DNA of 64,000 bases from Spiroplasma citri (lineage in GTDB: Bacteria > Bacillota_I > Bacilli_A > Mycoplasmatales > Mycoplasmataceae), in NCBI RefSeq assembly GCF_001886855.1, contig NZ_CP013197.1, positions 930,001 to 994,000 of the forward strand, given 5' to 3'. The notes under the pieces are model-generated. The model was not told where the DNA came from and did no database searches. It saw nothing but the letters and a program-made list of their open reading frames with translations. This document shows positions 1-64,000 of the stretch, piece after piece. Both the position numbers and the translations under genes were made by a program. How positions within the stretch are numbered: the stretch's first letter is position 1; the number at the start of each line of letters is the position of its first letter.

Positions 1-154
1 AAACCTCAACTTTTTTCTTACTACCTAATTTTTTAACAATATCAGGGTAAAGGTAAGGTGGATCAGTTAATATTAAGTCAATACTTTTATCAGGTATTTT
101 TTTTAATATTTCTAAACTATCACCTAAATATAATTCACCTAAATTAGTTTTCAT
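1..154 (-). CDS. DNA adenine/cytosine-N4 methyltransferase, N-terminal part
   Basis: Partial gene; its 3' end lies outside the window. The 51 visible residues start at an ATG preceded by GAGAGG. They include GDSLEILKKIPDKSIDLI followed by LTDPPY, the DPPY catalytic motif IV of amino-methyltransferases (N6-adenine or N4-cytosine). Motif IV close to the N-terminus suggests the beta-type order, with the SAM-binding motif later. The stop of the RuvC-like gene lies about 15 nt upstream, so the two look co-transcribed in a phage replication/modification module. Target specificity cannot be read from this fragment. Confidence 0.8.
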   Translation of the reverse strand, partial: MKTNLGELYLGDSLEILKKIPDKSIDLILTDPPYLYPDIVKKLGSKKKVEV

Positions 155-166
155 AATATTACCTCT

Positions 167-641
167 CATAATTAGCAATAATAATGGCATCGCGGAGATG
201 ATTACTTATTTTTTCATTATTATAAAATCAACCTTTACCATATTGATAAGTTAAATCAGGATCTTTATCATATTTTCATAAACAACTATTATTATATTTA
301 CTTAAATTTTCCATATTTTTAACAACTGATTTAGTATATTTTGGTGATACTCAATTAATAATTTCATAACGGTCTTTGTCAATTGCACCTAATAACTTTA
401 ATAAGTCATCTCTATCTTTTGAACCATTATTATTTGTATATAAACAATTTTCTATATAAAGAAAACAATCTTCTTCAATAAGATCAAAATCAATTATAAA
501 ATCAAGTATATAGTTTGCGTGATTTAATCAAAATTTATCTGTATAAAGAATTTGTTTTTTTAAAATATTATCTTCATACACAACAATACCAGTAGTACCA
601 GTACCTGATGGGTCAATACCTATTTTTATCAAGTTGCTCAT
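167..641 (-). CDS. RuvC/RNase H-fold Holliday-junction resolvase-like phage protein
   Basis: About 155 residues with TGA as Trp, beginning MSNLIKIGIDPSGTGTTGI. The IGIDPSGTGTTGI strand with its first acidic residue is typical of RuvC-like resolvases and related RNase H-fold nucleases. Later acidic positions (DRDDLLKLLGAID in the middle, HLRDAIIIA near the C-terminus) match where the other metal ligands are expected. Its ATG lies inside the end of the recT remnant, so translation was probably coupled. A role in resolving phage recombination intermediates is inferred from family and neighbours. The exact end is within a few bases because it was read by eye. Confidence 0.7.
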
Positions 642-1166
642 TCCTCATCATTATTAACTGCTGGTACTACATTTGAGATATCTTCTTCTTTAACGACATT
701 ATCGTTAGTGTTTGCTATTTCTGGATAAGATGGGGTATTTATATTATTTAATAATGGTTCATCGCTCATTTGCCCTTTATTTTTGGCGACATCAATATCT
801 TTAAATGAAATATATTCAAAATTACCATCTTCTTTAATTTCTTTTTCATCTAAATCAATATCATATATATCAGTCCCAATTTCTAATGCTAATTTACGAT
901 ATAATTTTGCTTCAACCATTTCTTTTGGTCATTTATTTCAAGGTGAATATTCACTATTACCACTAGGACTACTATTTCTTAAACGATCAATATCTGCTTT
1001 TCTTAATAAAATACCTTGATAATTTCCATTTTTATCTTTTGCAAAAGCATAAGCACCAATAATTTCATTATAATCACTAGTATTTGCATTAAAATTAATT
1101 TCATGTATTTTAGGACATGAATTTAAACTATCTCATTCAAATTTTTCACCTTGTAAAGTTGTTTTT
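626..1166 (-). pseudogene. recT: RecT-type single-strand annealing protein, 5'-truncated
   Basis: The frame carries the RecT C-terminal signature: EIIGAYAFAKDKNGNYQG, then ILLRKADIDRLRNSSPSGN and a PWNKWPKEM stretch before a helix and an acidic tail. TGA codons encode Trp, including one beyond the apparent end, so the true stop is a TAA at 626-628. No start codon or N-terminal oligomerisation region is present. The frame becomes unrelated upstream of about 1165, where the terminator of the PAP2 gene begins. It looks like a phage recombinase cut by rearrangement. It overlaps the start of the RuvC-like gene. Confidence 0.75.
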
Positions 1167-1171
1167 CAAAT

Positions 1172-1206
1172 AAAAAAGCAACCCTTTAACAAGAATTGCT
1201 TTTTTT
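1172..1206 (-). terminator. Intrinsic terminator of the PAP2 gene
   Basis: Ten-base stem (AAAAAAGCAA paired with TTGCTTTTTT) with a 15-nt loop and flanking A/T runs, 60 nt after the stop of the PAP2 gene. It is symmetrical and could work in both directions. It also marks the point where recT sequence stops. Confidence 0.7.
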
Positions 1207-1266
1207 CCTACTTCATCCTTTATTCTACAATTTTTAAACAATATCATAACAACATAGATAGCATTC

Positions 1267-2577
1267 TTATTTTTTGTAAATAATATTATCACGATGTCAA
1301 TATTTATATTTTTTAGATTTATCAATTTTAGCAGTTCTAACTTTCGCTACAATTCATAAAACTCCATCAATATTAATAAGCAAAGTTGTTTTTTTACCAT
1401 TATTTAATTCAAACATATGATATTTTTTGTTTTGTTTGTTTCAAATTATTGATAAAACTTTATAAATGACATGATCAGTTGCATAAGCGACTCCTTTAAA
1501 GAATGTTAATAAAACTATTAAAGTAAACATTAAATCTGTTAAATAATGTGTTCTTGAAAGAATTTGCATAAATCCCATCATTGCAATATTTGCGATAAAA
1601 AATCCAAATATTAATCATTTTCAATAAGTAATCTTTTGTTTACGTTTTTCATTCATGAAATATAACAAAAAACCATAGACAGGCATTGATGATGAATTCA
1701 TATGACCAGATGGAAAAGCCTTATCACTTCAATGATGCGTTCCTTCGCCCGCTTTACCTAATAAGAAATCTCAATATTCAGCTTTAAAACCTTGAATTTG
1801 TCATCAATCTAAATATTCGGCATTAACAATATTAGTTGGTTTATTTGACCAATTATCTGGTAAATGGTCAATAACATATTGATAATCAACATGAACTCAA
1901 TATGGTCGCCCAAAGAAAGTTTTTAAAAGCGGATCAAAAATAATCCCAAAAAACGCAAATACTACAAATATTTTTAACGCATCAATTCAATAATTATTAG
2001 TTAATAAATCATCTCTTTTTGAAAATTTAACTCTTAAAAACCAAGCAATCACACCCATTAAGATAACTTCAATACTAAGTTGAATTGTCATTGCGGCAAT
2101 TGTACTTGTTCCATCAAGTCCAAATCAATAATCTCTTCCTTTACCACCAAAAGCGGGAAATGTTGATTGCTGATAAATCATTCTACTAATAATTAAGGTA
2201 AATAAAATTATAAATAAAGCATAAACGGTAATAATGATAATTTTTAAAAATTTAAATTTCGATTTATATTTAATATTTAAACTTTCTAATAAAATCCCAA
2301 CTCCTGCAAACATAAATGGAACTGTCATCGTATAAGCTAGTTTATCTCAAAATAAACTTAACCAACTGACAATGCCATTATCATTTAAATCAGCAATCAC
2401 TTTTGCGATTTGTTGATCTCAAATACTTCCTACGATAAAAAGTGTTATAACAACAGTTAAGGCAATAATTTTCAATATTTTAAAAACAAATTTATCCTTA
2501 CTATTTTTATTAATAAATGCAGAACTGTCGACATAGAACTTTTGATTTGTATTTCTCTTAAAATTTAGCATATTCAT
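1267..2577 (-). CDS. PAP2-family membrane phosphatase
   Basis: A 436-residue polytopic membrane protein. The C-terminal half has the PAP2 (type 2 phosphatidic acid phosphatase) signature: FPSGHMNSS (motif 2, catalytic His) and SRTHYLTDLMF (motif 3). A candidate motif 1 lies upstream around the KTFFGRPYW stretch. Several hydrophobic helices precede it. The family removes phosphate from membrane-bound lipid or isoprenoid phosphates at the outer face; the substrate is unknown here. The ATG at 2577 has no Shine-Dalgarno, and a TATAAT lies only 6 nt upstream, suggesting a leaderless message. The terminator follows downstream. Confidence 0.85.
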
Positions 2578-2590
2578 AGAACCATTATAT
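2578..2590 (-). promoter_or_regulatory. -10 box touching the PAP2 start codon
   Basis: Read on the minus strand, TATAAT is followed by GGTTCT and then the ATG. Initiation 6-7 nt past the -10 would put the first base of the message at the start codon. No convincing -35 is visible. Confidence 0.45.
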
Positions 2591-2640
2591 CATATAAAAA
2601 AAGCAGCACCTTATCTTTTCCAATTATTTGCCTAATTTTT

Positions 2641-3299
2641 AATCTTAAGTCGATAATTTACTAAATGGAATTCCACAAAAATGATTCATTTACAATTTAC
2701 AGTTAAAATAAACGTAATTTATACTTTCATGGTCGAAAAAATAAAAGTAAGCAAACTATTGATAATCGAGGTAAATTAACTAATTTTCGAACTATTGCAG
2801 AATCTAAACATAATAAAAATGATTTGGTTGATTTGAAATGGATAGAATAGTAGGCAAAGATTTGAAATCTGTTTGTTTGGTTTTAACTGAGCAATTAACT
2901 AAATTTGAAATTGTAAGAAAATTAAATGACAAAACACCAAACGAAGTAATTAGAGTTATTAAGAATATTTTTCAAACTAGTATTTTAAAGAAAATAGTTA
3001 AAGGTATTATAATTGATCAAGGTAAAGAGTTTTCAAAATGAAAACAAATTGAAGCTTATATTGGTACTAAAGTTTATTTTTGTGATAAAGGTAAACCTAC
3101 TCAAAAAACCTATTGTTGAAAGAATTAATCGTGATTTAAGACATTGATTTCCTAAGGGGATTAATTAGATATTTATTCACAACAACACTATGATGAAATA
3201 GTTAATATAATAAATGAAAGACCACGACCATGTTTAGGGTGATATTCATCTAAAAATTTATTTATAAAGATAATACAAAATAATAAATTAGTTATATAA
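2641..3299 (+). pseudogene. IS30-family transposase remnant
   Basis: Degenerate plus-strand transposase. Recognisable pieces are FEMDRIVGKD, a central catalytic-core segment (IIIDQGKEFSKWKQIEAYIG) and the C-terminal PIVERINRDLRHWFPKG and RPRPCLGW blocks typical of IS30/IS1070-like DDE transposases. At least two frameshifts (near 2835 and 3110) and an in-frame TAG near 3165 separate them. No N-terminal HTH and no clear terminal repeats are seen. Its 3' end overlaps the end of the opposite methyltransferase remnant by a few bases, so the insertion probably cut that region. Confidence 0.8.
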
Positions 3300-4466
3300 C
3301 GTTACTTTTTTTAAATACATAAATTTTGTCTACTCTTGTTACTTTACCAGATCTAACACCTAATGAGTTAGTAGCTTTTAATTTTTGCTTTATACTATCT
3401 TCATAAATTTTAATTAATTCTAAATCAGTTAAATAGCTAAATTCATTTCATATATTTTCAAATGAATATTCAATTTTATCTGTTTTTTTAACATCACCAA
3501 TTACTAATACAATTGTAGATTCTTTATCACATATTTCTGATATGTTACTTAAATATTGCAACATAAAACTCTTATATTCATTAATACCATGACGATCATC
3601 TAATTTAATATTTTTATTTTCTTATTTAGTATTAAAACCAAGCATTCACATTTTTAATCAATTTTGCTGAGTATAATTAATTATATTTAAATATAGAGGA
3701 GATGTAAAAACTAATTTTATTTGAGTATTATTATAAAATTTAGATTTTTTCATTATGTATTTAGTCTATCACAAATTTTATCAAAAACATTATCTTCAGG
3801 TTTTATTAAATTATGTTTTAAAGCATAATTTTTTACATAATTTGCAGACATTGATGTATGATTACTCATACTTAAAGAAAGATAAATACTTTTCCCTGTT
3901 TTTCTCATTGGACCATGCATAATTCCTAATGAAATAGCTAAAATAAAATTATCTTCATCTGATAAGTTTACAAAATTTTCACCATATGTTTTTTTATAAA
4001 TAACATTTGTTTTAAATTTATATCACTATAGTAAATCCTTAAATCCTGATTAATTTTATCTAAATTAATCTCTTTTTCTTTTGTTTGTAAATATTTTAAT
4101 TCTCATTCATTAATTCTTTTAATTATTTGATTTTCATTAAAACTTTTTTGCCTTAGCACGGCTAAGCACATATGCAAAAGGATTTAATTCTACTTAATAT
4201 GCTTGTTTATTCATAATTCTTGCTTGTAATAATGTAGTGCCTCTACCAGAAAATGTATCTAAAACTATATCATTATCATTAGGAGCATATTCATTAATAA
4301 AATATTCAGCTAGTGCTGAAAAAAACATAGCTACATAAAAACAAATACGGTGCATTCAGTCACCCCAAAGTCGGCTATGTTTTTTTCAAGTTTCATTATC
4401 TAATAAATTAATAATAGTATTATTTTTTATATTTTTTAATTTAACAGAATTATTTTTTTCCTTCAT
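3292..4466 (-). pseudogene. Site-specific N4-cytosine-type DNA methyltransferase, broken
   Basis: Pieces of one methyltransferase in order: an N-terminal segment with KKHSRLWGDWMHRICF, then VLDTFSGRGTTLLQARIM (SAM-binding motif I, F-G-GTT form), then VELNPFAYVLSRA, and finally FTSPLYLNIINYTQQNW, which corresponds to the catalytic TSPPY motif with Pro changed to Leu. In-frame TAA codons (after RIMNKQAY and after MLGFNTK) and frameshifts interrupt it. Even if read through, the S-P-P-Y change would damage catalysis. The next genes upstream on the same strand are probably its former restriction partner. Confidence 0.8.
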
Positions 4467-4521
4467 TTTGCATCACCAGAGTTTTTTATTATAGCTTTTA
4501 TTTTTAATATTACAAAATTTT

Positions 4522-4830
4522 TTATTCTATAGATGTTTCATCTAAAAGTCATATCCTAATAATTTTTATTAACAAATCAAATTGAGTATTTAAAGATTCT
4601 CAAGCTAGTTCTGAATTTTTTTTATTATTTAAATAAAAATATGCATGGATTATAGTATTAGGAATATTATTGTTTTTTCCTTTTATCATATTATCTATAT
4701 ACCCTATTTGAGTTTTAAGTTTTTTATATTTTAATTCTGATTCATTTATTTTACAATCAAGATATAATGTATCTAAAATCTCTGTAGAAGATATTTTATG
4801 TTTTGAAATCATTTTTTTTAAAAATTTCAT
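4522..4830 (-). CDS. Small hypothetical protein of the restriction-modification remnant
   Basis: 102 residues with TGA as Trp, rich in Lys, Ile and Asn, starting MKFLKKMISKHKISSTEIL. No motif is recognised. The start codon overlaps the end of the upstream broken gene, an arrangement typical of a translationally coupled pair. The downstream neighbour is the broken methyltransferase. It could be a subunit or the tail of the restriction protein; that is inference from position only. Confidence 0.45.
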
Positions 4831-5734
4831 ATATAATCTGTTTTAAAATTCTTAAAAATTTCTAACATTATTTCTTTTTCTTCTTTTCTAATAAGATTAA
4901 ATTTATCATCTGGAAAAGGATATGGAACATTTCATTTTTTTCTGTATCTGATAATTTGTCCCAAATATTAATTAGTTTTAATCTAAAATTAGGAGATTTG
5001 ACTATAGAATATACACTTAAAAGTTCTAAAGATGATCTTATAATAACAGAAGAAACTAAAAATGGATAATTTTCAGATTTTACTTTTAAAATATCAAATA
5101 AAGATGTTATATTATTTTTTCACATTTCTAATAATCCATTTTTAATACCATCTGTTTTATTTTGTTTTGTTGAAACCAATTTTTTATGCGTTTGTTTTAA
5201 ATTTATTATATTTTTCTCGTATTTAATAAATTCATTTTGAATATCTGTTCTTTTTTCAATTGGTGTTTGTTTTGCTAATTATATTTCTTGTCTTATTGTA
5301 TGAGTACTGTTATTACTTGAATCTAAATTTTCTAAAATAAATTCATATAAAATATATAAAGCTTTCTCTTCATTTCAACCACGAATTGAATAATTTCCAT
5401 TTTTAAGATTTGTTATAAGAAATAAATATAATTTTTCTTTAGAAATTTTTTGAATTGTAACCATTCATTTTTCAACACTAACAGATATTCCAAATAATTT
5501 AGATAAAGTACGTAGCTCATCATCATATTCAACTTTTATTGTTGAACGTGCTAATTCTAAAGCTGAAATATTATCACTATTTTCGTTTATATTAATTTGA
5601 CTATTTTTATCAAGCTGATTATATGTGTATACTACATCTGTAACTCATAATGAATTACTTAAATCAGTTTCTAAAGATTCCTTTGATTTATTAAACCTAT
5701 AACTTAAATTTGTTTTAATTTCTGATATTTCCAT
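4818..5734 (-). pseudogene. Broken large gene next to the methyltransferase, possible restriction endonuclease
   Basis: An open frame starts MEISEIKTNLSYRFNKSKE and runs about 150 residues to an in-frame TAA near 5282. It resumes in the same frame (LAKQTPIEKRTDIQ...), then shifts frame near 4925 and ends at 4818. There is no family motif I can name. Its position directly upstream of a methyltransferase remnant suggests the endonuclease of a type II system, but no PD-(D/E)XK signature is clear. Sequence upstream of the start joins the plectrovirus inverted repeat at about 5763. Confidence 0.45.
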
Positions 5735-5808
5735 TTTTTTATTATCTTTATAAATTGCATCCTGTAATCGAAGTGCAACAAATCAATTCTGAAAGGAGTT
5801 GATTTTTT

Positions 5809-5922
5809 ATTGAAAAGAAACATTATTTTATTTTGCGGTCCTTAGTAATTAAGTATGGAAAAGATATTGTTATTAATACTGTAAATAAGATAGTAATTAA
5901 TAATGTAAAAGAAAATGAATAA
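5809..5922 (+). CDS. Small plectrovirus-like protein, 37 aa
   Basis: Short frame with an AAAGGAG ribosome site and an ATT start (a TTG two bases away lies in another frame that stops early). It encodes a 37-residue basic peptide ending in VINTVNKIVINNVKENE. The same frame is conserved in the other arm with few changes, which supports it being coding. Function unknown. The initiator choice is an inference: ATT is rare but used in mollicutes. Confidence 0.4.
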   Translation: MEKKHYFILRSLVIKYGKDIVINTVNKIVINNVKENE

Positions 5923-6031
5923 ATTATCCGCGTAATTTATTAGCGGTAATTTATTCAATATAGTTTATTTTGAGCGTAGCGAACACGCGGAGCGTGACGC
6001 GATATTTAAAAATTTTGAAAGGAGATATATT

Positions 6032-6181
6032 ATGCCAACTTGATTAACGACAATATTTAGTGTTGTTATTGTATTAGCAATTTTTCTTTATTTTGGTTTA
6101 TTAATTTACCAAAAAATTCGTCAAATTCGAGGAAAGAAAAAAGATAAAAAAGAAATTGAAAGAAAGGAGAGTAATAAATAA
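6032..6181 (+). CDS. Plectrovirus small membrane protein, SpV1-like, 49 aa
   Basis: Starts [14 protein letters not shown] after GAAAGGAG. One membrane helix is followed by a basic tail ([13 protein letters not shown]), the layout of small inovirus/plectrovirus capsid or assembly proteins. The stop overlaps the next start (TAATG), as in compact phage operons. The second copy at 7156-7305 differs at about seven residues in the helix. Confidence 0.65.
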
Positions 6182-6432
6182 TGTTAGGTATGTATTTAAC
6201 AACAGCGTTTAATTTTTTAACAGCATCTACACCTAAAACTATGTCTGAGGGTATGACTGGTATTTGAACTGGTTTATCTAGTGCATTATGAAAAGTTAAA
6301 GAAGGTATAACAAATATTTTACCTGAGATAATGGTTTTCTTAGGTGAAGCGTGAATTATATTAATTCCATTTGCTATATTTTGTATTATTAAAATCTTAA
6401 ACTTTTTCCGTGTTATGGTTAAAGGATTTTAA
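6181..6432 (+). CDS. Plectrovirus major coat-like protein, 83 aa
   Basis: 83 residues: [16 protein letters not shown], an amphipathic middle (SALWKVKEGITNIL), then a long C-terminal hydrophobic helix and a short basic end (FFRVMVKGF). Size and layout match filamentous-phage coat proteins, where a signal or amphipathic part precedes a membrane helix. TGA encodes Trp at three sites. I assign it to the SpV1-type plectroviruses known to integrate in S. citri; the specific ORF number is not claimed. Confidence 0.65.
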
Positions 6433-6538
6433 TATTTATTATAATCGATCATATATCTTAGTTAAGGCACACTAGCTTTTATGTGAATTAAATAAATAAT
6501 TTTATTGTTTATTTTTACACTATACACTGTTTACAAAT

Positions 6539-6793
6539 TTATTTTTTAATAAACTTTATTACTATCGTTAATATTGGGATAATAAAAATCTCTATTATAC
6601 ATATAAATTTAACTATATTTTCTATAGTTGATAAATCTATATTGTTTATTATTCATAATATTGAGTCTGTTATGAAAAATATTTTTTTAGTAGGATTTAA
6701 TAAAAATAAGAATATTTCTATTAAGGGTCATACTAGTAATAGATTTGGGAAATAAATTTTTATAATATTTTTTATAAATATACCTACTTTTTT
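6539..6793 (-). CDS. Plectrovirus-like hydrophobic protein, fragment between the arms
   Basis: The spacer of the inverted duplication is open on the minus strand for about 84 codons, with two or three hydrophobic helices (YFPNLLLVWPLIEIFLFLL, IEIFIIPILTIVIKFIKK). No ATG is available; the frame starts at a TAA that belongs to the right arm. It therefore looks like the C-terminal part of a viral membrane protein cut by the rearrangement, although an ATT or ATA start cannot be excluded. Confidence 0.4.
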
Positions 6794-6904
6794 TTAAAAT
6801 TTGTGAACAGTGTATAGTGTAAAAATAAACAATAAAATTATTTATTTAATTCACATAAAAGCTAGTGTGCCTTAACTAAGATATATAATCGATTATAATA
6901 AATA

Positions 6905-7156
6905 TTAAAATCCTTTAACCATAACACGGAAAAAGTTTAAAATTTTAATAATACAAAATATAGCAAATGGAATTAATATAATTCACGCTTCACCTAAGAA
7001 AACCATTATCTCAGGTAAAATATTTGTTATACCTTCTTTAACTTTTCATAATGCACTAGATAAACCAGTTCAAATACCAGTCATACCCTCAGACATAGTT
7101 TTAGGTGTAGGTGCTGTTAAAAAATTAAACGCTGTTGTTAAATACATACCTAACAT
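6905..7156 (-). CDS. Plectrovirus major coat-like protein, second copy
   Basis: 83 residues, identical to the left-arm copy except for a Ser-to-Pro change in the N-terminal part (FLTAPTPKT). It overlaps the upstream 49-residue gene by TAATG as in the left arm. Both arms keep the frame intact, so this copy may still be translated. Confidence 0.65.
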
Positions 7157-7305
7157 TATTTATTACTCTCCTTTCTTTCAATTTCTTTTTTATCTTTTTT
7201 CTTTCCTCGAATTTGTTTAATTTTTTGGTAAATTGATAAACCAATATAAGTAAAAATACTTAATATAATAACAACACTAAATATTGTCGTTAATCAAGTT
7301 GGCAT
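7156..7305 (-). CDS. Plectrovirus small membrane protein, second copy
   Basis: 49 residues starting [18 protein letters not shown], with the same basic tail as the left-arm copy. Ribosome site GAAAGGAG. Differences from the other copy are conservative and concentrated in the membrane helix, which suggests divergence under selection for hydrophobicity rather than free decay. Confidence 0.65.
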
Positions 7306-7409
7306 AATACATCTCCTTTCTAAAAAATATCGCGTCACGCTCCGCGTGTTCGCTACGCTCAAAATAAACAATATTGAATAAATTACCGCTAATAAATTAC
7401 GCGGATAAT

Positions 7410-8339
7410 TTATTCATTTTCTTTTAAATTATTAATTACTATCTTATTTACAGTATTAATAACAATATCTTTTCCATACTTAGTTACTAAGGACCGCAAA
7501 ATAAAATAATGTTTCTTTTCAATAAAAAATCAACTCCTTTCAGAATTGATTTGTTGCACTTCGATTACATGATGCCATTCTAAGACACTATTCCCCATCG
7601 CAACAGTATAACCAACAATTTTAGCAAGTTCCAGGTCATTATAATTATCACCATAAAAAATAAACTGTTGTGGATCATACTCTTTTAAAACACATAATTT
7701 TTTAAAAGCATTACCCTTATTAATATTTAATGCTTGGATATCAAATAAATCTTTTTGAGAGAAAACACCATCAACCTCATTTTTAAATGGCTGATAAATA
7801 GCTTGCACTTGTTCTAATTCAGCGGATGAATTAAAAGGAAACAAAATTTTTAAAACTTCAATTTCATTATTTTTTAATAATGATACATAATCAGTTTCAG
7901 TATCAATTGGAATGAGATAATTATCATTATCTAATTGCGCATTATATTTTAACATAAAAGCAATCCGACTTGATCCAGGATGACCATAAACCATGTTAGC
8001 AGTATAAACAATATGATCAACATTTCCTTCAATAGCATTTGTTAACACCGCAAGAGCTAATGCTTGTGGTAAAGGTTGCTGATATAATATTTCATTTGTT
8101 AAACTATCACGAATTAAAGCACCATTGCATGAAATGATTGGTGTTTTAATTTTTAACTTTGCAAAATATTCTTTTGCCATTAAGTCTAATCGCCCTGAAG
8201 CTAAAAACAAGTGATAATTACTAGCCAATTGATATGTTTGTAATGCTTCATATGTTTCTGGATTAATTAAATAACCTTTCCCCGCAATTGTGCCATCTAA
8301 ATCAGTAATTATATAAGGATATTTTTTAACAAGATTCAT
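7410..8339 (-). CDS. Cof-type HAD phosphatase fused to plectrovirus sequence
   Basis: ATG after GAAAGGAAA. Residues 1-255 are a Cof-like HAD hydrolase: DLDGTIAGKG near residue 13 (nucleophile Asp), an SGR turn, a cap domain, then IFYGDNYNDLELAK and VGYTVAMGNSV (acidic motif IV and following loop). The usual final helices of the family are missing. Instead the frame runs via HHVIEVQQINSERSW straight into the small viral frame (IEKKHYFILRSLVIKY) and stops at 7410. Plectrovirus insertion seems to have replaced the native C-terminus. The catalytic core is complete, so activity on sugar phosphates or similar substrates is possible. Confidence 0.75.
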
Positions 8340-8382
8340 AATAATCTATTTCCTTTCTACTTATCTACTGTTAATTATAAAA

Positions 8383-9459
8383 CTAAATAAACTGTTTTCG
8401 TAGTGTAATTTTAATGTTTTGATGAGTTCCAACCATTATTTTTTGACCACTTTGGCCTTTAAAACTAATTCATCCTAACCCAGCAATAAATAACGAATAA
8501 TTACCTGGTTCATTAATTTCAATCACTCGCTCAGTTCATTCTTGATAATTTTTTAATTTAACGGCAGCGGTTGATAAATGATGGGTAAAATAATAATCCT
8601 TATTGCTTAATTTAGTCCGGTGTAATTTCAAATTGTTATTTTTATAAAAATGAAAACTTGTTTTTAAACCTGTAAGATATGAAAAACTCGCTAATCCTTC
8701 ATAAAAAATTGTTTGTTCTAAATTTAATTGAAATGTCATTGGTTTTAGTAATTGTTTAGTAATCATATTTTTATTATTTTCGGCAAGATACGAAAGCAAA
8801 CTATGCTTATTCATAATTCCAGGCGTATCATAAACTTTATGTCTAGTTCCCAAATTAACAACAATTTTGCCTAATGTTGTTGCAAGATTATTTGAAACAG
8901 TAATTTTTTGTTGTTGGTTAGTTAACTTAATTAAACTATTTAATAATGTACTTTTCCCAGTATTCGAACTACCAACAAAAACAATATCATTAGTTTGTCG
9001 TTTAATATATCGCCATAATTCATCTAACCCATAATTCTTTAATCCACTAACTAAAATAATATCTTCTAGTTTCGAAAAAAGCACTGAGGTTCTAAAAAGT
9101 TCAGTAATATAAGTAATAATTTTATGAGGATTAATTAATTTATTTACTAAATCAATTTTATTAATAATCAAAGTTACTTTATTATTTTGTAATAGTTGTT
9201 CTAATGCCAACTCTCTTGTTCCATCCAAATCATAAACATCTAAAACATAAAAATAATGTCAATTCAAGTGATAATCTTGGCGTAACTTGGCAAGAAAATC
9301 AATTGCTGGGACATTATAAGTAACTAATTCATTATAATGTGTTAATCGAAAACAACGATAACAATAATCTTGCGTTAATGTTTCAACATACCCAAGGTCG
9401 TTTGGTGTTGTGTCTTGCAAAACAACCCCACAACCAGAACATTTTTTATAAGATATCAT
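8383..9459 (-). CDS. yqeH: YqeH-type circularly permuted GTPase
   Basis: 358 residues, as expected for YqeH (30S ribosome assembly). The N-terminal zinc finger CSGCGVVLQ ... CYRC is followed by a permuted G-domain: the G4 motif NKIDLV comes first, then the P-loop GSSNTGKSTLLNSLI and the G3 motif DTPGIM. The start overlaps the end of yqeG by 14 nt, as in Bacillus and other Firmicutes, so the two are coupled. The C-terminal beta-rich part (RVIEINEPGNYSLFIAGLGW) is intact when TGA is read as Trp. Confidence 0.93.
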
Positions 9460-10042
9460 AGTCTAATCCATATTCTCCTTCATCAAAGAAACCCTTATGT
9501 AAAATATTTTTTTGAGCTAACCGTTTATAAAGTAAATTTTCTAATAAACGCATTAAACGATTTGATTCATTAACACCTGTTACTGGTACAACCAAAATGC
9601 TTTCCATATGTGCCCGATTAGCAAATAAAACATCGGTAATTAATTGATCACCAACCATAATCATTTCATGCGGATTAGCATTAAATTGCCGTGAAATAAA
9701 GCGAAAATATTTTAATAATGGTTTTTTAGCATTTCAATAATAATGTTCAATTCCTGCTTTTTGCGCAAACCGTTCAACTCGTTTTCGAGCATTATTTGAT
9801 ACTAACACAAAAATCATTCCTAATTCTTTTACCTTTTGAATTAAATTTAAATTATCCGCATTCGGAATACCACGATAAAATGGGGTTAAAGTATTATCTA
9901 AATCACAAATAAAAACTTTAATTCCATGTTTTTTTAATGATTCAAGATTAATTTTATTAACATTTTTAACATAAATTGATGGTTTAAAATAATTTAATAA
10001 TAAATTACGATTCTTTTTTTTTCCAAAAATATTTTTTGCCAT
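9446..10042 (-). CDS. yqeG: YqeG-type HAD phosphatase
   Basis: 198 residues. FICDLDNTLTPFYRG carries the DxD nucleophile motif of subclass IIIA HAD phosphatases. VLVSNNARKRVE holds motif II and MIMVGDQLITDVLFANR holds motif IV. The family is conserved beside yqeH in Firmicutes. The bacterial substrate is not settled; relatives act on phosphatidylglycerophosphate. It is preceded by AAAGGAT and an upstream hairpin terminator. Confidence 0.92.
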
Positions 10043-10088
10043 CCTTTAAAACCCTCATTTCTTGCTATTATTATATCAATTTTCAATA

Positions 10089-10125
10089 AAAAAGGTTATT
10101 CTTTTCTATAAATCATAACCTTTTT
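10089..10125. terminator. Terminator between the lipoprotein operon and yqeG
   Basis: Eleven-base stem AAAAAGGTTAT / ATAACCTTTTT with a loop of about 15 nt, 8 nt after the lipoprotein stop. The T-run exists on both strands. Confidence 0.75.
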
Positions 10126-10132
10126 AACATCT

Positions 10133-12106
10133 TTAATTCATTATAATTTCACTAATAAAATATTTATTATTGTGGAATGCAACCGTAATTGTAATAATTT
10201 TATCATTAATTTGATATTCAAAAACATTATCGTTTGGTTGTGCTAGAACAGTAACATTTATTTTAGCAACAGTTTTTTGCATTTCTTGCAAAATGACATT
10301 TTGGCTTTTATCAAAATCAGCAAGATATTTAGTTAAAGTTGTAAAAACACCATTAATCCCTTTTATGTTTTCTAAAATATTATTTAAATAAAATAAGGGA
10401 CTGTTTTCAATAATTGACTGATCTTTAAATCCTAATGTTTCCAAAAAAGTATCTGAATTTAATAAAGCATCACGTAAAAGTCATGAGTGATTAGCAGTTG
10501 ACCTTAAAAAACGGTCAAACAAATGATAAACATCTTTTGCAGCAATAAATGCTGGTTGTGTTATGGCAGCTGTTACCTCTTTTAGAACTTCAACAATACT
10601 TTTATTTTTAATAAAATTAGTTAGTTCATTATTTGGTAATCAATTTTGTAATGGTTCTGTAAAAAGCATTTTTAAATTTTTAATTTTTGCAAGGGATGAA
10701 TTTGGTAATAACATTGTAAAAATATCACCTAAAATATCACCCTGATATAATTCTAAAAATAAATCGTTAACAGCGTTCGGATTAGTAACAATTTTTGCGA
10801 CAATTGGTTTTAAATTTGATGGTAAGTTCTTTTCAACTAATGAATTTGTTAAAAAACAAACCATATCATTTAATGATTCACCAGAAGCCATTGTATTAAT
10901 CAAATCTCAGACTAAATTTCCGGTATAACCTTTTGTCACAATTAAATCAAGTGGTTGATAAATATTAATGATAACTTTACCAAAAGCTGATAACCCAGCT
11001 GGTGTTAAATCTTCTCTTGCTAAAAAGGCAATATTTTCTCAAAGCGTTGAACTAATTTGATGATGTTCAGAACTTTGCAATAAAATGGCAATTAAATTTT
11101 GTAAGCCATTTCCTGTTGGTTCTCCTAATCATTGTGATAAATTACGCATAATTTGTTGTAAATCTATTTTTGAATTAACCTGATAAGAAGCAGTACGAAC
11201 TTTGACAATATCATTTCATGTTGCAATTTCACTTGCATTAAATTGTTGCAAATAATTTAAAACAATGCGACTAAATCGAATTATTTCACTAATTGCGGTT
11301 AAATTATTAATTAGATTAAATTTAAAATCAATTTTCTGATTCATTATTTTAACAATTGTTGTTCCAAATGTTTTTAAGGCAGTTGTATAGTTTACTGCTG
11401 TTGCTTCTAAATTTGCTTTATTTTTATAGTCAAACCGTTCTGGTTGCCCTGTTAATTCATTTACAGCATTAACAAGACCAATCATTCCCGATGTTAATGA
11501 TTCTTGATAAGTCATCCCTTGATAAATTGAATCATCAAAAGCATCGCGAAAAGAACTTAACGTTTCTTGATCAAGAAGATCACTTGCAAATTTTAAAATC
11601 GTTGGTGATAAGAAATTATTTAATAAATGACCATTTGCAATTAATATTAATAAACCAGGCAGTCCTTCTTTTGCAAGGATAGTAAAAATTTGTGAACCTA
11701 ATTGAGCCACATTTGAAATCATTTTGTTTGCTGCTGCTGGTTTAAAATTATTCGTTAAGTTTAAGTTTGTTTTTAAATCACTTTTTAAATAAGAATTACC
11801 ATAATATCGATTAAATAATTCAGCATAACGATTATACTCTTGTAAGTCTTCCCGCTGATCTGGTTGGCTTGGTAAATCTTTTAAATACATTGGTTGAGCA
11901 AACTGGGACATTAAATAATTAAAATCATATTTATGGTCATTACTAATGTAAGCCATTTTTGCAACTTTACTATTTAATGCTGCTAAACTTGCTTGATAAT
12001 GTTGTAATTTTGGAAGATTAGTTTCAGGATTAACACACCCAATAGTTGGTACAACTGAAGTTGTTACTAATGTTAGACTTCCTAAAAACGCTAATAATCT
12101 TTTCAT
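10133..12106 (-). CDS. Large surface lipoprotein, MOLPALP-like
   Basis: 657 residues with TGA as Trp. The signal peptide MKRLLAFLGSLTLVTTSVVPTIGC ends in a lipobox whose Cys is residue 24. The mature part is long, mostly alpha-helical in character and rich in Asn, Leu and Ile, with no catalytic motif I recognise. Start position, lipobox and helix-rich layout fit the mollicute paralogous lipoprotein family (MOLPALP); that assignment is from memory and moderate. It starts 7 nt after the SGNH hydrolase stop with AAAGGAG, so it is the third gene of an operon with a membrane protein and that hydrolase. Confidence 0.7.
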
Positions 12107-12113
12107 TTTAAGT

Positions 12114-13229
12114 TCACTCCTTTATAGTTTGATAATAATGTTCCATTACTAACTGATGAACCTCTCTTGTTGGATGAACAATATCAAAAAAGAAATAATC
12201 ATCAATGTTAGCATTTGCTGGCAGGGCCGGATTACGTTGTGCATTTAACATTTTTTCTTCAATAATTTTTATAAAATCTAAATTTAAATTATTAAAATTA
12301 ACTGTTATATTTCCCTTTGGATGGCGTGCTTTAAATTCAGTCATTAGCACAGATAAATTATCATATAATCCTCAGTTACGAATAGCATTCTTGTAATATG
12401 TATTTGCTAATTCAATCATTTTTGCTACTCGCGCATGAAACTCTGTTGAAATATTATTTGCTCGTTTTTTTAAAGTATCATCTGTATTTTGGTTATTATA
12501 ACGTGGGATTGCACTAACATTTGGTGCATCAGAAAATAATATTTTTCGAATCCCATTATTTAATAAGGTAAATAATGCGATTTTAATGCGTTCAACACTT
12601 TGGTGCATCAGTGCTAACTCTGTTTGTGGATCTGTTGTATCAATAATTTGAAACAAATCATTACCGCCAATTTCAAATAAAACTAAGTCTGTTGAACGTA
12701 ATTTATGCTGACTAACTAATGCTTGGGCTTGTTTTTCAATTGTAACACGGTTTAATAACATCCCGGATGTTCCCACCACATCAACAGCGGTTGCCCCCCC
12801 AATTGCATAATTACGGCCAAAATCACCAGCATAATCATTTGGAATTCCTGGGCGAATTTTGTCAAAACCAAGCTTAGCATTTAATAATACAGCAGCTGTG
12901 TTTCCATTTGACAAACTGCCATTTTGATAATTTTCTAAATTGTTTGGATCATTAGTGCCAATTTTAATATCTAATTTAAAACTATTTTTGACTAGTTTTT
13001 CAATCCCATGCGAATCACTTAAACTATCCCCTAAAATATAATAATTTGTAAATTGTAAATTACTTTTTGCATCATCAATTGCTTTTGATGTATCAATATC
13101 TTTCCCAATTAATAATAACGAATCAACAGGGTTAAGATGTGCTCCTTGGGCAATGGTAAAACTCGCAACCATAACAGTACTCCCAGTTGCTACATTTAAA
13201 ACAGCAAGTAAAGTAAAAAATCTTTTCAT
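12114..13229 (-). CDS. Secreted SGNH/GDSL-type lipase or esterase
   Basis: 371 residues. A signal peptide (MKRFFTLLAVLNVATGSTVMVAS) without a lipobox Cys suggests an exported or N-terminally anchored protein. The catalytic blocks of GDSL hydrolases are present: YYILGDSLSDSHG (Ser), GGNDLF (block III Asn) and FFFDIVHPTREVHQ (Asp/His pair). The GDSLSD form is shared with lecithinase/hemolysin-type enzymes. I chose the ATG at 13229 because AAAGGAG sits 8 nt upstream; a longer frame exists but has no ribosome site. It lies in an operon between a membrane protein and a large lipoprotein. Confidence 0.88.
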
Positions 13230-13245
13230 AATTTTTTCTCCTTTG

Positions 13246-14154
13246 TTAATTCTTTTTTCTAATAATGATAATAATAAGCGGTCCAATGCTAATTAATAAA
13301 AATGGTCACATTAAAATAAAAACAGTTCCTGCTCTTGTGGTGTTTAATGCACTAACAAAATTTGGGTGATATAAATCATCCACAGTAATTGGAGCAATAA
13401 TATCTTGTAGTGTTAAAGCCGGATTAACAAAAATACTTTCGCCAGCCATCGCTGTCATTCCATAAGCAAGGTTTTTTAATTGCATATTTAAAAATCAAAC
13501 TTTATTATTAACAAGATATGTTCCAATTGATTTGTTTACAACTAATCCATTGATGTCAGGTCCAACACTATCAATCATTTGATTATAATCTTCTTGATTA
13601 TTAATTGTTTGCTGAATTAATGCATGTTCTTTTAAACCTGAACTAAACATTTGGTTAATTCCACCACTTCTAAACATTCATTCCATTCCAGTATGAACAT
13701 AACCATACGAATGAAATTTAGTCGCAACACTTTTATCAAATTCGATTAAATCAAGCCCAATATCATATAAATCAATATTTTCTCGCTTTGCAATTGTTGC
13801 CCCCCAACGATTATAAAATCATGTCGCAGCAAACTGTAAATATTTCTGTTTTATTGCTTCGTTTTCTTCTGGTTTTTCGTAAAAATTTAAGGCTGATAAA
13901 ATATCAGCTTCATACGATGATTTTAAAACAGTATTAGCAAGTGTTTCATAAATTTTAATCTTACCATTTATTACAAACTTTCCATGCGGAAATGCTCGTT
14001 GAATTTGGGTTTTTAAACTATTAATAAATTTTAAAGATTCTAAGCCCATCCCAGGAACAGTTAAGCCAATTCCTAGAATTAAAAAAATACTAAGAACTCC
14101 GCTTAAAATTCCTAGTCAAATAAACTTCATTTTCTTTGAAAGGTTGTTTAACAT
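13246..14154 (-). CDS. Membrane-anchored hypothetical protein, first gene of the lipase operon
   Basis: 302 residues. An N-terminal membrane helix (GILSGVLSIFLILGIGL) and a C-terminal helix (GTVFILMWPFLLISIGPLIII followed by RKKN) flank a soluble region of about 230 residues, so both ends are membrane-embedded with the middle probably outside. The family is not recognised. AGAAGGAA precedes the ATG. The stop lies 16 nt before the SGNH hydrolase start, so the pair is co-transcribed and may act together at the cell surface. Confidence 0.6.
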
Positions 14155-14271
14155 TATATTTTTTCCTTCTAATTGATAAATTATTTCAAAACTATTAAAT
14201 CATTTCCATTGAACCTAGTTAATTATATTATAACGAAATAATTGTCAAAAAAGGAAAAAACTTTAAAATTT

Positions 14272-14747
14272 CTATTTTGTTAATTTAATTTCTTTATTAA
14301 AATAATTCATAGCAACACCAACTAAAGCACATGATACAGCATCAAAACAAACGGAAGTTATTGTTGCTCATCATGAGGTATACTCATTAAAGAAAGTTGG
14401 AAACAATGTTACAAAACTAATAATTCCAAAAATTAAACCAATAATCCCAAAGATAAAACTTAAAAAATCACAATAAAATGAATAACGTTCACATTTTAAA
14501 ACCTCAGGTTTATCATTTCGTGTTTCATTTTTTGTTCTATTTTTTGTTCTATTTTTTGTTCTATTATATAATTTTAATCCTAAGCTGTTAAGGCAAAAGA
14601 TTGGTCATCACGAATATTCGCATAAACACTTCAAAATGGTTCTAAGGCTAAAACACTTAGGATTCCAAAAGTAACTCCTAAGAAGCCAAAACTAAAACTT
14701 AAAATATCTGCTCATATAATTGAATTTTTTAGCCGATATAACATCAT
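14272..14747 (-). pseudogene. Four-helix membrane protein with internal duplication, frameshifted
   Basis: The first half (MMLYRLKNSIIWADILSFSF, GFLGVTFGILSVLALEPFW) reads to a TAG after SFALTA. A frame two bases away continues EYSWWPIFCLNSLGLKLYN and then a second half (YSFYCDFLSFIFGIIGLIF, TLFPTFFNEYTSWWATITS, CALVGVAMNYFNKEIKLTK). The halves are paralogous, so the original was one two-unit protein and a frameshift near 14610 now splits it. A 12-bp repeat (three copies encoding NRTK) lies between them. The remaining C-terminal unit may not be translated. Confidence 0.55.
14527..14563. repeat. 12-bp tandem repeat, three units
   Basis: Three consecutive copies of TTTTTTGTTCTA (plus strand), encoding three Asn-Arg-Thr-Lys units on the minus strand in the linker between the two membrane halves. 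Gain or loss of units would keep the reading frame. Confidence 0.8.
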
Positions 14748-14793
14748 AATCCTCACATATTTTATGTCTAATTTGTTAACACTAAGATTGATT

Positions 14794-14994
14794 TTACGCT
14801 TTTTTAAAAAAAGCAACATTATTAAACATATGGGTCAAATAAATTATGTGGTAAGATAATTGTTCACCCGAACTTGTTTTATTACTACCACCTTGCCCTG
14901 AATCTGATAAGGAAAGTGAAGATGTAATAACAGTTTTATCTCCAATCATTTTGCTAATTGATTCTGCATCTTCATCGTACATTATACAATTCAT
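14794..14994 (-). pseudogene. Fragment resembling a VirD4/TraG-type conjugation protein C-terminus
   Basis: 66 residues: ESISKMIGDKTVITSSLSLS followed by a Ser/Gly-rich linker (SDSGQGGSNKTSSGEQLS). The pattern recalls the C-terminal part of coupling-protein ATPases, where ...IGDKTV... precedes a Ser-rich stretch. Walker motifs are absent, so this is at most a remnant. It is joined directly to a pyrB-like remnant upstream, which argues for a rearrangement junction near 14990. Confidence 0.35.
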
Positions 14995-15210
14995 TAAAAT
15001 TTAATGTTTTACAACCTAATTTATGTGCTGCAACATCAAACAAATAATGTGTTCTTGTTGATGGTTCGAAAAAAAGATTTGCCACAATTTTTGTTTGTTG
15101 ATAGTTTACTTTTTTTCATTATTTTTAAATTGTAATGGTGTCGTCAATATTCCATGAACATCATATTCACTTTAATTTTCTAAATTAAATAAACTTTTAT
15201 TTTTCATTAA
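14990..15210 (-). pseudogene. pyrB: Aspartate carbamoyltransferase remnant
   Basis: A short frame reads [19 protein letters not shown] followed by [15 protein letters not shown]. The STRT loop and LGCKTLNF strand match the carbamoyl-phosphate site of transcarbamoylases, best PyrB (VANLFFENSTRT form). The apparent start at about 15205 (MKNKSLFNLEN) is followed by a TAA and a frameshift, and everything after LNFNELYN is lost. It is a dead remnant, consistent with loss of de novo pyrimidine synthesis. Confidence 0.6.
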
Positions 15211-15248
15211 AAATAACCTCACTTTCCTGATTTCTAATAAACATAAAA

Positions 15249-15296
15249 AAACTTACTTAATTAATAAGATAATTTCCAATTAATTAAGTAAGTTTT
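15249..15296. terminator. Strong hairpin between the pyrB remnant and the agmatine deiminase remnant
   Basis: A 17-base near-perfect stem, AAACTTACTTAATTAAT paired with ATTAATTAAGTAAGTTT, with a 14-nt loop. It lies upstream of the pyrB remnant on the minus strand and downstream of the agmatine deiminase remnant only if read on plus. It could be an old terminator or attenuator. Confidence 0.55.
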
Positions 15297-15388
15297 AACA
15301 TTTGCATTTATTATCACCTTAATAACGTATAGTACCATAATTATTATATTTGTAAAGATAAAAACAAACAAATATTAGAATTTTAAGA

Positions 15389-16578
15389 TTAAAATTCTGA
15401 TTGTGTCATTGAATTAATGCCCCCACCACCAATAATTATTTCGCATGCATAAATAGGAATTACTTTCCGCTTTGGAAAACATTTTCGTAATACCATACCC
15501 ACCACCAATAATTATTTCGCATGCATAAATAGGAATTACTTTCCGCTTTGGAAAACATTTTCGTAATACCATAATTGCTTTTTGATCATACACTGGGTCA
15601 CCAAAAATTGGAGAAATTAACGCTTTATTGACAAAATGAAAATTAAGATAACTAGCGGAAGGGCGGAAACCTGGCATTCGGTGTTTAAAACATAAACTAG
15701 ATTCATGATCAATTGCTTCTCGTTGTGTTAAAAATAATGGAATTGGTCGATAAATTTTAGTAATTTTTAGTTTTCGTCCTTTGGCATCAGTTGTTGATTC
15801 TAACAATGACAAAGCTTCTACACTTCGTTCATACTGTAGATCATCTTTATTGTCTGTTCATGCTAATAATACATGTCCTGGCTCAACAATTTGAAGTAAA
15901 TTGTTAATATGACCACACGCTTCATCATTATATAGTCCGCGCGGAATTCAAATAATTTTTTTAACATTTAAATATTGCTTTAAATATTGTTTAATTTCAA
16001 GTTTTGTTAAAGTCGGATATTGGGTTAGGGTTTAATAAACATTCTTCTGTTGTATATAATGTTCCTTCTCCATCAACATTAATACTCCCACTTTCTAACA
16101 CCAATGGACAAACATAATAATCAAGACCACTAGTATTGGCCATTGTAATAGCCACTTTATTGTCCACATTATAGTCTCATTTAAAATTTTTTGCTTTTAA
16201 CATTAAACTATTTTGCATTCCTCAGCCATTGAATTCAAAACTAACCGCACGGTGTTCTCCCTTTTCATTTAATAAATAAAGTGCTCCTATATCACGCGCC
16301 CAACTATCATAATAATGTGTTTTTATTAAGTTAATATTACTATTTGCTAGCATTTTTTTAACTCGTAAGTAATTCTGTTCATTAACAATCATTTGGACTG
16401 GTTCATAATTACTAATAATTTTAGCAACTAATGCAAAAATTTTTTGCGCAGGAAAAGCGTCTTTCTGTTGTTTGTCCTTCATATGCGGTCATATCATTCA
16501 AGTTTGGATATGATTGCTTGTTTCTCCTGGTAAATAAAACCCCTCTTCTTGCGGAGTTGTTGTTAATAATTTACTCAT
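15389..16578 (-). pseudogene. aguA: Agmatine deiminase, broken by a frameshift and a 76-bp tandem duplication
   Basis: The N-terminus MSKLLTTTPQEEGFYLPGE, then [46 protein letters not shown] and the C-terminal SYLNFHFVNKALISPIFGDP with EIIIGGGGINSMTQ are the blocks of peptidylarginine-deiminase-type agmatine deiminase, ending in G-G-G-G-I-N before the catalytic Cys region. Here the Cys position of the usual IHC reads Ser (GINS). A +1 frameshift near 16030 and a 76-bp duplication at 15422-15573 destroy the frame. The family converts agmatine to N-carbamoylputrescine. Confidence 0.88.
15422..15573. repeat. 76-bp tandem duplication inside the agmatine deiminase remnant
   Basis: Two adjacent copies with a period of 76 bp; for example AATAATTATTTCGCATGC starts at 15431 and again at 15507. 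Since 76 is not a multiple of 3 the duplication shifts the frame. The copies look identical, so the event is recent. Confidence 0.9.
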
Positions 16579-16640
16579 TTATAGTTCCTCCGTTCTAAAT
16601 AGCACCAACTATTTTATTAATAAAGAAAAATATAATAAAA

Positions 16641-16700
16641 ATATTATTTGTTATTTAAAACAAATAATATATAAATGATTATTATTAAAAATCATTTTTA
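16641..16700 (-). terminator. Paired hairpins after the gene at 16728
   Basis: A 12-base stem at 16641-16670 (ATATTATTTGTT / AACAAATAATAT, followed by T-rich sequence on minus) and a second 8-base stem at about 16673-16699 (AAATGATT / AATCATTT). They separate the small gene at 16728 from the agmatine deiminase remnant. Confidence 0.6.
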
Positions 16701-16727
16701 AGCAGAAATTTTCAATATAGATATTTT

Positions 16728-17111
16728 TTAATACGTTTGATTTAAAATATTAATTGCAAAAGAAACTGGCGAAGATGGCACAATTTGGCTAATACTTGCA
16801 ATACAACGGATAATCATTTTTCCCTGAGGTTTTAATTTACAAAGAACCTTAATTTTGTTTGTTAGAGCAAAATTTAATTTTAAACAAGTATTAAAAACTT
16901 CTGTTGCCACAGTTGGATTAACAATTTTAAGTTTAAATGAATCTCATTCTTTTTCTAAATGGCTTTGATGATAATTAAATCGTAATTTATCAACTTGGAT
17001 TTCATTTTGATATAAAATAATATCTGTCATTTCTGATTGTTTAATATAATTTGAACCTAAATCAGAAAAACATAATTGTAAATAATCAATTTCAAAAAGA
17101 TTAACTGCCAT
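16728..17111 (-). CDS. Hypothetical protein, 127 aa
   Basis: Complete frame MAVNLFEIDYLQLCFSDLG ending in SFAINILNQTY. No signal peptide, membrane helix or motif is recognised; the composition is that of a small soluble alpha/beta protein. It stands alone: the next gene upstream (thrS) ends 400 nt away and hairpin terminators follow it. The start has GAAATGGCAG but no strong ribosome site. Confidence 0.5.
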
Positions 17112-17514
17112 TTCTTTACCAATTTTTCTCGTATTATTCTAACCTTACCATAAATACAATAAACTAGAAAATATCTTGTGTTAAAAATAAAGTTAAAGCT
17201 GTGATGTCAAAGAGAGGGTAATTGTTTTTCTTAAAATTAATTAATACGACAAAATACTTGTTTTTGTTAATTGTAAATTTATAACAATTTTAGTTGTTGA
17301 TGCAGACAACAACTAAAGTAACAATCCTTTTCAGTTAAACAATTTAACATTATAATTCTCGTTTTGCTTTATAATATTTATTATAAAAACTAAATATAAA
17401 TATTAGCAAATATTTATCCATTAAAAAGTTTTTTCCACTCTTAGTTTATCATAATTTTGGGGTGCGAAAAAAATAAAAAAATGAAATAAAATTTTCCTGA
17501 AAAAAATATTTTTT
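17112..17514. other. Intergenic stretch downstream of thrS
   Basis: No convincing gene. One hairpin, TAGTTGTTG / CAACAACTA with a 6-nt loop at 17291-17314, is visible. The rest is AT-rich and probably holds the thrS terminator and the promoter of the small gene at 17111. Confidence 0.5.
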
Positions 17515-19431
17515 TTAAATTTTATTAATAATCTGCTCATTAATTAAAATAATAAATTTATCAAAAGTAGTAGTAATTTGATCTTCTTGCCCGTAAATTC
17601 GATAAGTAATCATTTTTTTATCGCGTTCTTGATCACCAATAACGATTTGATATGGAATTTTAGCAACTTGTGCTTCTCGAATTTTATAACTTAAACGTTC
17701 ATCACGATCATCAATTGTTGTACGTAATTTTAACTTTTTAAATTGTTGGTGTAATTCATTAACATATTCCAAATGATGCTCATTATTAACTGGAATTATG
17801 ACAATTTGTTTTGGAGCTAATCAAAATGGTAAAACTCCTTTTGTTTGTTCTAATAAAATTGCTATAAAACGCTCATAAGTCCCAATTAAACCACGATGTA
17901 ACATTACTGGCATTGCTTTTGCCCCTGTTTCATCAATATAACTTAAATTAAATTTTTTTGGTAATAAAAAATCAAATTGTAAGGTTGAAACAGTAATTTC
18001 ATGGTTTAATGCTGCCTTAATTTGAATATCCAACTTTGGTCCATAAAATGCTGCTTCTCCAATCATTGGCACATATGGAATTTTTAAATCATCTAATGCT
18101 TCTTGCAACATTTGTTCAGCATGATTTCACATTTGATTATCATCATAATATTTTTCCTTATTTGCTGGATCACGTAATGACAATGAGTAATAATCAACAG
18201 TAATTTTTAAATCTGTTAAAACTTCATTAATTAATTTAAAACAACGTTTAAACTCTTCTTTCAACTGGTCATGACGTAAAAAGATGTGCGAATCAGTTAA
18301 TTGCATCATTCGTACTCGTTCTAGACCTGTTAAACTTCCTGATGTCTCATATCGATGTAAAATAGCATGCTCAGCAATTCGTAATGGTAACTCACGATAA
18401 CTACGTTGTTTATAATTATAAACAGCAATATGATGAGGGCAAGCCATTGGACGTAAAACACTAATTTCATTATTTTGTGCCATTGGGGCAAACATATTTT
18501 CTTGGTAATGATCCCAGTGACCAGAAATTTTATACATTTCACTAGTTCCAATAACTGGTGTATCAACCTCAGTAAAATCATATTCTCATTCTTTTTCTCG
18601 GATATATTCTTGGAGCACTTTTTTTAATGCCATACCATTTGGTAACCAAATCGGTAAACCGGGTCCAACTAATTTATCAAAAGTAAAAATTTCTAAATCC
18701 TTCCCAATTTTACGATGATCACGCTCTCTTCGTTCTTCATATGCGAATAATACTTGTTCAAATAATTCACGTGAAAAATGTGAACTTCCAGTTAATCGTT
18801 GCAACATTTTATTTTTAGCATCATCTTGTCAATATGCTCCTGCTAAGCTTCAAAGTTTGAGGACTTTAATATGTTTCAAACTTGTAACTGGATAAGTATT
18901 TGGCAAATACAATTCATTCCCAAGTAAATATCCACCTTGTTCTGCCCCTGTTTCTGCACAAAAAGTTAATAAATAGGGATTGTTATTATATCATTTTTTT
19001 GCATCGGCTAGTGCCCCTAAAACAGGCTTAATAACAAGATTATTATTAATTAACTTTGTTACTTCCTGGTCTAAAGCACTAAGATCAGTTTCTTTTAAAT
19101 GTGGTTCCACATCAAAGTCAACTAAAAAGGTATCATCTTGTGCGGCAATTTTAGCAATTTTAGCAGTTGGATATAAATTAGTAATTGCCTTTGCTGTTAT
19201 TAATGCTGTTGTATAATGCAAAATTGCTAAAGCTAGCGGTGATTTATCAGTAATAATTTCTAATGTTCCATCAGTTGTTACTAAATAGTCTAAACCACGA
19301 ACTTGACCAGCAAAAACTCCACCAAAGGCAGCTTTTCCTAAACTTGATGCAATACTACTTGCTATAGCATGAATTGTTTGTGGTGTATTAAATTCACGAA
19401 CTTGACCATCCGGTAATGTAATTTTAATCAT
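17515..19431 (-). CDS. thrS: Threonyl-tRNA synthetase
   Basis: 638 residues, full length. In order: the N-terminal TGS-type domain ([20 protein letters not shown]), the editing domain (residues ~70-230), and the class II catalytic core with motif 2 region [40 protein letters not shown], zinc ligands within these blocks, and motif 3 [21 protein letters not shown]. The C-terminal anticodon-binding domain ends in IINKI. Five TGA codons are Trp. A T-box leader lies just upstream, so expression should rise when uncharged tRNA-Thr accumulates. Confidence 0.96.
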
Positions 19432-19446
19432 TTGTCATCTTCCTTT

Positions 19447-19687
19447 CCAAAAAGTAAAACTCACTCCCAATATTACTTAAAGCAATAATACTAGGAGCGA
19501 GTTCTTCGCGGTACCATCCTAATTAAATTAGGATTTAACCTAATTTATCTTTCACACTTAATAACGAAAAGTGCTTAAACGTAAACTAATTGCTGTTACT
19601 AGTAATCTAATCATTCTTTTATTAAGCTTCCATCACCCTTAACTTGCTGAGAAAAGAGGAATATTAGACCATGGGTAACTAGTTTAA
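19447..19687 (-). promoter_or_regulatory. T-box riboswitch of thrS
   Basis: On the minus strand the conserved T-box AGGATGGTACCGCG (19507-19520) is followed by a terminator stem beginning AACTCGCTCC and closing GGGAGTGAGTTTT with a T-run, ending just before the thrS ribosome site. Upstream sequence of about 150 nt can form the stem I/II region. I could not decide the specifier codon by eye. It fills the whole gap to the pyk stop, so readthrough from pyk is possible. Confidence 0.9.
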
Positions 19688-21124
19688 TTATTTAATTGTA
19701 ATTTCTTTAATTTCTTCATTGCGAGCAAATAGAATTGTTGAACCAATTTTTGCCCCTCATTTTTTTGCCACTTCACAAATTGCTTTTTCATCTGTTTTAA
19801 ATGCTTCATAATTATCAACTTTATTCATAAAAATTGAATGTCATGATCCAAAGGCAGTATATAATTCTGGTAATGGACTAACTCCTAAAATTACCACATT
19901 TGGGCGGAATTTTGAAATTGTTTTTAATAATTCCCCTGTATTTGAGACAACAACGGCATACTCATATTTTCCATCTTTACATTTATTTGCTAATTTTTTA
20001 GCAATATCAGCGCGTGGGCCTGTTGTTGAATTCATAGCGTCTTCTAATTGCTTTTCATAGTACAATTTTGAATAAAATTCATGCTCTGCTCGTTTGTTAA
20101 TCATTGCCATTGTATGAACAGCAATAAACGGATAATCACCATTTGCTGATTCACCTGATAACATCGTTGCATCAGAACCTAATTCTGTTGCAAAATAAAC
20201 ATCAGTTACTTCTGCTCGCGTTGGTGATGGATTTTCTGTCATTGTTTCTAACATTTGTGTTGCAACAATAACAATTTTCCCTGCTTCACGACATTTACGA
20301 ATAATAATTTTTTCTCAATATGGAACATCATAATAAGGAATTTCTAAACCTAAATCTCCTCGTGCAACCATAATTCCATCAGCGGCGGCAATAATTTCAT
20401 CAATATTATTAATTCCAATTTGTGATTCAATTTTGGCAATAATTTGAACATGTTCAGCTTTACACTCTTTTAATAATTTGCGAATTTCTTTGATATTACC
20501 AGCTGTGTTAACAAATGATGCTGCAATATAGTCAATCCCTTGTTCAACTCCAAATTTAATATCATTAATATCTTTTTCAGCTAAAAATGGTAATGTAAAG
20601 TCAACCCCTGGTAAATTAATTCGTTTGTTTGTTTTAACAATATGATGGTTGAAAGCTTTTGTTTCAATAATGCCTGGTTTAATACCAGTAACATTTAACT
20701 GTAATTTTCCATCATCAACTAGCACCACATCACCAACTTTTAAATCTTGTGACATATCATATGAAACAGTGATTTCTGTTCCAGTTCCTTCACGGTTTTG
20801 ATATTCTGTTGGTAATGAATAAATCGTAACTGTTGCTCCAGCAACAATTTCTTGTTTCCCACCTTTCATTATTCCAGCACGAATTTCTGGTCCTTTCGTA
20901 TCTAATAACACTGAAATTGGTTTTCCAATTTTAGCACTAACTTCTCGTGCTCATACAATTCGTGCTCCTTGTTCAGCATGATCTCCATGTGAAAAGTTTA
21001 AGCGAATTGTTGTCATTCCTGTTTTAAACAATTCTTCAATGGCACCCGGTGAATGTGTACTTGGCCCAATTGTTGTAATAATTTTCGTTCTTTTCATTTT
21101 CTCGTTAATATTAAATTTATCCAT
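19688..21124 (-). CDS. pyk: Pyruvate kinase
   Basis: 478 residues: [20 protein letters not shown] at the N-terminus, the barrel strand [28 protein letters not shown], the B-domain, [30 protein letters not shown] and the catalytic loop [20 protein letters not shown]. The allosteric C-terminal domain ([17 protein letters not shown]) is short, ending soon after. It makes pyruvate and ATP in glycolysis. It starts 53 nt downstream of pfkA with AAGGAG, so the two glycolytic genes form one operon. Confidence 0.97.
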
Positions 21125-21177
21125 TCTTTTGACAAACTCCTTCTAAAAATATCTTACCACCTTATTTTATCGCAAAA

Positions 21178-22161
21178 TTATGATTTTTGATAAATATTCT
21201 GATTTAATTGATCAAATTTAGCTCAAATTTCTTTCCGTGATGAACGCGGAATACTTAATGCTTCCATAATTGGACGAGCAATAATTTGATCACCTTGATT
21301 TCCAATTGCTAAACCACCTACGCCTGCAATAATTTGTTCAACAGCAAATTGTGCCATTTGAAAAGCACGATAACGGTCCATTGCCGTTGGATTACCACCC
21401 CGTTGAGTGTGCCCTAAAACTGTTGCACGAGTAATGTAACCACTTTTACTTTCAACTAATTTTGCTAATTTATGCACATCTGGATAAATCATTTCACTAA
21501 CAACAACAATGACACTTCGCTTTTGTGCTTGATGTAACATTGCAACCCGATCAGCAATTTCTGTTTCAGATAAAGCAGCTTCATTAATTGAAATAATATC
21601 TGCTCCACCAGCAATCCCAGCGTATAAAGCAATATCACCGCAAGCATGACCCATTACTTCAACAATTGAACAACGATTATGTGATTGCATTGTATCACGC
21701 AAGCGGTCAATTGCTTCAACAACAATATTAATTGCAGTATCAAACCCAATCGTATAATCTGATGAAGTGATATCATTATCAATTGTTCCCGGTAAAGCAA
21801 TACAATTAATTCCCAGCTCTGTTAACCGTTGAGCACCTTGATAACTACCATCACCACCAATAACTACTAATGCCGCAATTTCTTGCTTTTTTAAAATATC
21901 AACAGCTTTTTTTTGTACTTCTGGGTCTTTAAATTCCGGTAAGCGTGCACTTCCAATCACAGTTCCCCCTAAAAGCATAATACTATCCGCAAAATTATTA
22001 TCAACAACTTCTATTCAATTATTAATTAATCCTAAATAACCATCACGAATAATATATGTTTCTAGTCCTTTTGCATGTGCTGTTTTAATAACTCCCGCAA
22101 TTGCAGCATTCATCCCTTGTGAATCACCACCAGATGTTAAAATTCCAATTTTTTTAAGCAT
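21178..22161 (-). CDS. pfkA: 6-phosphofructokinase
   Basis: 327 residues. [18 protein letters not shown] (ATP site), [38 protein letters not shown] (catalytic Asp loop), [19 protein letters not shown] and [16 protein letters not shown] are all intact. The first glycine loop has SQG where many enzymes have APG. ATP-dependent phosphorylation of fructose 6-phosphate, first gene of the pfkA-pyk pair. It is separated from spiralin by that gene's terminator, so it must have its own promoter in the 95-nt gap. Confidence 0.97.
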
Positions 22162-22254
22162 GCTTTTTCTCCTTCTCTTTTGCTTGTTTTATCTTGTTTA
22201 TATTAATTTTAGTTGATATTCTAAGATTGTAAAGATTTTTTTAACTAAAAAACA

Positions 22255-22283
22255 TAAAAAACACTTTAATAAGTGTTTTTTAT
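22255..22283 (-). terminator. Spiralin terminator
   Basis: AAAAAACACTT paired with AAGTGTTTTTT around a TAAT loop, 30 nt after the spiralin stop, with T-runs on both sides. Confidence 0.8.
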
Positions 22284-22311
22284 TTTGTTCTAAATAAGAA
22301 AAAGTTAATTC

Positions 22312-23037
22312 TTATCCTGCTTTTGGTGGTGCTAATGTAGCTTTTACTTTTGCATTAACTTTAAATTCACCAGAAATGTTTGGTGATTCATCTTTTGCTT
22401 TAACTGTTACTTTAACATCTTTTTGAGCTGAATAGTCTCCCGCATCACAATTATTTGTAATTTCAAAATCACTTGCTCCTGCATTTGGTGCTTTATTTTT
22501 TATAGCCTCTAAAACAGCACTTGCAAGAGTTGCATAAGTATTAACTGCATTTAACTCATCTTTTGTAACTTGTTTTGGGTCTGCTGCTTTAATTTCTACA
22601 ATTTGTTGATCTATTACTACACCTGAAATATCTACTTTTATTTTTGGTAAAGTTACTTTAATGTATCCTGTTTCACCAATAACAACAGTTTTATCTTTTG
22701 CTGGAGTAATTTGAACATAAACTTCAACGTTACCTTCTTCTAAATTAATTGTTGTTAATGATGTACCTTTGTTGTCTTGATAAACATCAAATTGAAAATC
22801 AGCTGCTGTTGCTGTTTTTACAACTCCTTGCACTGCTTTTAAAACATTAGCTTCTAACGCTGTTTTAATTTCAGCGTTTGTAACTTGTTTTGGGTTTGCT
22901 GTTGCTACAGTTGCAGGTACTGCAATTGTTTTAACTATTGATAAATTATTACTTTCAGTTTTATTACATGCAACCACTGATGTTGTTCCGACAGCTGATA
23001 CACCAAAAACTGCTAAAATCGATAAAAGTTTTTTCAT
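22312..23037 (-). CDS. spi: Spiralin, major surface lipoprotein
   Basis: 241 residues. The signal peptide MKKLLSILAVFGVSAVGTTS ends in VVAC, so the lipidated Cys is residue 24 (mature CNKTESNN). The mature part is Ala/Thr/Val/Lys-rich, lacks Trp and Met, and has one additional Cys (NNCDAGD). It contains a roughly repeated unit (PKQVTNAEIKTALEANVLKA and PKQVTKDELNAV...). This is the dominant membrane protein of S. citri and interacts with host insect glycans. A strong ribosome site (AAAGGAAA) and a long A/T-rich leader precede it. Confidence 0.97.
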   Translation of the reverse strand: MKKLLSILAVFGVSAVGTTSVVACNKTESNNLSIVKTIAVPATVATANPKQVTNAEIKTALEANVLKAVQGVVKTATAADFQFDVYQDNKGTSLTTINLEEGNVEVYVQITPAKDKTVVIGETGYIKVTLPKIKVDISGVVIDQQIVEIKAADPKQVTKDELNAVNTYATLASAVLEAIKNKAPNAGASDFEITNNCDAGDYSAQKDVKVTVKAKDESPNISGEFKVNAKVKATLAPPKAG

Positions 23038-23280
23038 TTCTTATATTTCCTTTCTCTATTAAGTAGTGTTTTTATTAAAAGCAAATGTAATTAAAATTAC
23101 ATTGAATATATAAGAGAAAAATAACATTAATAATAATTATTAATTGCTTCTAACCCTACTTTATACAATTTATATCTTTCTTTTTTTCTTTCCCTTATAG
23201 TAGCAATTGTACAATAATTTTTTAAAAAAAACAATAAATATTTCTTAAAAAAACAAAAAAAGATTTTCCAAATAAATTGC
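23038..23280 (-). promoter_or_regulatory. Spiralin promoter and leader region
   Basis: About 240 nt between gene X and spi. It holds a T/A-run-flanked hairpin AAAAAAAGATT / AATCTTTTTTT (23255-23293) that overlaps the end of gene X and serves as its terminator. It also holds a small ATGTAAT / ATTACAT hairpin in the spi leader (about 23083-23104). Candidate -10 boxes (TATAAG, TATAAA) occur around 23165-23200, but I cannot choose one safely. Confidence 0.55.
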
Positions 23281-23916
23281 TTAATCTTTTTTTGTTTTTT
23301 CGTCTTCTTTTGGTTCAGAAACTGGTGCTTCACTGTTTTCTTGTTCACTAACTTTTAATTCTGGCTCGGCTTGACCATCAACAAATGGCATAATTTCTTG
23401 ATTTAATAAATTAACATTATTAAACATAAATTGTCCCGCTTGACTTGCTAAAGAAAAACGACATTTCTTTTTACTACGGCTTCCTTCAATATAATAAATT
23501 ACTAATTGATTTGTTTTATCATTGCGTTCAACACGAGTAATTTTTCGAATTAAAATTCGTTCTCCTAAAAAAGCAATTTCTTTTTCATCAATTCCAACGG
23601 CAATTAGTTGTAAAAATAAGAAAATATAAATTCCTACCCCAACTGTTAAACCAAAAGCCAATACAATCATAATAATTAACGGTGCAGTTGATGATAAATT
23701 AATAACAAATTGGAATAAAAATCCAAGAATAACAATTGGTAAATTAATTCCTAACACTGTAAATAAAATAATTAAAATTTTTTTATTAATAAAACGTGGT
23801 TTAAATTCTCGTTTTGTAAAACTAATTAAATAACCAATAATTGATAAACTAACTACAACAAATAAGAATGCTGCCATTGAGATTGCAATTATTGTTCCTT
23901 TTTCAGTATTTTCCAC
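23281..23916 (-). CDS. Gene X membrane protein between tsf and spi
   Basis: 211 residues with three or four membrane helices in the first half (IIAISMAAFLFVVVSLSIIGYL; ILIILFTVLGINLPIVILGF; PLIIMIVLAFGLTVGVGIYIF). A soluble domain follows (RILIRKITRVERNDKTNQLV ... KKKCRFSLASQAGQFMF) with a charged Glu/Lys tail. This matches the unidentified gene known between tsf and spiralin in S. citri. Function unknown. It lies 31 nt downstream of tsf and ends in a terminator hairpin, so it closes the rpsB-tsf operon. Confidence 0.8.
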   Translation of the reverse strand: MENTEKGTIIAISMAAFLFVVVSLSIIGYLISFTKREFKPRFINKKILIILFTVLGINLPIVILGFLFQFVINLSSTAPLIIMIVLAFGLTVGVGIYIFLFLQLIAVGIDEKEIAFLGERILIRKITRVERNDKTNQLVIYYIEGSRSKKKCRFSLASQAGQFMFNNVNLLNQEIMPFVDGQAEPELKVSEQENSEAPVSEPKEDEKTKKD

Positions 23917-23947
23917 TTTTAGGCTTTCCTTTCTATCACAATTATTC

Positions 23948-24838
23948 TTACTTGAGAACTTGTGCCATTACTTCTGAAGCAAAATCAAGTTCTTCTTTTT
24001 CAATTCCTTCGCCAACTTCATAACGAATCATATCAACGACATTAACATTATTTGCTTTTATAACATCACTAATTTTTTGATCAGGATTAACAACAAAAAC
24101 CTGGTCTAAAAATGATATTTCTGCTAATTGTTTATTTAAACGCCCTTCAACCATTTTTTCTAAAATATTATCTGGTTTTCCAGCATTTTTTGGATCATTT
24201 TTTGCTTCAGCAGTTAAAATTGCTTTTTCACTATTTAAAAAATCTACTGAAATGTCATCTCGTGAAATAAATTGTGGTCGCATTGCAGAAACATGCATTG
24301 CTAGTTGTTTTCCAATTGTTTCGTCAATCTTACCACTAAAAATTAAAACAGTTGCAATACGATTATTAGAATGTAAATAAACTCCTAGTGATTGATCTGT
24401 TTTTAAATGCACTGTTTTAAAACGGCGTAAAGTAATCTTTTCACCAATTGTTGCAATAGCATGAACAATAACAGTTTCTAATGGTTCACCATTAACTGAC
24501 ACTTTTAATACATCTTCCACAGTTTTTGGGTCATTATTAATTAAGGTTTCTCCTACGGTTGCCATTAAATCTAAAAATTGTTTATTTTTTGCAACAAAAT
24601 CAGTTTCTGAATTAACTTCAAAAATAACTGTTTTATCACCTTTAGTTACTAAACCTACTAATCCTTCTGCAGCAACTCTATCAGATTTTTTAGCCGCTTT
24701 GGTAATGCCTTTTTCACGTAACCATGTAATTGCTTCTTCAATATTCCCGCCAGTATCTTCTAATGCTTTTTTGCAATCTAGCATTCCGGCTCCTGTTCTA
24801 TCTCTTAATTCTTTTACTAATTGTGCAGTAACTTCCAT
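23948..24838 (-). CDS. tsf: Elongation factor Ts
   Basis: 296 residues. The N-terminal UBA-like domain with LRDRTGAGMLDCKKALEDTGG, the core with VNSETDFVAKN, and subdomain repeats (VHAIATIGEKITLRRFKTV; AMHVSAMRPQFISRDDI) are all typical. It is the guanine-nucleotide exchange factor of EF-Tu. Second gene after rpsB with a 69-nt gap and its own ribosome site GAAAGGAG. Confidence 0.97.
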   Translation of the reverse strand: MEVTAQLVKELRDRTGAGMLDCKKALEDTGGNIEEAITWLREKGITKAAKKSDRVAAEGLVGLVTKGDKTVIFEVNSETDFVAKNKQFLDLMATVGETLINNDPKTVEDVLKVSVNGEPLETVIVHAIATIGEKITLRRFKTVHLKTDQSLGVYLHSNNRIATVLIFSGKIDETIGKQLAMHVSAMRPQFISRDDISVDFLNSEKAILTAEAKNDPKNAGKPDNILEKMVEGRLNKQLAEISFLDQVFVVNPDQKISDVIKANNVNVVDMIRYEVGEGIEKEELDFASEVMAQVLK

Positions 24839-24907
24839 ACTAATTCTCCTTTCAAATTTAAGGTGCTTGTATTGAAACTAACCATTTAATACAATCTAAT
24901 TTTTATG

Positions 24908-25987
24908 TTATTTTTTTACTATTTTATTATCAACAATTGTTAAATGCTTGCTTAATTCACTAACCATTTCAGCTTTTTTTGCTTTTGGTAAAGCAAATCC
25001 TTCACTAAGAATTTCTAACTCATCAACTTTTAATTTTGATAATGTTTTCTCTAAATCATTATCAACTACATTAATTGTATTGAAATTAAAACTTGGTGCT
25101 GATGTTGTTGCAACAGGTTCTGTTCCAACAGGTGCCTCTTCTTTTCCTGAATTTGGTGCTTTATGTGAATAATGTGTGTCTCTTCCACGTTCATTTCTTC
25201 CGCTCATTCTTCGATTATCGTATTGTCCACCACGTGAATTACGATTCTCATCACCATCACGGCGAGTAAATTCACTTGGTTTAAATTGAGGTTCTGGCAT
25301 TTTAATCCCCATTGCATCACCATATAAATCAGCAATATGATGAGTAATAATTGCAATTGAACGTGAAGTATCATCATTTGCTGGAATAATATAGTCAATT
25401 GGGTCTGGGTCAACATTTGTATCACAAATAGCAATGACTGGAATTCGTAATTTACGTGCTTCTCGAACAGCAATATGTTCTTCTTTTGGATCAACCACAA
25501 ATAATGCTTGTGGTAATTCCTTCATCCCTTTAATTCCACCTAAGAATTTTTCTAATTTATCTTTTTCTTTTTTAATTAACATTTGCTCTTTTTTTGGTAA
25601 CAATTTTAATTCACCATTTTTTTCTTGGCGTTCAATATTTCATAATCGTTTAACACGTAAATGAATTGTTTTTAAGTTTGTTAATGTTCCTCCTAATCAA
25701 CGTTGATTAACATAAAAAGATTCGCAACGTTCTGCTGCATCCTTAACAATTCATTTTGCTTGTTTTTTTGTTCCAACAAATAAGATTTTTCCTTTGCGGG
25801 CAGCAATATTTGCCATTAATTTTTTAACATCTTCTAATCTTCATAATGTTTGTTGTAAATCAATAATGTGAATCTTATTCTTTTCACCATAAATATATGG
25901 TTTCATTTTTGGATTTCATCGTTTTGTTTGATGTCCAAACTGAGCACCAGCTTCTCATAACATTTCTCTTGTTAATTCTTTTGCCAT
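24908..25987 (-). CDS. rpsB: Ribosomal protein S2 with a C-terminal extension
   Basis: 359 residues against roughly 230-250 in most bacteria. Residues 1-240 are S2: [76 protein letters not shown] and [10 protein letters not shown]. After residue ~245 comes a low-complexity Arg/Gly/Asn-rich linker ([20 protein letters not shown]), then a Pro/Thr stretch and a short helical unit [19 protein letters not shown] that resembles HeH/SAP-type nucleic-acid-binding motifs. Genes tsf and X follow. Confidence 0.96.
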
Positions 25988-26130
25988 ATTTCTATTTAAT
26001 TCTCCTTTTCGTTAAAACATCCATTTATTTCTAACATTTACCACTATCTTATTAAAACAAATAGCACTAGGCAAATTAATCCATAAATGTGTATTGTATA
26101 TCATTAATTTTATTGAATACAAGCAATAAA

Positions 26131-26160
26131 ATTATAACATATTTTGTTTTAAACAAACAA
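26131..26160 (-). promoter_or_regulatory. Promoter of rpsB
   Basis: On the minus strand TTGTTT (26155-26160), an 18-nt spacer and TATAAT (26131-26136), about 145 nt upstream of the rpsB start. The long leader between them contains no obvious terminator. S2 or spiralin-operon feedback on this leader is possible but not shown. Confidence 0.6.
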
Positions 26161-26196
26161 ATAAAAATGTTATTTATCAAAGATAAATAACATTTT
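26161..26196 (-). terminator. Terminator after the membrane protein gene at 26322
   Basis: A 16-base perfect stem AAAAATGTTATTTATC / GATAAATAACATTTTT with an AAA loop; one of the strongest hairpins in the window. Its 3' side abuts the rpsB -35 box. Confidence 0.85.
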
Positions 26197-26321
26197 TGGC
26201 TGTTCATTTGGTTTCTGTTCATTTTTTTATTATTGTGTTTTAATTAAAAATTGTTTGTTTTTCAAGGTTTTATAATTTTTAAATAAATAAAAATAAGTAA
26301 ATCAAAAAATAACAAATATTT

Positions 26322-27248
26322 TTAATTCAACATTTTTAATGTCCAATCATTAGGATTAATTTCTTCCTTTGAAAAATTAATTAATGGCAAATTCGGATTA
26401 AGCTGCTGCAATGTTAAAATTTTAATTGAATCTAAATTTTCAAGTTGATAAATCTCATCTTTTGAACGACTTAACAACTGCTGCAAATACAATACTAAAA
26501 TAAATATGGCAAATAAATCCACAATTAATGTTGCAATAGAGTAAATTTGTTGGAACAATTGACGCAATTTAATATTTTCTTCTAACATCATTGGAATTGA
26601 TAATTTTGAAGTATTATTAATAATATTAAAAAGAATTAAAATAATAACAAAACGAATAACATTGCTTTTTTCATCTTGGCGAGTTAAAAGACCACATAAT
26701 TGTAAACTAGCAATAAAAATAGTTATTACTAAAATGGTTAATAAAATAAATAATTCTTTATCATAGCGAAGATTCACATCATTAAAATTATTAAGAATAA
26801 CGGGGCCAATAATAACAAACGGTGAAGCATAAACAATATATAACAAAAGCGAAACTAAACGCCGACTATTGAAAATCATAGCCATGGTAATGGTTAATTG
26901 TACATATGAATATCCTGTTAATAATATTCGATAATAACTTGGATCAATTGAATAGTCTGGTACTAACACTAAATTTCAAATTAATTTACTAAAGAAAAAA
27001 GTACTAATTCCACCAATAATTGAAACAAAATTTAGTAAACTACGCGAAGCACTAATTTTTTTACTTTTATAATGTAAAAAAGTTCATGATGAAAGAATTG
27101 TAAATAAAAAAAAGGCAGAAAAAATAAACATTCATAAAAAGAACTTCAAGACACCATCACTGATATATCTATTTTCAAGAATTCATTGACGAATAAAAGG
27201 GTTACTACAAAAGTCTTTAAATAATATATCATCAAATGAATAATTCAT
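26322..27248 (-). CDS. Polytopic membrane protein, unknown
   Basis: 308 residues with about seven hydrophobic helices (for example FLWMFIFSAFFLFTILSSW, LLLYIVYASPFVIIGPVIL, LFILLTILVITIFIASLQL, IYSIATLIVDLFAIFILVL). It has a short cytoplasmic tail with no motif. No transporter signature, ATP-binding partner or enzyme residues are recognised. It stands alone with its own terminator. The start ATG at 27248 follows AAAGAGGGAGAAA. Confidence 0.65.
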
Positions 27249-27338
27249 TAATGTTTTCTCCCTCTTTTTGTAAATTTCTTCACTATCATTATACTCTACT
27301 TTTGTCAAAAAAAACAAAAAAACAATTATTAAAAATTG

Positions 27339-27680
27339 TTAAAAAGTTGAAAAAATTGCAAAGCCAACACTATAATCTCGCTCATGGCTAAGGGAAACAT
27401 GAACAAGTTCATTTTGTTTTAACGAAAGACCTTCAACATGAAGATTATTATCATCTTTTAAACAAATTGTTACTTCGTTTAAAATTACTTTAGTTTCTAA
27501 GGTTTTAATTAAAGCTTCTTTTACTGCTCATCGGCCTGCTAAAAATTGTCGTTGAGCATTTTTATTAAAAAAAGCTGCATATTGTTTTATTTCAACTGGA
27601 CTTAATACTTTTTGAATGAATGCTGTCGATAGTTTAATTCGTTTATTTTGAATAATATCAATACCAACATTTTTAATCAT
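27339..27680 (-). CDS. acpS: Holo-[acyl-carrier-protein] synthase
   Basis: 113 residues starting MIKNVGIDIIQNKRIK after GGAGGAAA. The GIDI strand holds the first metal ligand. FLAGRWAVKEALIK is the second conserved block (W and K-E-A-x-x-K). HVSLSHERDYSVGFAIF is the C-terminal block. It transfers 4'-phosphopantetheine from CoA to acyl carrier protein. A longer upstream in-frame start exists but lacks a ribosome site. Divergent from rnhC. Confidence 0.93.
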
Positions 27681-27714
27681 AATTTTTTCCTCCGTTTGAT
27701 AACTTATTAATATT

Positions 27715-27744
27715 TTAACAAAAAAGGATGAAAAACGATATAAT
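27715..27744 (+). promoter_or_regulatory. Promoter of rnhC
   Basis: TTAACA (27715-27720), an 18-nt spacer and TATAAT (27739-27744), 34 nt upstream of the ATG. Confidence 0.6.
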
Positions 27745-27777
27745 AATTTTATAAAAGAAAACAATGAGGGCCATCAT

Positions 27778-28677
27778 ATGAATAATATCAGTTTTAAAAA
27801 AGTTGATTCCACAATTATTAAAGCGATTAGTACTGCCTATCAAACTTATGTAATTAATAATACAGATCCCAATAAAGTTAGTGTTTTTAATAAAAATGGA
27901 ATTATTATTACAATTTATAAAACAAAAAGTGTTTTGTTCCAAGGCTATCAAGCTGAAAAAGAAGCACAGCGTTTTTTTCCATCCTTAACCAGTTCTTTAC
28001 CAAATAAAAATGTCTCTGCTCCAGTTACATATTTTCAAAAAGATGTTATTGGTAATGACGAAGTTGGTGTTGGCGATATTTTTGGTCCGCTAGTTGTTAC
28101 AGCTTCTTATCTTCCTATTGCAACTTTTAATGAATTATCAAAGTTACCAATCAAAGATAGTAAAAAGATGGCAAAACAACAAATTTTAAGTTTAGCCCCA
28201 AAAATTAAAAAAATGGTCAAAAGTATCACTATTATTATTAATAATGAACTTTATAATAAATGATATACTAAATACCAAAACGCCCATATTATTAAAACCT
28301 TAGCCCATAATCAAGCTTTAGTCCAATTATTAGCAAAATATCAGTTAACTAATAAAACAATTTTTATTGACCAATTTGTTAATGAAACAAAATATTTTGA
28401 ATATTTACAACAAACTAAAATGAGTTCAATTATAAAAGATAACCTTGTTTTTATCACTAAAGGAGAAGAAAAATCATTAGCCATTGCTTGTAGCGCTATT
28501 TTAAGTCGTGCAGTTTTTCTAATTAAAATTAATGAACTTGAAACAAAATATCATTTATCATTCCCCTTAGGAGCCAGTGAAGATGTTAAAGCACTAGCCC
28601 GTAAATATAAAAAAATAATGCCAACAACTACTTATACTCAATTTTTAAAAGAGCATTTTAATTTAACAAAAAAATAA
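27778..28677 (+). CDS. rnhC: Ribonuclease HIII
   Basis: 299 residues, one of the few plus-strand genes. An N-terminal TBP-like substrate-binding region (residues ~1-85) is followed by the catalytic domain: VIGNDEVGVGDIFGPLVVTA (Asp-Glu pair with the GxG), KDSKKM, IFIDQF and ACSAILSRAVFL. The GNDEVG motif with an N-terminal extension marks type HIII rather than HII. It removes RNA from RNA-DNA hybrids. It is flanked by a divergent promoter and a shared terminator. Confidence 0.93.
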
Positions 28678-28699
28678 TCTTCTAGAAAGATTATTTTTC
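28667..28699. terminator. Convergent terminator between rnhC and the gene at 28691
   Basis: AAAAATAATCTT / AAAGATTATTTTT around CTAG. It contains the stops of both convergent genes, so it ends transcription in both directions. Confidence 0.8.
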
Positions 28700-29911
28700 A
28701 TCTTCATCAAAAGAAATTATTTCATTAGGAATTATTTTTGCTTTATATTTTAATGGTTGTTGGTGTGTTGCTAAATAAGCATCTAAATCTGCTTTTGAAT
28801 ATTTGTGATTATTTAAACATAATGTTGCAATTATAATATCAAAGACAGGACCAAGAATTCAAATTCAATTAAAACATACTAACGCAATTGAACAAAAACC
28901 AACAACAATTCGAGCTCAATAAAAATTTTTTAATCCTAAAATGGAAAAAAGTAATGTAATAATGCTAAAAATGCTAATAATAATACTGAAAGCTAAAACA
29001 AGTTCTTTTTGATAAGGATAATTTAAGATTTTTGACCACATATCACGATAAACATAATATAGAACCGAAAAAATAATGTTAAAAATAGCAACTAAAATCG
29101 CTAGGATCATGGCAATTTTACCTTTTTGATCTAATTGGCGATGTTGTTTAATATTTATCATAATTTTAATTTGGTCAACTTTTGTAATATTATTTTCTTT
29201 AATTTGCTTGCGAAAATAAAATAAGTTATTAATTCAAATATAAAAATATTGAAATGAAGTACATAGCGTAAAAATTAATACTGATCCAACAGCTAACAAA
29301 GCAAAGCCATTTGTTGCATAAAAATTTAAGAAAAAATAAGGAAATAAAGTATTGTCTGGTTGGTGATCACTGTGCCGAATATAACCACGAATTAAAATAC
29401 AAATTAAATATAGGGTTGGATATAAACAAATTAATCAATAATTTGTTTTATGATGGATTTCAAATTTGTAAAATGTATCACCAGCTGTGACAATGTAACT
29501 TAAAATCATCGCAATTGGAATAATGGTATGCAAAATAAATGTTGAAATTCATTCATAAACACTCATATTTGTTACTATATCACCTTGAACTGCTAACCCT
29601 AATCAAAATACTAGCATTGTCATTGTAATATAAACTGTTACCATTAATCGAATAATAAAATCTGGTTTTGTATTTTTAAATTTTTTTTGAAATAAATAAA
29701 AAACAAAATAAACAAAAACTAAATAATTTGTTTGCGTCGTAAAATATGAATAATAATGGCTTAAGCGCTCCCCATAAGTTGGTAACTGCCCATAAATGCC
29801 ACTGTTTGTTTTTAAAGCTAAAATAAAATCACAAACTAAAAAAACAAAAATTAACATAATACCAATAATCCGATAAATTAATAATTTCCGATCCGTAAAA
29901 AAATGCTTCAT
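28691..29911 (-). CDS. Polytopic membrane protein, possibly Pr6Pr-like
   Basis: 406 residues with about ten helices. The N-terminal half has the FTTQTNYLVFVYFVFYLF stretch and HHKTNYWLICLYPTLYLIC, a pattern that recalls Pr6Pr-type membrane proteins (F-T-x-x-x-N then H near a helix). The C-terminal third adds four more helices and a charged tail (SKADLDAYLATHQQPLKYK). Function unknown. It is monocistronic and ends in the shared terminator with rnhC. Confidence 0.6.
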
Positions 29912-30008
29912 CTAAAAAACCTTTCTGCCTCTAATATTTGATAAATAAAATAAGTTACTAAAGTATTTTGTTAATATTTGATAATTGATAGTTTTATTTG
30001 TAAATTAA

Positions 30009-30509
30009 TTATTTTTCCTTTTGTCGTTCTACTATAACATTAATAATTGGTAAACAACGATAACGAACTTGTGCTTGGTCAAACATCCGTTTTGCTGCTT
30101 GATTATCATCGCTACCTTCGTATTTGTCATCATCATAAATAACTTCTTTAATTCCAGCTTGAATAATAATTTTTGTACATTCTGCACAAGGAAATAAAGT
30201 TGTATAAATCCGACAGTTTTCTAAATTTGTTCGTGCACTTAAAATGGCATTCAATTCAGCATGCGCAACATAAGGATATTTTGTTTCTAAATATTTCCCT
30301 TCTCGCGATCATGGAAAAACATCATCATTTAAGCCACGGGGTAAACCATTATAACCTGTCGCAATTATTTGTCCAATTTGATTAACAACACAACTGCCAA
30401 CTTGGGTATGGGGGTCTTTGCTTCGCATTGCACAAACATGCGCAACGCTTAAGAAGAAATCATCTCATGATAAATAATCATTACGTTTTTTCTCTGCTAC
30501 TGTTGTCAT
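30009..30509 (-). CDS. Deoxycytidylate deaminase
   Basis: 166 residues. HTQVGSCVVN, ATGYNGLPRG, the zinc/catalytic site VAHAELNAIL (His-Ala-Glu) and FPCAECTKIIIQAG (two Cys ligands) define the zinc-dependent dCMP deaminase family (ComEB type). It converts dCMP to dUMP for dTMP synthesis, which fits an organism relying on nucleoside salvage. Its start overlaps the rhomboid-like gene by 13 nt, so it is the downstream partner of that gene. Confidence 0.93.
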
Positions 30510-31879
30510 AAATTAGAGATTCCTTCCTTCAAGTTAGAAAAAATATCATTAAGATTAGCTTGACTTTGTAACAAAAAGATTGGTCAATTTGCTTTTGGAT
30601 AAAAATAATAATTATTTAACATATCTTCAATTGCGCTCTGTTCCAATAAGCCTGCGCGGTAATAACTCAATAATGCATTAATAACAGCGCTATTAAAAGG
30701 TGGAACATAACGGATTCATAATAATGCAATTGTACTAACCACTATCATTGTTACAATAATAAAAACCGGATATAATATTGTTCAATTAACACGATGTGAA
30801 CGGTTAAATTCTAAGGCATAACCAAGAGCACTACCAACAAAAAAGCCAACAAAATTAATTAAATAAAATGAATAACCTAAAAAGATTGGCATTATTAATA
30901 ACCAAAGCATAATAATTAAAGTTCGTTGGTTTGCAATTAGAGCCCCTAAATCTTCTTTACCATAATTATAGCTAAATAAACTTCCTCATAAAATTGCTAA
31001 TAAAATTGTTGACCCACCAAAAATTCAATTTGGTAATAGGGCTGCTAAAAAGACTCCCGCTAACGGAATTCCAGCCACTAAAATGATTGATAAGCGTCAA
31101 CGCCCTAAAAGAGCTTCCACATAACGAGCAACACTAAAAATCAGAAATAAATTTAAAACTACTAACAATGGATTGCTTGAAAATAAAACATATGTTCATA
31201 ATCGTCATCATTGATTATTTCAAATTAATAAATCACGTGTAACCCCACCATAAACAAGTTGGGTCGCTCCTTCGCTTAAACCTTGGGTATTAAAAATTTG
31301 AGCACCAAAAAAGATTCCAACAATTGGAATAATTAATAACAAAGCAATTAAAACTCAAGTAACACCAAGGTTATTGACACTTAATTTATCACTTAGTTGT
31401 TTTAAATTTTTTGTTAATTTACTATTAGGATCTTTAATCCCATCTAAAATTTCCTCAGTTGTCATTCCAGCCATTGAAGTATCATTTTCGTTATTTTTTT
31501 GCAACATTGTAATTTTAGGATAATAAGTACTTAAACGATCAAGATAATTATTTTTATCAACAAATAATGTTACATCGCCATTATCATCTTTATAAATTTG
31601 CGAACGATTTTCAATTAAAACAATTGATAAAATAGTAAGTTTTGCGCGTTGAAATTTCTTATTTAAAAAAGTCTTTAACGTTTGCACAACTTCATCATTA
31701 ATGATGAAGTCATTAAATTCACCACTAAAATCATCAATAATTTTAATAATTTGAAATTCTTTACTATCAACTTTATATAAATAAACATTATTATTGCGTG
31801 GTTTATTTTTATAAACATTGTATTTTTCTTGTTTTAAAAAATAATCAACTAGAGATAACTTATCTTTATCAAAACTCAT
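30497..31879 (-). CDS. Rhomboid-like membrane protein with divergent catalytic residues
   Basis: 460 residues. An N-terminal soluble part of about 170 residues (SLVDYFLKQEKYNVYKNKPR...) precedes six or seven helices. WRLWTYVLFSSNPLLVVLNLF and FSVARYVEALLGRWRL match the L1/TM2 region of rhomboid proteases. WIFGGSTILLAILWGSL occupies the GxSG serine position, reading G-G-S-T. The helix that normally carries the catalytic His (H-x-x-G) reads INFVGFFVGSALGY. It may thus be an inactive rhomboid homologue. TGA readthrough extends it to a TAG at 30497. Confidence 0.75.
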
Positions 31880-31885
31880 TGTTTT

Positions 31886-32806
31886 CTATCCTTTCGCGCG
31901 TAATATTGCTAATCTTTGTTCAAACTCTTGTGGTAAGGCTGCTGTAATGGTCAGAGATTCTTTAGTAACTGGATGAATAAACCTTAATTGATATGCATGC
32001 AGATATTGTCCAAAACTTTCTTTTTTATCAGCGACTGTGCCATATAACGGATCACCAACAATAGGATGATTAATGTATTTTAGATGGGCTCGAATTTGAT
32101 GAGTTCGTCCGCTTTCTAATTCACACTCTATATAAGTATAATCATTAAAGCGTTCAATTACAACAATATTAGTTAATGCTTTTTTAGAATTTTTTGCTGT
32201 GACTACCATTTTCTTACGGTTATTAGGGTCACGCCCAATCGGCGCGTCAATTTTTGCCCGATTTTCAATGATTTGACCATGAACAAGAGCTAAATAGCGG
32301 CGTTGTAACTGCTTTGTTTGAATTTGTTGCTGTAGTTGATGATGAACAACATCATTTTTAGCAATAATTAAAGTTCCCGTTGTTTGGCGATCAATCCGGT
32401 GCACAATTCCAGGCCGTTGTTCACCACTAGCAGTTGACCACTGCACCCCTCGTGCTAATAAAGCATTAACTAAAGTATCATTCTGGTGCCCTGGGGCTGG
32501 ATGAACAACTAAATTATTTGGTTTATCAATAACCATTAAATAACTATCTTCATACAAAATTGTTAATGGGATTGCCAAGGGTGTTAATTCACTTGCTTTA
32601 GCACTTGGAAATTCAATGATAACATGGTCTCCAATTTGACTAACATAATTTGCCCGTACAACTTGCCCATTAACTTGAACTTTCTCTTGCTTAATTAATT
32701 CTTGTATTTTAGTTCGTGAAAAAGGAGTGGTATTTGTTTTAAAATAATCAGTTAAAATTTTATCAATTCGAGCTGATGATGAAACAATTAACGTAAACTT
32801 AGCCAT
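31886..32806 (-). CDS. rluD: Ribosomal large-subunit pseudouridine synthase, RluD family
   Basis: 306 residues. An N-terminal S4 domain (RIDKILTDYFKTNTTPFSRT ... QVNGQVVRANY) is followed by VIDKPNNLVVHPAPGH, PGIVHRIDRQTTGTLIIAK (catalytic Asp of the HRLD motif, here HRID), ECELESGRTHQIRAHL and HPIVGDPLYG. I start at the ATG at 32806 because the S4 domain begins there. It overlaps the lspA end by 8 nt, the common lspA-rluD arrangement in Firmicutes. Confidence 0.94.
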   Translation of the reverse strand: MAKFTLIVSSSARIDKILTDYFKTNTTPFSRTKIQELIKQEKVQVNGQVVRANYVSQIGDHVIIEFPSAKASELTPLAIPLTILYEDSYLMVIDKPNNLVVHPAPGHQNDTLVNALLARGVQWSTASGEQRPGIVHRIDRQTTGTLIIAKNDVVHHQLQQQIQTKQLQRRYLALVHGQIIENRAKIDAPIGRDPNNRKKMVVTAKNSKKALTNIVVIERFNDYTYIECELESGRTHQIRAHLKYINHPIVGDPLYGTVADKKESFGQYLHAYQLRFIHPVTKESLTITAALPQEFEQRLAILRAKG

Positions 32807-33386
32807 TTGAATTCGAATGCTCTTCACGTTTGTTTCGTGCTCGTTCACGATAAAACTGAATAATTTCAATAATAATAGCAAGAATTAAGACAATAACACC
32901 AAATGTTACTCAAGTATCAGCTAAATTAAACACACTATAAGGTGGAAATAAAATTCATGCTAGAAAATCAACAACACCACCATGATTTCACATTCGGTCA
33001 ATTAAATTCCCAAAGCCACCCGTCGTAATCATAATTAAACCAACGGCGGCAATTTTATTATTAATATATAAAAAAATACTAAATGCAAACAAAGTAATGA
33101 AAACTGCACCAACAATGACAAGTGGAAAATTATCAGCGTTTGTCCCAAAAACAATTCCTTTATTAACCATAAATTTAAAATTAATAAATCCATCAAGAAA
33201 TTTAACTTCGGGAGCCGCTGGGTCATGTGACAATAAATGAAAAGCTAATTGCTTCGTAATAATATCTAAAATTAATAACGAAATAAAAATTGATAGGCAA
33301 ACTTGGATTTTATATTTTCAAATATAATTCCGATTTTTAAAATGGTCTTTAAAATCATATCAAAATTGTTTTGTTCGTTCTTTCAT
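32799..33386 (-). CDS. lspA: Lipoprotein signal peptidase
   Basis: 195 residues with an N-terminal extension and four helices. DIITKQLAF (helix 1 end, Asp-x-x-x-K), NKGIVFG, GGFGNLIDRM and the catalytic pair in GGVVDFLAW and FNLADTWV are conserved. It cleaves prolipoproteins before the lipidated Cys, as needed for spiralin and the other lipoproteins here. It ends at a long basic tail and overlaps the rluD start. Confidence 0.95.
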
Positions 33387-33416
33387 TTGCTTTTGACTCC
33401 TTTTTCGTTTTATACA

Positions 33417-36143
<2,727 letters not shown>

Positions 36144-36159
36144 TCGTGTTTTTTCCTTT

Positions 36160-36368
36160 CTGTCATAAAAAAAGTAAGACTATAAGAGCGCCAATGCGCG
36201 GTACCATCTTACTTTATAAATATTGCAATAATATTTACCTTTTTTTCTTAATTTTAAATTGTAAAAACAAGAGATAATTATTTGTCTTTTATGATTAGCT
36301 CACATCATCCTAATCTTGCTATAATAAAACGATCAAATAACCGTGGTTTGTTTTCCTATAAGTAAATC
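36160..36368 (-). promoter_or_regulatory. T-box riboswitch of ileS
   Basis: Minus-strand T-box AAGATGGTACCGCGC at 36196-36210. The terminator stem pairs AGTAAGA with TCTTACT followed by seven T's. About 150 nt of upstream leader reach to the DivIVA-position gene. Expected ligand: uncharged tRNA-Ile. Confidence 0.9.
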
Positions 36369-36377
36369 TTACACTAT

Positions 36378-36782
36378 TTATTTAATTTTGTTAATAATTT
36401 CTTTTTTAATCAATTCTGTAATTCGTTCACCATCGTTAATGGAAAAGGCATAAATTCGTTTATTTCTTTCTAAAAAATCATCAATTACTTTTAACACATT
36501 TTGGGGATTATGCCGATTATGATCAATGTCATCAAGTAATACCGAAATTTCTTCTTTAAAAGCATAAGAAAAATCAACTGCTTTCATAATAATGCGTCCT
36601 GCATTATGACTTGCAACTTCAAATGCTTCGCGTGACTTTTCGATATTATAACGTGAAATATGCTCTAAATGTTGCAATTCTTGTAAACGCAACATTAATT
36701 GTCGATTATCGTATGTTAATTTTTCAATAATTTCATTTTGTTCATAAATAACTGTCCGTAAATCTTTCTCTTGTCCTGCCAT
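36378..36782 (-). CDS. Coiled-coil protein at the divIVA position
   Basis: 134 residues. The first 45 form a heptad-like coiled coil (RTVIYEQNEIIEKLTYDNRQ, LMLRLQELQHLEHIS), then a helical domain with conserved-looking VASHNAGRIIMKAVDFSYAF. The family is not recognised. In Bacillus the order is ftsZ, sepF, ylmH, divIVA, ileS, and this gene sits exactly where divIVA would be, with a coiled coil as in DivIVA, but I see no DivIVA N-terminal motif. A role in division or membrane curvature is inference. Confidence 0.55.
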   Translation of the reverse strand: MAGQEKDLRTVIYEQNEIIEKLTYDNRQLMLRLQELQHLEHISRYNIEKSREAFEVASHNAGRIIMKAVDFSYAFKEEISVLLDDIDHNRHNPQNVLKVIDDFLERNKRIYAFSINDGERITELIKKEIINKIK

Positions 36783-36955
36783 ATTTTCCCCTACTTTTAT
36801 GCAAATTTTGCAATTGTAATTCGATAATGTTGATTTTTTGATGGTAAAATTGCATTAATTTTAAAACGACGATACCGTTTTATTGATATTATAATATCAC
36901 AAGAAACTTGAAAAGTCTTATTATTTACCACGGAAAAATTAACATAAACATAATT

Positions 36956-37549
36956 TTAATCAACATATTTTTGTGCTTGTTGTCGTGAAACATTACAAAA
37001 TATTGCACTTACTACCGCATCTAGTCGTAAACTTTTTACTGTCTTTGTAAAAATAGTAAATTGGTATTCAATAACAACCGGAGCAGGATTAATCGTTCAA
37101 ATTAATAAATTCTTTTGAACAATTAATGGGGCATCAACAAACACGGGAATAATTTTCTTTAAAAGACTTAAATATAAATCATTCGCTGTGATATATAAAT
37201 TGCCAATGACTCGTAATTCTAATTGTAATTGGTTTAAAATAAAACCAAGCACCTGATGATGTTGAAAAAAATGCGATGTTGGTTGTTTCGCATGTAAAAT
37301 AACTGCATGATCGTGGCTAGTATTAAAGCTAACTGTTGCACGAAAACCATTTGTTAATGGTTTATGAATAACATAATTAGAAATTTTTTCTTGTGCCAAG
37401 ATTGCTTGTAAAATTGCAATTTGCCGTAAATCAAGAAAATCTGTGTGAATAACTTGACCGCGGCGTGCTTGTTCACATCATCCTTTAATCTTATTAATTA
37501 ATTCATAATCTTGCTGATAATGTTGCAATAATTGGGTTTTATTAAGCAT
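36956..37549 (-). CDS. ylmH: YlmH-type S4 RNA-binding protein, ended early by a nonsense codon
   Basis: 197 residues before an in-frame TAA. The expected family length (~255) is restored if reading continues to 36797. The N-terminal part (MLNKTQLLQHYQQDYELINK) and middle (RATVSFNTSHDHAVILHAKQ) are YlmH-like. The S4 domain starts at KSLRLDAVVSAIFCNVSRQQAQKYVD. The TAA follows KYVD and removes the second half of the S4 fold (NYVYVNFSVVNNKTFQV...). One base change from CAA or a TGG/TGA-type codon explains it. YlmH relatives rescue stalled 50S subunits. It overlaps the sepF end by 8 nt. Confidence 0.7.
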
Positions 37550-37967
37550 CTTTTTGAATTGTAAATTGGTAGGTTTTATAATCAATTTTTTGAACATCAC
37601 CATCAAAAGCATACATAGCACCACTAATAAAGTCCAATAACCGTATTCGTTCTGCCTTTGGTAATTTTTCTAAATGAACAATTAATTGTCCTTTTGCCAA
37701 TAATAAATCCGCCATTTTTGGAGCATCATTATAACTATCAGCAATGAAGCTAGTTGTAAAGACACTTGTATCACTACTAGTCTCCGAAGAATTTTGAATT
37801 TCGTTTTCACGCTCAAAATTCACCTTTTGAAAGGGTGTTTCTGGAGCAAGAACAGGTTTTGCTAATAGTTGATCACTATGGACGATTGGTTCGGTTGGGC
37901 TATCATTAAAATCAATTCGTGGTTGAGCGTCGTAAATACTTCGTTGTTTTTTCTTAAAAATGCTCAT
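37542..37967 (-). CDS. sepF: Cell-division protein SepF
   Basis: About 141 residues. The N-terminus MSIFKKKQRSIYDAQP is short and basic rather than a typical membrane anchor, followed by a disordered acidic linker. The C-terminal SepF domain is DLLLAKGQLIVHLEKLPKAE, RIRLLDFISGAMYAFDG and DVQKIDYKTYQFTI. It links FtsZ filaments to the membrane. The ATG at 37967 lies immediately after the ftsZ stop; an upstream TTG at 37976 is possible. Confidence 0.85.
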   Translation of the reverse strand: MSIFKKKQRSIYDAQPRIDFNDSPTEPIVHSDQLLAKPVLAPETPFQKVNFERENEIQNSSETSSDTSVFTTSFIADSYNDAPKMADLLLAKGQLIVHLEKLPKAERIRLLDFISGAMYAFDGDVQKIDYKTYQFTIQKDA

Positions 37968-37969
37968 TA

Positions 37970-39208
37970 TTATCAACTACGACGAACAAATGGTGGTAAA
38001 TCATCATCATCATCGTCATGTTCAACTACTTGATTATTATTAACATGCTCTCGTCACGTATTAATTCGACGGTTTGCATTTGCTGTTTCACGTTCAGAAT
38101 TTTCTGATAAATTAGTGAAATAACTTGGTCGTTTACGAGCAATATCTTGATCATTGTTATCATCATTAATCTTCTCAGCGTCACGAGTTGGGCGCGGTGC
38201 TGGTGCTTCATATTCTTCCATTGAAGCACGATAAGTATTATCCGGATTAGTAAAATTTTGTTCTTCATCAAACCCAGTCGCAATTACAGTTACAATCATT
38301 TCATCATCTAAATGCTCATTAACTGCTGTTCCAAAAATAATATTAACTTCGCCGCCAATTGCTTGTTTAACAATATCAACAGCGTCATTAGCATCATTTA
38401 AGGTTAAGGTATTTCCACCAGTAACATTAATAATAGCATCACGTGCACCACGGATTGACGCTTCTAATAATGGAGAAATAATTGCTTTATTAGCAGCTTC
38501 AATTGCTTTATCTTTACCTAAACCAATACCGATCCCAAATAAAGCATTCCCTTTATTTTTCATAACAGTCTTAATATCTGCAAAGTCTAAATTAATTAAG
38601 GATGGTACTGCAATTAAATCAGTAATGGTTTGAACTCCTTGGCGTAAAATATTATCGGCTTCTTTGAACGAATCTTTTAATGGGACACCCCCAATGACTT
38701 CTAATAAGCGATCATTTGAAATAATAATTAATGAATCAACATGCTTACGTAGTTCTTCCGTCCCTTGGATGGCATAACTATTGCGCGCACGACCTTCAAA
38801 TGAAAATGGCGTTGTAATAATTCCAACGGTTAAAGCGCCTTGTTCTCTAGCAAGTTTGGCAATAATAGGAGCAGCCCCAGTTCCAGTTCCACCACCCATT
38901 CCAGCGGCAACAAAAACCATATCTGCCCCTTTTAAAACATCTTTAATTTCTTCTGCTGATTCAATTGCTGCTTGGCGACCAACATCAGGATTAGCACCTG
39001 CTCCTAGCCCCTTCGATGTTTCTTTACCCAATACAATTTTATTTTTTGACTTTGAAACACTAATAATCTGGGCATCAGTATTAGCAACAATAAATTCAAC
39101 CCCTTGCACGCCTGCTTCAATCATACGATTAACCGCATTATTACCAGCACCACCAATACCGATCACTTTTATTGACGCGACTTGTTCATAATTATCAAAA
39201 TTGTCCAT
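37970..39208 (-). CDS. ftsZ: Cell-division GTPase FtsZ
   Basis: 412 residues. IKVIGIGGAGNNAVNRMIEA, the tubulin signature GGGTGTGAAPIIAK, NDRLLEVIG and the T7 loop region NLDFADIKTVM are intact. The variable linker is acidic, and the C-terminal peptide ends DDDDLPPFVRRSW with a terminal Trp encoded by TGA before TAA. FtsZ occurs although spiroplasmas lack a cell wall. Ribosome site GGAGG, operon with ftsA upstream and sepF downstream. Confidence 0.97.
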
Positions 39209-39244
39209 AACCTTAATTCCTCCATTTTTTATATATTATACTAT

Positions 39245-40600
39245 TTATTTAATATTTTGGTAGTATTTTTGTTGATATTGTTGTGAACCATTTAAATGCT
39301 GTTTACTTAGCGGCATAACCCCTTGTGCTGGATTAACATTACCGCCTGGTTGGTAATGCTCACCATTTTTGTCACTTCGTGGTCCTTTTTTATCACAATT
39401 ATTATTTAAGTAACGAATATAACGATGATCAACCGATTGAATATTTGTTGCACTAACTTTATTTGCTAAATGTTGATAATAAATATTTCCCAATAAGCCA
39501 GTACATCATGTTTCTTTTGCTCCTAATGTTGAAGCAATATAAACAGTAACATTTTTATCTTTATTTAACGCCAACAGATTTTCTTTAAACCCACTAATTC
39601 GTAAAATTTCACCAACAACAACCATTGGATAGTTATAGCGCCCTAAGCTATTAGCTAACTTTTCACTTAATGTTTCCATTTCTTCTGTTAAAACATGATT
39701 AACAATTCGTTTTAAATCATAATGGGTAAAGTTTAATTGTGTTTGGTGTTGATGATCATATTTGCTGTAAATAATTAAATTATCTTTACTATTATTATTT
39801 AAATTAATAATTTTGTATAAATATTTTAGTGCTTGCTTATTATCACAACTTAAGACATTACGTAACCGCGTAATTATTTTTTTAATCCCACCCGGAATAA
39901 TAATTTGATCGCATAAAGTTTCACGAACAAAGACATAAGCGGTAACATTATCATAATCTCAATTAATAATTGTAATACCATTTTGCAAATCAACTGGTGA
40001 TGCAATATTTCACGCAAGACTAAACCCTTCTGGAAGGATACCCATAACTTCAATTTTGGCATATTTAAGGGTAGCAAAAATACTTTGAATAATTCGTTTT
40101 TTTGTTACATAAACAATTGCCTTAATACTTACTTTGTGCGCCGCCTGCCCTATTGGTGGCGCTGATAATGCTTTTTGTTCATTCAAAATGTAACGATATG
40201 GTCTAATAAAAAAAGTAGTTTCATCATCTAATAAAGGAACTTCTTTTGCTAATGTAATTAATGAATCAATATCATTTCTTGTAATTAGACGATCATGTGT
40301 TAAATTTAGCATTTTGGTTGAAGTTTTAATTGTCATATTATTAGCTGGAATACTAATTGCCACTCGTTCAATCACAATTCCTAATTGTCGATTTGCATTT
40401 TTAATTAAATTAACTAATTCTTTAGCCACATTTTTTTCATCAATAATGATACCATTATCACAAAAATGATATTCAAGATGTCTTTTATAAAGTACTTTAA
40501 TTTGTGATTCAGTATAAACACCAACCATAAAACTAAAACTATAATTTTTAATTACTAACACAGCATATACTTCTTTTAACTTATATTCCACTTCGTTCAC
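39245..40600 (-). CDS. ftsA: FtsA-like actin-fold division protein
   Basis: 451 residues, divergent. It has an N-terminal actin-type strand pair (VYAVLVIKNYSFSFMVGVY), the SHS2-like region with VERVAISIPANNMTIK, the second phosphate loop around ITIINWDYDNVTAYVF, and a GG turn at IIIPGGIKKI. The C-terminal amphipathic membrane helix of FtsA is replaced by a Gln/Asn-rich tail (SKQHLNGSQQYQQKYYQNIK). Start GTG at 40600 or GTG at 40591; both follow AAAGGAG. Position between rsmH and ftsZ supports FtsA. Confidence 0.8.
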
Positions 40601-40625
40601 CTACTCCTTTTAAAATTTTAGAATA

Positions 40626-41567
40626 TTATTTCACCCGTTCTAATATTCTTAATTTAGCACTTGTACTCCGATGATTTCTTGCTTGTTCAGTTCCCGAAGG
40701 TACGATTGCTTTTTTGATAATAATCTGATAATTACTTTCAAAATGTGATATTACTGGTAATTGTTGATTTATTTCATAATTAGGATCTTTTGTTAAACTC
40801 TGAAAATATTTTTTAACAATACGATCTTCTAATGAATGAAATGAAATAACAACTAAGCGACCATGCACTGCTAATAAAGTTGTTGCTTGTAGTAATGATT
40901 CTTGTAAAACAAATAACTCTTGATTTACTTCAATCCGTAATGCTTGAAAAACTCGTTTTGCCGGATGTTTCGCTTTTTTTAAAATTTTTTGTGGCAAGCT
41001 TTTTTTAATGATTTCAACAAGATGGAAAGTAGTAACAATTTCTTGTGTATTACGAGCAATAACAATGTTTTTTGCAATTACTTTTGCAAATGGTTCTTCA
41101 CCATAATCCTGAAAAAGTTTTGCTAAAGCTTCTTGTGAATAAGTATTAACAATGATTTTTGCGGTTAATTCTTGCTTTTGATTCATCCGCATGTCTAATA
41201 GACTATCATAACGATAACTAAAACCACGGTTATCATCATCTAATTGTGGCGATGATACTCCGAGGTCATATAAAATCCCATTAACTGCTTTAACTTGTCG
41301 TACTTGTAATTCAGCAGCTAAATTAACAAAATTATTTTTAATAATTTCATAATTATGATATTTACTTTCCTGCAAAATTTGTTTAGAAGCAATAATTGCT
41401 GCTTCATCTTGTTCAAAACAATATAGCTTTCCATTTGGAAGATGTTTTAAAATTTCAAGACTATGTCCAGCTCGCCCTAAGGTACAATCAACATAAATCC
41501 CATTGTTTAGAATATTTAAACCGGCAATTGCTTCTTGTAATAAGACTGTTTGATGTTTAAATTCCAT
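40626..41567 (-). CDS. rsmH: 16S rRNA m4C1402 methyltransferase
   Basis: 313 residues: HQTVLLQEAIAGLNILNNGI, VDCTLGRAGHSLEIL (SAM motif I), GILYDLGVSSPQLDDDNRGF, KRVFQALRIEVNQEL and VISFHSLEDRIVKKYF are the standard RsmH/MraW blocks. It methylates C1402 in the ribosomal P site. Second gene of the mraZ-rsmH-ftsA-ftsZ order. Confidence 0.97.
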   Translation of the reverse strand: MEFKHQTVLLQEAIAGLNILNNGIYVDCTLGRAGHSLEILKHLPNGKLYCFEQDEAAIIASKQILQESKYHNYEIIKNNFVNLAAELQVRQVKAVNGILYDLGVSSPQLDDDNRGFSYRYDSLLDMRMNQKQELTAKIIVNTYSQEALAKLFQDYGEEPFAKVIAKNIVIARNTQEIVTTFHLVEIIKKSLPQKILKKAKHPAKRVFQALRIEVNQELFVLQESLLQATTLLAVHGRLVVISFHSLEDRIVKKYFQSLTKDPNYEINQQLPVISHFESNYQIIIKKAIVPSGTEQARNHRSTSAKLRILERVK

Positions 41568-41570
41568 ACA

Positions 41571-42002
41571 TTAAATTTTTTCCTCAAAATTTTTTGCCGC
41601 TTCTTCGATTCTTGGCGCTTGTTCAATATATACTTCTCAAACTTTTGGATCTCATAATTCTAAGTGGTCATTGTTTCCAATAATAACAACATCTTTTACA
41701 ATATTTGTTTTATTTTGTAAAATGGACGAGATTTTAATTCGTCCAGCATTATCGAAAGTAGTTTCATCCGACATTGACATAATTTTTCGTGTCAAAGCCC
41801 GTCCTTCGGCTCTGGCTTGTCCAGTTGAAGCAACTTTTTCTGTTCACTTTAACCATTCAGCTTCATTACGAACATCAATACAACCATCAAAACCAAGAGA
41901 AATAAAGACTTTATCATCTTTAAACTGTTCTCTCATTTTAGAAGGAATTGTTAATCGTCCTTTATCATCTAATGTATGATTGTAAGTTCCTAATAATGCC
42001 AT
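41571..42002 (-). CDS. mraZ: MraZ transcriptional regulator
   Basis: 143 residues. Two SpoVT/AbrB-like units: LLGTYNHTLDDKGRLTIPSK with FISLGFDGCIDVRNEAEW, and MSDETTFDNAGRIKISSIL with VVIIGNNDHLELWDPKVWE. First gene of the division cluster. I chose the ATG at 42002 because the conserved start of the fold follows it and a GGGGAG site lies upstream. In mollicutes MraZ activates or represses this operon through repeats upstream; I could not find clear TGGGN repeats. Confidence 0.94.
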
Positions 42003-42037
42003 TTTGCCCCATTCTCCCCCACTTTCATACATATTGT

Positions 42038-42043
42038 ATTATA
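42038..42043 (-). promoter_or_regulatory. -10 box of the division cluster
   Basis: TATAAT on the minus strand 36-41 nt upstream of mraZ. A TTGCAA lies only 12 nt further upstream, too close for a standard -35. Confidence 0.45.
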
Positions 42044-42185
42044 CTATTTCCCATATTGCAACACTTTTCCTAAAAAATTTTTTACAAAAAAATAATCCTA
42101 CTAATAAGTCAATAATTAAAGGATTTTTTAAAATGTAAATTGTAAAGAGAACAAAAATAATGGTCCACAACTAAGATATATAATC

Positions 42186-42202
42186 AAAAAAAAAAAAAAA
42201 AA
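42186..42202. repeat. Run of 17 A bases between mraZ and rpmF
   Basis: Seventeen consecutive A residues (plus strand) downstream of rpmF, preceded by a 17-bp match to the plectrovirus segment at 6874-6890 (AACTAAGATATATAATC at 42169-42185). Confidence 0.85.
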
Positions 42203-42240
42203 GAATCTCCTGATCCCTTCCCATAATTAGTTATTATAAC

Positions 42241-42417
42241 CTAATCAACTCTAATAACTTCTTTATCCTTATAATATCCACATTCACGACAAACTCTATG
42301 TGGCTTAATTAATGCTCCACAATTCTTACATGCTATCAAAGTTGCTCCAACTAATTTAAAATGTGTTCGGCGTTTTCTTTTTGCCTGCTTGGATGTTTTT
42401 CGAAATGGTACCGCCAT
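42241..42417 (-). CDS. rpmF: Ribosomal protein L32
   Basis: 58 residues: [20 protein letters not shown], then the zinc ribbon [20 protein letters not shown] with four Cys. The ATG overlaps the stop of the DUF177 gene (TAATG), as is common for yceD-rpmF pairs. Confidence 0.97.
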
Positions 42418-42935
42418 TATTTCTCCTCCTTTGTTGTTTTAACTAATTTTTCGTGTAACTGTTCTCATCGTGAATCCGCTTGAGCTGCTTGATACGCTGC
42501 AAATTCTTCTTCCGAAAAAACTTGCCAAGTTGAATCACCACTAATTATTTTATCACTATTTTTAGATAAATTAATAGGAATATTCATAATTATTTCATCT
42601 CACGCATAATTCATTATATCAAAATTTTGCTCATTTAAGTAATTAATATCACTTTTTTTAAAAAATTTAAAACTATATTTATCATTTCATTCTAAATTAA
42701 CTGGAACAGAAAAATGTTCTAATGTCTGAGCATCCTCAACAACAATTTCACCAATAATTGTTGCAATAATATTAATCGCATTAAGATCTGGGTGATAATT
42801 AATAATTCCCTTAATGGTAATATCTTTGATTCCTCTAATATTAACCGAATAATCTAGTAATTCTGGACTAATATTTAATGGTATATCAACGATAACTTGT
42901 GGTTGTTTAATAAAATCTGTTTCTGTATAAATCAT
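42417..42935 (-). CDS. DUF177 (YceD-type) protein
   Basis: 172 residues. The middle has [21 protein letters not shown], where the usual two Cys of the family (C-x-R-C-L) are replaced ([10 protein letters not shown]). The C-terminal acidic DPRW-like block is present as ADSRWEQLHEKL. The family is linked to 23S rRNA accumulation and sits upstream of rpmF in most bacteria. Assignment rests mainly on that context plus the ADSRW motif. Confidence 0.85.
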
Positions 42936-43012
42936 TTTGTTCCCTCATTATTGACTTTTTCTGTCAAATTTCAATAATCTTGCCATAATAAAACTTTTGT
43001 TAAATTATTCAT

Positions 43013-43045
43013 TAATATAATATAATATAATATAATTATACATTT
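43013..43045 (+). repeat. Tandem TATAA repeats at the promoter of the RpiR-type gene
   Basis: Four to five copies of the 5-bp unit TATAA in a row, giving overlapping TATAAT -10 boxes. A TTGTTA lies 13 and 18 nt upstream of two of them. The run ends about 45 nt before the start codon. Confidence 0.7.
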
Positions 43046-43088
43046 ATTTTTATAAAATATAAATGTGCTGTAAAAATGAGGAGCCAAA

Positions 43089-43931
43089 ATGAAAATTATA
43101 ACATATGACAAAGAAAACCAATTAACTGATTTACAGATTCAATTAATTGAAAAATTAAATAATGACATTCAAAGTGTTCTAGAATTAACTATTAACGAAT
43201 TAGCAGATAACCTTTTCATCAATACTTCAACCTTAAGTCGGTTAATTAAAAAATTGGGGTTTGAAAATTATAGTAAATTTAAAGTATGAGTTGCTGGAAA
43301 GTATAATAATATCAAAAAATTCGATATTCAAGAAAATGAGACAACTCTCCATAATATTATTGATAATATTTATAAACTAAACACTTATGCCTTAGATGAA
43401 ACTTACCGAAATTTAAAAGTTAATCAATTAGAAAAAATCATTGATACAATTCATGATAGTGAACGAATTGTTATTTGGGGAATTAGTCGCCACACTTTAA
43501 TTTGCGAAAATTTAAATTTACACTTAAATGTTTTAAAATATAATTCAACTTATCTTGTTAATTATTATGCCACAATTCAATTAATTGAAACTCTTAGTGA
43601 AAATGATTTATTAATTTTAATTTCAAAAAGTTTACAAGATGCTGAATATCATTTTCTAATTGATATTGCAACAAAACGAAATGTTAAAATTATTTTATTA
43701 ACTATTAACAAAGAATATAAAGGACCACCTAATTTGCAAAAACTAACCTTAGAAAATACTGAAATTTTAAATTTTTATGTTGATAATCCCCATTATGTTT
43801 CGCGGTTAATGCTAATTAATATTGTTTTTGGGATGTTAATTGCAAAATATCATCCTACTCATAATGAAGAATACAAAGATTATTATACAGCCATTGATGA
43901 ATGACATGAATATGTTAAAAAACTAAAATAA
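43089..43931 (+). CDS. RpiR/MurR-family sugar-responsive transcriptional regulator
   Basis: 280 residues. The N-terminal HTH_6 domain (LTINELADNLFINTSTLSRL, IKKLGFENYSKFKVW) is followed by a SIS-type sugar-phosphate domain: ERIVIWGISRHTLICENL and NDLLILISKSLQDAEYHFL with the Ser-rich turn, then VKIILLTIN. The regulated genes are not adjacent: both neighbours are on the other strand. GAGGAG lies 8 nt upstream of the ATG. A terminator follows. Confidence 0.85.
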
Positions 43932-43936
43932 CTAGT

Positions 43937-43967
43937 GAACATCTGCTTCAAAAGATGTTCTTTTTTA
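43937..43967 (+). terminator. Terminator between the regulator and pheT
   Basis: GAACATCT paired with AGATGTTC, 8-nt loop, followed by six T's, directly after the regulator stop. Confidence 0.8.
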
Positions 43968-44052
43968 TATGATAAATAAAATGCTGCCTAATTAAAAGGA
44001 TTAAGCTTGTTTACGATAAATTATTAACTTAATCCTCAATAAATGTTCTTTT

Positions 44053-46449
44053 CTAACGAATTTGTAATTGTAATTTCTTCAAATTCATTTTAATTTGTTC
44101 AAATTGTTGGTTAATATCTGCTTCAGTTAACTGTTTTGTCATATCATTAAACGTAAAACTAATTGTTAAAGCAACATAGTTAGGCATTTCTTTATGATCA
44201 AAATACTGGTCAATAACTTCTATCGCAACAACATTTTTTACACCAGTTAAAATCTTTTTCTTAATTTGCTCATAGGTTACTGTGGCGGGTACCCAAATTG
44301 AGATGTCACGATTACTTGCGCTAAATTTAGAAAGCGGTGTAAAAAATGTTTGTTTTTTCTGCGGATAATTAAAAATTACCTCAAAATTAATTTCGCCAAA
44401 ATAAGTTGCACTTTTTAGATTAACTTCTTTCTGATATGCAGGATGAATCAGACCAATAATTGCTAATAATTGTTTTCCTAAAAAAACATGACTAGTTTGA
44501 TAAGGGTGGTAAACCTTATTTTTTGGTGCTTGTTGATATGATAATTCATTAATATCAATTTGTTCACTTTGTACATAAGCTTCCAATAAGCTTTTAATAT
44601 AATAATATGAATTAGAAAGATTATCTCCTGTTATTTTATTTTGAACAATTTCTACTTGGCTTACAAAGGCCCCATGATAATAACTTTTCTCATTTGCATA
44701 AATTTTTTCAACAGTAAATAATTTAACATTTTTTTGATTTCGAGCATTATTATATCCGACACTATTTAATAAACTATTTGTTAAACTTAAGCGCATTACC
44801 GCATGTTCTTCTGATAAGGGAGATAATAATTGATATGGTTTTTGATAATTAAAAAAATTAAAATTAGTAATTTCCTCTTGTTTAACTAATGCATATGTTT
44901 TTGCCTGATAAAAACCATTATTTAAAAAGAAAGTTTCAAAATTTTTAATTGTTTTTTCAGCGGGACGTTTAGCTTTAACTAGATTTGGTAAAACTGGCGG
45001 TTTAGCAATAATGTTATTATAACCAAATAGCCGCACAATTTCTTCAATTAAATCAACTTTTTGGAAAATATCAGTACGGGTTACTGGTGGTGTCACAAAC
45101 AATTGTTCGCCTTCTTCTTTAAATTGGAAAGCTAATGGTTCTAATAAAGCTTTAATTTCTAATAAGGTAAAAGAATGACCAATAAATTGATTAATCTCAA
45201 GTAAGGTAATGCTAATTGGTTCAACTGTTTTCTTATATTCTTTAATAAAATTTAAAACTGATAACTCTGCCAAAAAACCATTAATTTTTAATAAGTACAA
45301 ATAACGTGATAATCCTAACCCAACAGTAGCATAACTAAGCGGTTTAATATAACGATGCAAATTAATATTACTAATGCCAACTTTTCGTTGTTGTTGACGC
45401 ATTACAATATGATTTAAATGGAGTGCTAACACTGTTATTTCCGTTGTTGTAGCACTAATAGCATAAGCCGGATTAACACGAATCCCAATTAATTCAACAA
45501 ATTCATTCCCCTCAACAACAACTAAATCACCTTTTTTAATATTAAAAGTTTTATTTTCATAATCATCAGTAATTTTTAAAGGGTTTTTAATTTTATTAAA
45601 ATCATAAAGCAATAATGGTTGGCCTGTCTCAAGCGTTGCTTTAATTGCTAAATCGCCAAATGGATCTGCTATATTTGATTGATATTCATTAATTTTTAAC
45701 CAAATTCGATCTGATAATTTTAGCGGACTTTTTTCTGGTGTTAATTTAACAACATTAACGCTAATTGCTGATTCAACTGCTGATGTTGCAATTACTACTT
45801 TTAATGGATTTTGATATTCTTTTAAATTTTCTGTTGATTCTAACTCTAACGGAAATAATTCTCGTTTAAAATAGCGAGCTAATTCACGAGCTAACTCGTA
45901 AGCACTTAAACAATCACTTCGATTTAATGTTAAATCAATCTCAAATAAATAATCAGTTAAACCAATTTTAGTTAAAATATCTTCAGCACCAATCATATCA
46001 TATGAAACTTCTTTTTCATTAAAAGTTAAAATAATTTCATCTTGTTCGGCTGCTGTTAAATATTTTTCATCAATTCCTAATTCACTTAATGAACACATCA
46101 TTCCTTCCGAAGCATATTCTTTAATTTCACATTTTGCAATTTTTGTTCCATTTGCTAAGACTGCTCCTGGACGAGCAACAACAACATATCCGTTTTCAGC
46201 TGGGTTACTAGCTCCACAAACAATTGGATCAACTAATTCTTGGCCTGTATCAACGAGACAAAACTTTAAATGCGTATCAGGAATTTCATTAACCACTTGA
46301 ATTCGGCCACAAACAATATTGCTATTACAATCAAAATTATGCGTACGTTCTACTTCAAAACCTAAACTATTTAAAGCAGCAGCAATATCAGCATTACTAA
46401 TATCAGTAAAATCAATATATTTATTTAATCATCTTCTTGTAATAATCAT
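44053..46449 (-). CDS. pheT: Phenylalanyl-tRNA synthetase beta subunit
   Basis: 798 residues. The N-terminal B1 region MIITRRWLNKYIDFTDISN, the tRNA-binding OB domain (VGR-type segment IVCGASNPAENGYVVVARPG), EIDLTLNRSDCLSAYELARE, the B5 domain (ISITLLEINQFIGHSFTLLE), the catalytic-like core (PVTRTDIFQKVDLIEEIVRL, FGYNNI) and the C-terminal ferredoxin-fold anticodon domain (KFSASNRDISIWVP ... FDHKEMPNYVALTISFTF) are complete. It starts 10 nt after pheS. Confidence 0.97.
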
Positions 46450-46459
46450 TTTAAACCTC

Positions 46460-47497
46460 CTAATCAAATTTCTTAAATTGTTCTAAAAAGCGAATGTCAT
46501 TCGTATAAAAACGACGAATATCATCAATCCCATATTTTAACATCGCAATTCGTTCAATTCCAATCCCAAAAGCAAAGCCAGTTAATGTTGGATCTTGACC
46601 ACATGCTTCATAAACAAGCGGATTAATCATCCCAGACCCCATAATCTCAATTCATCCAGTTTGCTTGCAAATTGAACAACCTTTACCTTGACAATTAACA
46701 CAAGTAACATCAACTTCAACTGACGGTTCTGTAAATGGAAAAAAACTTGGCCGTAAACGGATTTGCGTCGCTTCACCAAACATTCTTTGGCAAAAGTATT
46801 GAATTGTTCATTTTAAATTAGCAAAAGTAATATTTGGAGCAACTAAAAATCCATCAATTTGCATAAATTGGTGTGAATGCGTAGCATCATCATCATCCCG
46901 ACGATAAGTATTTCCGGTTGAAATCATCGCAATAATTTCGTTTTTACTTTTCATCTGCGAAATTGCACGGGCTGTCATATTGGTACAATGTGTTCGTAAT
47001 AATGTATTTTTAGACAAATAAAATGTATCTTGCATATCACGAGCGGGATGCCCTAATGGTAAATTTAAGCGTTGAAAATTATATTCATCATCATCAACTT
47101 CAGTTCCAAACACAATATCATATCCTAATTCTTGGAATAATTGAGAAATTTCATCAATAACTTGGTTTAAAGGATGCTTTGTTGCTAACACTAAATTATA
47201 TCCTGGTAACGACAAATCAATTTTTTCTTGTTCAATTGTTGCTAATAATAAAGCATTTTCTAATTCTGTCTTTTTAGTTTGACATAATACGGTTAATTCC
47301 TCTTTAATTTGATTTGCTTTTTGTCCAATTGTTAAACGTTCTTGATGCGTTAAATCTTTCATTTTTTTCAATAAATCATTCAACATTGCTTTTTTTCCCA
47401 AATATTTTAATTGAAGCGTATTAACTTCCGCTACTGTTTTTGCTGCTTTAATTTTTTTTGTTGCTTGATTAAATAATAACTCTAATTCTTTTTCCAT
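46460..47497 (-). CDS. pheS: Phenylalanyl-tRNA synthetase alpha subunit
   Basis: 345 residues. An N-terminal coiled coil (residues ~1-85) precedes the class II core: [67 protein letters not shown] and [12 protein letters not shown] ... [41 protein letters not shown] Cys cluster sits in the middle, as in many bacterial forms. A T-box leader is upstream, with pheT immediately downstream. Confidence 0.97.
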
Positions 47498-47514
47498 TGC
47501 TTGGTCCTTTCTTG

Positions 47515-47790
47515 TTGAAGTCTAATTAAGTTAGAAAAATCCTTGTCTATATTAAAAAATATAAACAAGGAGCAATTTCTTACGGTACCATCTTTTTTTA
47601 CTAATAAATAGTCTTAATTACAGTTAACGAATCATTAATATCAATAATCCGGCTGGGATTAGCAGCTCTCATTAGGTGAATTCCTTAATATCTCACCAGT
47701 TATTTGCACCATCCATAACCTCTCTGACGATAAGCGTATTAATTACTATTCCTAAATCAACGATTTAATCTGAAATTTTATAATTTTATT
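47515..47790 (-). promoter_or_regulatory. T-box riboswitch of pheST
   Basis: Minus-strand T-box AAGATGGTACCGTAAG (47579-47594). The terminator stem TCCTTGTTTATATT / AATATAGACAAGGA is followed by a T-run just before the pheS ribosome site. Upstream sequence includes a GGTGAATTCC / aptamer-like stem region. Confidence 0.9.
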
Positions 47791-47800
47791 ATAACCTATT

Positions 47801-50800
47801 TTACTCAGTTAATTCATTTAGTTTCTGTTTTTTTACTAAATGCATAGATAATAGTCATGCTAAAACTAAAATAATCCCAATAATAGTTCCAACTTTTAAT
47901 GGTGTTTGTCAATTTAATGGCAAATTAATAACAAATCTAAACTGTTCTAAAATAATATTAACAGCAAAATGCCAAATTAGTAAGGAAATAAAATATGCAA
48001 AAAACAAGGTAAATAAAACACCAAGAACATAATTACCAATCACAATAAAGTTTACTTGCCGTGGTTTATATCCTAAGGCTCGCATTGTTAAAATAACTTG
48101 GCTAGCTTCATCAATTACTGAAGAAGTAATAACTGATAAAATAATGAAAATAATAATTCCATTTAATATTTGTAAAATCAACAATGAATCATTTAAGATC
48201 CATAAGCCTGCTGATGCTAATAATTTTTGCAAGGTAATTAATTCAACATTATTTGGACCAGTAAAAATACTAATATCACTACCATCACTAGTTATTGTTG
48301 TCATAATTTTTCCTAAATTATCGGTAATATTATGATTAAAAATGTTAATTGTTAAGTTTTGCAACGAAATTTTATAATCCTGTTTCCCCATTAGTAAATC
48401 TTTTGGATTAATCTTATCATAAATTATTTTTTCCTTCGAAATTACACCATCATAAAAATCACCTGGTACTGGTTTTCCGTTAAAATCATAAAATAAAAAT
48501 CGAATAGTATTAGCATTAATAAAAACATTACTTCGTGTTGTATCATTTTTATTAATTCCTTTAACAACAATTGATAAATTATAAGTAGATCTTACATTTT
48601 TAACTGTAAATTCAAACGTGTCATTAATTTTTAAATTATTTAATTTAGCTATTTTTTCTGAAATAATTGCAGGAATTTGTGTTCTTGTTAATGGTGCCAC
48701 AAACAATTGAGTCATGACGGTCTCATTAACATCTTTCATTTGGTAAAACTCTGCTCAAGTATCTGGTTCAATCCCTTTTAAATTAAGATCACTAATGACT
48801 GCTGCTTCACGATTACTTGGAGTTACAGCTAAATTAAGAACTGGCAATTCTGTTTGAGGATTGTAATACAATGTATTAAAACTAACAACTGTCTTAACAT
48901 GGGTTTGGTCAATTAGATTACTTAAATTAATAATGTTTTTCCCTCAATCTGGTAAATTTTTTCCTGTAATATTTTTTATATCTTTAACAACTTGAATTAA
49001 ATCAGTCAAATAAACTGATTGATAAATTGGCTGATAAAGGAGGAGTTTTCTTCATAATTCTATATCCATCGGATTTTGATGAATAGCCGTTGCTAATTCA
49101 TTAAATTTTGCTAATGAAACCGCTTGTGTTTGTTCAACATCACTTGTTGGTAACACTTGAAAATGATTATTATTTATTAATTTTAATTTTTCTTCTCCTG
49201 CTGGAGTTCTATAACTTGTTGCCATTGTTAATAAACTTGGAAATTGGAATCGATGGTCAACATCTTTTTGATAAACATTACTAAACGAATAAACAATTTG
49301 ACTAAAAATATCAGATGCATTAAATTGAATGATAAAGAGTAATGAAGAAATAAAGAAAATAAACATTACAATTATTCATTTTCAAAATCCTTTTAAAGTA
49401 AATGCCAATTGAATTCGAAACAAGAAACTTGTTTTACTAAAAATTTTTTTAATGCCAATTATTAAACCATAAAAATGCATTTTTCCTGCACCATTAATTA
49501 ATACTAAACTTGGTTTTTTTAAATAACTCATTGTAAATAAAAATGATAAAGTAGTAAAAAAGACTGGAATAACTAAAAACAAAATTAGCATAAATCATCA
49601 AGAAACATAAATTAGTTTAAATGGAATTAATAATCCTGTTGTATATAATGTATTAACATATAACTGAATAGGAATACTGATACAATATCCTAATATAATA
49701 CCAAATAGCATCGTAACAAAAAACTTTGTTGAAAAAATTCATGATAATTCAGTTGTTTGATAACCAAAAGCTTTAAAAATTCCAATTTGCCGACGAGTTT
49801 TATTCATCTCTTTTTTCATTGTATAATTAATAAAAATAAAACCTAAAAATAAAAGCACAAAACCAATGGCACTATATAAAATAATTTGAATGTTAATATT
49901 TTGTGTTTGCATTGCAATATAATTATTTTCATATGGAATTAAAGTTGCTGTTGGATTAATATATCCTTGAGCTAAATTTTCTTTTAAAGTTAAAATTGCA
50001 TTTGATGAATTTAACTTAATTAAAATTTTTTGACTTGGTTTTAAAGTAATAGTTCCTAATTCACCACGGACATTTGCATCTTGAAATTGAGTGTAAAATC
50101 GCTCAGTTGTAAATAAAACACCATATTTCCGAATATCATTACTATTATTAATTTTTAAATTTGTCTGCTTAATAAAATTATCTAAATTATTTCCAATCCC
50201 AACAATTTTTAAATTAAATTTTGGGTTATTTGGAATGACTGAAAAAATATCTCCAATCTTTAACTTATTTTGCTCCGCAAATAAACTACTAACAACTGCT
50301 TCATCATTTGTTATTGGTAACCGTCCTTGATATAACTTCAATTGGTTAAAATTAACTGGTGCTGTTTGTTCTAAATTTTGTACTACTGCAGGAGTAATCT
50401 TTAAAGTATAATTTGAACTAGTTTCTTGTTTAAATGAAATCGTTTCAAAAACACCAACAGAATATTCTGGCAAAGTTTTTTGTGCTAATAACCGTGTCAC
50501 CATTTCTTTTGGTTGATTTCAATTATATTTTTGAAAATAAAGATAGGCAATTGGATTAACACCATCAATGTTTTGATACATTCCTCGGTATTGAGCAACT
50601 TCAAATAACTTAGCCATAATTTGACTTGTTGAGCAAAATTGTTGTAATGATGGTAGACTATCACAAACACTTTTTGTTGTTGTTCACCAACTACTGTTTT
50701 CATTTAAAATTGCTTGAGGAACTCCGGTAACACTAATCTCTTGCTTATTTTTATCAATAAACTTATTATGCAAATAATAATCTTCCATAAAATTAGGTTT

Positions 50801-51001
50801 ATAATCTTCAACACTAAAAAAACCATAATCTCATTGCTCAGAGGTATAAATTAAATCATTATATTTTATTTTATATTGTAATGCCCCTGATAAAATTCCG
50901 GCAATTGTTGCAATAATAATGATAATAAAAAGAATTAAGCCTCCTGCTTCAATTCAATTTTTAAAATATGCTTTTAAATAACTTTTTAAAATTTGGCGCA
51001 T
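47801..51001 (-). CDS. Large FtsX-type ABC transporter permease
   Basis: 1066 residues. An N-terminal helix (AGGLILFIIIIIATIAGILSG) is followed by a large extracytoplasmic domain (residues ~45-380), then three FtsX-type helices (IQIILYSAIGFVLLFLGFIF with KEMNKTRRQIGIFKAFGYQT; FFVTMLFGIILGYCISIPIQ; WWFMLILFLVIPVFFTTLSF). A second extracytoplasmic domain and a second three-helix set (IIFIILSVITSSVIDEASQV, MRALGYKPRQVNFIVIGNYV) follow. The R-x-I-G-I-F-K-A-F-G-Y and T-M-R-A-L-G-Y loops are coupling helices for an ATPase not encoded nearby. Large MacB/LolE-like permeases of mollicutes are linked to lipoprotein or peptide export; substrate unknown. Confidence 0.9.
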
Positions 51002-51069
51002 TCTTATTCTCCTTCTTTCATTTTAAACAATTATATCAAATTCAAAAGTTATAAAAATAACTAAAATAA

Positions 51070-51284
51070 CTACTTTTTAAAATTAATAGAATCTTCATTT
51101 CCAATAAGTTCTGCTAAAACAAAACCAATTTGGTCAATAATGTCTGTTGGCAAAACTGGTTTTTTGTATTGTGAAATTTCATCCCCAGCTAGCCCATGTA
51201 AATATGTTCCAACGATTGCTGCTTCAAATAATTCATAACCCCGACCAACTAAACTGGCAATTAAACCAGTTAAAGTATCGACTG
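51070..51284 (-). pseudogene. nnrD: NAD(P)H-hydrate dehydratase, C-terminal remnant
   Basis: About 70 residues of the C-terminus: VDTLTGLIASLVGRGYELFE, AAIVGTYLHGLAGDEISQY. This matches the D-x-L-x-G-x-I-A-x-L block of the ADP-dependent NAD(P)HX dehydratase (YjeF C-domain), including its catalytic Asp position, though the preceding G-S-G loop is lost. The frame ends upstream at 51284 in AT-rich sequence next to the ISLre2-type element. That insertion or the phage region probably removed the rest. Confidence 0.75.
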
Positions 51285-51299
51285 TATAAATTATTTAAG

Positions 51300-52970
51300 G
51301 GTATTTAATATATTTTAAGAAATTATGGAATAAATAATCCATCTACTTAATTTAAAGATACCATATTTAATTTTATTGTCAACAAATTTTTATATTTTTT
51401 TAAATTTAATCACAACAAAAAATGCATTTTTATTAAAATTATTTAATTTAAAAATAAAATTAATAAAGATATAAATTTTGTTGTTGAGTTTTATTAAAAT
51501 TATTATATAAAATACTAATATTTTCTGGTGGTTGTTCTAATTGATTAAAAATATCAATTTTATTTGTATATTCCTGCATAATAGCGTTCATTTTGTTTTT
51601 TAAGGTTTTTTCATTATAAGTTGCTTTTTTAACAAATCTCCCTTTAATATGTGATATATCGCCTTCAACATGACAACCAATATTATTTCACAATGTCTGA
51701 TTTTTAATACCCTCTTCATTATTTTTAATTAGTTTTTTTGTTTTATTAAAATAATCTAATTTAGATTCAGGAATAAATGGTTTGCTATCTTTTAAACACT
51801 GTAATAATTCCTCATATTTTCCATTATAAAAATAATCAACAGCTTTATTAAAAATTTCTTTAATTTCTGCGTTTTTGCTTTGAAAAGGAAATAACTTTTC
51901 AAATCTGCTTTTAAGATGAAATTTATCTATTGTATAATGAACTTTGTTATTAGGAAAGCGATCTGCAATATCTTTTTTAACACCTTTAATTCAATTTGCT
52001 CCATCACCTAAAATCATAATTTCAGTATCATTTTGAATATTATAATTATTTATAATTAAAAGTATTAATTTAACAACAAAAGGTCTTAATTTTGTTTTTT
52101 TAGTAATATAATTTGGAATATTATCCATTTCATAAACGCCCAACTTATTTGCAATTACTGGTCTTTTTTCAGTTGATTTTATTTGATCATAGCCAGTATG
52201 AACGGTAGACAATAGGATGTGTTTTTTTATTTTTTCATTTTGGTTCCACATTTTTATATAAGTACCATCAATTTGAATATATAAAGTATGAGGGACATTT
52301 ATTTTAATATTTGTTTTATTAATATAATATTTGTCGTTTGTTGTTGCATTTTTTATAGTATTTGAAATTGACATTAAACTGATTCCTGCTTTTTCTAATG
52401 TACCAGAAATGTCGCAATATTTTTTATCTTTACTCAAAAATGACAATATTCTTTCTTTGACATCATTTCCCATTCTTTGTCATTTTTTAATTCCTAAAAT
52501 TATATCTAAAATAAAAACATACTCTGTTTTTCCCGTCTTTGGATTAGTTCAACAATATCTTCTTCTTTTAAATTTTATTTTCCCCTTTAAAGTAATTAAT
52601 GTTTTTGTTCTAATTTCTTTTACTCTAAAATCTTTAAAATTATCATCTTCTTGATAATTTTGAAAAATAAAATCATCTCATTTTTCTAATCTATATGCAA
52701 TTTCTCTAATAGCATATTTTTCTAAATCGTTATATATTTCATTAAAAAAGTTTTTTCCATTAATAATACTATTAATATCCATTTTAAAGTTGTTTCCTTT
52801 CCTGATTTAAAAATAAATCATCACACACATTAAAATAAACACCTAAAAAAAGCAAGTTATTTTTAACTTGTTTTTCCAATATTTAATTTTTTTAATATTA
52901 TTTAATACAATTTTGATACTTTTTTGATAACAAAAATATTATATCTTAATTTAAAATAAAAAAACAAGAT
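51300..52970. mobile_element. ISLre2-type insertion sequence, approximate limits
   Basis: Region around the transposase between the truncated nnrD and the Cys-rich phage-side gene. Flanks are A/T-rich. A hairpin AAAAACAAGTT / AACTTGCTTTTTT lies upstream of the transposase at about 52847-52877. The boundaries are estimated, because the termini were not recognised. Confidence 0.5.
51460..52782 (-). CDS. ISLre2-type (UPF0236) transposase
   Basis: 440 residues with TGA as Trp. It has a Lys-rich N-terminus with KIKFKRRRYCWTNPKTGKTE, the core VPHTLYIQIDGTYIKMWNQN (first catalytic Asp), EIMILGDGANWIKGVKKDIA, HYTIDKFHLKSRFEKLFP and GCHVEGDISHIKGRFVKK (Glu region). These are the blocks of the ISLre2/UPF0236 family. 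No frameshift is seen, so it could be active. I could not identify terminal inverted repeats with confidence. A short AAAAATGCATTTTT palindrome follows the stop. Confidence 0.88.
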
Positions 52971-52972
52971 TT

Positions 52973-53362
52973 TTAATCTTGCTTATAATAATTTTCGTTA
53001 AAATAAATTTTTAAATAATATTTAAAATCAGAATCATCATCACTAAAACAAAAAAGACATTCTTTACAATTATAATAATTTTTATAACAAATGTAGCAAC
53101 ATGGGCTATTACATACAATACATTCATATCCTTTTTTTGCTTTTCTATAACACAACCCTCTTGCACCAGTAAATTGACATTTTTCATCGTTAACATGTTT
53201 ATTATATTTTTCTCAAAATATTTCTTTAAAAAATTCATTTTCTTTTTTTATTTGTTCTTCACTTTTTGGATTATATTTTAAAAAATATTCAAAAGAAGAT
53301 CTTATTTCTGCTGCAATTTTTTCAAATTCAGTTTCAAATTCAATTTTAGATTCTTTTTCCAC
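52973..53362 (-). CDS. Small cysteine-rich protein, unknown
   Basis: 129 residues. GTG start with GGAGG five bases upstream. The first 60 residues are a charged helix (EFEKIAAEIRSSFEYFLKYN, PKSEEQIKKENEFFKEIFW). The rest holds ten Cys in pairs: KCQFTGARGLC, YECIVCNSPCCYICYKNY, NCKECLFCF. The spacing suggests two interleaved zinc-binding sites but matches no family I can name. The stop lies inside a hairpin (CAAGATT / AATCTTG) that acts as terminator. It lies at the outer edge of the phage region, divergent from the lipoprotein gene. Confidence 0.55.
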
Positions 53363-53500
53363 TTTTTCCTCCACTTGTTCTTTTTTTCTTTTGATAACAT
53401 ATTATCAAAAAAATAAATTTTTATCATTATTCTTTGTATATATTTATATTCATTATATAATTTTTATATAAATAAAATATTAAGAAAGGACTGACTTTTT

Positions 53501-54025
53501 ATGAAAAAAAGATTAAGTTTTTTAGGAGCAATTACATTATTAGGAACAAGCACAACAAGTTTAGTTGCTTGTAATAATATACCACAATATAACGAAGATG
53601 AATTACAACAACTAAAACAAGAAAACCAAATATGTACAAATTGCAAAGAAATAAAAGAAAACTTAGAATGAATAGCACCACAAGAAAAACCATTTAATCA
53701 AGTTGATAATAAATGATATTATGTAGTTTGTCGCGGCAATGAAAATGATGTTTGAGAAATTGTTAAATTTAATAATAATGAATTTCCAAAACAAAAAATA
53801 CATTATAAAGGTAAAGAAAAAATAACAATTAATTATGGAAATTTTAGTGGCTTTCAAAGATTAAAAGATTTGTATTTTATTTCTAGAGATTCATTGACAA
53901 TTAAATATTGGTCTGAAGACAGTGGAAAATATTTTAAAGCAGTTTATCGTTGAAATGGCGGAGAAGAAAATTTACCTGATTTAGTTGTTAATAATGATGG
54001 TAATGTAAAAGTTAATGGCGAATAA
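53501..54025 (+). CDS. Lipoprotein sharing its C-terminal domain with the phage tail protein
   Basis: 174 residues. Signal peptide MKKRLSFLGAITLLGTSTTS and lipobox LVAC, lipidated Cys at residue 24. Residues ~65-160 (DNKWYYVVCRGNENDVWEIV ... FKAVYRWNGGEE) are almost identical to the C-terminal part of the phage protein encoded at 54552-56183 on the other strand. The final residues (NLPDLVVNNDGNVKVNGE) differ. It is the only plus-strand gene in the phage region and has its own terminator (AAAAAAACAATTT / AAATTGCTTTTTT). A superinfection-exclusion role is a guess. Confidence 0.8.
53690..53965 (+). repeat. Inverted-repeat copy 1 of the shared tail/lipoprotein domain
   Basis: About 270 bp nearly identical, in reverse orientation, to 54722-54995. 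It covers the domain shared by the lipoprotein and the tail protein. About 760 bp separate the copies. Confidence 0.85.
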
Positions 54026-54061
54026 AAAAACAATTTAGTAAAAATTGCTTTTTTAATTTAT

Positions 54062-54274
54062 TTAATTTTCTTTTTCATCATCTTTTTTAATTATGTCATT
54101 AATATTATCTTCTTTATTTTCACCTAGCAAAATACATTCATTATTAATTTTTTCTTTTAATTTTAGCATTAGTTTATTAATTTCAGTGAATAAAATTGGC
54201 AATCCCAATGTTAAACCGTGAACTATTCAATATGCTAATCGTAGAAAAAATAACTTAGTCTTTTTCTTTTTCAT
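54062..54274 (-). CDS. Small membrane protein, possible holin-like
   Basis: 70 residues: a basic N-terminus (MKKKKTKLFFLRLAYW), one hydrophobic stretch (IVHGLTLGLPILF) and an acidic, Lys-rich tail. The start overlaps the upstream 93-residue gene by 20 nt. Two small overlapping membrane proteins after tail genes is the usual place for a holin pair, but no lytic enzyme is present nearby, as expected for a wall-less host. Confidence 0.45.
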
Positions 54275-54536
54275 TTTTATTACCATCCTTGTTTTTTTGT
54301 CTGATATTTATTTTGTTGTTATTAGCAAGTTTGTTATTTATGATTGTAATAACATCTAATTTCGTATTAATATTATTAATTTCAATTTTAATATCGTTTA
54401 TTTTTTCTTTTAATTCTTTATTTTCATCTCTAATTTTTTGTTGTTTTTTACTCAAAATAGTTGCTGTTATGCCAGTTGTCCCACCAGTAAAAAGTGATAT
54501 AACCAAAACAATAATTTCTAAAATAGTTTCACTCAT
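54255..54536 (-). CDS. Holin-like membrane protein with a coiled coil
   Basis: 93 residues: an N-terminal helix (ILEIIVLVISLFTGGTTGIT, ATILSK) followed by a long charged coiled coil (IRDENKELKEKINDIKIEIN, NINTKL) and a Lys/Asn tail. It resembles class II/III phage holins or small phage membrane proteins with a C-terminal coil. It lies between the host-contact tail protein and another small membrane protein. Confidence 0.5.
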   Translation of the reverse strand: MSETILEIIVLVISLFTGGTTGITATILSKKQQKIRDENKELKEKINDIKIEINNINTKLDVITIINNKLANNNKINIRQKNKDGNKNEKEKD

Positions 54537-54551
54537 TTTTTATTCTCCTTA

Positions 54552-56183
54552 TTATCAAATTAATGGTTCTCAACTTCCAAATGCTCTTAAACCAATAGCG
54601 GCCGTTGTCACAATACCACGCTGTGCTTTTTCTCATGTTTTAAAATCTTTTCATACCCAAAATTTAATCATCCCACCATCATATGTTAATATTGGTGATC
54701 ATTCTTCGCCACCATTTCAACGATAAACTGCTTTAAAATATTTTCCACTGTCTTCAGACCAATATTTAATTGTCAATGAATCTCTAGAAATAAAATACAA
54801 ATCTTTTAATCTTTGAAAGCCACTAAAATTTCCATAATTAATTGTTATTTTTTCTTTACCTTTATAATGTATTTTTTGTTTTGGAAATTCATTATTATTA
54901 AATTTAACAATTTCTCAAACATCATTTTCATTGCCGCGACAAACAACATAATATCACTTATTATCAACGGTATTAAATGGTTTATCATCTGGTGTCACTT
55001 CTTTTAATCTGCTTTTGATATATTTAAAACTACTTTCTATTTTGTATGGCATTTCTCTAATTCTTTTGTCTAGTTGTGCTGTTTTTTGATTCATTTTTTC
55101 CATTTCTTTATTTCATTTTTTATTGTGTTCTTCTATTTTTTCTCGGGCATATTCGCAAAAATTAATAAAATTGTTGGGGTTTTTGATTGATTGATAACGA
55201 ATGGGAACGCGTGCGGTATATTCTCAATTAAAGGATTTTATTTTTTCTCCTTTTAGGGGTAAATTAAAACTAAGAATAGGGAATTCATAAATTCCGTCTT
55301 TATGTCTTGTGTTTAAGTTATCTTGGGTTAATCTTCCTTTGTCTGTTCATACAAAATATTCGCTGGCACATTTATTTTGATAAATTGCTTGGTATTTAAA
55401 ATCATTTACTTGATTAATGTTATCGATTATGGCGGTTGCTATTGTTTTTGAATTATCGTTTCAAGTCATGGCACTTTTAATATTTTTTCATGGTTTGTTT
55501 TCTTCTTCCTTGGTTTTTTCAAAATAGAATTTATTGTCAATTCCGCTTGGTTCAACTTCGTCAATTTTAGTGTTAATGGGGCATTGTTCTAATAATTCTG
55601 TTAATTTTTCAATTTGTTCGCTTTTGTTTTCACCTAAACTTTCAATAAATTTTTTATTAATATATTGGTAGTTTTCATCTGGGTTGTCTATATCGGGGAT
55701 TGGATATACTAATGGTGCTTTTGACATATCTATTTTAATTGTTAAAAATATTGTTGTTGTTGTTTCTGCTTGGTTTTTTGCATAGGGAATTAAGTCGTTG
55801 ATATCGTTTGTGGTGTTGTTTTCTACTTTAATCATTCTTCCGCAAATGCTTAAATAAAAAAATGGTATTTCTTTGTTTCCTTTTTTTGTTTTTATTTTTA
55901 CTTGAATTCCGTTGTCTTCATATTTGAATTCTGCTTCTAATTTTTCTTGTTCGCCAAATCCGTAAAATAAAAAACCAGTTGAATTGTTATCACATAGTTT
56001 TAACATTTCTTCGTTATAATTATCGCTATTGCCTAATAAGTTTATAGCGTTTTTATTGCTTAATTCTTTATTAGCATAGTAGGGGATTGTTTGGTTTCTT
56101 AACAAAAAATCATAGTATATTGCTTGGTCGCGGTCTGTTAAATAATCTTCTGTATTGTCAAATGTTATAAATCTAAATGCCAT
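54552..56183 (-). CDS. Phage tail/host-contact protein with the shared C-terminal domain
   Basis: 543 residues. The N-terminal 230 residues (MAFRFITFDNTEDYLTDRDQ, AIYYDFLLRNQTIPYY...) look like a structural baseplate protein with many beta strands. The middle has a Lys/Glu-rich helix (INFCEYAREKIEEHNKKWNK, EMEKMNQKTAQLDKRIREM), probably a trimeric stalk. The C-terminal domain from DNKWYYVVCRGNEND on is also found in the lipoprotein at 53501-54025. Its end (TWEKAQRGIVTTAAIGLRAF, GSWEPLIW) is unique. Position last in the tail module suggests a receptor-binding protein. Confidence 0.7.
54722..54995 (-). repeat. Inverted-repeat copy 2 of the shared tail/lipoprotein domain
   Basis: Counterpart of 53690-53965. 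Identity begins near the VDNKWYYVV codons and ends after RWNGGEE. Confidence 0.85.
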
Positions 56184-56198
56184 TTTTTTACCTCTCTT

Positions 56199-56801
56199 TT
56201 ATAAATATTTTTTTTCTAATTTGTTAGATGTTTTATCTCATTCACTATGTAATGCGTTATTAGCAATCATGTTTTTATTCATTGTTTCTTCAAAGTTGTT
56301 AAAATTATTGTTTAGATCGTTGTTTAGTTTTGTGTGTGGTTTTAAGTCTTCTCAATATTTTTGATTTTCTTTTATATTGTAAATTGTGTTATTTTGTAAT
56401 TGATAAGTAAATAATTCAATATCATAGCTTCATTCTTCATTTTTAATATCTTCTCATGATAAATTGCCTTCATTTAATAATTCGTTTGTTAGTATTTTAA
56501 TTTCGTTCTTTTTTGTTCTCAAATTAATATTAAAAATAATTTTTTTAATTGAATTTCTATTGGTTGCTTGTAATTCATATTCTGTATCTTCTTCAATTTC
56601 AATAATTCGCCCATAAATTAATATATATGTATGATTAAAAACAACTTTATTTCCAAGGTGTCTTTTTATTAATTTTTTTTCTTCGTTTAAAAAAATAATA
56701 TTTTTATCTTTAACAAAAAAACTAACAAAAAAATCTTGAATAATTCCATCATCACATGCTTCTACATTACAATTAGGAAATGTTTTTAAAACTATTGCCA
56801 T
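56199..56801 (-). CDS. Phage tail-associated protein, unknown
   Basis: 200 residues starting MAIVLKTFPNCNVEACDDGI. The N-terminal 115 residues are beta-rich (DFFVSFFVKDKNIIFLNEEK, HTYILIYGRIIEIEEDTEYE), with the same V-Y-I-x-I-Y-G-R-I-I-E/K-V-E-x-x-T layout as the downstream protein (FYLSICGRMIKVENNTTNDI). The two therefore share a structural module. The C-terminal part is helical. First gene after a strong promoter at 56895-56923. Confidence 0.6.
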
Positions 56802-56894
56802 AATTTAACTACCTTATTATTTTCATTATTATCTAACATAAAAAATCACCAGCCTTAACAATAATAATTAACCCCATCATTTATTGTCGTCGTG

Positions 56895-56923
56895 ATGATA
56901 CCGTCATTAAAAATATTTGTCAA
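56895..56923 (-). promoter_or_regulatory. Promoter copy 1 (TTGACA-17-TATCAT), upstream of the tail genes
   Basis: On the minus strand TTGACA (56918-56923), 17 nt, TATCAT (56895-56900). It is part of a ~36-bp sequence repeated at 57211 and 57676. It would drive the tail gene at 56801. Confidence 0.8.
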
Positions 56924-56925
56924 AT

Positions 56926-57202
56926 AAAAAAAGACAATTTATATTGTCTTTAAAATAGTTTATGTTATAATACATACAAATTTGTATTTATTCAGTCGTA
57001 GCAAATTCCTTAAATATTATGCGAATAATCTTCTTGTCTGCTTGTTTGTGGTAGTCAATTTGCACTCGGTTATGAGTTAAATTCATTCAAGTAGTTCAAC
57101 ATTATTTATTTACTATAATACGACTGAATAAATACAAATTTTTTAATTTTAATAATTATAATTACTATTGTTTAATTTTCAATAAGTAATAATCATTACT
57201 TA
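56926..57202 (-). ncRNA. Candidate structured RNA with a 23-bp closing stem
   Basis: It begins just after promoter copy 2 and ends at a terminator AAGACAAT / ATTGTCTT plus T-run (56926-56950). A perfect 23-bp stem joins 57119-57141 to 56978-57000 and encloses 118 nt. Inside, GCAAATT (57001-57007) pairs with AATTTGC (57057-57063), and ACTC/GAGT can form a small hairpin. The 5' end starts with a 10-bp AT hairpin. No frame of useful length exists. Function unknown. Confidence 0.65.
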
Positions 57203-57210
57203 TTATCGTG

Positions 57211-57239
57211 ATGATACCGTCATTAAAAATATTTGTCAA
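57211..57239 (-). promoter_or_regulatory. Promoter copy 2, upstream of the 23-bp-stem RNA
   Basis: TTGACA (57234-57239), 17 nt, TATCAT (57211-57216) on the minus strand, identical to copy 1 over the core. Confidence 0.8.
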
Positions 57240-57419
57240 ATATATAATAAATGAAAATTTGTGTATATAATACCATATTTTTTTATTTTTCCTTTAATTT
57301 TATAAAAACATGCTACAATTAAATAGCAAGTGATGTTGCGAGTTATTCTAGGTTCTACTTGCAAGTTTAAATAAAGAAAAGAAACCTTGTCAGTCAATAG
57401 TCTGTGCGATACTATAAAT

Positions 57420-57449
57420 AAAAAAAGAGATATTAAAATCTCTTTTTTT
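57420..57449. terminator. Repeated-type terminator 1
   Basis: AAAAAAAGAGAT ATTAAA ATCTCTTTTTTT. It ends the RNA that starts at promoter copy 3 and would also stop plus-strand transcripts. Confidence 0.75.
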
Positions 57450-57668
57450 AGATGAGGAAGCGACTACGCTCTTACCAATAGCGGACAAGTCCATATGGCT
57501 CATCTATAATTTTGTATTGTTTAATAACTATTATATCTAGTTTTCATTCAATAGTTAATTCAAAGGTCAAAATAAGTAAAATTCCTTTTGGTTTACGATT
57601 AAAAGCAATAGAACACCATAGGCCATAAAGACCATAGACTTTTCTTACAACTAGAAACATAACTTATT
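57422..57668 (-). ncRNA. Candidate structured RNA A with the shared 56-nt module
   Basis: Minus-strand transcript from promoter copy 3 to terminator 1, about 245 nt. The 3' part (57450-57505) is a module closed by AGATGAG / CTCATCT with a conserved interior (GGACTTGTCC hairpin, GGTAAGAGC). The same module occurs at 60094-60150 with compensatory changes. The 5' two thirds have no homologue in the window. No conserved open frame. Confidence 0.65.
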
Positions 57669-57675
57669 TGTGGTG

Positions 57676-57704
57676 ATGATACCGTCATTAAAATTATTTG
57701 TCAA
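57676..57704 (-). promoter_or_regulatory. Promoter copy 3, upstream of RNA A
   Basis: TTGACA (57699-57704), 17 nt, TATCAT (57676-57681). The spacer differs from copies 1 and 2 by one base (ATTA for TTTA). Confidence 0.8.
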
Positions 57705-57714
57705 ATAAACAAAT

Positions 57715-57741
57715 AAAAAAGAGATAATTAAATCTCTTTTT
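57715..57741 (-). terminator. Repeated-type terminator 2
   Basis: AAAAAAGAGATAATTAAATCTCTTTTT. It includes the stop codon of the gene at 57728-58150 in its stem. Confidence 0.75.
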
Positions 57742-58150
57742 CGATTTTTTTTAATTCTTCTTTTAAAAAGATATGATATATTTCTTGTATATGCGGAGAA
57801 TTAAAACATTTTTCTAAAATTTCTTTACGATAAATATAATTTATCTTTGAACAATTTATTATTGTATATTTTTCTAATCTTCATTTTTCCATTTTTCTTA
57901 TTTCAGTATCTTTTCTGTCTAATCTTGCATAACACTCTTTTTTTAATTTAGTATCTGGTGTAGGTGGAATTTTGATATAATTTTTTTCATTCTTATTAGG
58001 AATTTTCGTTGTTAATCTTATAAGATGATAGTAATATCCGTCAAAAAACAATGGAATTAAAAGTGATTTTTTGGGTTTACCATTTTTAATATCTAAAACA
58101 TTATCAAAATTATCTATAAAAACAGAAACTAAATTATCATTATAATTCAT
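57728..58150 (-). CDS. Candidate toxin partner of Panacea protein 1
   Basis: 140 residues starting MNYNDNLVSVFIDNFDNVLD. The middle (KKSLLIPLFFDGYYYHLIRL, TTKIPNKNEKNYIKIPP) is beta-rich and loosely recalls the small SH3-like barrel of PemK/ToxN-type RNases, followed by helices (WRLEKYTIINCSKINYIYRK). No catalytic residues can be assigned. The start overlaps the end of the Panacea gene by 11 nt, typical of toxin-antitoxin pairs. The toxin role is inferred from this context. Confidence 0.5.
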
Positions 58151-58781
58151 AATTATTTTTACATTCTATTTTGTATAATTTTAATATTTCTTCATAATCT
58201 TCATCTGTTTTTGGAATTCCTATTTCATAACTAAAATCAAAAAAAACGCTTTTTTTACTGTTTTCAACTGCTTTTTCTCATGCTTTTTCTCATGATTTCA
58301 TTATTCTATGAGAATTATCGCTTAATAAATTTGTATTTTTAAACTTTAATATTCATTCTGATGCTTCTTTTAATATTTTTTTTTCATTTTCAGAAAAATA
58401 TTCTCAATTAAAATAATCTTCAAAATAAGTGGGTGATAAATTTTTAAAACTAAATAATATTTTATTTAAATCATTGTCTTTTTCTTTTTTTAATACACTA
58501 TAAGTAAAGAATTGAAAAGTTCCATTTTCATTAATAAATTTTGATATTTTGTAAGGAACTGGCCCCCATTTTAGGGCTACAAAATTTAAAATAAAAAAAT
58601 GACCTGAAAATTCTTTTGCAGCTTTTCATTCTAAAAAAGATAAAAATTTAAAAACATGCATTTTATAAATTTTTTTTTTATTTTGAAATGCTGAATTTAG
58701 TAGAAACAATATTGCCATTTCTATTTTGTTTGCTTCTATTGGAGATATTTTTAAATATTTTGATAGCATAGTTTCCTTCAT
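58140..58781 (-). CDS. Panacea-domain (SocA/DUF4065-like) protein 1
   Basis: 213 residues. KMHVFKFLSFLEWKAAKEFS, then FVALKWGPVPYKISKFI, is the Panacea signature (K-x-x-K-x-L-x-x-x-D and A-x-K-x-G-P-V-P). The C-terminal LLSDNSHRIMKSWEKAWEKA matches the L-S-x-x-S-H-x-x-x-x-W end of the domain. Panacea proteins act as antitoxins that neutralise very different toxins, or as SocA-type proteolytic adaptors. TATAAT lies upstream next to repeated-type terminator 3. The downstream overlapping gene is the likely partner. Confidence 0.78.
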
Positions 58782-58820
58782 CTTAATCACCACTTTTTAT
58801 TTACTAGTAAATTATACAAT

Positions 58821-58849
58821 AAAAAAAGAGATAATTAAATCTCTTTTTT
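58821..58849. terminator. Repeated-type terminator 3
   Basis: AAAAAAAGAGAT AATTA AATCTCTTTTTT between the two Panacea cassettes. Confidence 0.75.
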
Positions 58850-58850
58850 A

Positions 58851-59010
58851 ATTATGTATTTGCTAATGCTTTTAAACTTTTAATTAATTCTTTATGATTA
58901 TAAATATCTTGTTCTCATTCATTAAATTTAGATTCCAATAATTTATAATCTTTTTTTTCATAATTTTTGACATATTTAATCAACCCCTTATCGCCATCAT
59001 CATACCATAT
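58851..59010 (-). CDS. Small charged helical peptide, possible remnant
   Basis: An open frame without ATG encodes DDGDKGLIKYVKNYEKKD followed by a charged coiled-coil-like helix (LLESKFNEWEQDIYNHKELI) and ends at LKALANT. Possible starts are a TTG after AAGGGG or a now-lost upstream start. A 29-residue ATG frame overlaps it. Probably the tail of a damaged phage gene; weakly supported. Confidence 0.3.
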
Positions 59011-59031
59011 TTATTATATTTTTAAATTAAA

Positions 59032-59406
59032 TTAATTGTTATTTTGATAATATTTATCAGGATCAAAAATTATTGCAAAGAAAATATTATTAACTAAAAC
59101 ACCATAAATTCTTTCCTTATCTCCAACTCTTAAATAATCATATTTTTTAATATCTTGTTCAATATCTTTATTAAAATGTGATTTTACATAATTTATTAAT
59201 TCTAAAGGAATTTTTGGGGGAAGGCGTGATTTATTTGTTTCAATATTTGAATAACCACAAGATTGTCTTGAACCTTGTATTAAATTTCGTAAAGAATAAT
59301 TACAAATTTTTTTAATTTCATTTAGAAAATCATTATTTATTTTTTTAGTTTTATTTATATATGCAAAATTGAAAAATATTTTTTTATCTAACTTATCTAA
59401 ATTCAT
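59032..59406 (-). CDS. Candidate toxin partner of Panacea protein 2
   Basis: 124 residues: a helical N-terminus (NLDKLDKKIFFNFAYINKTK), then LRNLIQGSRQSCGYSNIETN and a C-terminal beta part ending RIYGVLVNNIFFAIIFDPDK. The last motif (R-x-x-G-x-x-V-x-N-x-F-x-x-x-x-x-D-P) is seen in small phage and toxin-like proteins, but I cannot name the family. It starts 16 nt after the Panacea gene and ends before terminator 3. It is not similar to the other partner, as expected for Panacea systems with exchangeable toxins. Confidence 0.5.
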   Translation of the reverse strand: MNLDKLDKKIFFNFAYINKTKKINNDFLNEIKKICNYSLRNLIQGSRQSCGYSNIETNKSRLPPKIPLELINYVKSHFNKDIEQDIKKYDYLRVGDKERIYGVLVNNIFFAIIFDPDKYYQNNN

Positions 59407-59422
59407 ATTATTTAATTTTATA

Positions 59423-59938
59423 TTAAATTAATTGTTCAAGTTGGTTTAATTTTTCTTGAAAATAATATAAAATTTTATCATTATTAATTTCTTCATTATT
59501 TTTTGTTTCTTTTCATGGACCTTCTATATGTGATAAAGAAACTAATTCAAAAGCACTATATTTACTAAAATATATAAAAACTCTTTCAATAAATTCTAAT
59601 TCTTCATTGGTAAATTTTTTTTCAATTTCGTGTATTTTTATTTCGTTAAAATTTTCAAGATTATCTTTTTCTATGTATGATTTTCCATTTTTTCTTAGTA
59701 AAAAATACAATTCTTCTAAAACTGGGCCATATGTTCATGCTTTATATTTTTCTTTTATTATTTTTTTATTAAATTTAGCCATAAATAAACCTTCTATAAA
59801 ATACATTAATTTTTGTATTTGCAAATTTGTCATTCCAAAAATTTCTTCATTATTAATTTCTAATTTTTTTTGAATTTTATAGTTTTCATCTAATAGTAAA
59901 TATAAAAAATCTTCAATTTTAATTCCTTTGCATTTCAT
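59423..59938 (-). CDS. Panacea-domain (SocA/DUF4065) protein 2
   Basis: 171 residues. TNLQIQKLMYFIEGLFMAKF, then WTYGPVLEELYFLLRKNG, gives the canonical L-Q-K-L-x-Y ... A-W-x-Y-G-P-V block. FIERVFIYFSKYSAFELVSL followed by SHIEGPWKET is the canonical Y-x-x-x-S-A-x-x-L-x-x-x-x-H-x-E-x-P-W ending. This is the clearer of the two. GGGGAG lies upstream, and a TATAAT directly after terminator 4. A small gene follows on the same transcript. Confidence 0.88.
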
Positions 59939-59972
59939 AATTATCTCCCCTAACTTAATTAAATTATATAAT

Positions 59973-60001
59973 AAAAAAGAGATAATTAAACCTCTTTTTT
60001 T
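59973..60001. terminator. Repeated-type terminator 4
   Basis: AAAAAAGAGATAATTAAACCTCTTTTTTT; the stem keeps one G-U pair relative to the other copies. It ends RNA B and precedes the Panacea 2 promoter. Confidence 0.75.
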
Positions 60002-60290
60002 GTCGGGCAGCTTGCCTGCTCTCTAAGAACACACCAGCAACTTTTTTTCTAGAAGTATTTACCGACTAAACTCTGGCCAATTATTTCTTTTTTAGGTGGG
60101 GAAACAAACAATGCTCTTACCGATAGCGGACAAGTCCATACGGCCCACCTATTTTGGATATCCATATAGAGGCCTATTATTTAAAATAGGAACTTATTCT
60201 ACCTTTCGTTGCCTAAGATTACCTGCATTTAGAATACAGTTAGGTCATTCGGATACCCGAAAACCGTAATTAATTAGGACTTACATATTA
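59973..60290 (-). ncRNA. Candidate structured RNA B with the shared 56-nt module
   Basis: About 315 nt without a protein frame, from TTGCAT-15-TATAAT (60291-60317) to terminator 4. It is unusually GC-rich for this genome and has several hairpins: TTCGG GTAT CCGAA near 60250, CCTATT / AATAGG near 60180, the module at 60094-60150 closed by AGGTGGG / CCCACCT, and GCAG / CTGC near 60010. The module interior is almost identical to that of RNA A. No known RNA family was recognised. Confidence 0.65.
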
Positions 60291-60317
60291 ATTATATAAA
60301 AATATAACTAAATGCAA
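60291..60317 (-). promoter_or_regulatory. Candidate promoter of RNA B
   Basis: Minus strand TTGCAT (60312-60317), 15 nt, TATAAT (60291-60296). The spacing is short; TTTGCA with 16 nt is the alternative. Confidence 0.45.
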
Positions 60318-60361
60318 ATACCTTTATTACGCGTTTTAAGGGGCATATTGGTTAATAAATA

Positions 60362-61813
60362 TTAAAACTTACTTCATAATCTTACTTGGCCAAATATTAG
60401 GGTAATTGTGTTTTTATTGCTTTCTAAAATTATTCCAGATAAAATGCTGTTATATTCTTTATTGTTAAATAATAAGGTAAATTTATCTCTTAGTTGCAAA
60501 TTGTTTAAATTTAAAATATTGTTATCTTTTGTGATATCAAATTTTATGAGGTGTGAGTATTCACTTAACTTAAATTCTTGATTGCTAATAGTTTTAATAT
60601 TTTCTATGGTAAAGTCTTTTTCTTCTAATTCATATATTTTATTTTTAATTAAATTAGCAAGTAAATTATTTTTATTAATATCATAAGAAATTGTATTATT
60701 TTTTAATAAATTTGCTTTTTTATATTTATTGGCATTGTTTTTTTGGTAAAAATCAATTCTGTTGATACTTTTTTGGTTTAATTCTTCAATTTCTATATTT
60801 GTAATACATTTAATATTATCTTTTACTTTATAATTATTTAATTTGATATCTTCTTGTCCATCTTTGCAAACATCACAATTTAAAATAAAATTTTTTAAAT
60901 CAATATTAAATTTTAAAAATATATTTGTTATTTTAAATATTTTGTTAATAAATTGATAACAATTAAATTCTTTTTCTTCATTTTCTTCAAAAAATTTAGG
61001 ATTATTATTATTTTCATCATTAATTTTTTTATTAAGTTTAATAAAGGGAAGATTGTTATAAATAATTTTTATTAAAGTAAGAAAAATATATCAACTTTTA
61101 TTTTTATATATGTTGTAAATTTTAAAATCAAAAATAGATTCAATATTTTTAGTAGTAAAGGTATATAAATTTTCATCTTTGTTTTTTTCAATATGAGTAA
61201 TAATTCCGATATATAATTGATTTTCGTTATTCAAAATACAAACAATGTCTTCAATTTCAACATTAAGATTATAATAATTATAAGCATTAAAAGTTGATAG
61301 TTGCGGGGTATAAATATCTAAAAATATCTTATAATTTTCAACAATACAATTATCTTTATAAAATAAAGATCCTTTTTCAAAATCAACTCCTAATATAATT
61401 AATTTAGTTCTATTACCTTGATAAATATTTTTATCTTTTTTAATTTCTAATTTTAATAATTCATCTCTTGCTTTTTGTCTTGCTTTTTCTTCTGCTTCTT
61501 GTTGTGCTTTATTAATTTCAAACACAATATTAGATAATTCATCAAGATAATCAATCATTAATTTATAATCAGGCACTTGTAATAATTGTTGGGCATGTTG
61601 AGGATATAATCTTACAGCTTCATCATAAATAAGTTTTTCGTCATTAATTTCTTTTGTTAATTCTGATATTTCTTTTATTAATTCTTGGATTTGTTTTACA
61701 ATTTCTACATTTAAAGTATTGTTTTTTAATTTATTAATAATTTCTTTTTTATCTTCTCTAATTGCAATTATTTCGTCATTTCAGTGGCTTTTTGTTGAAC
61801 TTCCTACACCCAT
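60362..61813 (-). CDS. Phage baseplate protein at the Tal position
   Basis: 483 residues starting MGVGSSTKSHWNDEIIAIRE after AAAGGAG. The first 140 residues are a long coiled coil (INKLKNNTLNVEIVKQIQEL, AQQEAEEKARQKARDELLKL). After that comes a domain with VEIEDIVCILNNENQLYIGI and IEKNKDENLYTFTTKNIESI, which resembles the early part of Tal/gp37-like siphovirus tail proteins (a barrel with an interface to the tail hub). It follows the distal tail gene, the normal place for Tal. Confidence 0.6.
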
Positions 61814-61830
61814 TTAATTTCTCCTTTTTT

Positions 61831-62757
61831 CTAAATTAAAATATATTCTTCAAATTTTTTAATATTAATATTTCCAACTTGTTTGTCTTTTGAAAGGTTA
61901 GAAGAATATAAAATATGATAGTTTCCTGGTGGAATTTGAATAAAATTAGTATATTTAAAATCTTGATATTGATATATGTTGTATGATTTTTCGGTTTTTA
62001 AATCAACTTTTATAATGCTTTGAGTTTTTAATCTACTATCTATTATTATTTTTTCATTTTCATTTATTTCAGCATTAATTTTAAGTTCACTTATTACTTT
62101 ACCATTAATATTTTCTAATTTTAAATATGGGTCTTTTGTGGGACCATTGATTGTTATTAGAGTATCTGATGCTAAATAACTATTATTACTAATTTTAATT
62201 TTTTCATTATATTGATTGGTATATTTAATGCGATTTAACTTAAAATAATATTTGTTATTATGTTCATTGTATCTTTTTCCGCTTGTTTTATTTGGTTTAA
62301 TTTCAAATAATTTATCTTCTTCTTTTTTTCAGTTAGTTAATTGTTCTAAAATAAAATCAACCTCTAAATCATTATTATTATTTAATTCTGTTTTAATGAT
62401 ACTTTTAATAATTACTTCACAATAATATTCCAATTTTGTTTTTTCATTTATTCAAAAACTATAAAATAATAAAAAGGGGGAAGATTTATTATCTAAATTA
62501 ATATTTAATTTATTAATAAAATCATTAAATTTACCATAGGGATTTGGGCCTATAAATAATAATTTAAAATTTATTTGATTTAAAGAATGCTTACAATTAT
62601 TTAAAATAAAATTATTATCGATGTTTAAATAATTATTATCAAAATTAATATTTAATCCATTAAATGATAAAATAATGATATTATCTAAATCACATAAATT
62701 AATTAAATTATCTTTACTATTACTAATTTTAAAAGTTCTAAATGGTAAATTATACAT
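61831..62757 (-). CDS. Phage distal tail protein (Dit)
   Basis: 308 residues. The N-terminal MYNLPFRTFKISNSKDNLIN and I-I-L-S-F-N-G-L-N-I strands start the Dit hub domain. The C-terminal galectin-like part has DTLITINGPTKDPYLKLENI and INENEKIIIDSRLKTQSI, the Gp-type block (I-x-G-P-x-x-x-P-x-x-x-N ... I-x-I-D) typical of siphovirus Dit. Located between tape measure and Tal as in all siphoviruses of Firmicutes. Confidence 0.8.
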
Positions 62758-62766
62758 ATTTTCTCC

Positions 62767-63999
62767 CTATACTCTATTATTTCATTGCCCTATATATTCG
62801 AGTATTTTTTCAGCTCGTTCTTTATCATTTTCTCCTTCAATAATAATTGTTGGTTTAAATTCATTTTTATTTTCAATTTTATTATAGTTATTAGTTTGGT
62901 TTTCTTGGTTAATGTTTTGTGGTGGTTTATTAAATTTATTATATAATCATACCCCGCCAGCAGCTAAGGCAGACAAACTAACTAAAACACCATAAAGAAT
63001 TGGGTGCTTTGCCATTCCTAATAAAAGTGTTTTTAATGAACTAATAACATTTATTATTTTTCCAATTGTGTAAACAACAGCTCCCAAACTTGCTGATATT
63101 CCTAAAATAATAAAAATAGTTTTTTTGGTTGTATCATTAAACATATTAAAAAAATTTGTTATTCCTTTAATAATTGGTATTAAACTGACTTCTAAAAAAG
63201 AAACCAAAGACTCAAACACGGGTAATAGGGCGGATGCTAAATTCATTTTTGTAATATTAACAACATGTTTAAATTCATTTCATTTTTTGTTTAATAGTGT
63301 TGTTTTCTCAACATTTTCATTTGAAACAATGCCTAAATCTTTAATGTTGCTTGTCATTTTTTTAATTTCTTCATCTGATAAGGCAAGCATTGGAATAAGG
63401 TTTTTTCCTAACTTAGAACCAAAAACATCCATTATTAAATTATTTTTTTCAGTTTCATCACTTATTTGTTCTAATGATTTTTTTAATTCTAAAAAAATAG
63501 TTCCCGTATCTTTTAAAGAACCCTCATTATTTTTAATATTAATTCCTAATTTATTAAAAGCTTCTGTTGTTTCATTTGATATTCCATAAGAAATAGCACT
63601 AATACCTTGTCGTAATTTTTTAAAACTCTTTTCTAATTCTTCGCTAGTAATTCCAGTTCTTTTTGCAATATAACGAAATATTTGTAAGTTTTCTGCTGTG
63701 ATACCGATTTCTTTTGATGTTTTTTTAAGCTCACCAGCATATTTGGCGGTATCAACAGTTATTTTTGTTAAAATTCCTTTGATTGCTAAAATGGGTATTG
63801 TAATATGTGTGCTTAATTTTTTTCCGATTTCTTGACACTTTGTTCCAAATTCTTCAAATTTTTTAAAGGGAATATTTTTTATTTCTTGGGCGGTATTTTT
63901 TAATTTTTCATTAAAGTTGTTTAAACTGCGATTAGATGCATCAATATTTATTTTTGTATATTCATATTCTTTATTTAATTTATTTTGTTTTTGTATTAA
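62767..63999 (-). CDS. Phage tail tape-measure protein, C-terminal part
   Basis: 411 codons; the 5' end lies beyond the window. A coiled coil (LIQKQNKLNKEYEYTKINID) precedes TIPILAIKGILTKITVDTAK, then KTSKEIGITAENLQIFRYIA, ELKKSLEQISDETEKNNLIM with DVFGSKLGKNLIPML, the TP901-type tape-measure block. Membrane-like helices (IFIILGISASLGAVVYTIGK, GVLVSLSALAAGGVWLYNKF) close it, as in many tape measures. It shows that the module is a long-tailed (siphovirus-like) phage. The stop is 10 nt before Dit. Confidence 0.85.
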
Positions 64000-64000
64000 T

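What the first reader, a model, noticed from the sequence alone, without database searches (positions are those of the whole stretch)
56926..57202. Separate phage RNA closed by a perfect 23-bp stem
Between promoter copy 2 and a terminator lies a ~275-nt stretch with no frame. 56978-57000 is the exact reverse complement of 57119-57141, enclosing 118 nt with further pairing (GCAAATT/AATTTGC). Such long terminal stems are seen in packaged or processed RNAs, in retron msr-msd and in RNase III substrates. No reverse transcriptase is nearby.
Basis: partly seen in the sequence, partly recalled or inferred. Interest (0 to 1): 0.65.

Follow-up and report, generated by a model that had tools for sequence, protein, structure and literature searches.

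The report
Late phage RNA with exchangeable loop
Viruses living in the plant bacterium Spiroplasma citri carry a small stretch of DNA that very probably makes a separate RNA together with their structural genes, always clamped shut by the same 23-base-pair stem but holding one of three quite different loops; what the RNA does is not known.

Summary
A perfect 23-bp inverted repeat (56978-57000 / 57119-57141, 118-nt spacer) lies in a frame-poor gap of a tailed Spiroplasma citri prophage; 60 shuffles of the window never exceeded 17 bp. The likely transcript runs on the MINUS strand: a 32-nt phage promoter block (57240-57209), a 5' hairpin, the stem-closed part and a T-tailed terminator (56951-56925), about 280 nt. 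The promoter pattern occurs 26 times in this genome and 25 times in S. phoeniceum; the sites I read drive one of three phage operons or a non-coding cassette. I compared 22 complete copies of the element from S. citri chromosome and plasmids and from S. phoeniceum. The arms are nearly invariant; the loop comes in three types (A, B, C), two of them in tandem in one prophage. The interior folds no better than shuffles, so only the closing stem, plus perhaps a 6-bp inner helix, is credible structure. Retron is excluded (no reverse transcriptase in the genome). No Rfam family matches and no antisense target was found. Best reading: an undescribed phage non-coding RNA whose stem is a processing or stability element and whose loop is the variable effector. 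The function is inference.

The parts
57209..57240 (-). Phage promoter block TTTGACAAATATTTTTAATGACGGTATCATCA driving the RNA (-35 TTGACA 57239-57234, -10 TATCAT 57216-57211)
   Evidence: pattern occurs 26 times in this genome and 25 in S. phoeniceum, control pattern 0
57180..57205 (-). 5' hairpin of the leader (AATAAGTAAT GATT ATTACTTATT); predicted transcript start near 57205
   Evidence: fold of the transcript; same leader in cassettes with other payloads
57119..57141 (-). 5' arm of the 23-bp stem P1 (as read on the minus strand)
56978..57000 (-). 3' arm of the 23-bp stem P1 (as read on the minus strand)
57108..57113 (-). 5' side of inner helix P1b (GUAAAU)
   Evidence: weak: one pair with a two-sided change, not above shuffles
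57001..57006 (-). 3' side of inner helix P1b (AUUUGC)
57007..57107 (-). Variable loop, here type A; types B and C elsewhere. In type A the variable columns cluster at 57053-57063
   Evidence: no excess structure
56925..56951 (-). Terminator: AAAGACAAT/ATTGTCTTT hairpin followed by T7 on the minus strand
   Evidence: sequence, repeat in other cassettes
56963..56971 (+). Extended -10 site TGTTATAAT pointing into the stem; possible plus-strand promoter with start at about 56978 (rival reading)
   Evidence: present in all 22 copies compared including type C; -35 TTGTCT 56944-56949
56893..56924 (-). Next copy of the same promoter, driving the 200-aa ORF and tail-region gene
57416..57705 (-). Second cassette upstream with its own copy of the promoter and terminator (AAAAAAGAGATATTAAAATCTCTTTTTT), probably also non-coding
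   Evidence: its 62-codon frame is interrupted in S. phoeniceum

Best explanation
It is a small non-coding RNA of a tailed Spiroplasma phage, transcribed on the minus strand from the promoter shared by the phage's structural operons and ended by its own terminator (about 280 nt). Shown by sequence: promoter block, terminator, 23-bp stem, constancy of the arms, exchange of the loop. Inferred: the phage turns the RNA on with its structural genes; RNase III or a similar enzyme recognises the two-turn stem and releases or trims the part of about 120 nt it encloses, or the stem guards the RNA; the loop, little structured and fast-evolving, is the part that meets the target (an RNA or a protein). 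Conflict between co-resident phages, or with a host defence, would drive loop exchange. The target is unknown.
For: Dedicated promoter of the phage set and terminator with no gene between. Stem kept in 22 complete copies while the loop is replaced: types A, B, C. Same promoter, 5' hairpin and terminator bracket unrelated payloads in other prophages, one of them strongly folded (z -6.7), so the frame looks like a non-coding cassette. All 16 non-Watson-Crick standard cells in P1 and P1b are G-U on the minus strand and would be A-C on the plus strand. Precedent for a prophage small RNA released by RNase III: DicF (reference in PMC12197685).
Against: No expression data. Copies are closely related, so constancy of the arms may be recent descent or gene conversion; copy C is the only distant one and lacks the promoter block upstream. 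Arms are constant in sequence, not only in pairing, which a DNA site would explain as well. No target found. The wobble argument rests on about four independent changes. The interior is not structured.
Confidence: 0.5

Rival explanations
1. The functional RNA is on the plus strand: an extended -10 promoter (56963-56971) starts it at the first base of arm 1 (about 56978), and arm 2 followed by a T-run ends it, giving a hairpin RNA of about 168 nt with flush ends. The minus-strand transcript would be its antisense partner or sponge.
For: TGTTATAAT is present in all 22 copies and belongs to the block shared with copy C, unlike the minus-strand promoter. The predicted start coincides with the arm. 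The interior folds slightly better on the plus strand (z -1.0 to -1.7 for type A).
Against: Wobble pairs fit the minus strand. The terminator would have a 118-nt loop and an A+T-rich stem. In copy C the T-run is set apart from the 23-bp stem. TATAAT-like sites are common in this A+T-rich DNA.
Confidence: 0.22
2. The repeat acts as DNA: a binding or recombination site, or the remnant of a small inserted element, and is transcribed only incidentally.
For: Arm sequence itself is conserved. Copy C is flanked by the palindromic repeat ATACAAATTTGTAT and G001 has what looks like an empty site.
Against: The end sequence TTTATTCAGTCGTA occurs in the 15 genomes searched only at these copies, so no transposon family shares it. 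No copy with an inverted interior was seen. It does not explain the dedicated promoter and terminator.
Confidence: 0.2
3. The loop encodes a small peptide and the stem is a translation control.
For: Short frames are open under code 4 in all three loop types (read from the sequences).
Against: No ribosome-binding site; no ATG, GTG or TTG start in the type-B frame; most changes within type A are non-synonymous; similar segments of A and B fall in different frames and C's frame is in another register (read).
Confidence: 0.05

Closest known systems
Prophage-encoded small RNAs (reviewed in PMC12197685), e.g. DicF, and anti-sRNAs of E. coli prophages (PMC4104026)
   Same: Small non-coding transcription unit in an accessory stretch of a prophage; DicF is released by RNase III
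   Different: No sequence relation; expressed from the promoter of the structural operons; one constant stem with exchanged loops; no target known
Antisense RNAs with conserved stems and variable loops (plasmid copy-control RNAs such as RNAI, phage immunity RNAs such as P1 c4) - known from general knowledge
   Same: Constant stem, specificity-like variability at the loop, several variants in one cell
   Different: No complementary target found apart from the element's own other strand; far longer closing stem; no Rfam match
Retron msr-msd RNA
   Same: Long inverted repeat closing a non-coding transcript
   Different: No reverse transcriptase in the genome; interior unstructured and not conserved
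MITE-like elements
   Same: Terminal inverted repeats of 13-23 bp, copy C flanked by direct repeats, an empty counterpart in G001
   Different: Ends shared with no transposon; always in the same phage context; promoter and terminator attached

Membership tests
Phage-encoded small RNA | Encoded in a phage or prophage | tested here: met
   Tail, tape measure, portal and terminase genes around it
Phage-encoded small RNA | Own promoter and terminator, no protein frame | tested here: met
   By sequence only:
Phage-encoded small RNA | A stable RNA is made | not testable with these tools
   No RNA data at hand
Retron | Reverse transcriptase gene next to the RNA | tested here: not met
   No RVT_1 match in the whole genome; control genomes ring
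Antisense immunity or copy-control RNA | Complementarity of the loop to a target RNA | tested here: inconclusive
   Loops A and B against the genome: none convincing. Phage scan: A and C no better than shuffles, B beat 11 of 11 shuffles, marginal
Rfam families (6S, phi29 pRNA, c4, msr and others) | Match to the covariance model | tested here: not met
   Nothing covers 56926-57202 at E <= 10
RNase III substrate | About two helical turns of perfect duplex | tested here: met
   23 bp kept in all copies
RNase III substrate | Paired cuts in the stem by RNase III | not testable with these tools
   Needs RNA and enzyme
MITE or insertion element | Terminal repeats shared with copies at unrelated sites or with a transposase | tested here: not met
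   TTTATTCAGTCGTA occurs only at these copies

The most novel reading that the evidence does not exclude
A phage RNA system with a constant clamp and exchangeable specificity loops, expressed with the structural genes, by which co-resident Spiroplasma prophages recognise or silence one another or a defence system; loops A and B in tandem in one prophage would be two specificities carried together.
Probability: 0.15. Interest if true: 0.8.

Novelty: new member of a known kind. Interest (0 to 1): 0.42.

Why it matters
Phage-encoded small RNAs are known mostly from enterobacteria, and I found none described for Spiroplasma phages in the open papers searched. Here a phage appears to devote copies of its structural-gene promoter to several non-coding cassettes, one of which keeps its stem almost to the letter while swapping its loop. 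If the RNA is made, the natural loop variants are a ready-made specificity experiment.

Tried and rejected
Retron: no reverse transcriptase in the genome. Known RNA families: none. Peptide in the loop: different registers, no ribosome-binding site. MITE: ends found nowhere else. Other long inverted repeats with a spacer of about 100-116 nt in Spiroplasma loci (L099, L101, L037, L097) turned out to be separate high-copy repeats and show no relation to this element by BLAST. Antisense targets: short matches of loops A and B in the own genome were inspected: B's 17-nt match is sense, not antisense, to the neighbouring minus-strand ORF, and A's is a sense match inside a gene. Duplex scan of the phage: nothing for A and C, marginal for B. 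Pairing with the neighbouring conserved small-RNA candidate: no better than shuffles. Distant relatives: none in viral contigs by pattern, none in the phage collection, none with a covariance model in the G001, G007 and G011 phage loci. A first promoter pattern had the wrong gap and was repeated correctly. The 15-bp inverted repeat of the 459-nt S. phoeniceum payload spans an internal terminator-like hairpin, so I do not count it as the same architecture.

Full report
WHAT WAS CHECKED. The inverted repeat 56978-57000 / 57119-57141 is exact and encloses 118 nt. It is far beyond chance: 60 dinucleotide shuffles of the window gave no arm over 17 bp. The stretch folds at z -6.4. No ORF of 50 aa or more lies inside it.

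WHERE IT IS. The neighbourhood is the late end of a tailed prophage: tape measure and tail genes, then two Panacea/SocA-domain genes each followed by a small ORF, then two cassettes without a convincing gene, then a 200-aa ORF and a further ORF, all on the minus strand. The same phage is found in S. citri plasmid records with annotated terminase, portal, capsid and tail genes.

DIRECTION AND LIMITS. The promoter pattern occurs 26 times in S. citri, 25 in S. phoeniceum, 3 in G001 and 2 in G007; the reversed control pattern gives none. Read from the sequence downstream, the sites in S. citri and S. phoeniceum fall into three phage operons (terminase side, portal, 200-aa ORF) and non-coding cassettes. 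In one plasmid copy of the phage there are exactly three close matches: portal operon, this RNA, 200-aa ORF operon. I call it a late promoter because of the genes it drives; its timing is not measured. The transcript would start near 57205, pass a 5' hairpin and the stem-closed part, and end at the terminator 56951-56925.

RELATIVES. Seven complete copies and one truncated copy lie in this genome, five in S. phoeniceum, and more in S. citri plasmids. I compared 22 complete copies, 15 of them distinct with their flanks. Three loop types exist: A (14 copies), B (7), C (1). A and B share flanks, arms and about 17-25 nt next to the arms, then diverge; one prophage carries an A and a B unit in tandem (G000:C1:1344373 and 1344698). 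C is about 76% like type A, has the same arms, a different flank on one side and a stem that can be extended to about 40 bp with two imperfect pairs. Within type A, six of the 22 variable columns fall in an 11-nt stretch of the loop, 57053-57063. Conservation falls from the arms to the tip.

STRUCTURE. In P1, 22 of 23 pairs never vary and one is U-A or U-G. RNAalifold adds an inner helix P1b (57108-57113 with 57001-57006) with one pair seen as G-C, G-U and A-U; the changes are not above shuffles. All 16 non-Watson-Crick standard cells of P1 and P1b are G-U on the minus strand; on the plus strand each would be an A-C mismatch. This favours the minus strand, on about four independent changes. 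The interior has no excess structure on the minus strand and only a weak tendency on the plus strand.

CASSETTE FRAME. The same promoter, 5' hairpin and terminator also bracket unrelated payloads: 459 nt in S. phoeniceum (z -6.7, with an internal terminator-like hairpin) and 261 nt in S. citri (z -2.2). A second kind of cassette, at 57705-57416 in the window, has its own leader; its 62-codon frame in S. citri is interrupted in S. phoeniceum, so it too is probably non-coding.

RIVALS. A plus-strand RNA starting exactly at arm 1 from an extended -10 site is possible, and that site belongs to the block shared with copy C. A DNA-level site is possible because the arm sequence itself is conserved, copy C is flanked by palindromic direct repeats, and G001 has an empty counterpart; but the repeat is found nowhere else, no inverted interior was seen, and it does not explain promoter and terminator. 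A peptide is unlikely.

FUNCTION. No target was found for A or C; B's best duplex in the phage is marginal; host matches are unconvincing. The mechanism - stem as RNase III or stability element, loop as effector - is inference from anatomy and from known precedents such as DicF (reference in PMC12197685).

VERDICT. A real, recurrent, apparently undescribed phage RNA candidate. It can be filed only as 'phage-encoded small RNA'; the constant clamp with exchanged loops is the interesting part. Searches of open papers found no description for Spiroplasma, which is weak evidence because most subscription journals are not held.

Noticed in passing
57311-57447 (+): A nearly invariant intergenic element (96-100% over about 120 bp in 14 places of three Spiroplasma genomes) with an extended -10 site TGCTACAAT/TGCTATAAT and a bidirectional terminator: a second small-RNA candidate, on the plus strand, next to the hairpin RNA or upstream of SocA-domain genes.
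   Followed up: partly
57449-57503 (-): Compact three-way-junction-like fold closed by GATGAG/CTCATC at the end of the second cassette; absent from the S. phoeniceum version of the cassette.
   Followed up: no
6451-6531 and 6806-6886: 81-bp perfect inverted repeat with a 274-nt spacer, the longest in the window.
   Followed up: no
L037 2266-2435; L099 8787-8928; L101 10006-10144; L097 30531-30696: Interspersed repeats with perfect arms of 13-27 bp and spacers of about 98-116 nt; the arms differ between families while an inner motif (ATCTTTA ... TAAAGGT) recurs; dozens of copies in Spiroplasma genomes, one match near the end of Spiroplasma phage MaM-2019a.
   Followed up: partly
57728-59938 (-): Two Panacea/SocA-domain genes, each followed by a small ORF of unknown family: likely toxin-antitoxin modules in the accessory stretch of the prophage.
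   Followed up: partly
53501-54025 (+) and 54552-56183 (-): The plus-strand lipoprotein-like ORF and the minus-strand 543-aa ORF share a stretch of about 100 residues (from NKWYYVVCRGNENDVWEIVKFNNNEFPKQ), an inverted duplication.
   Followed up: no
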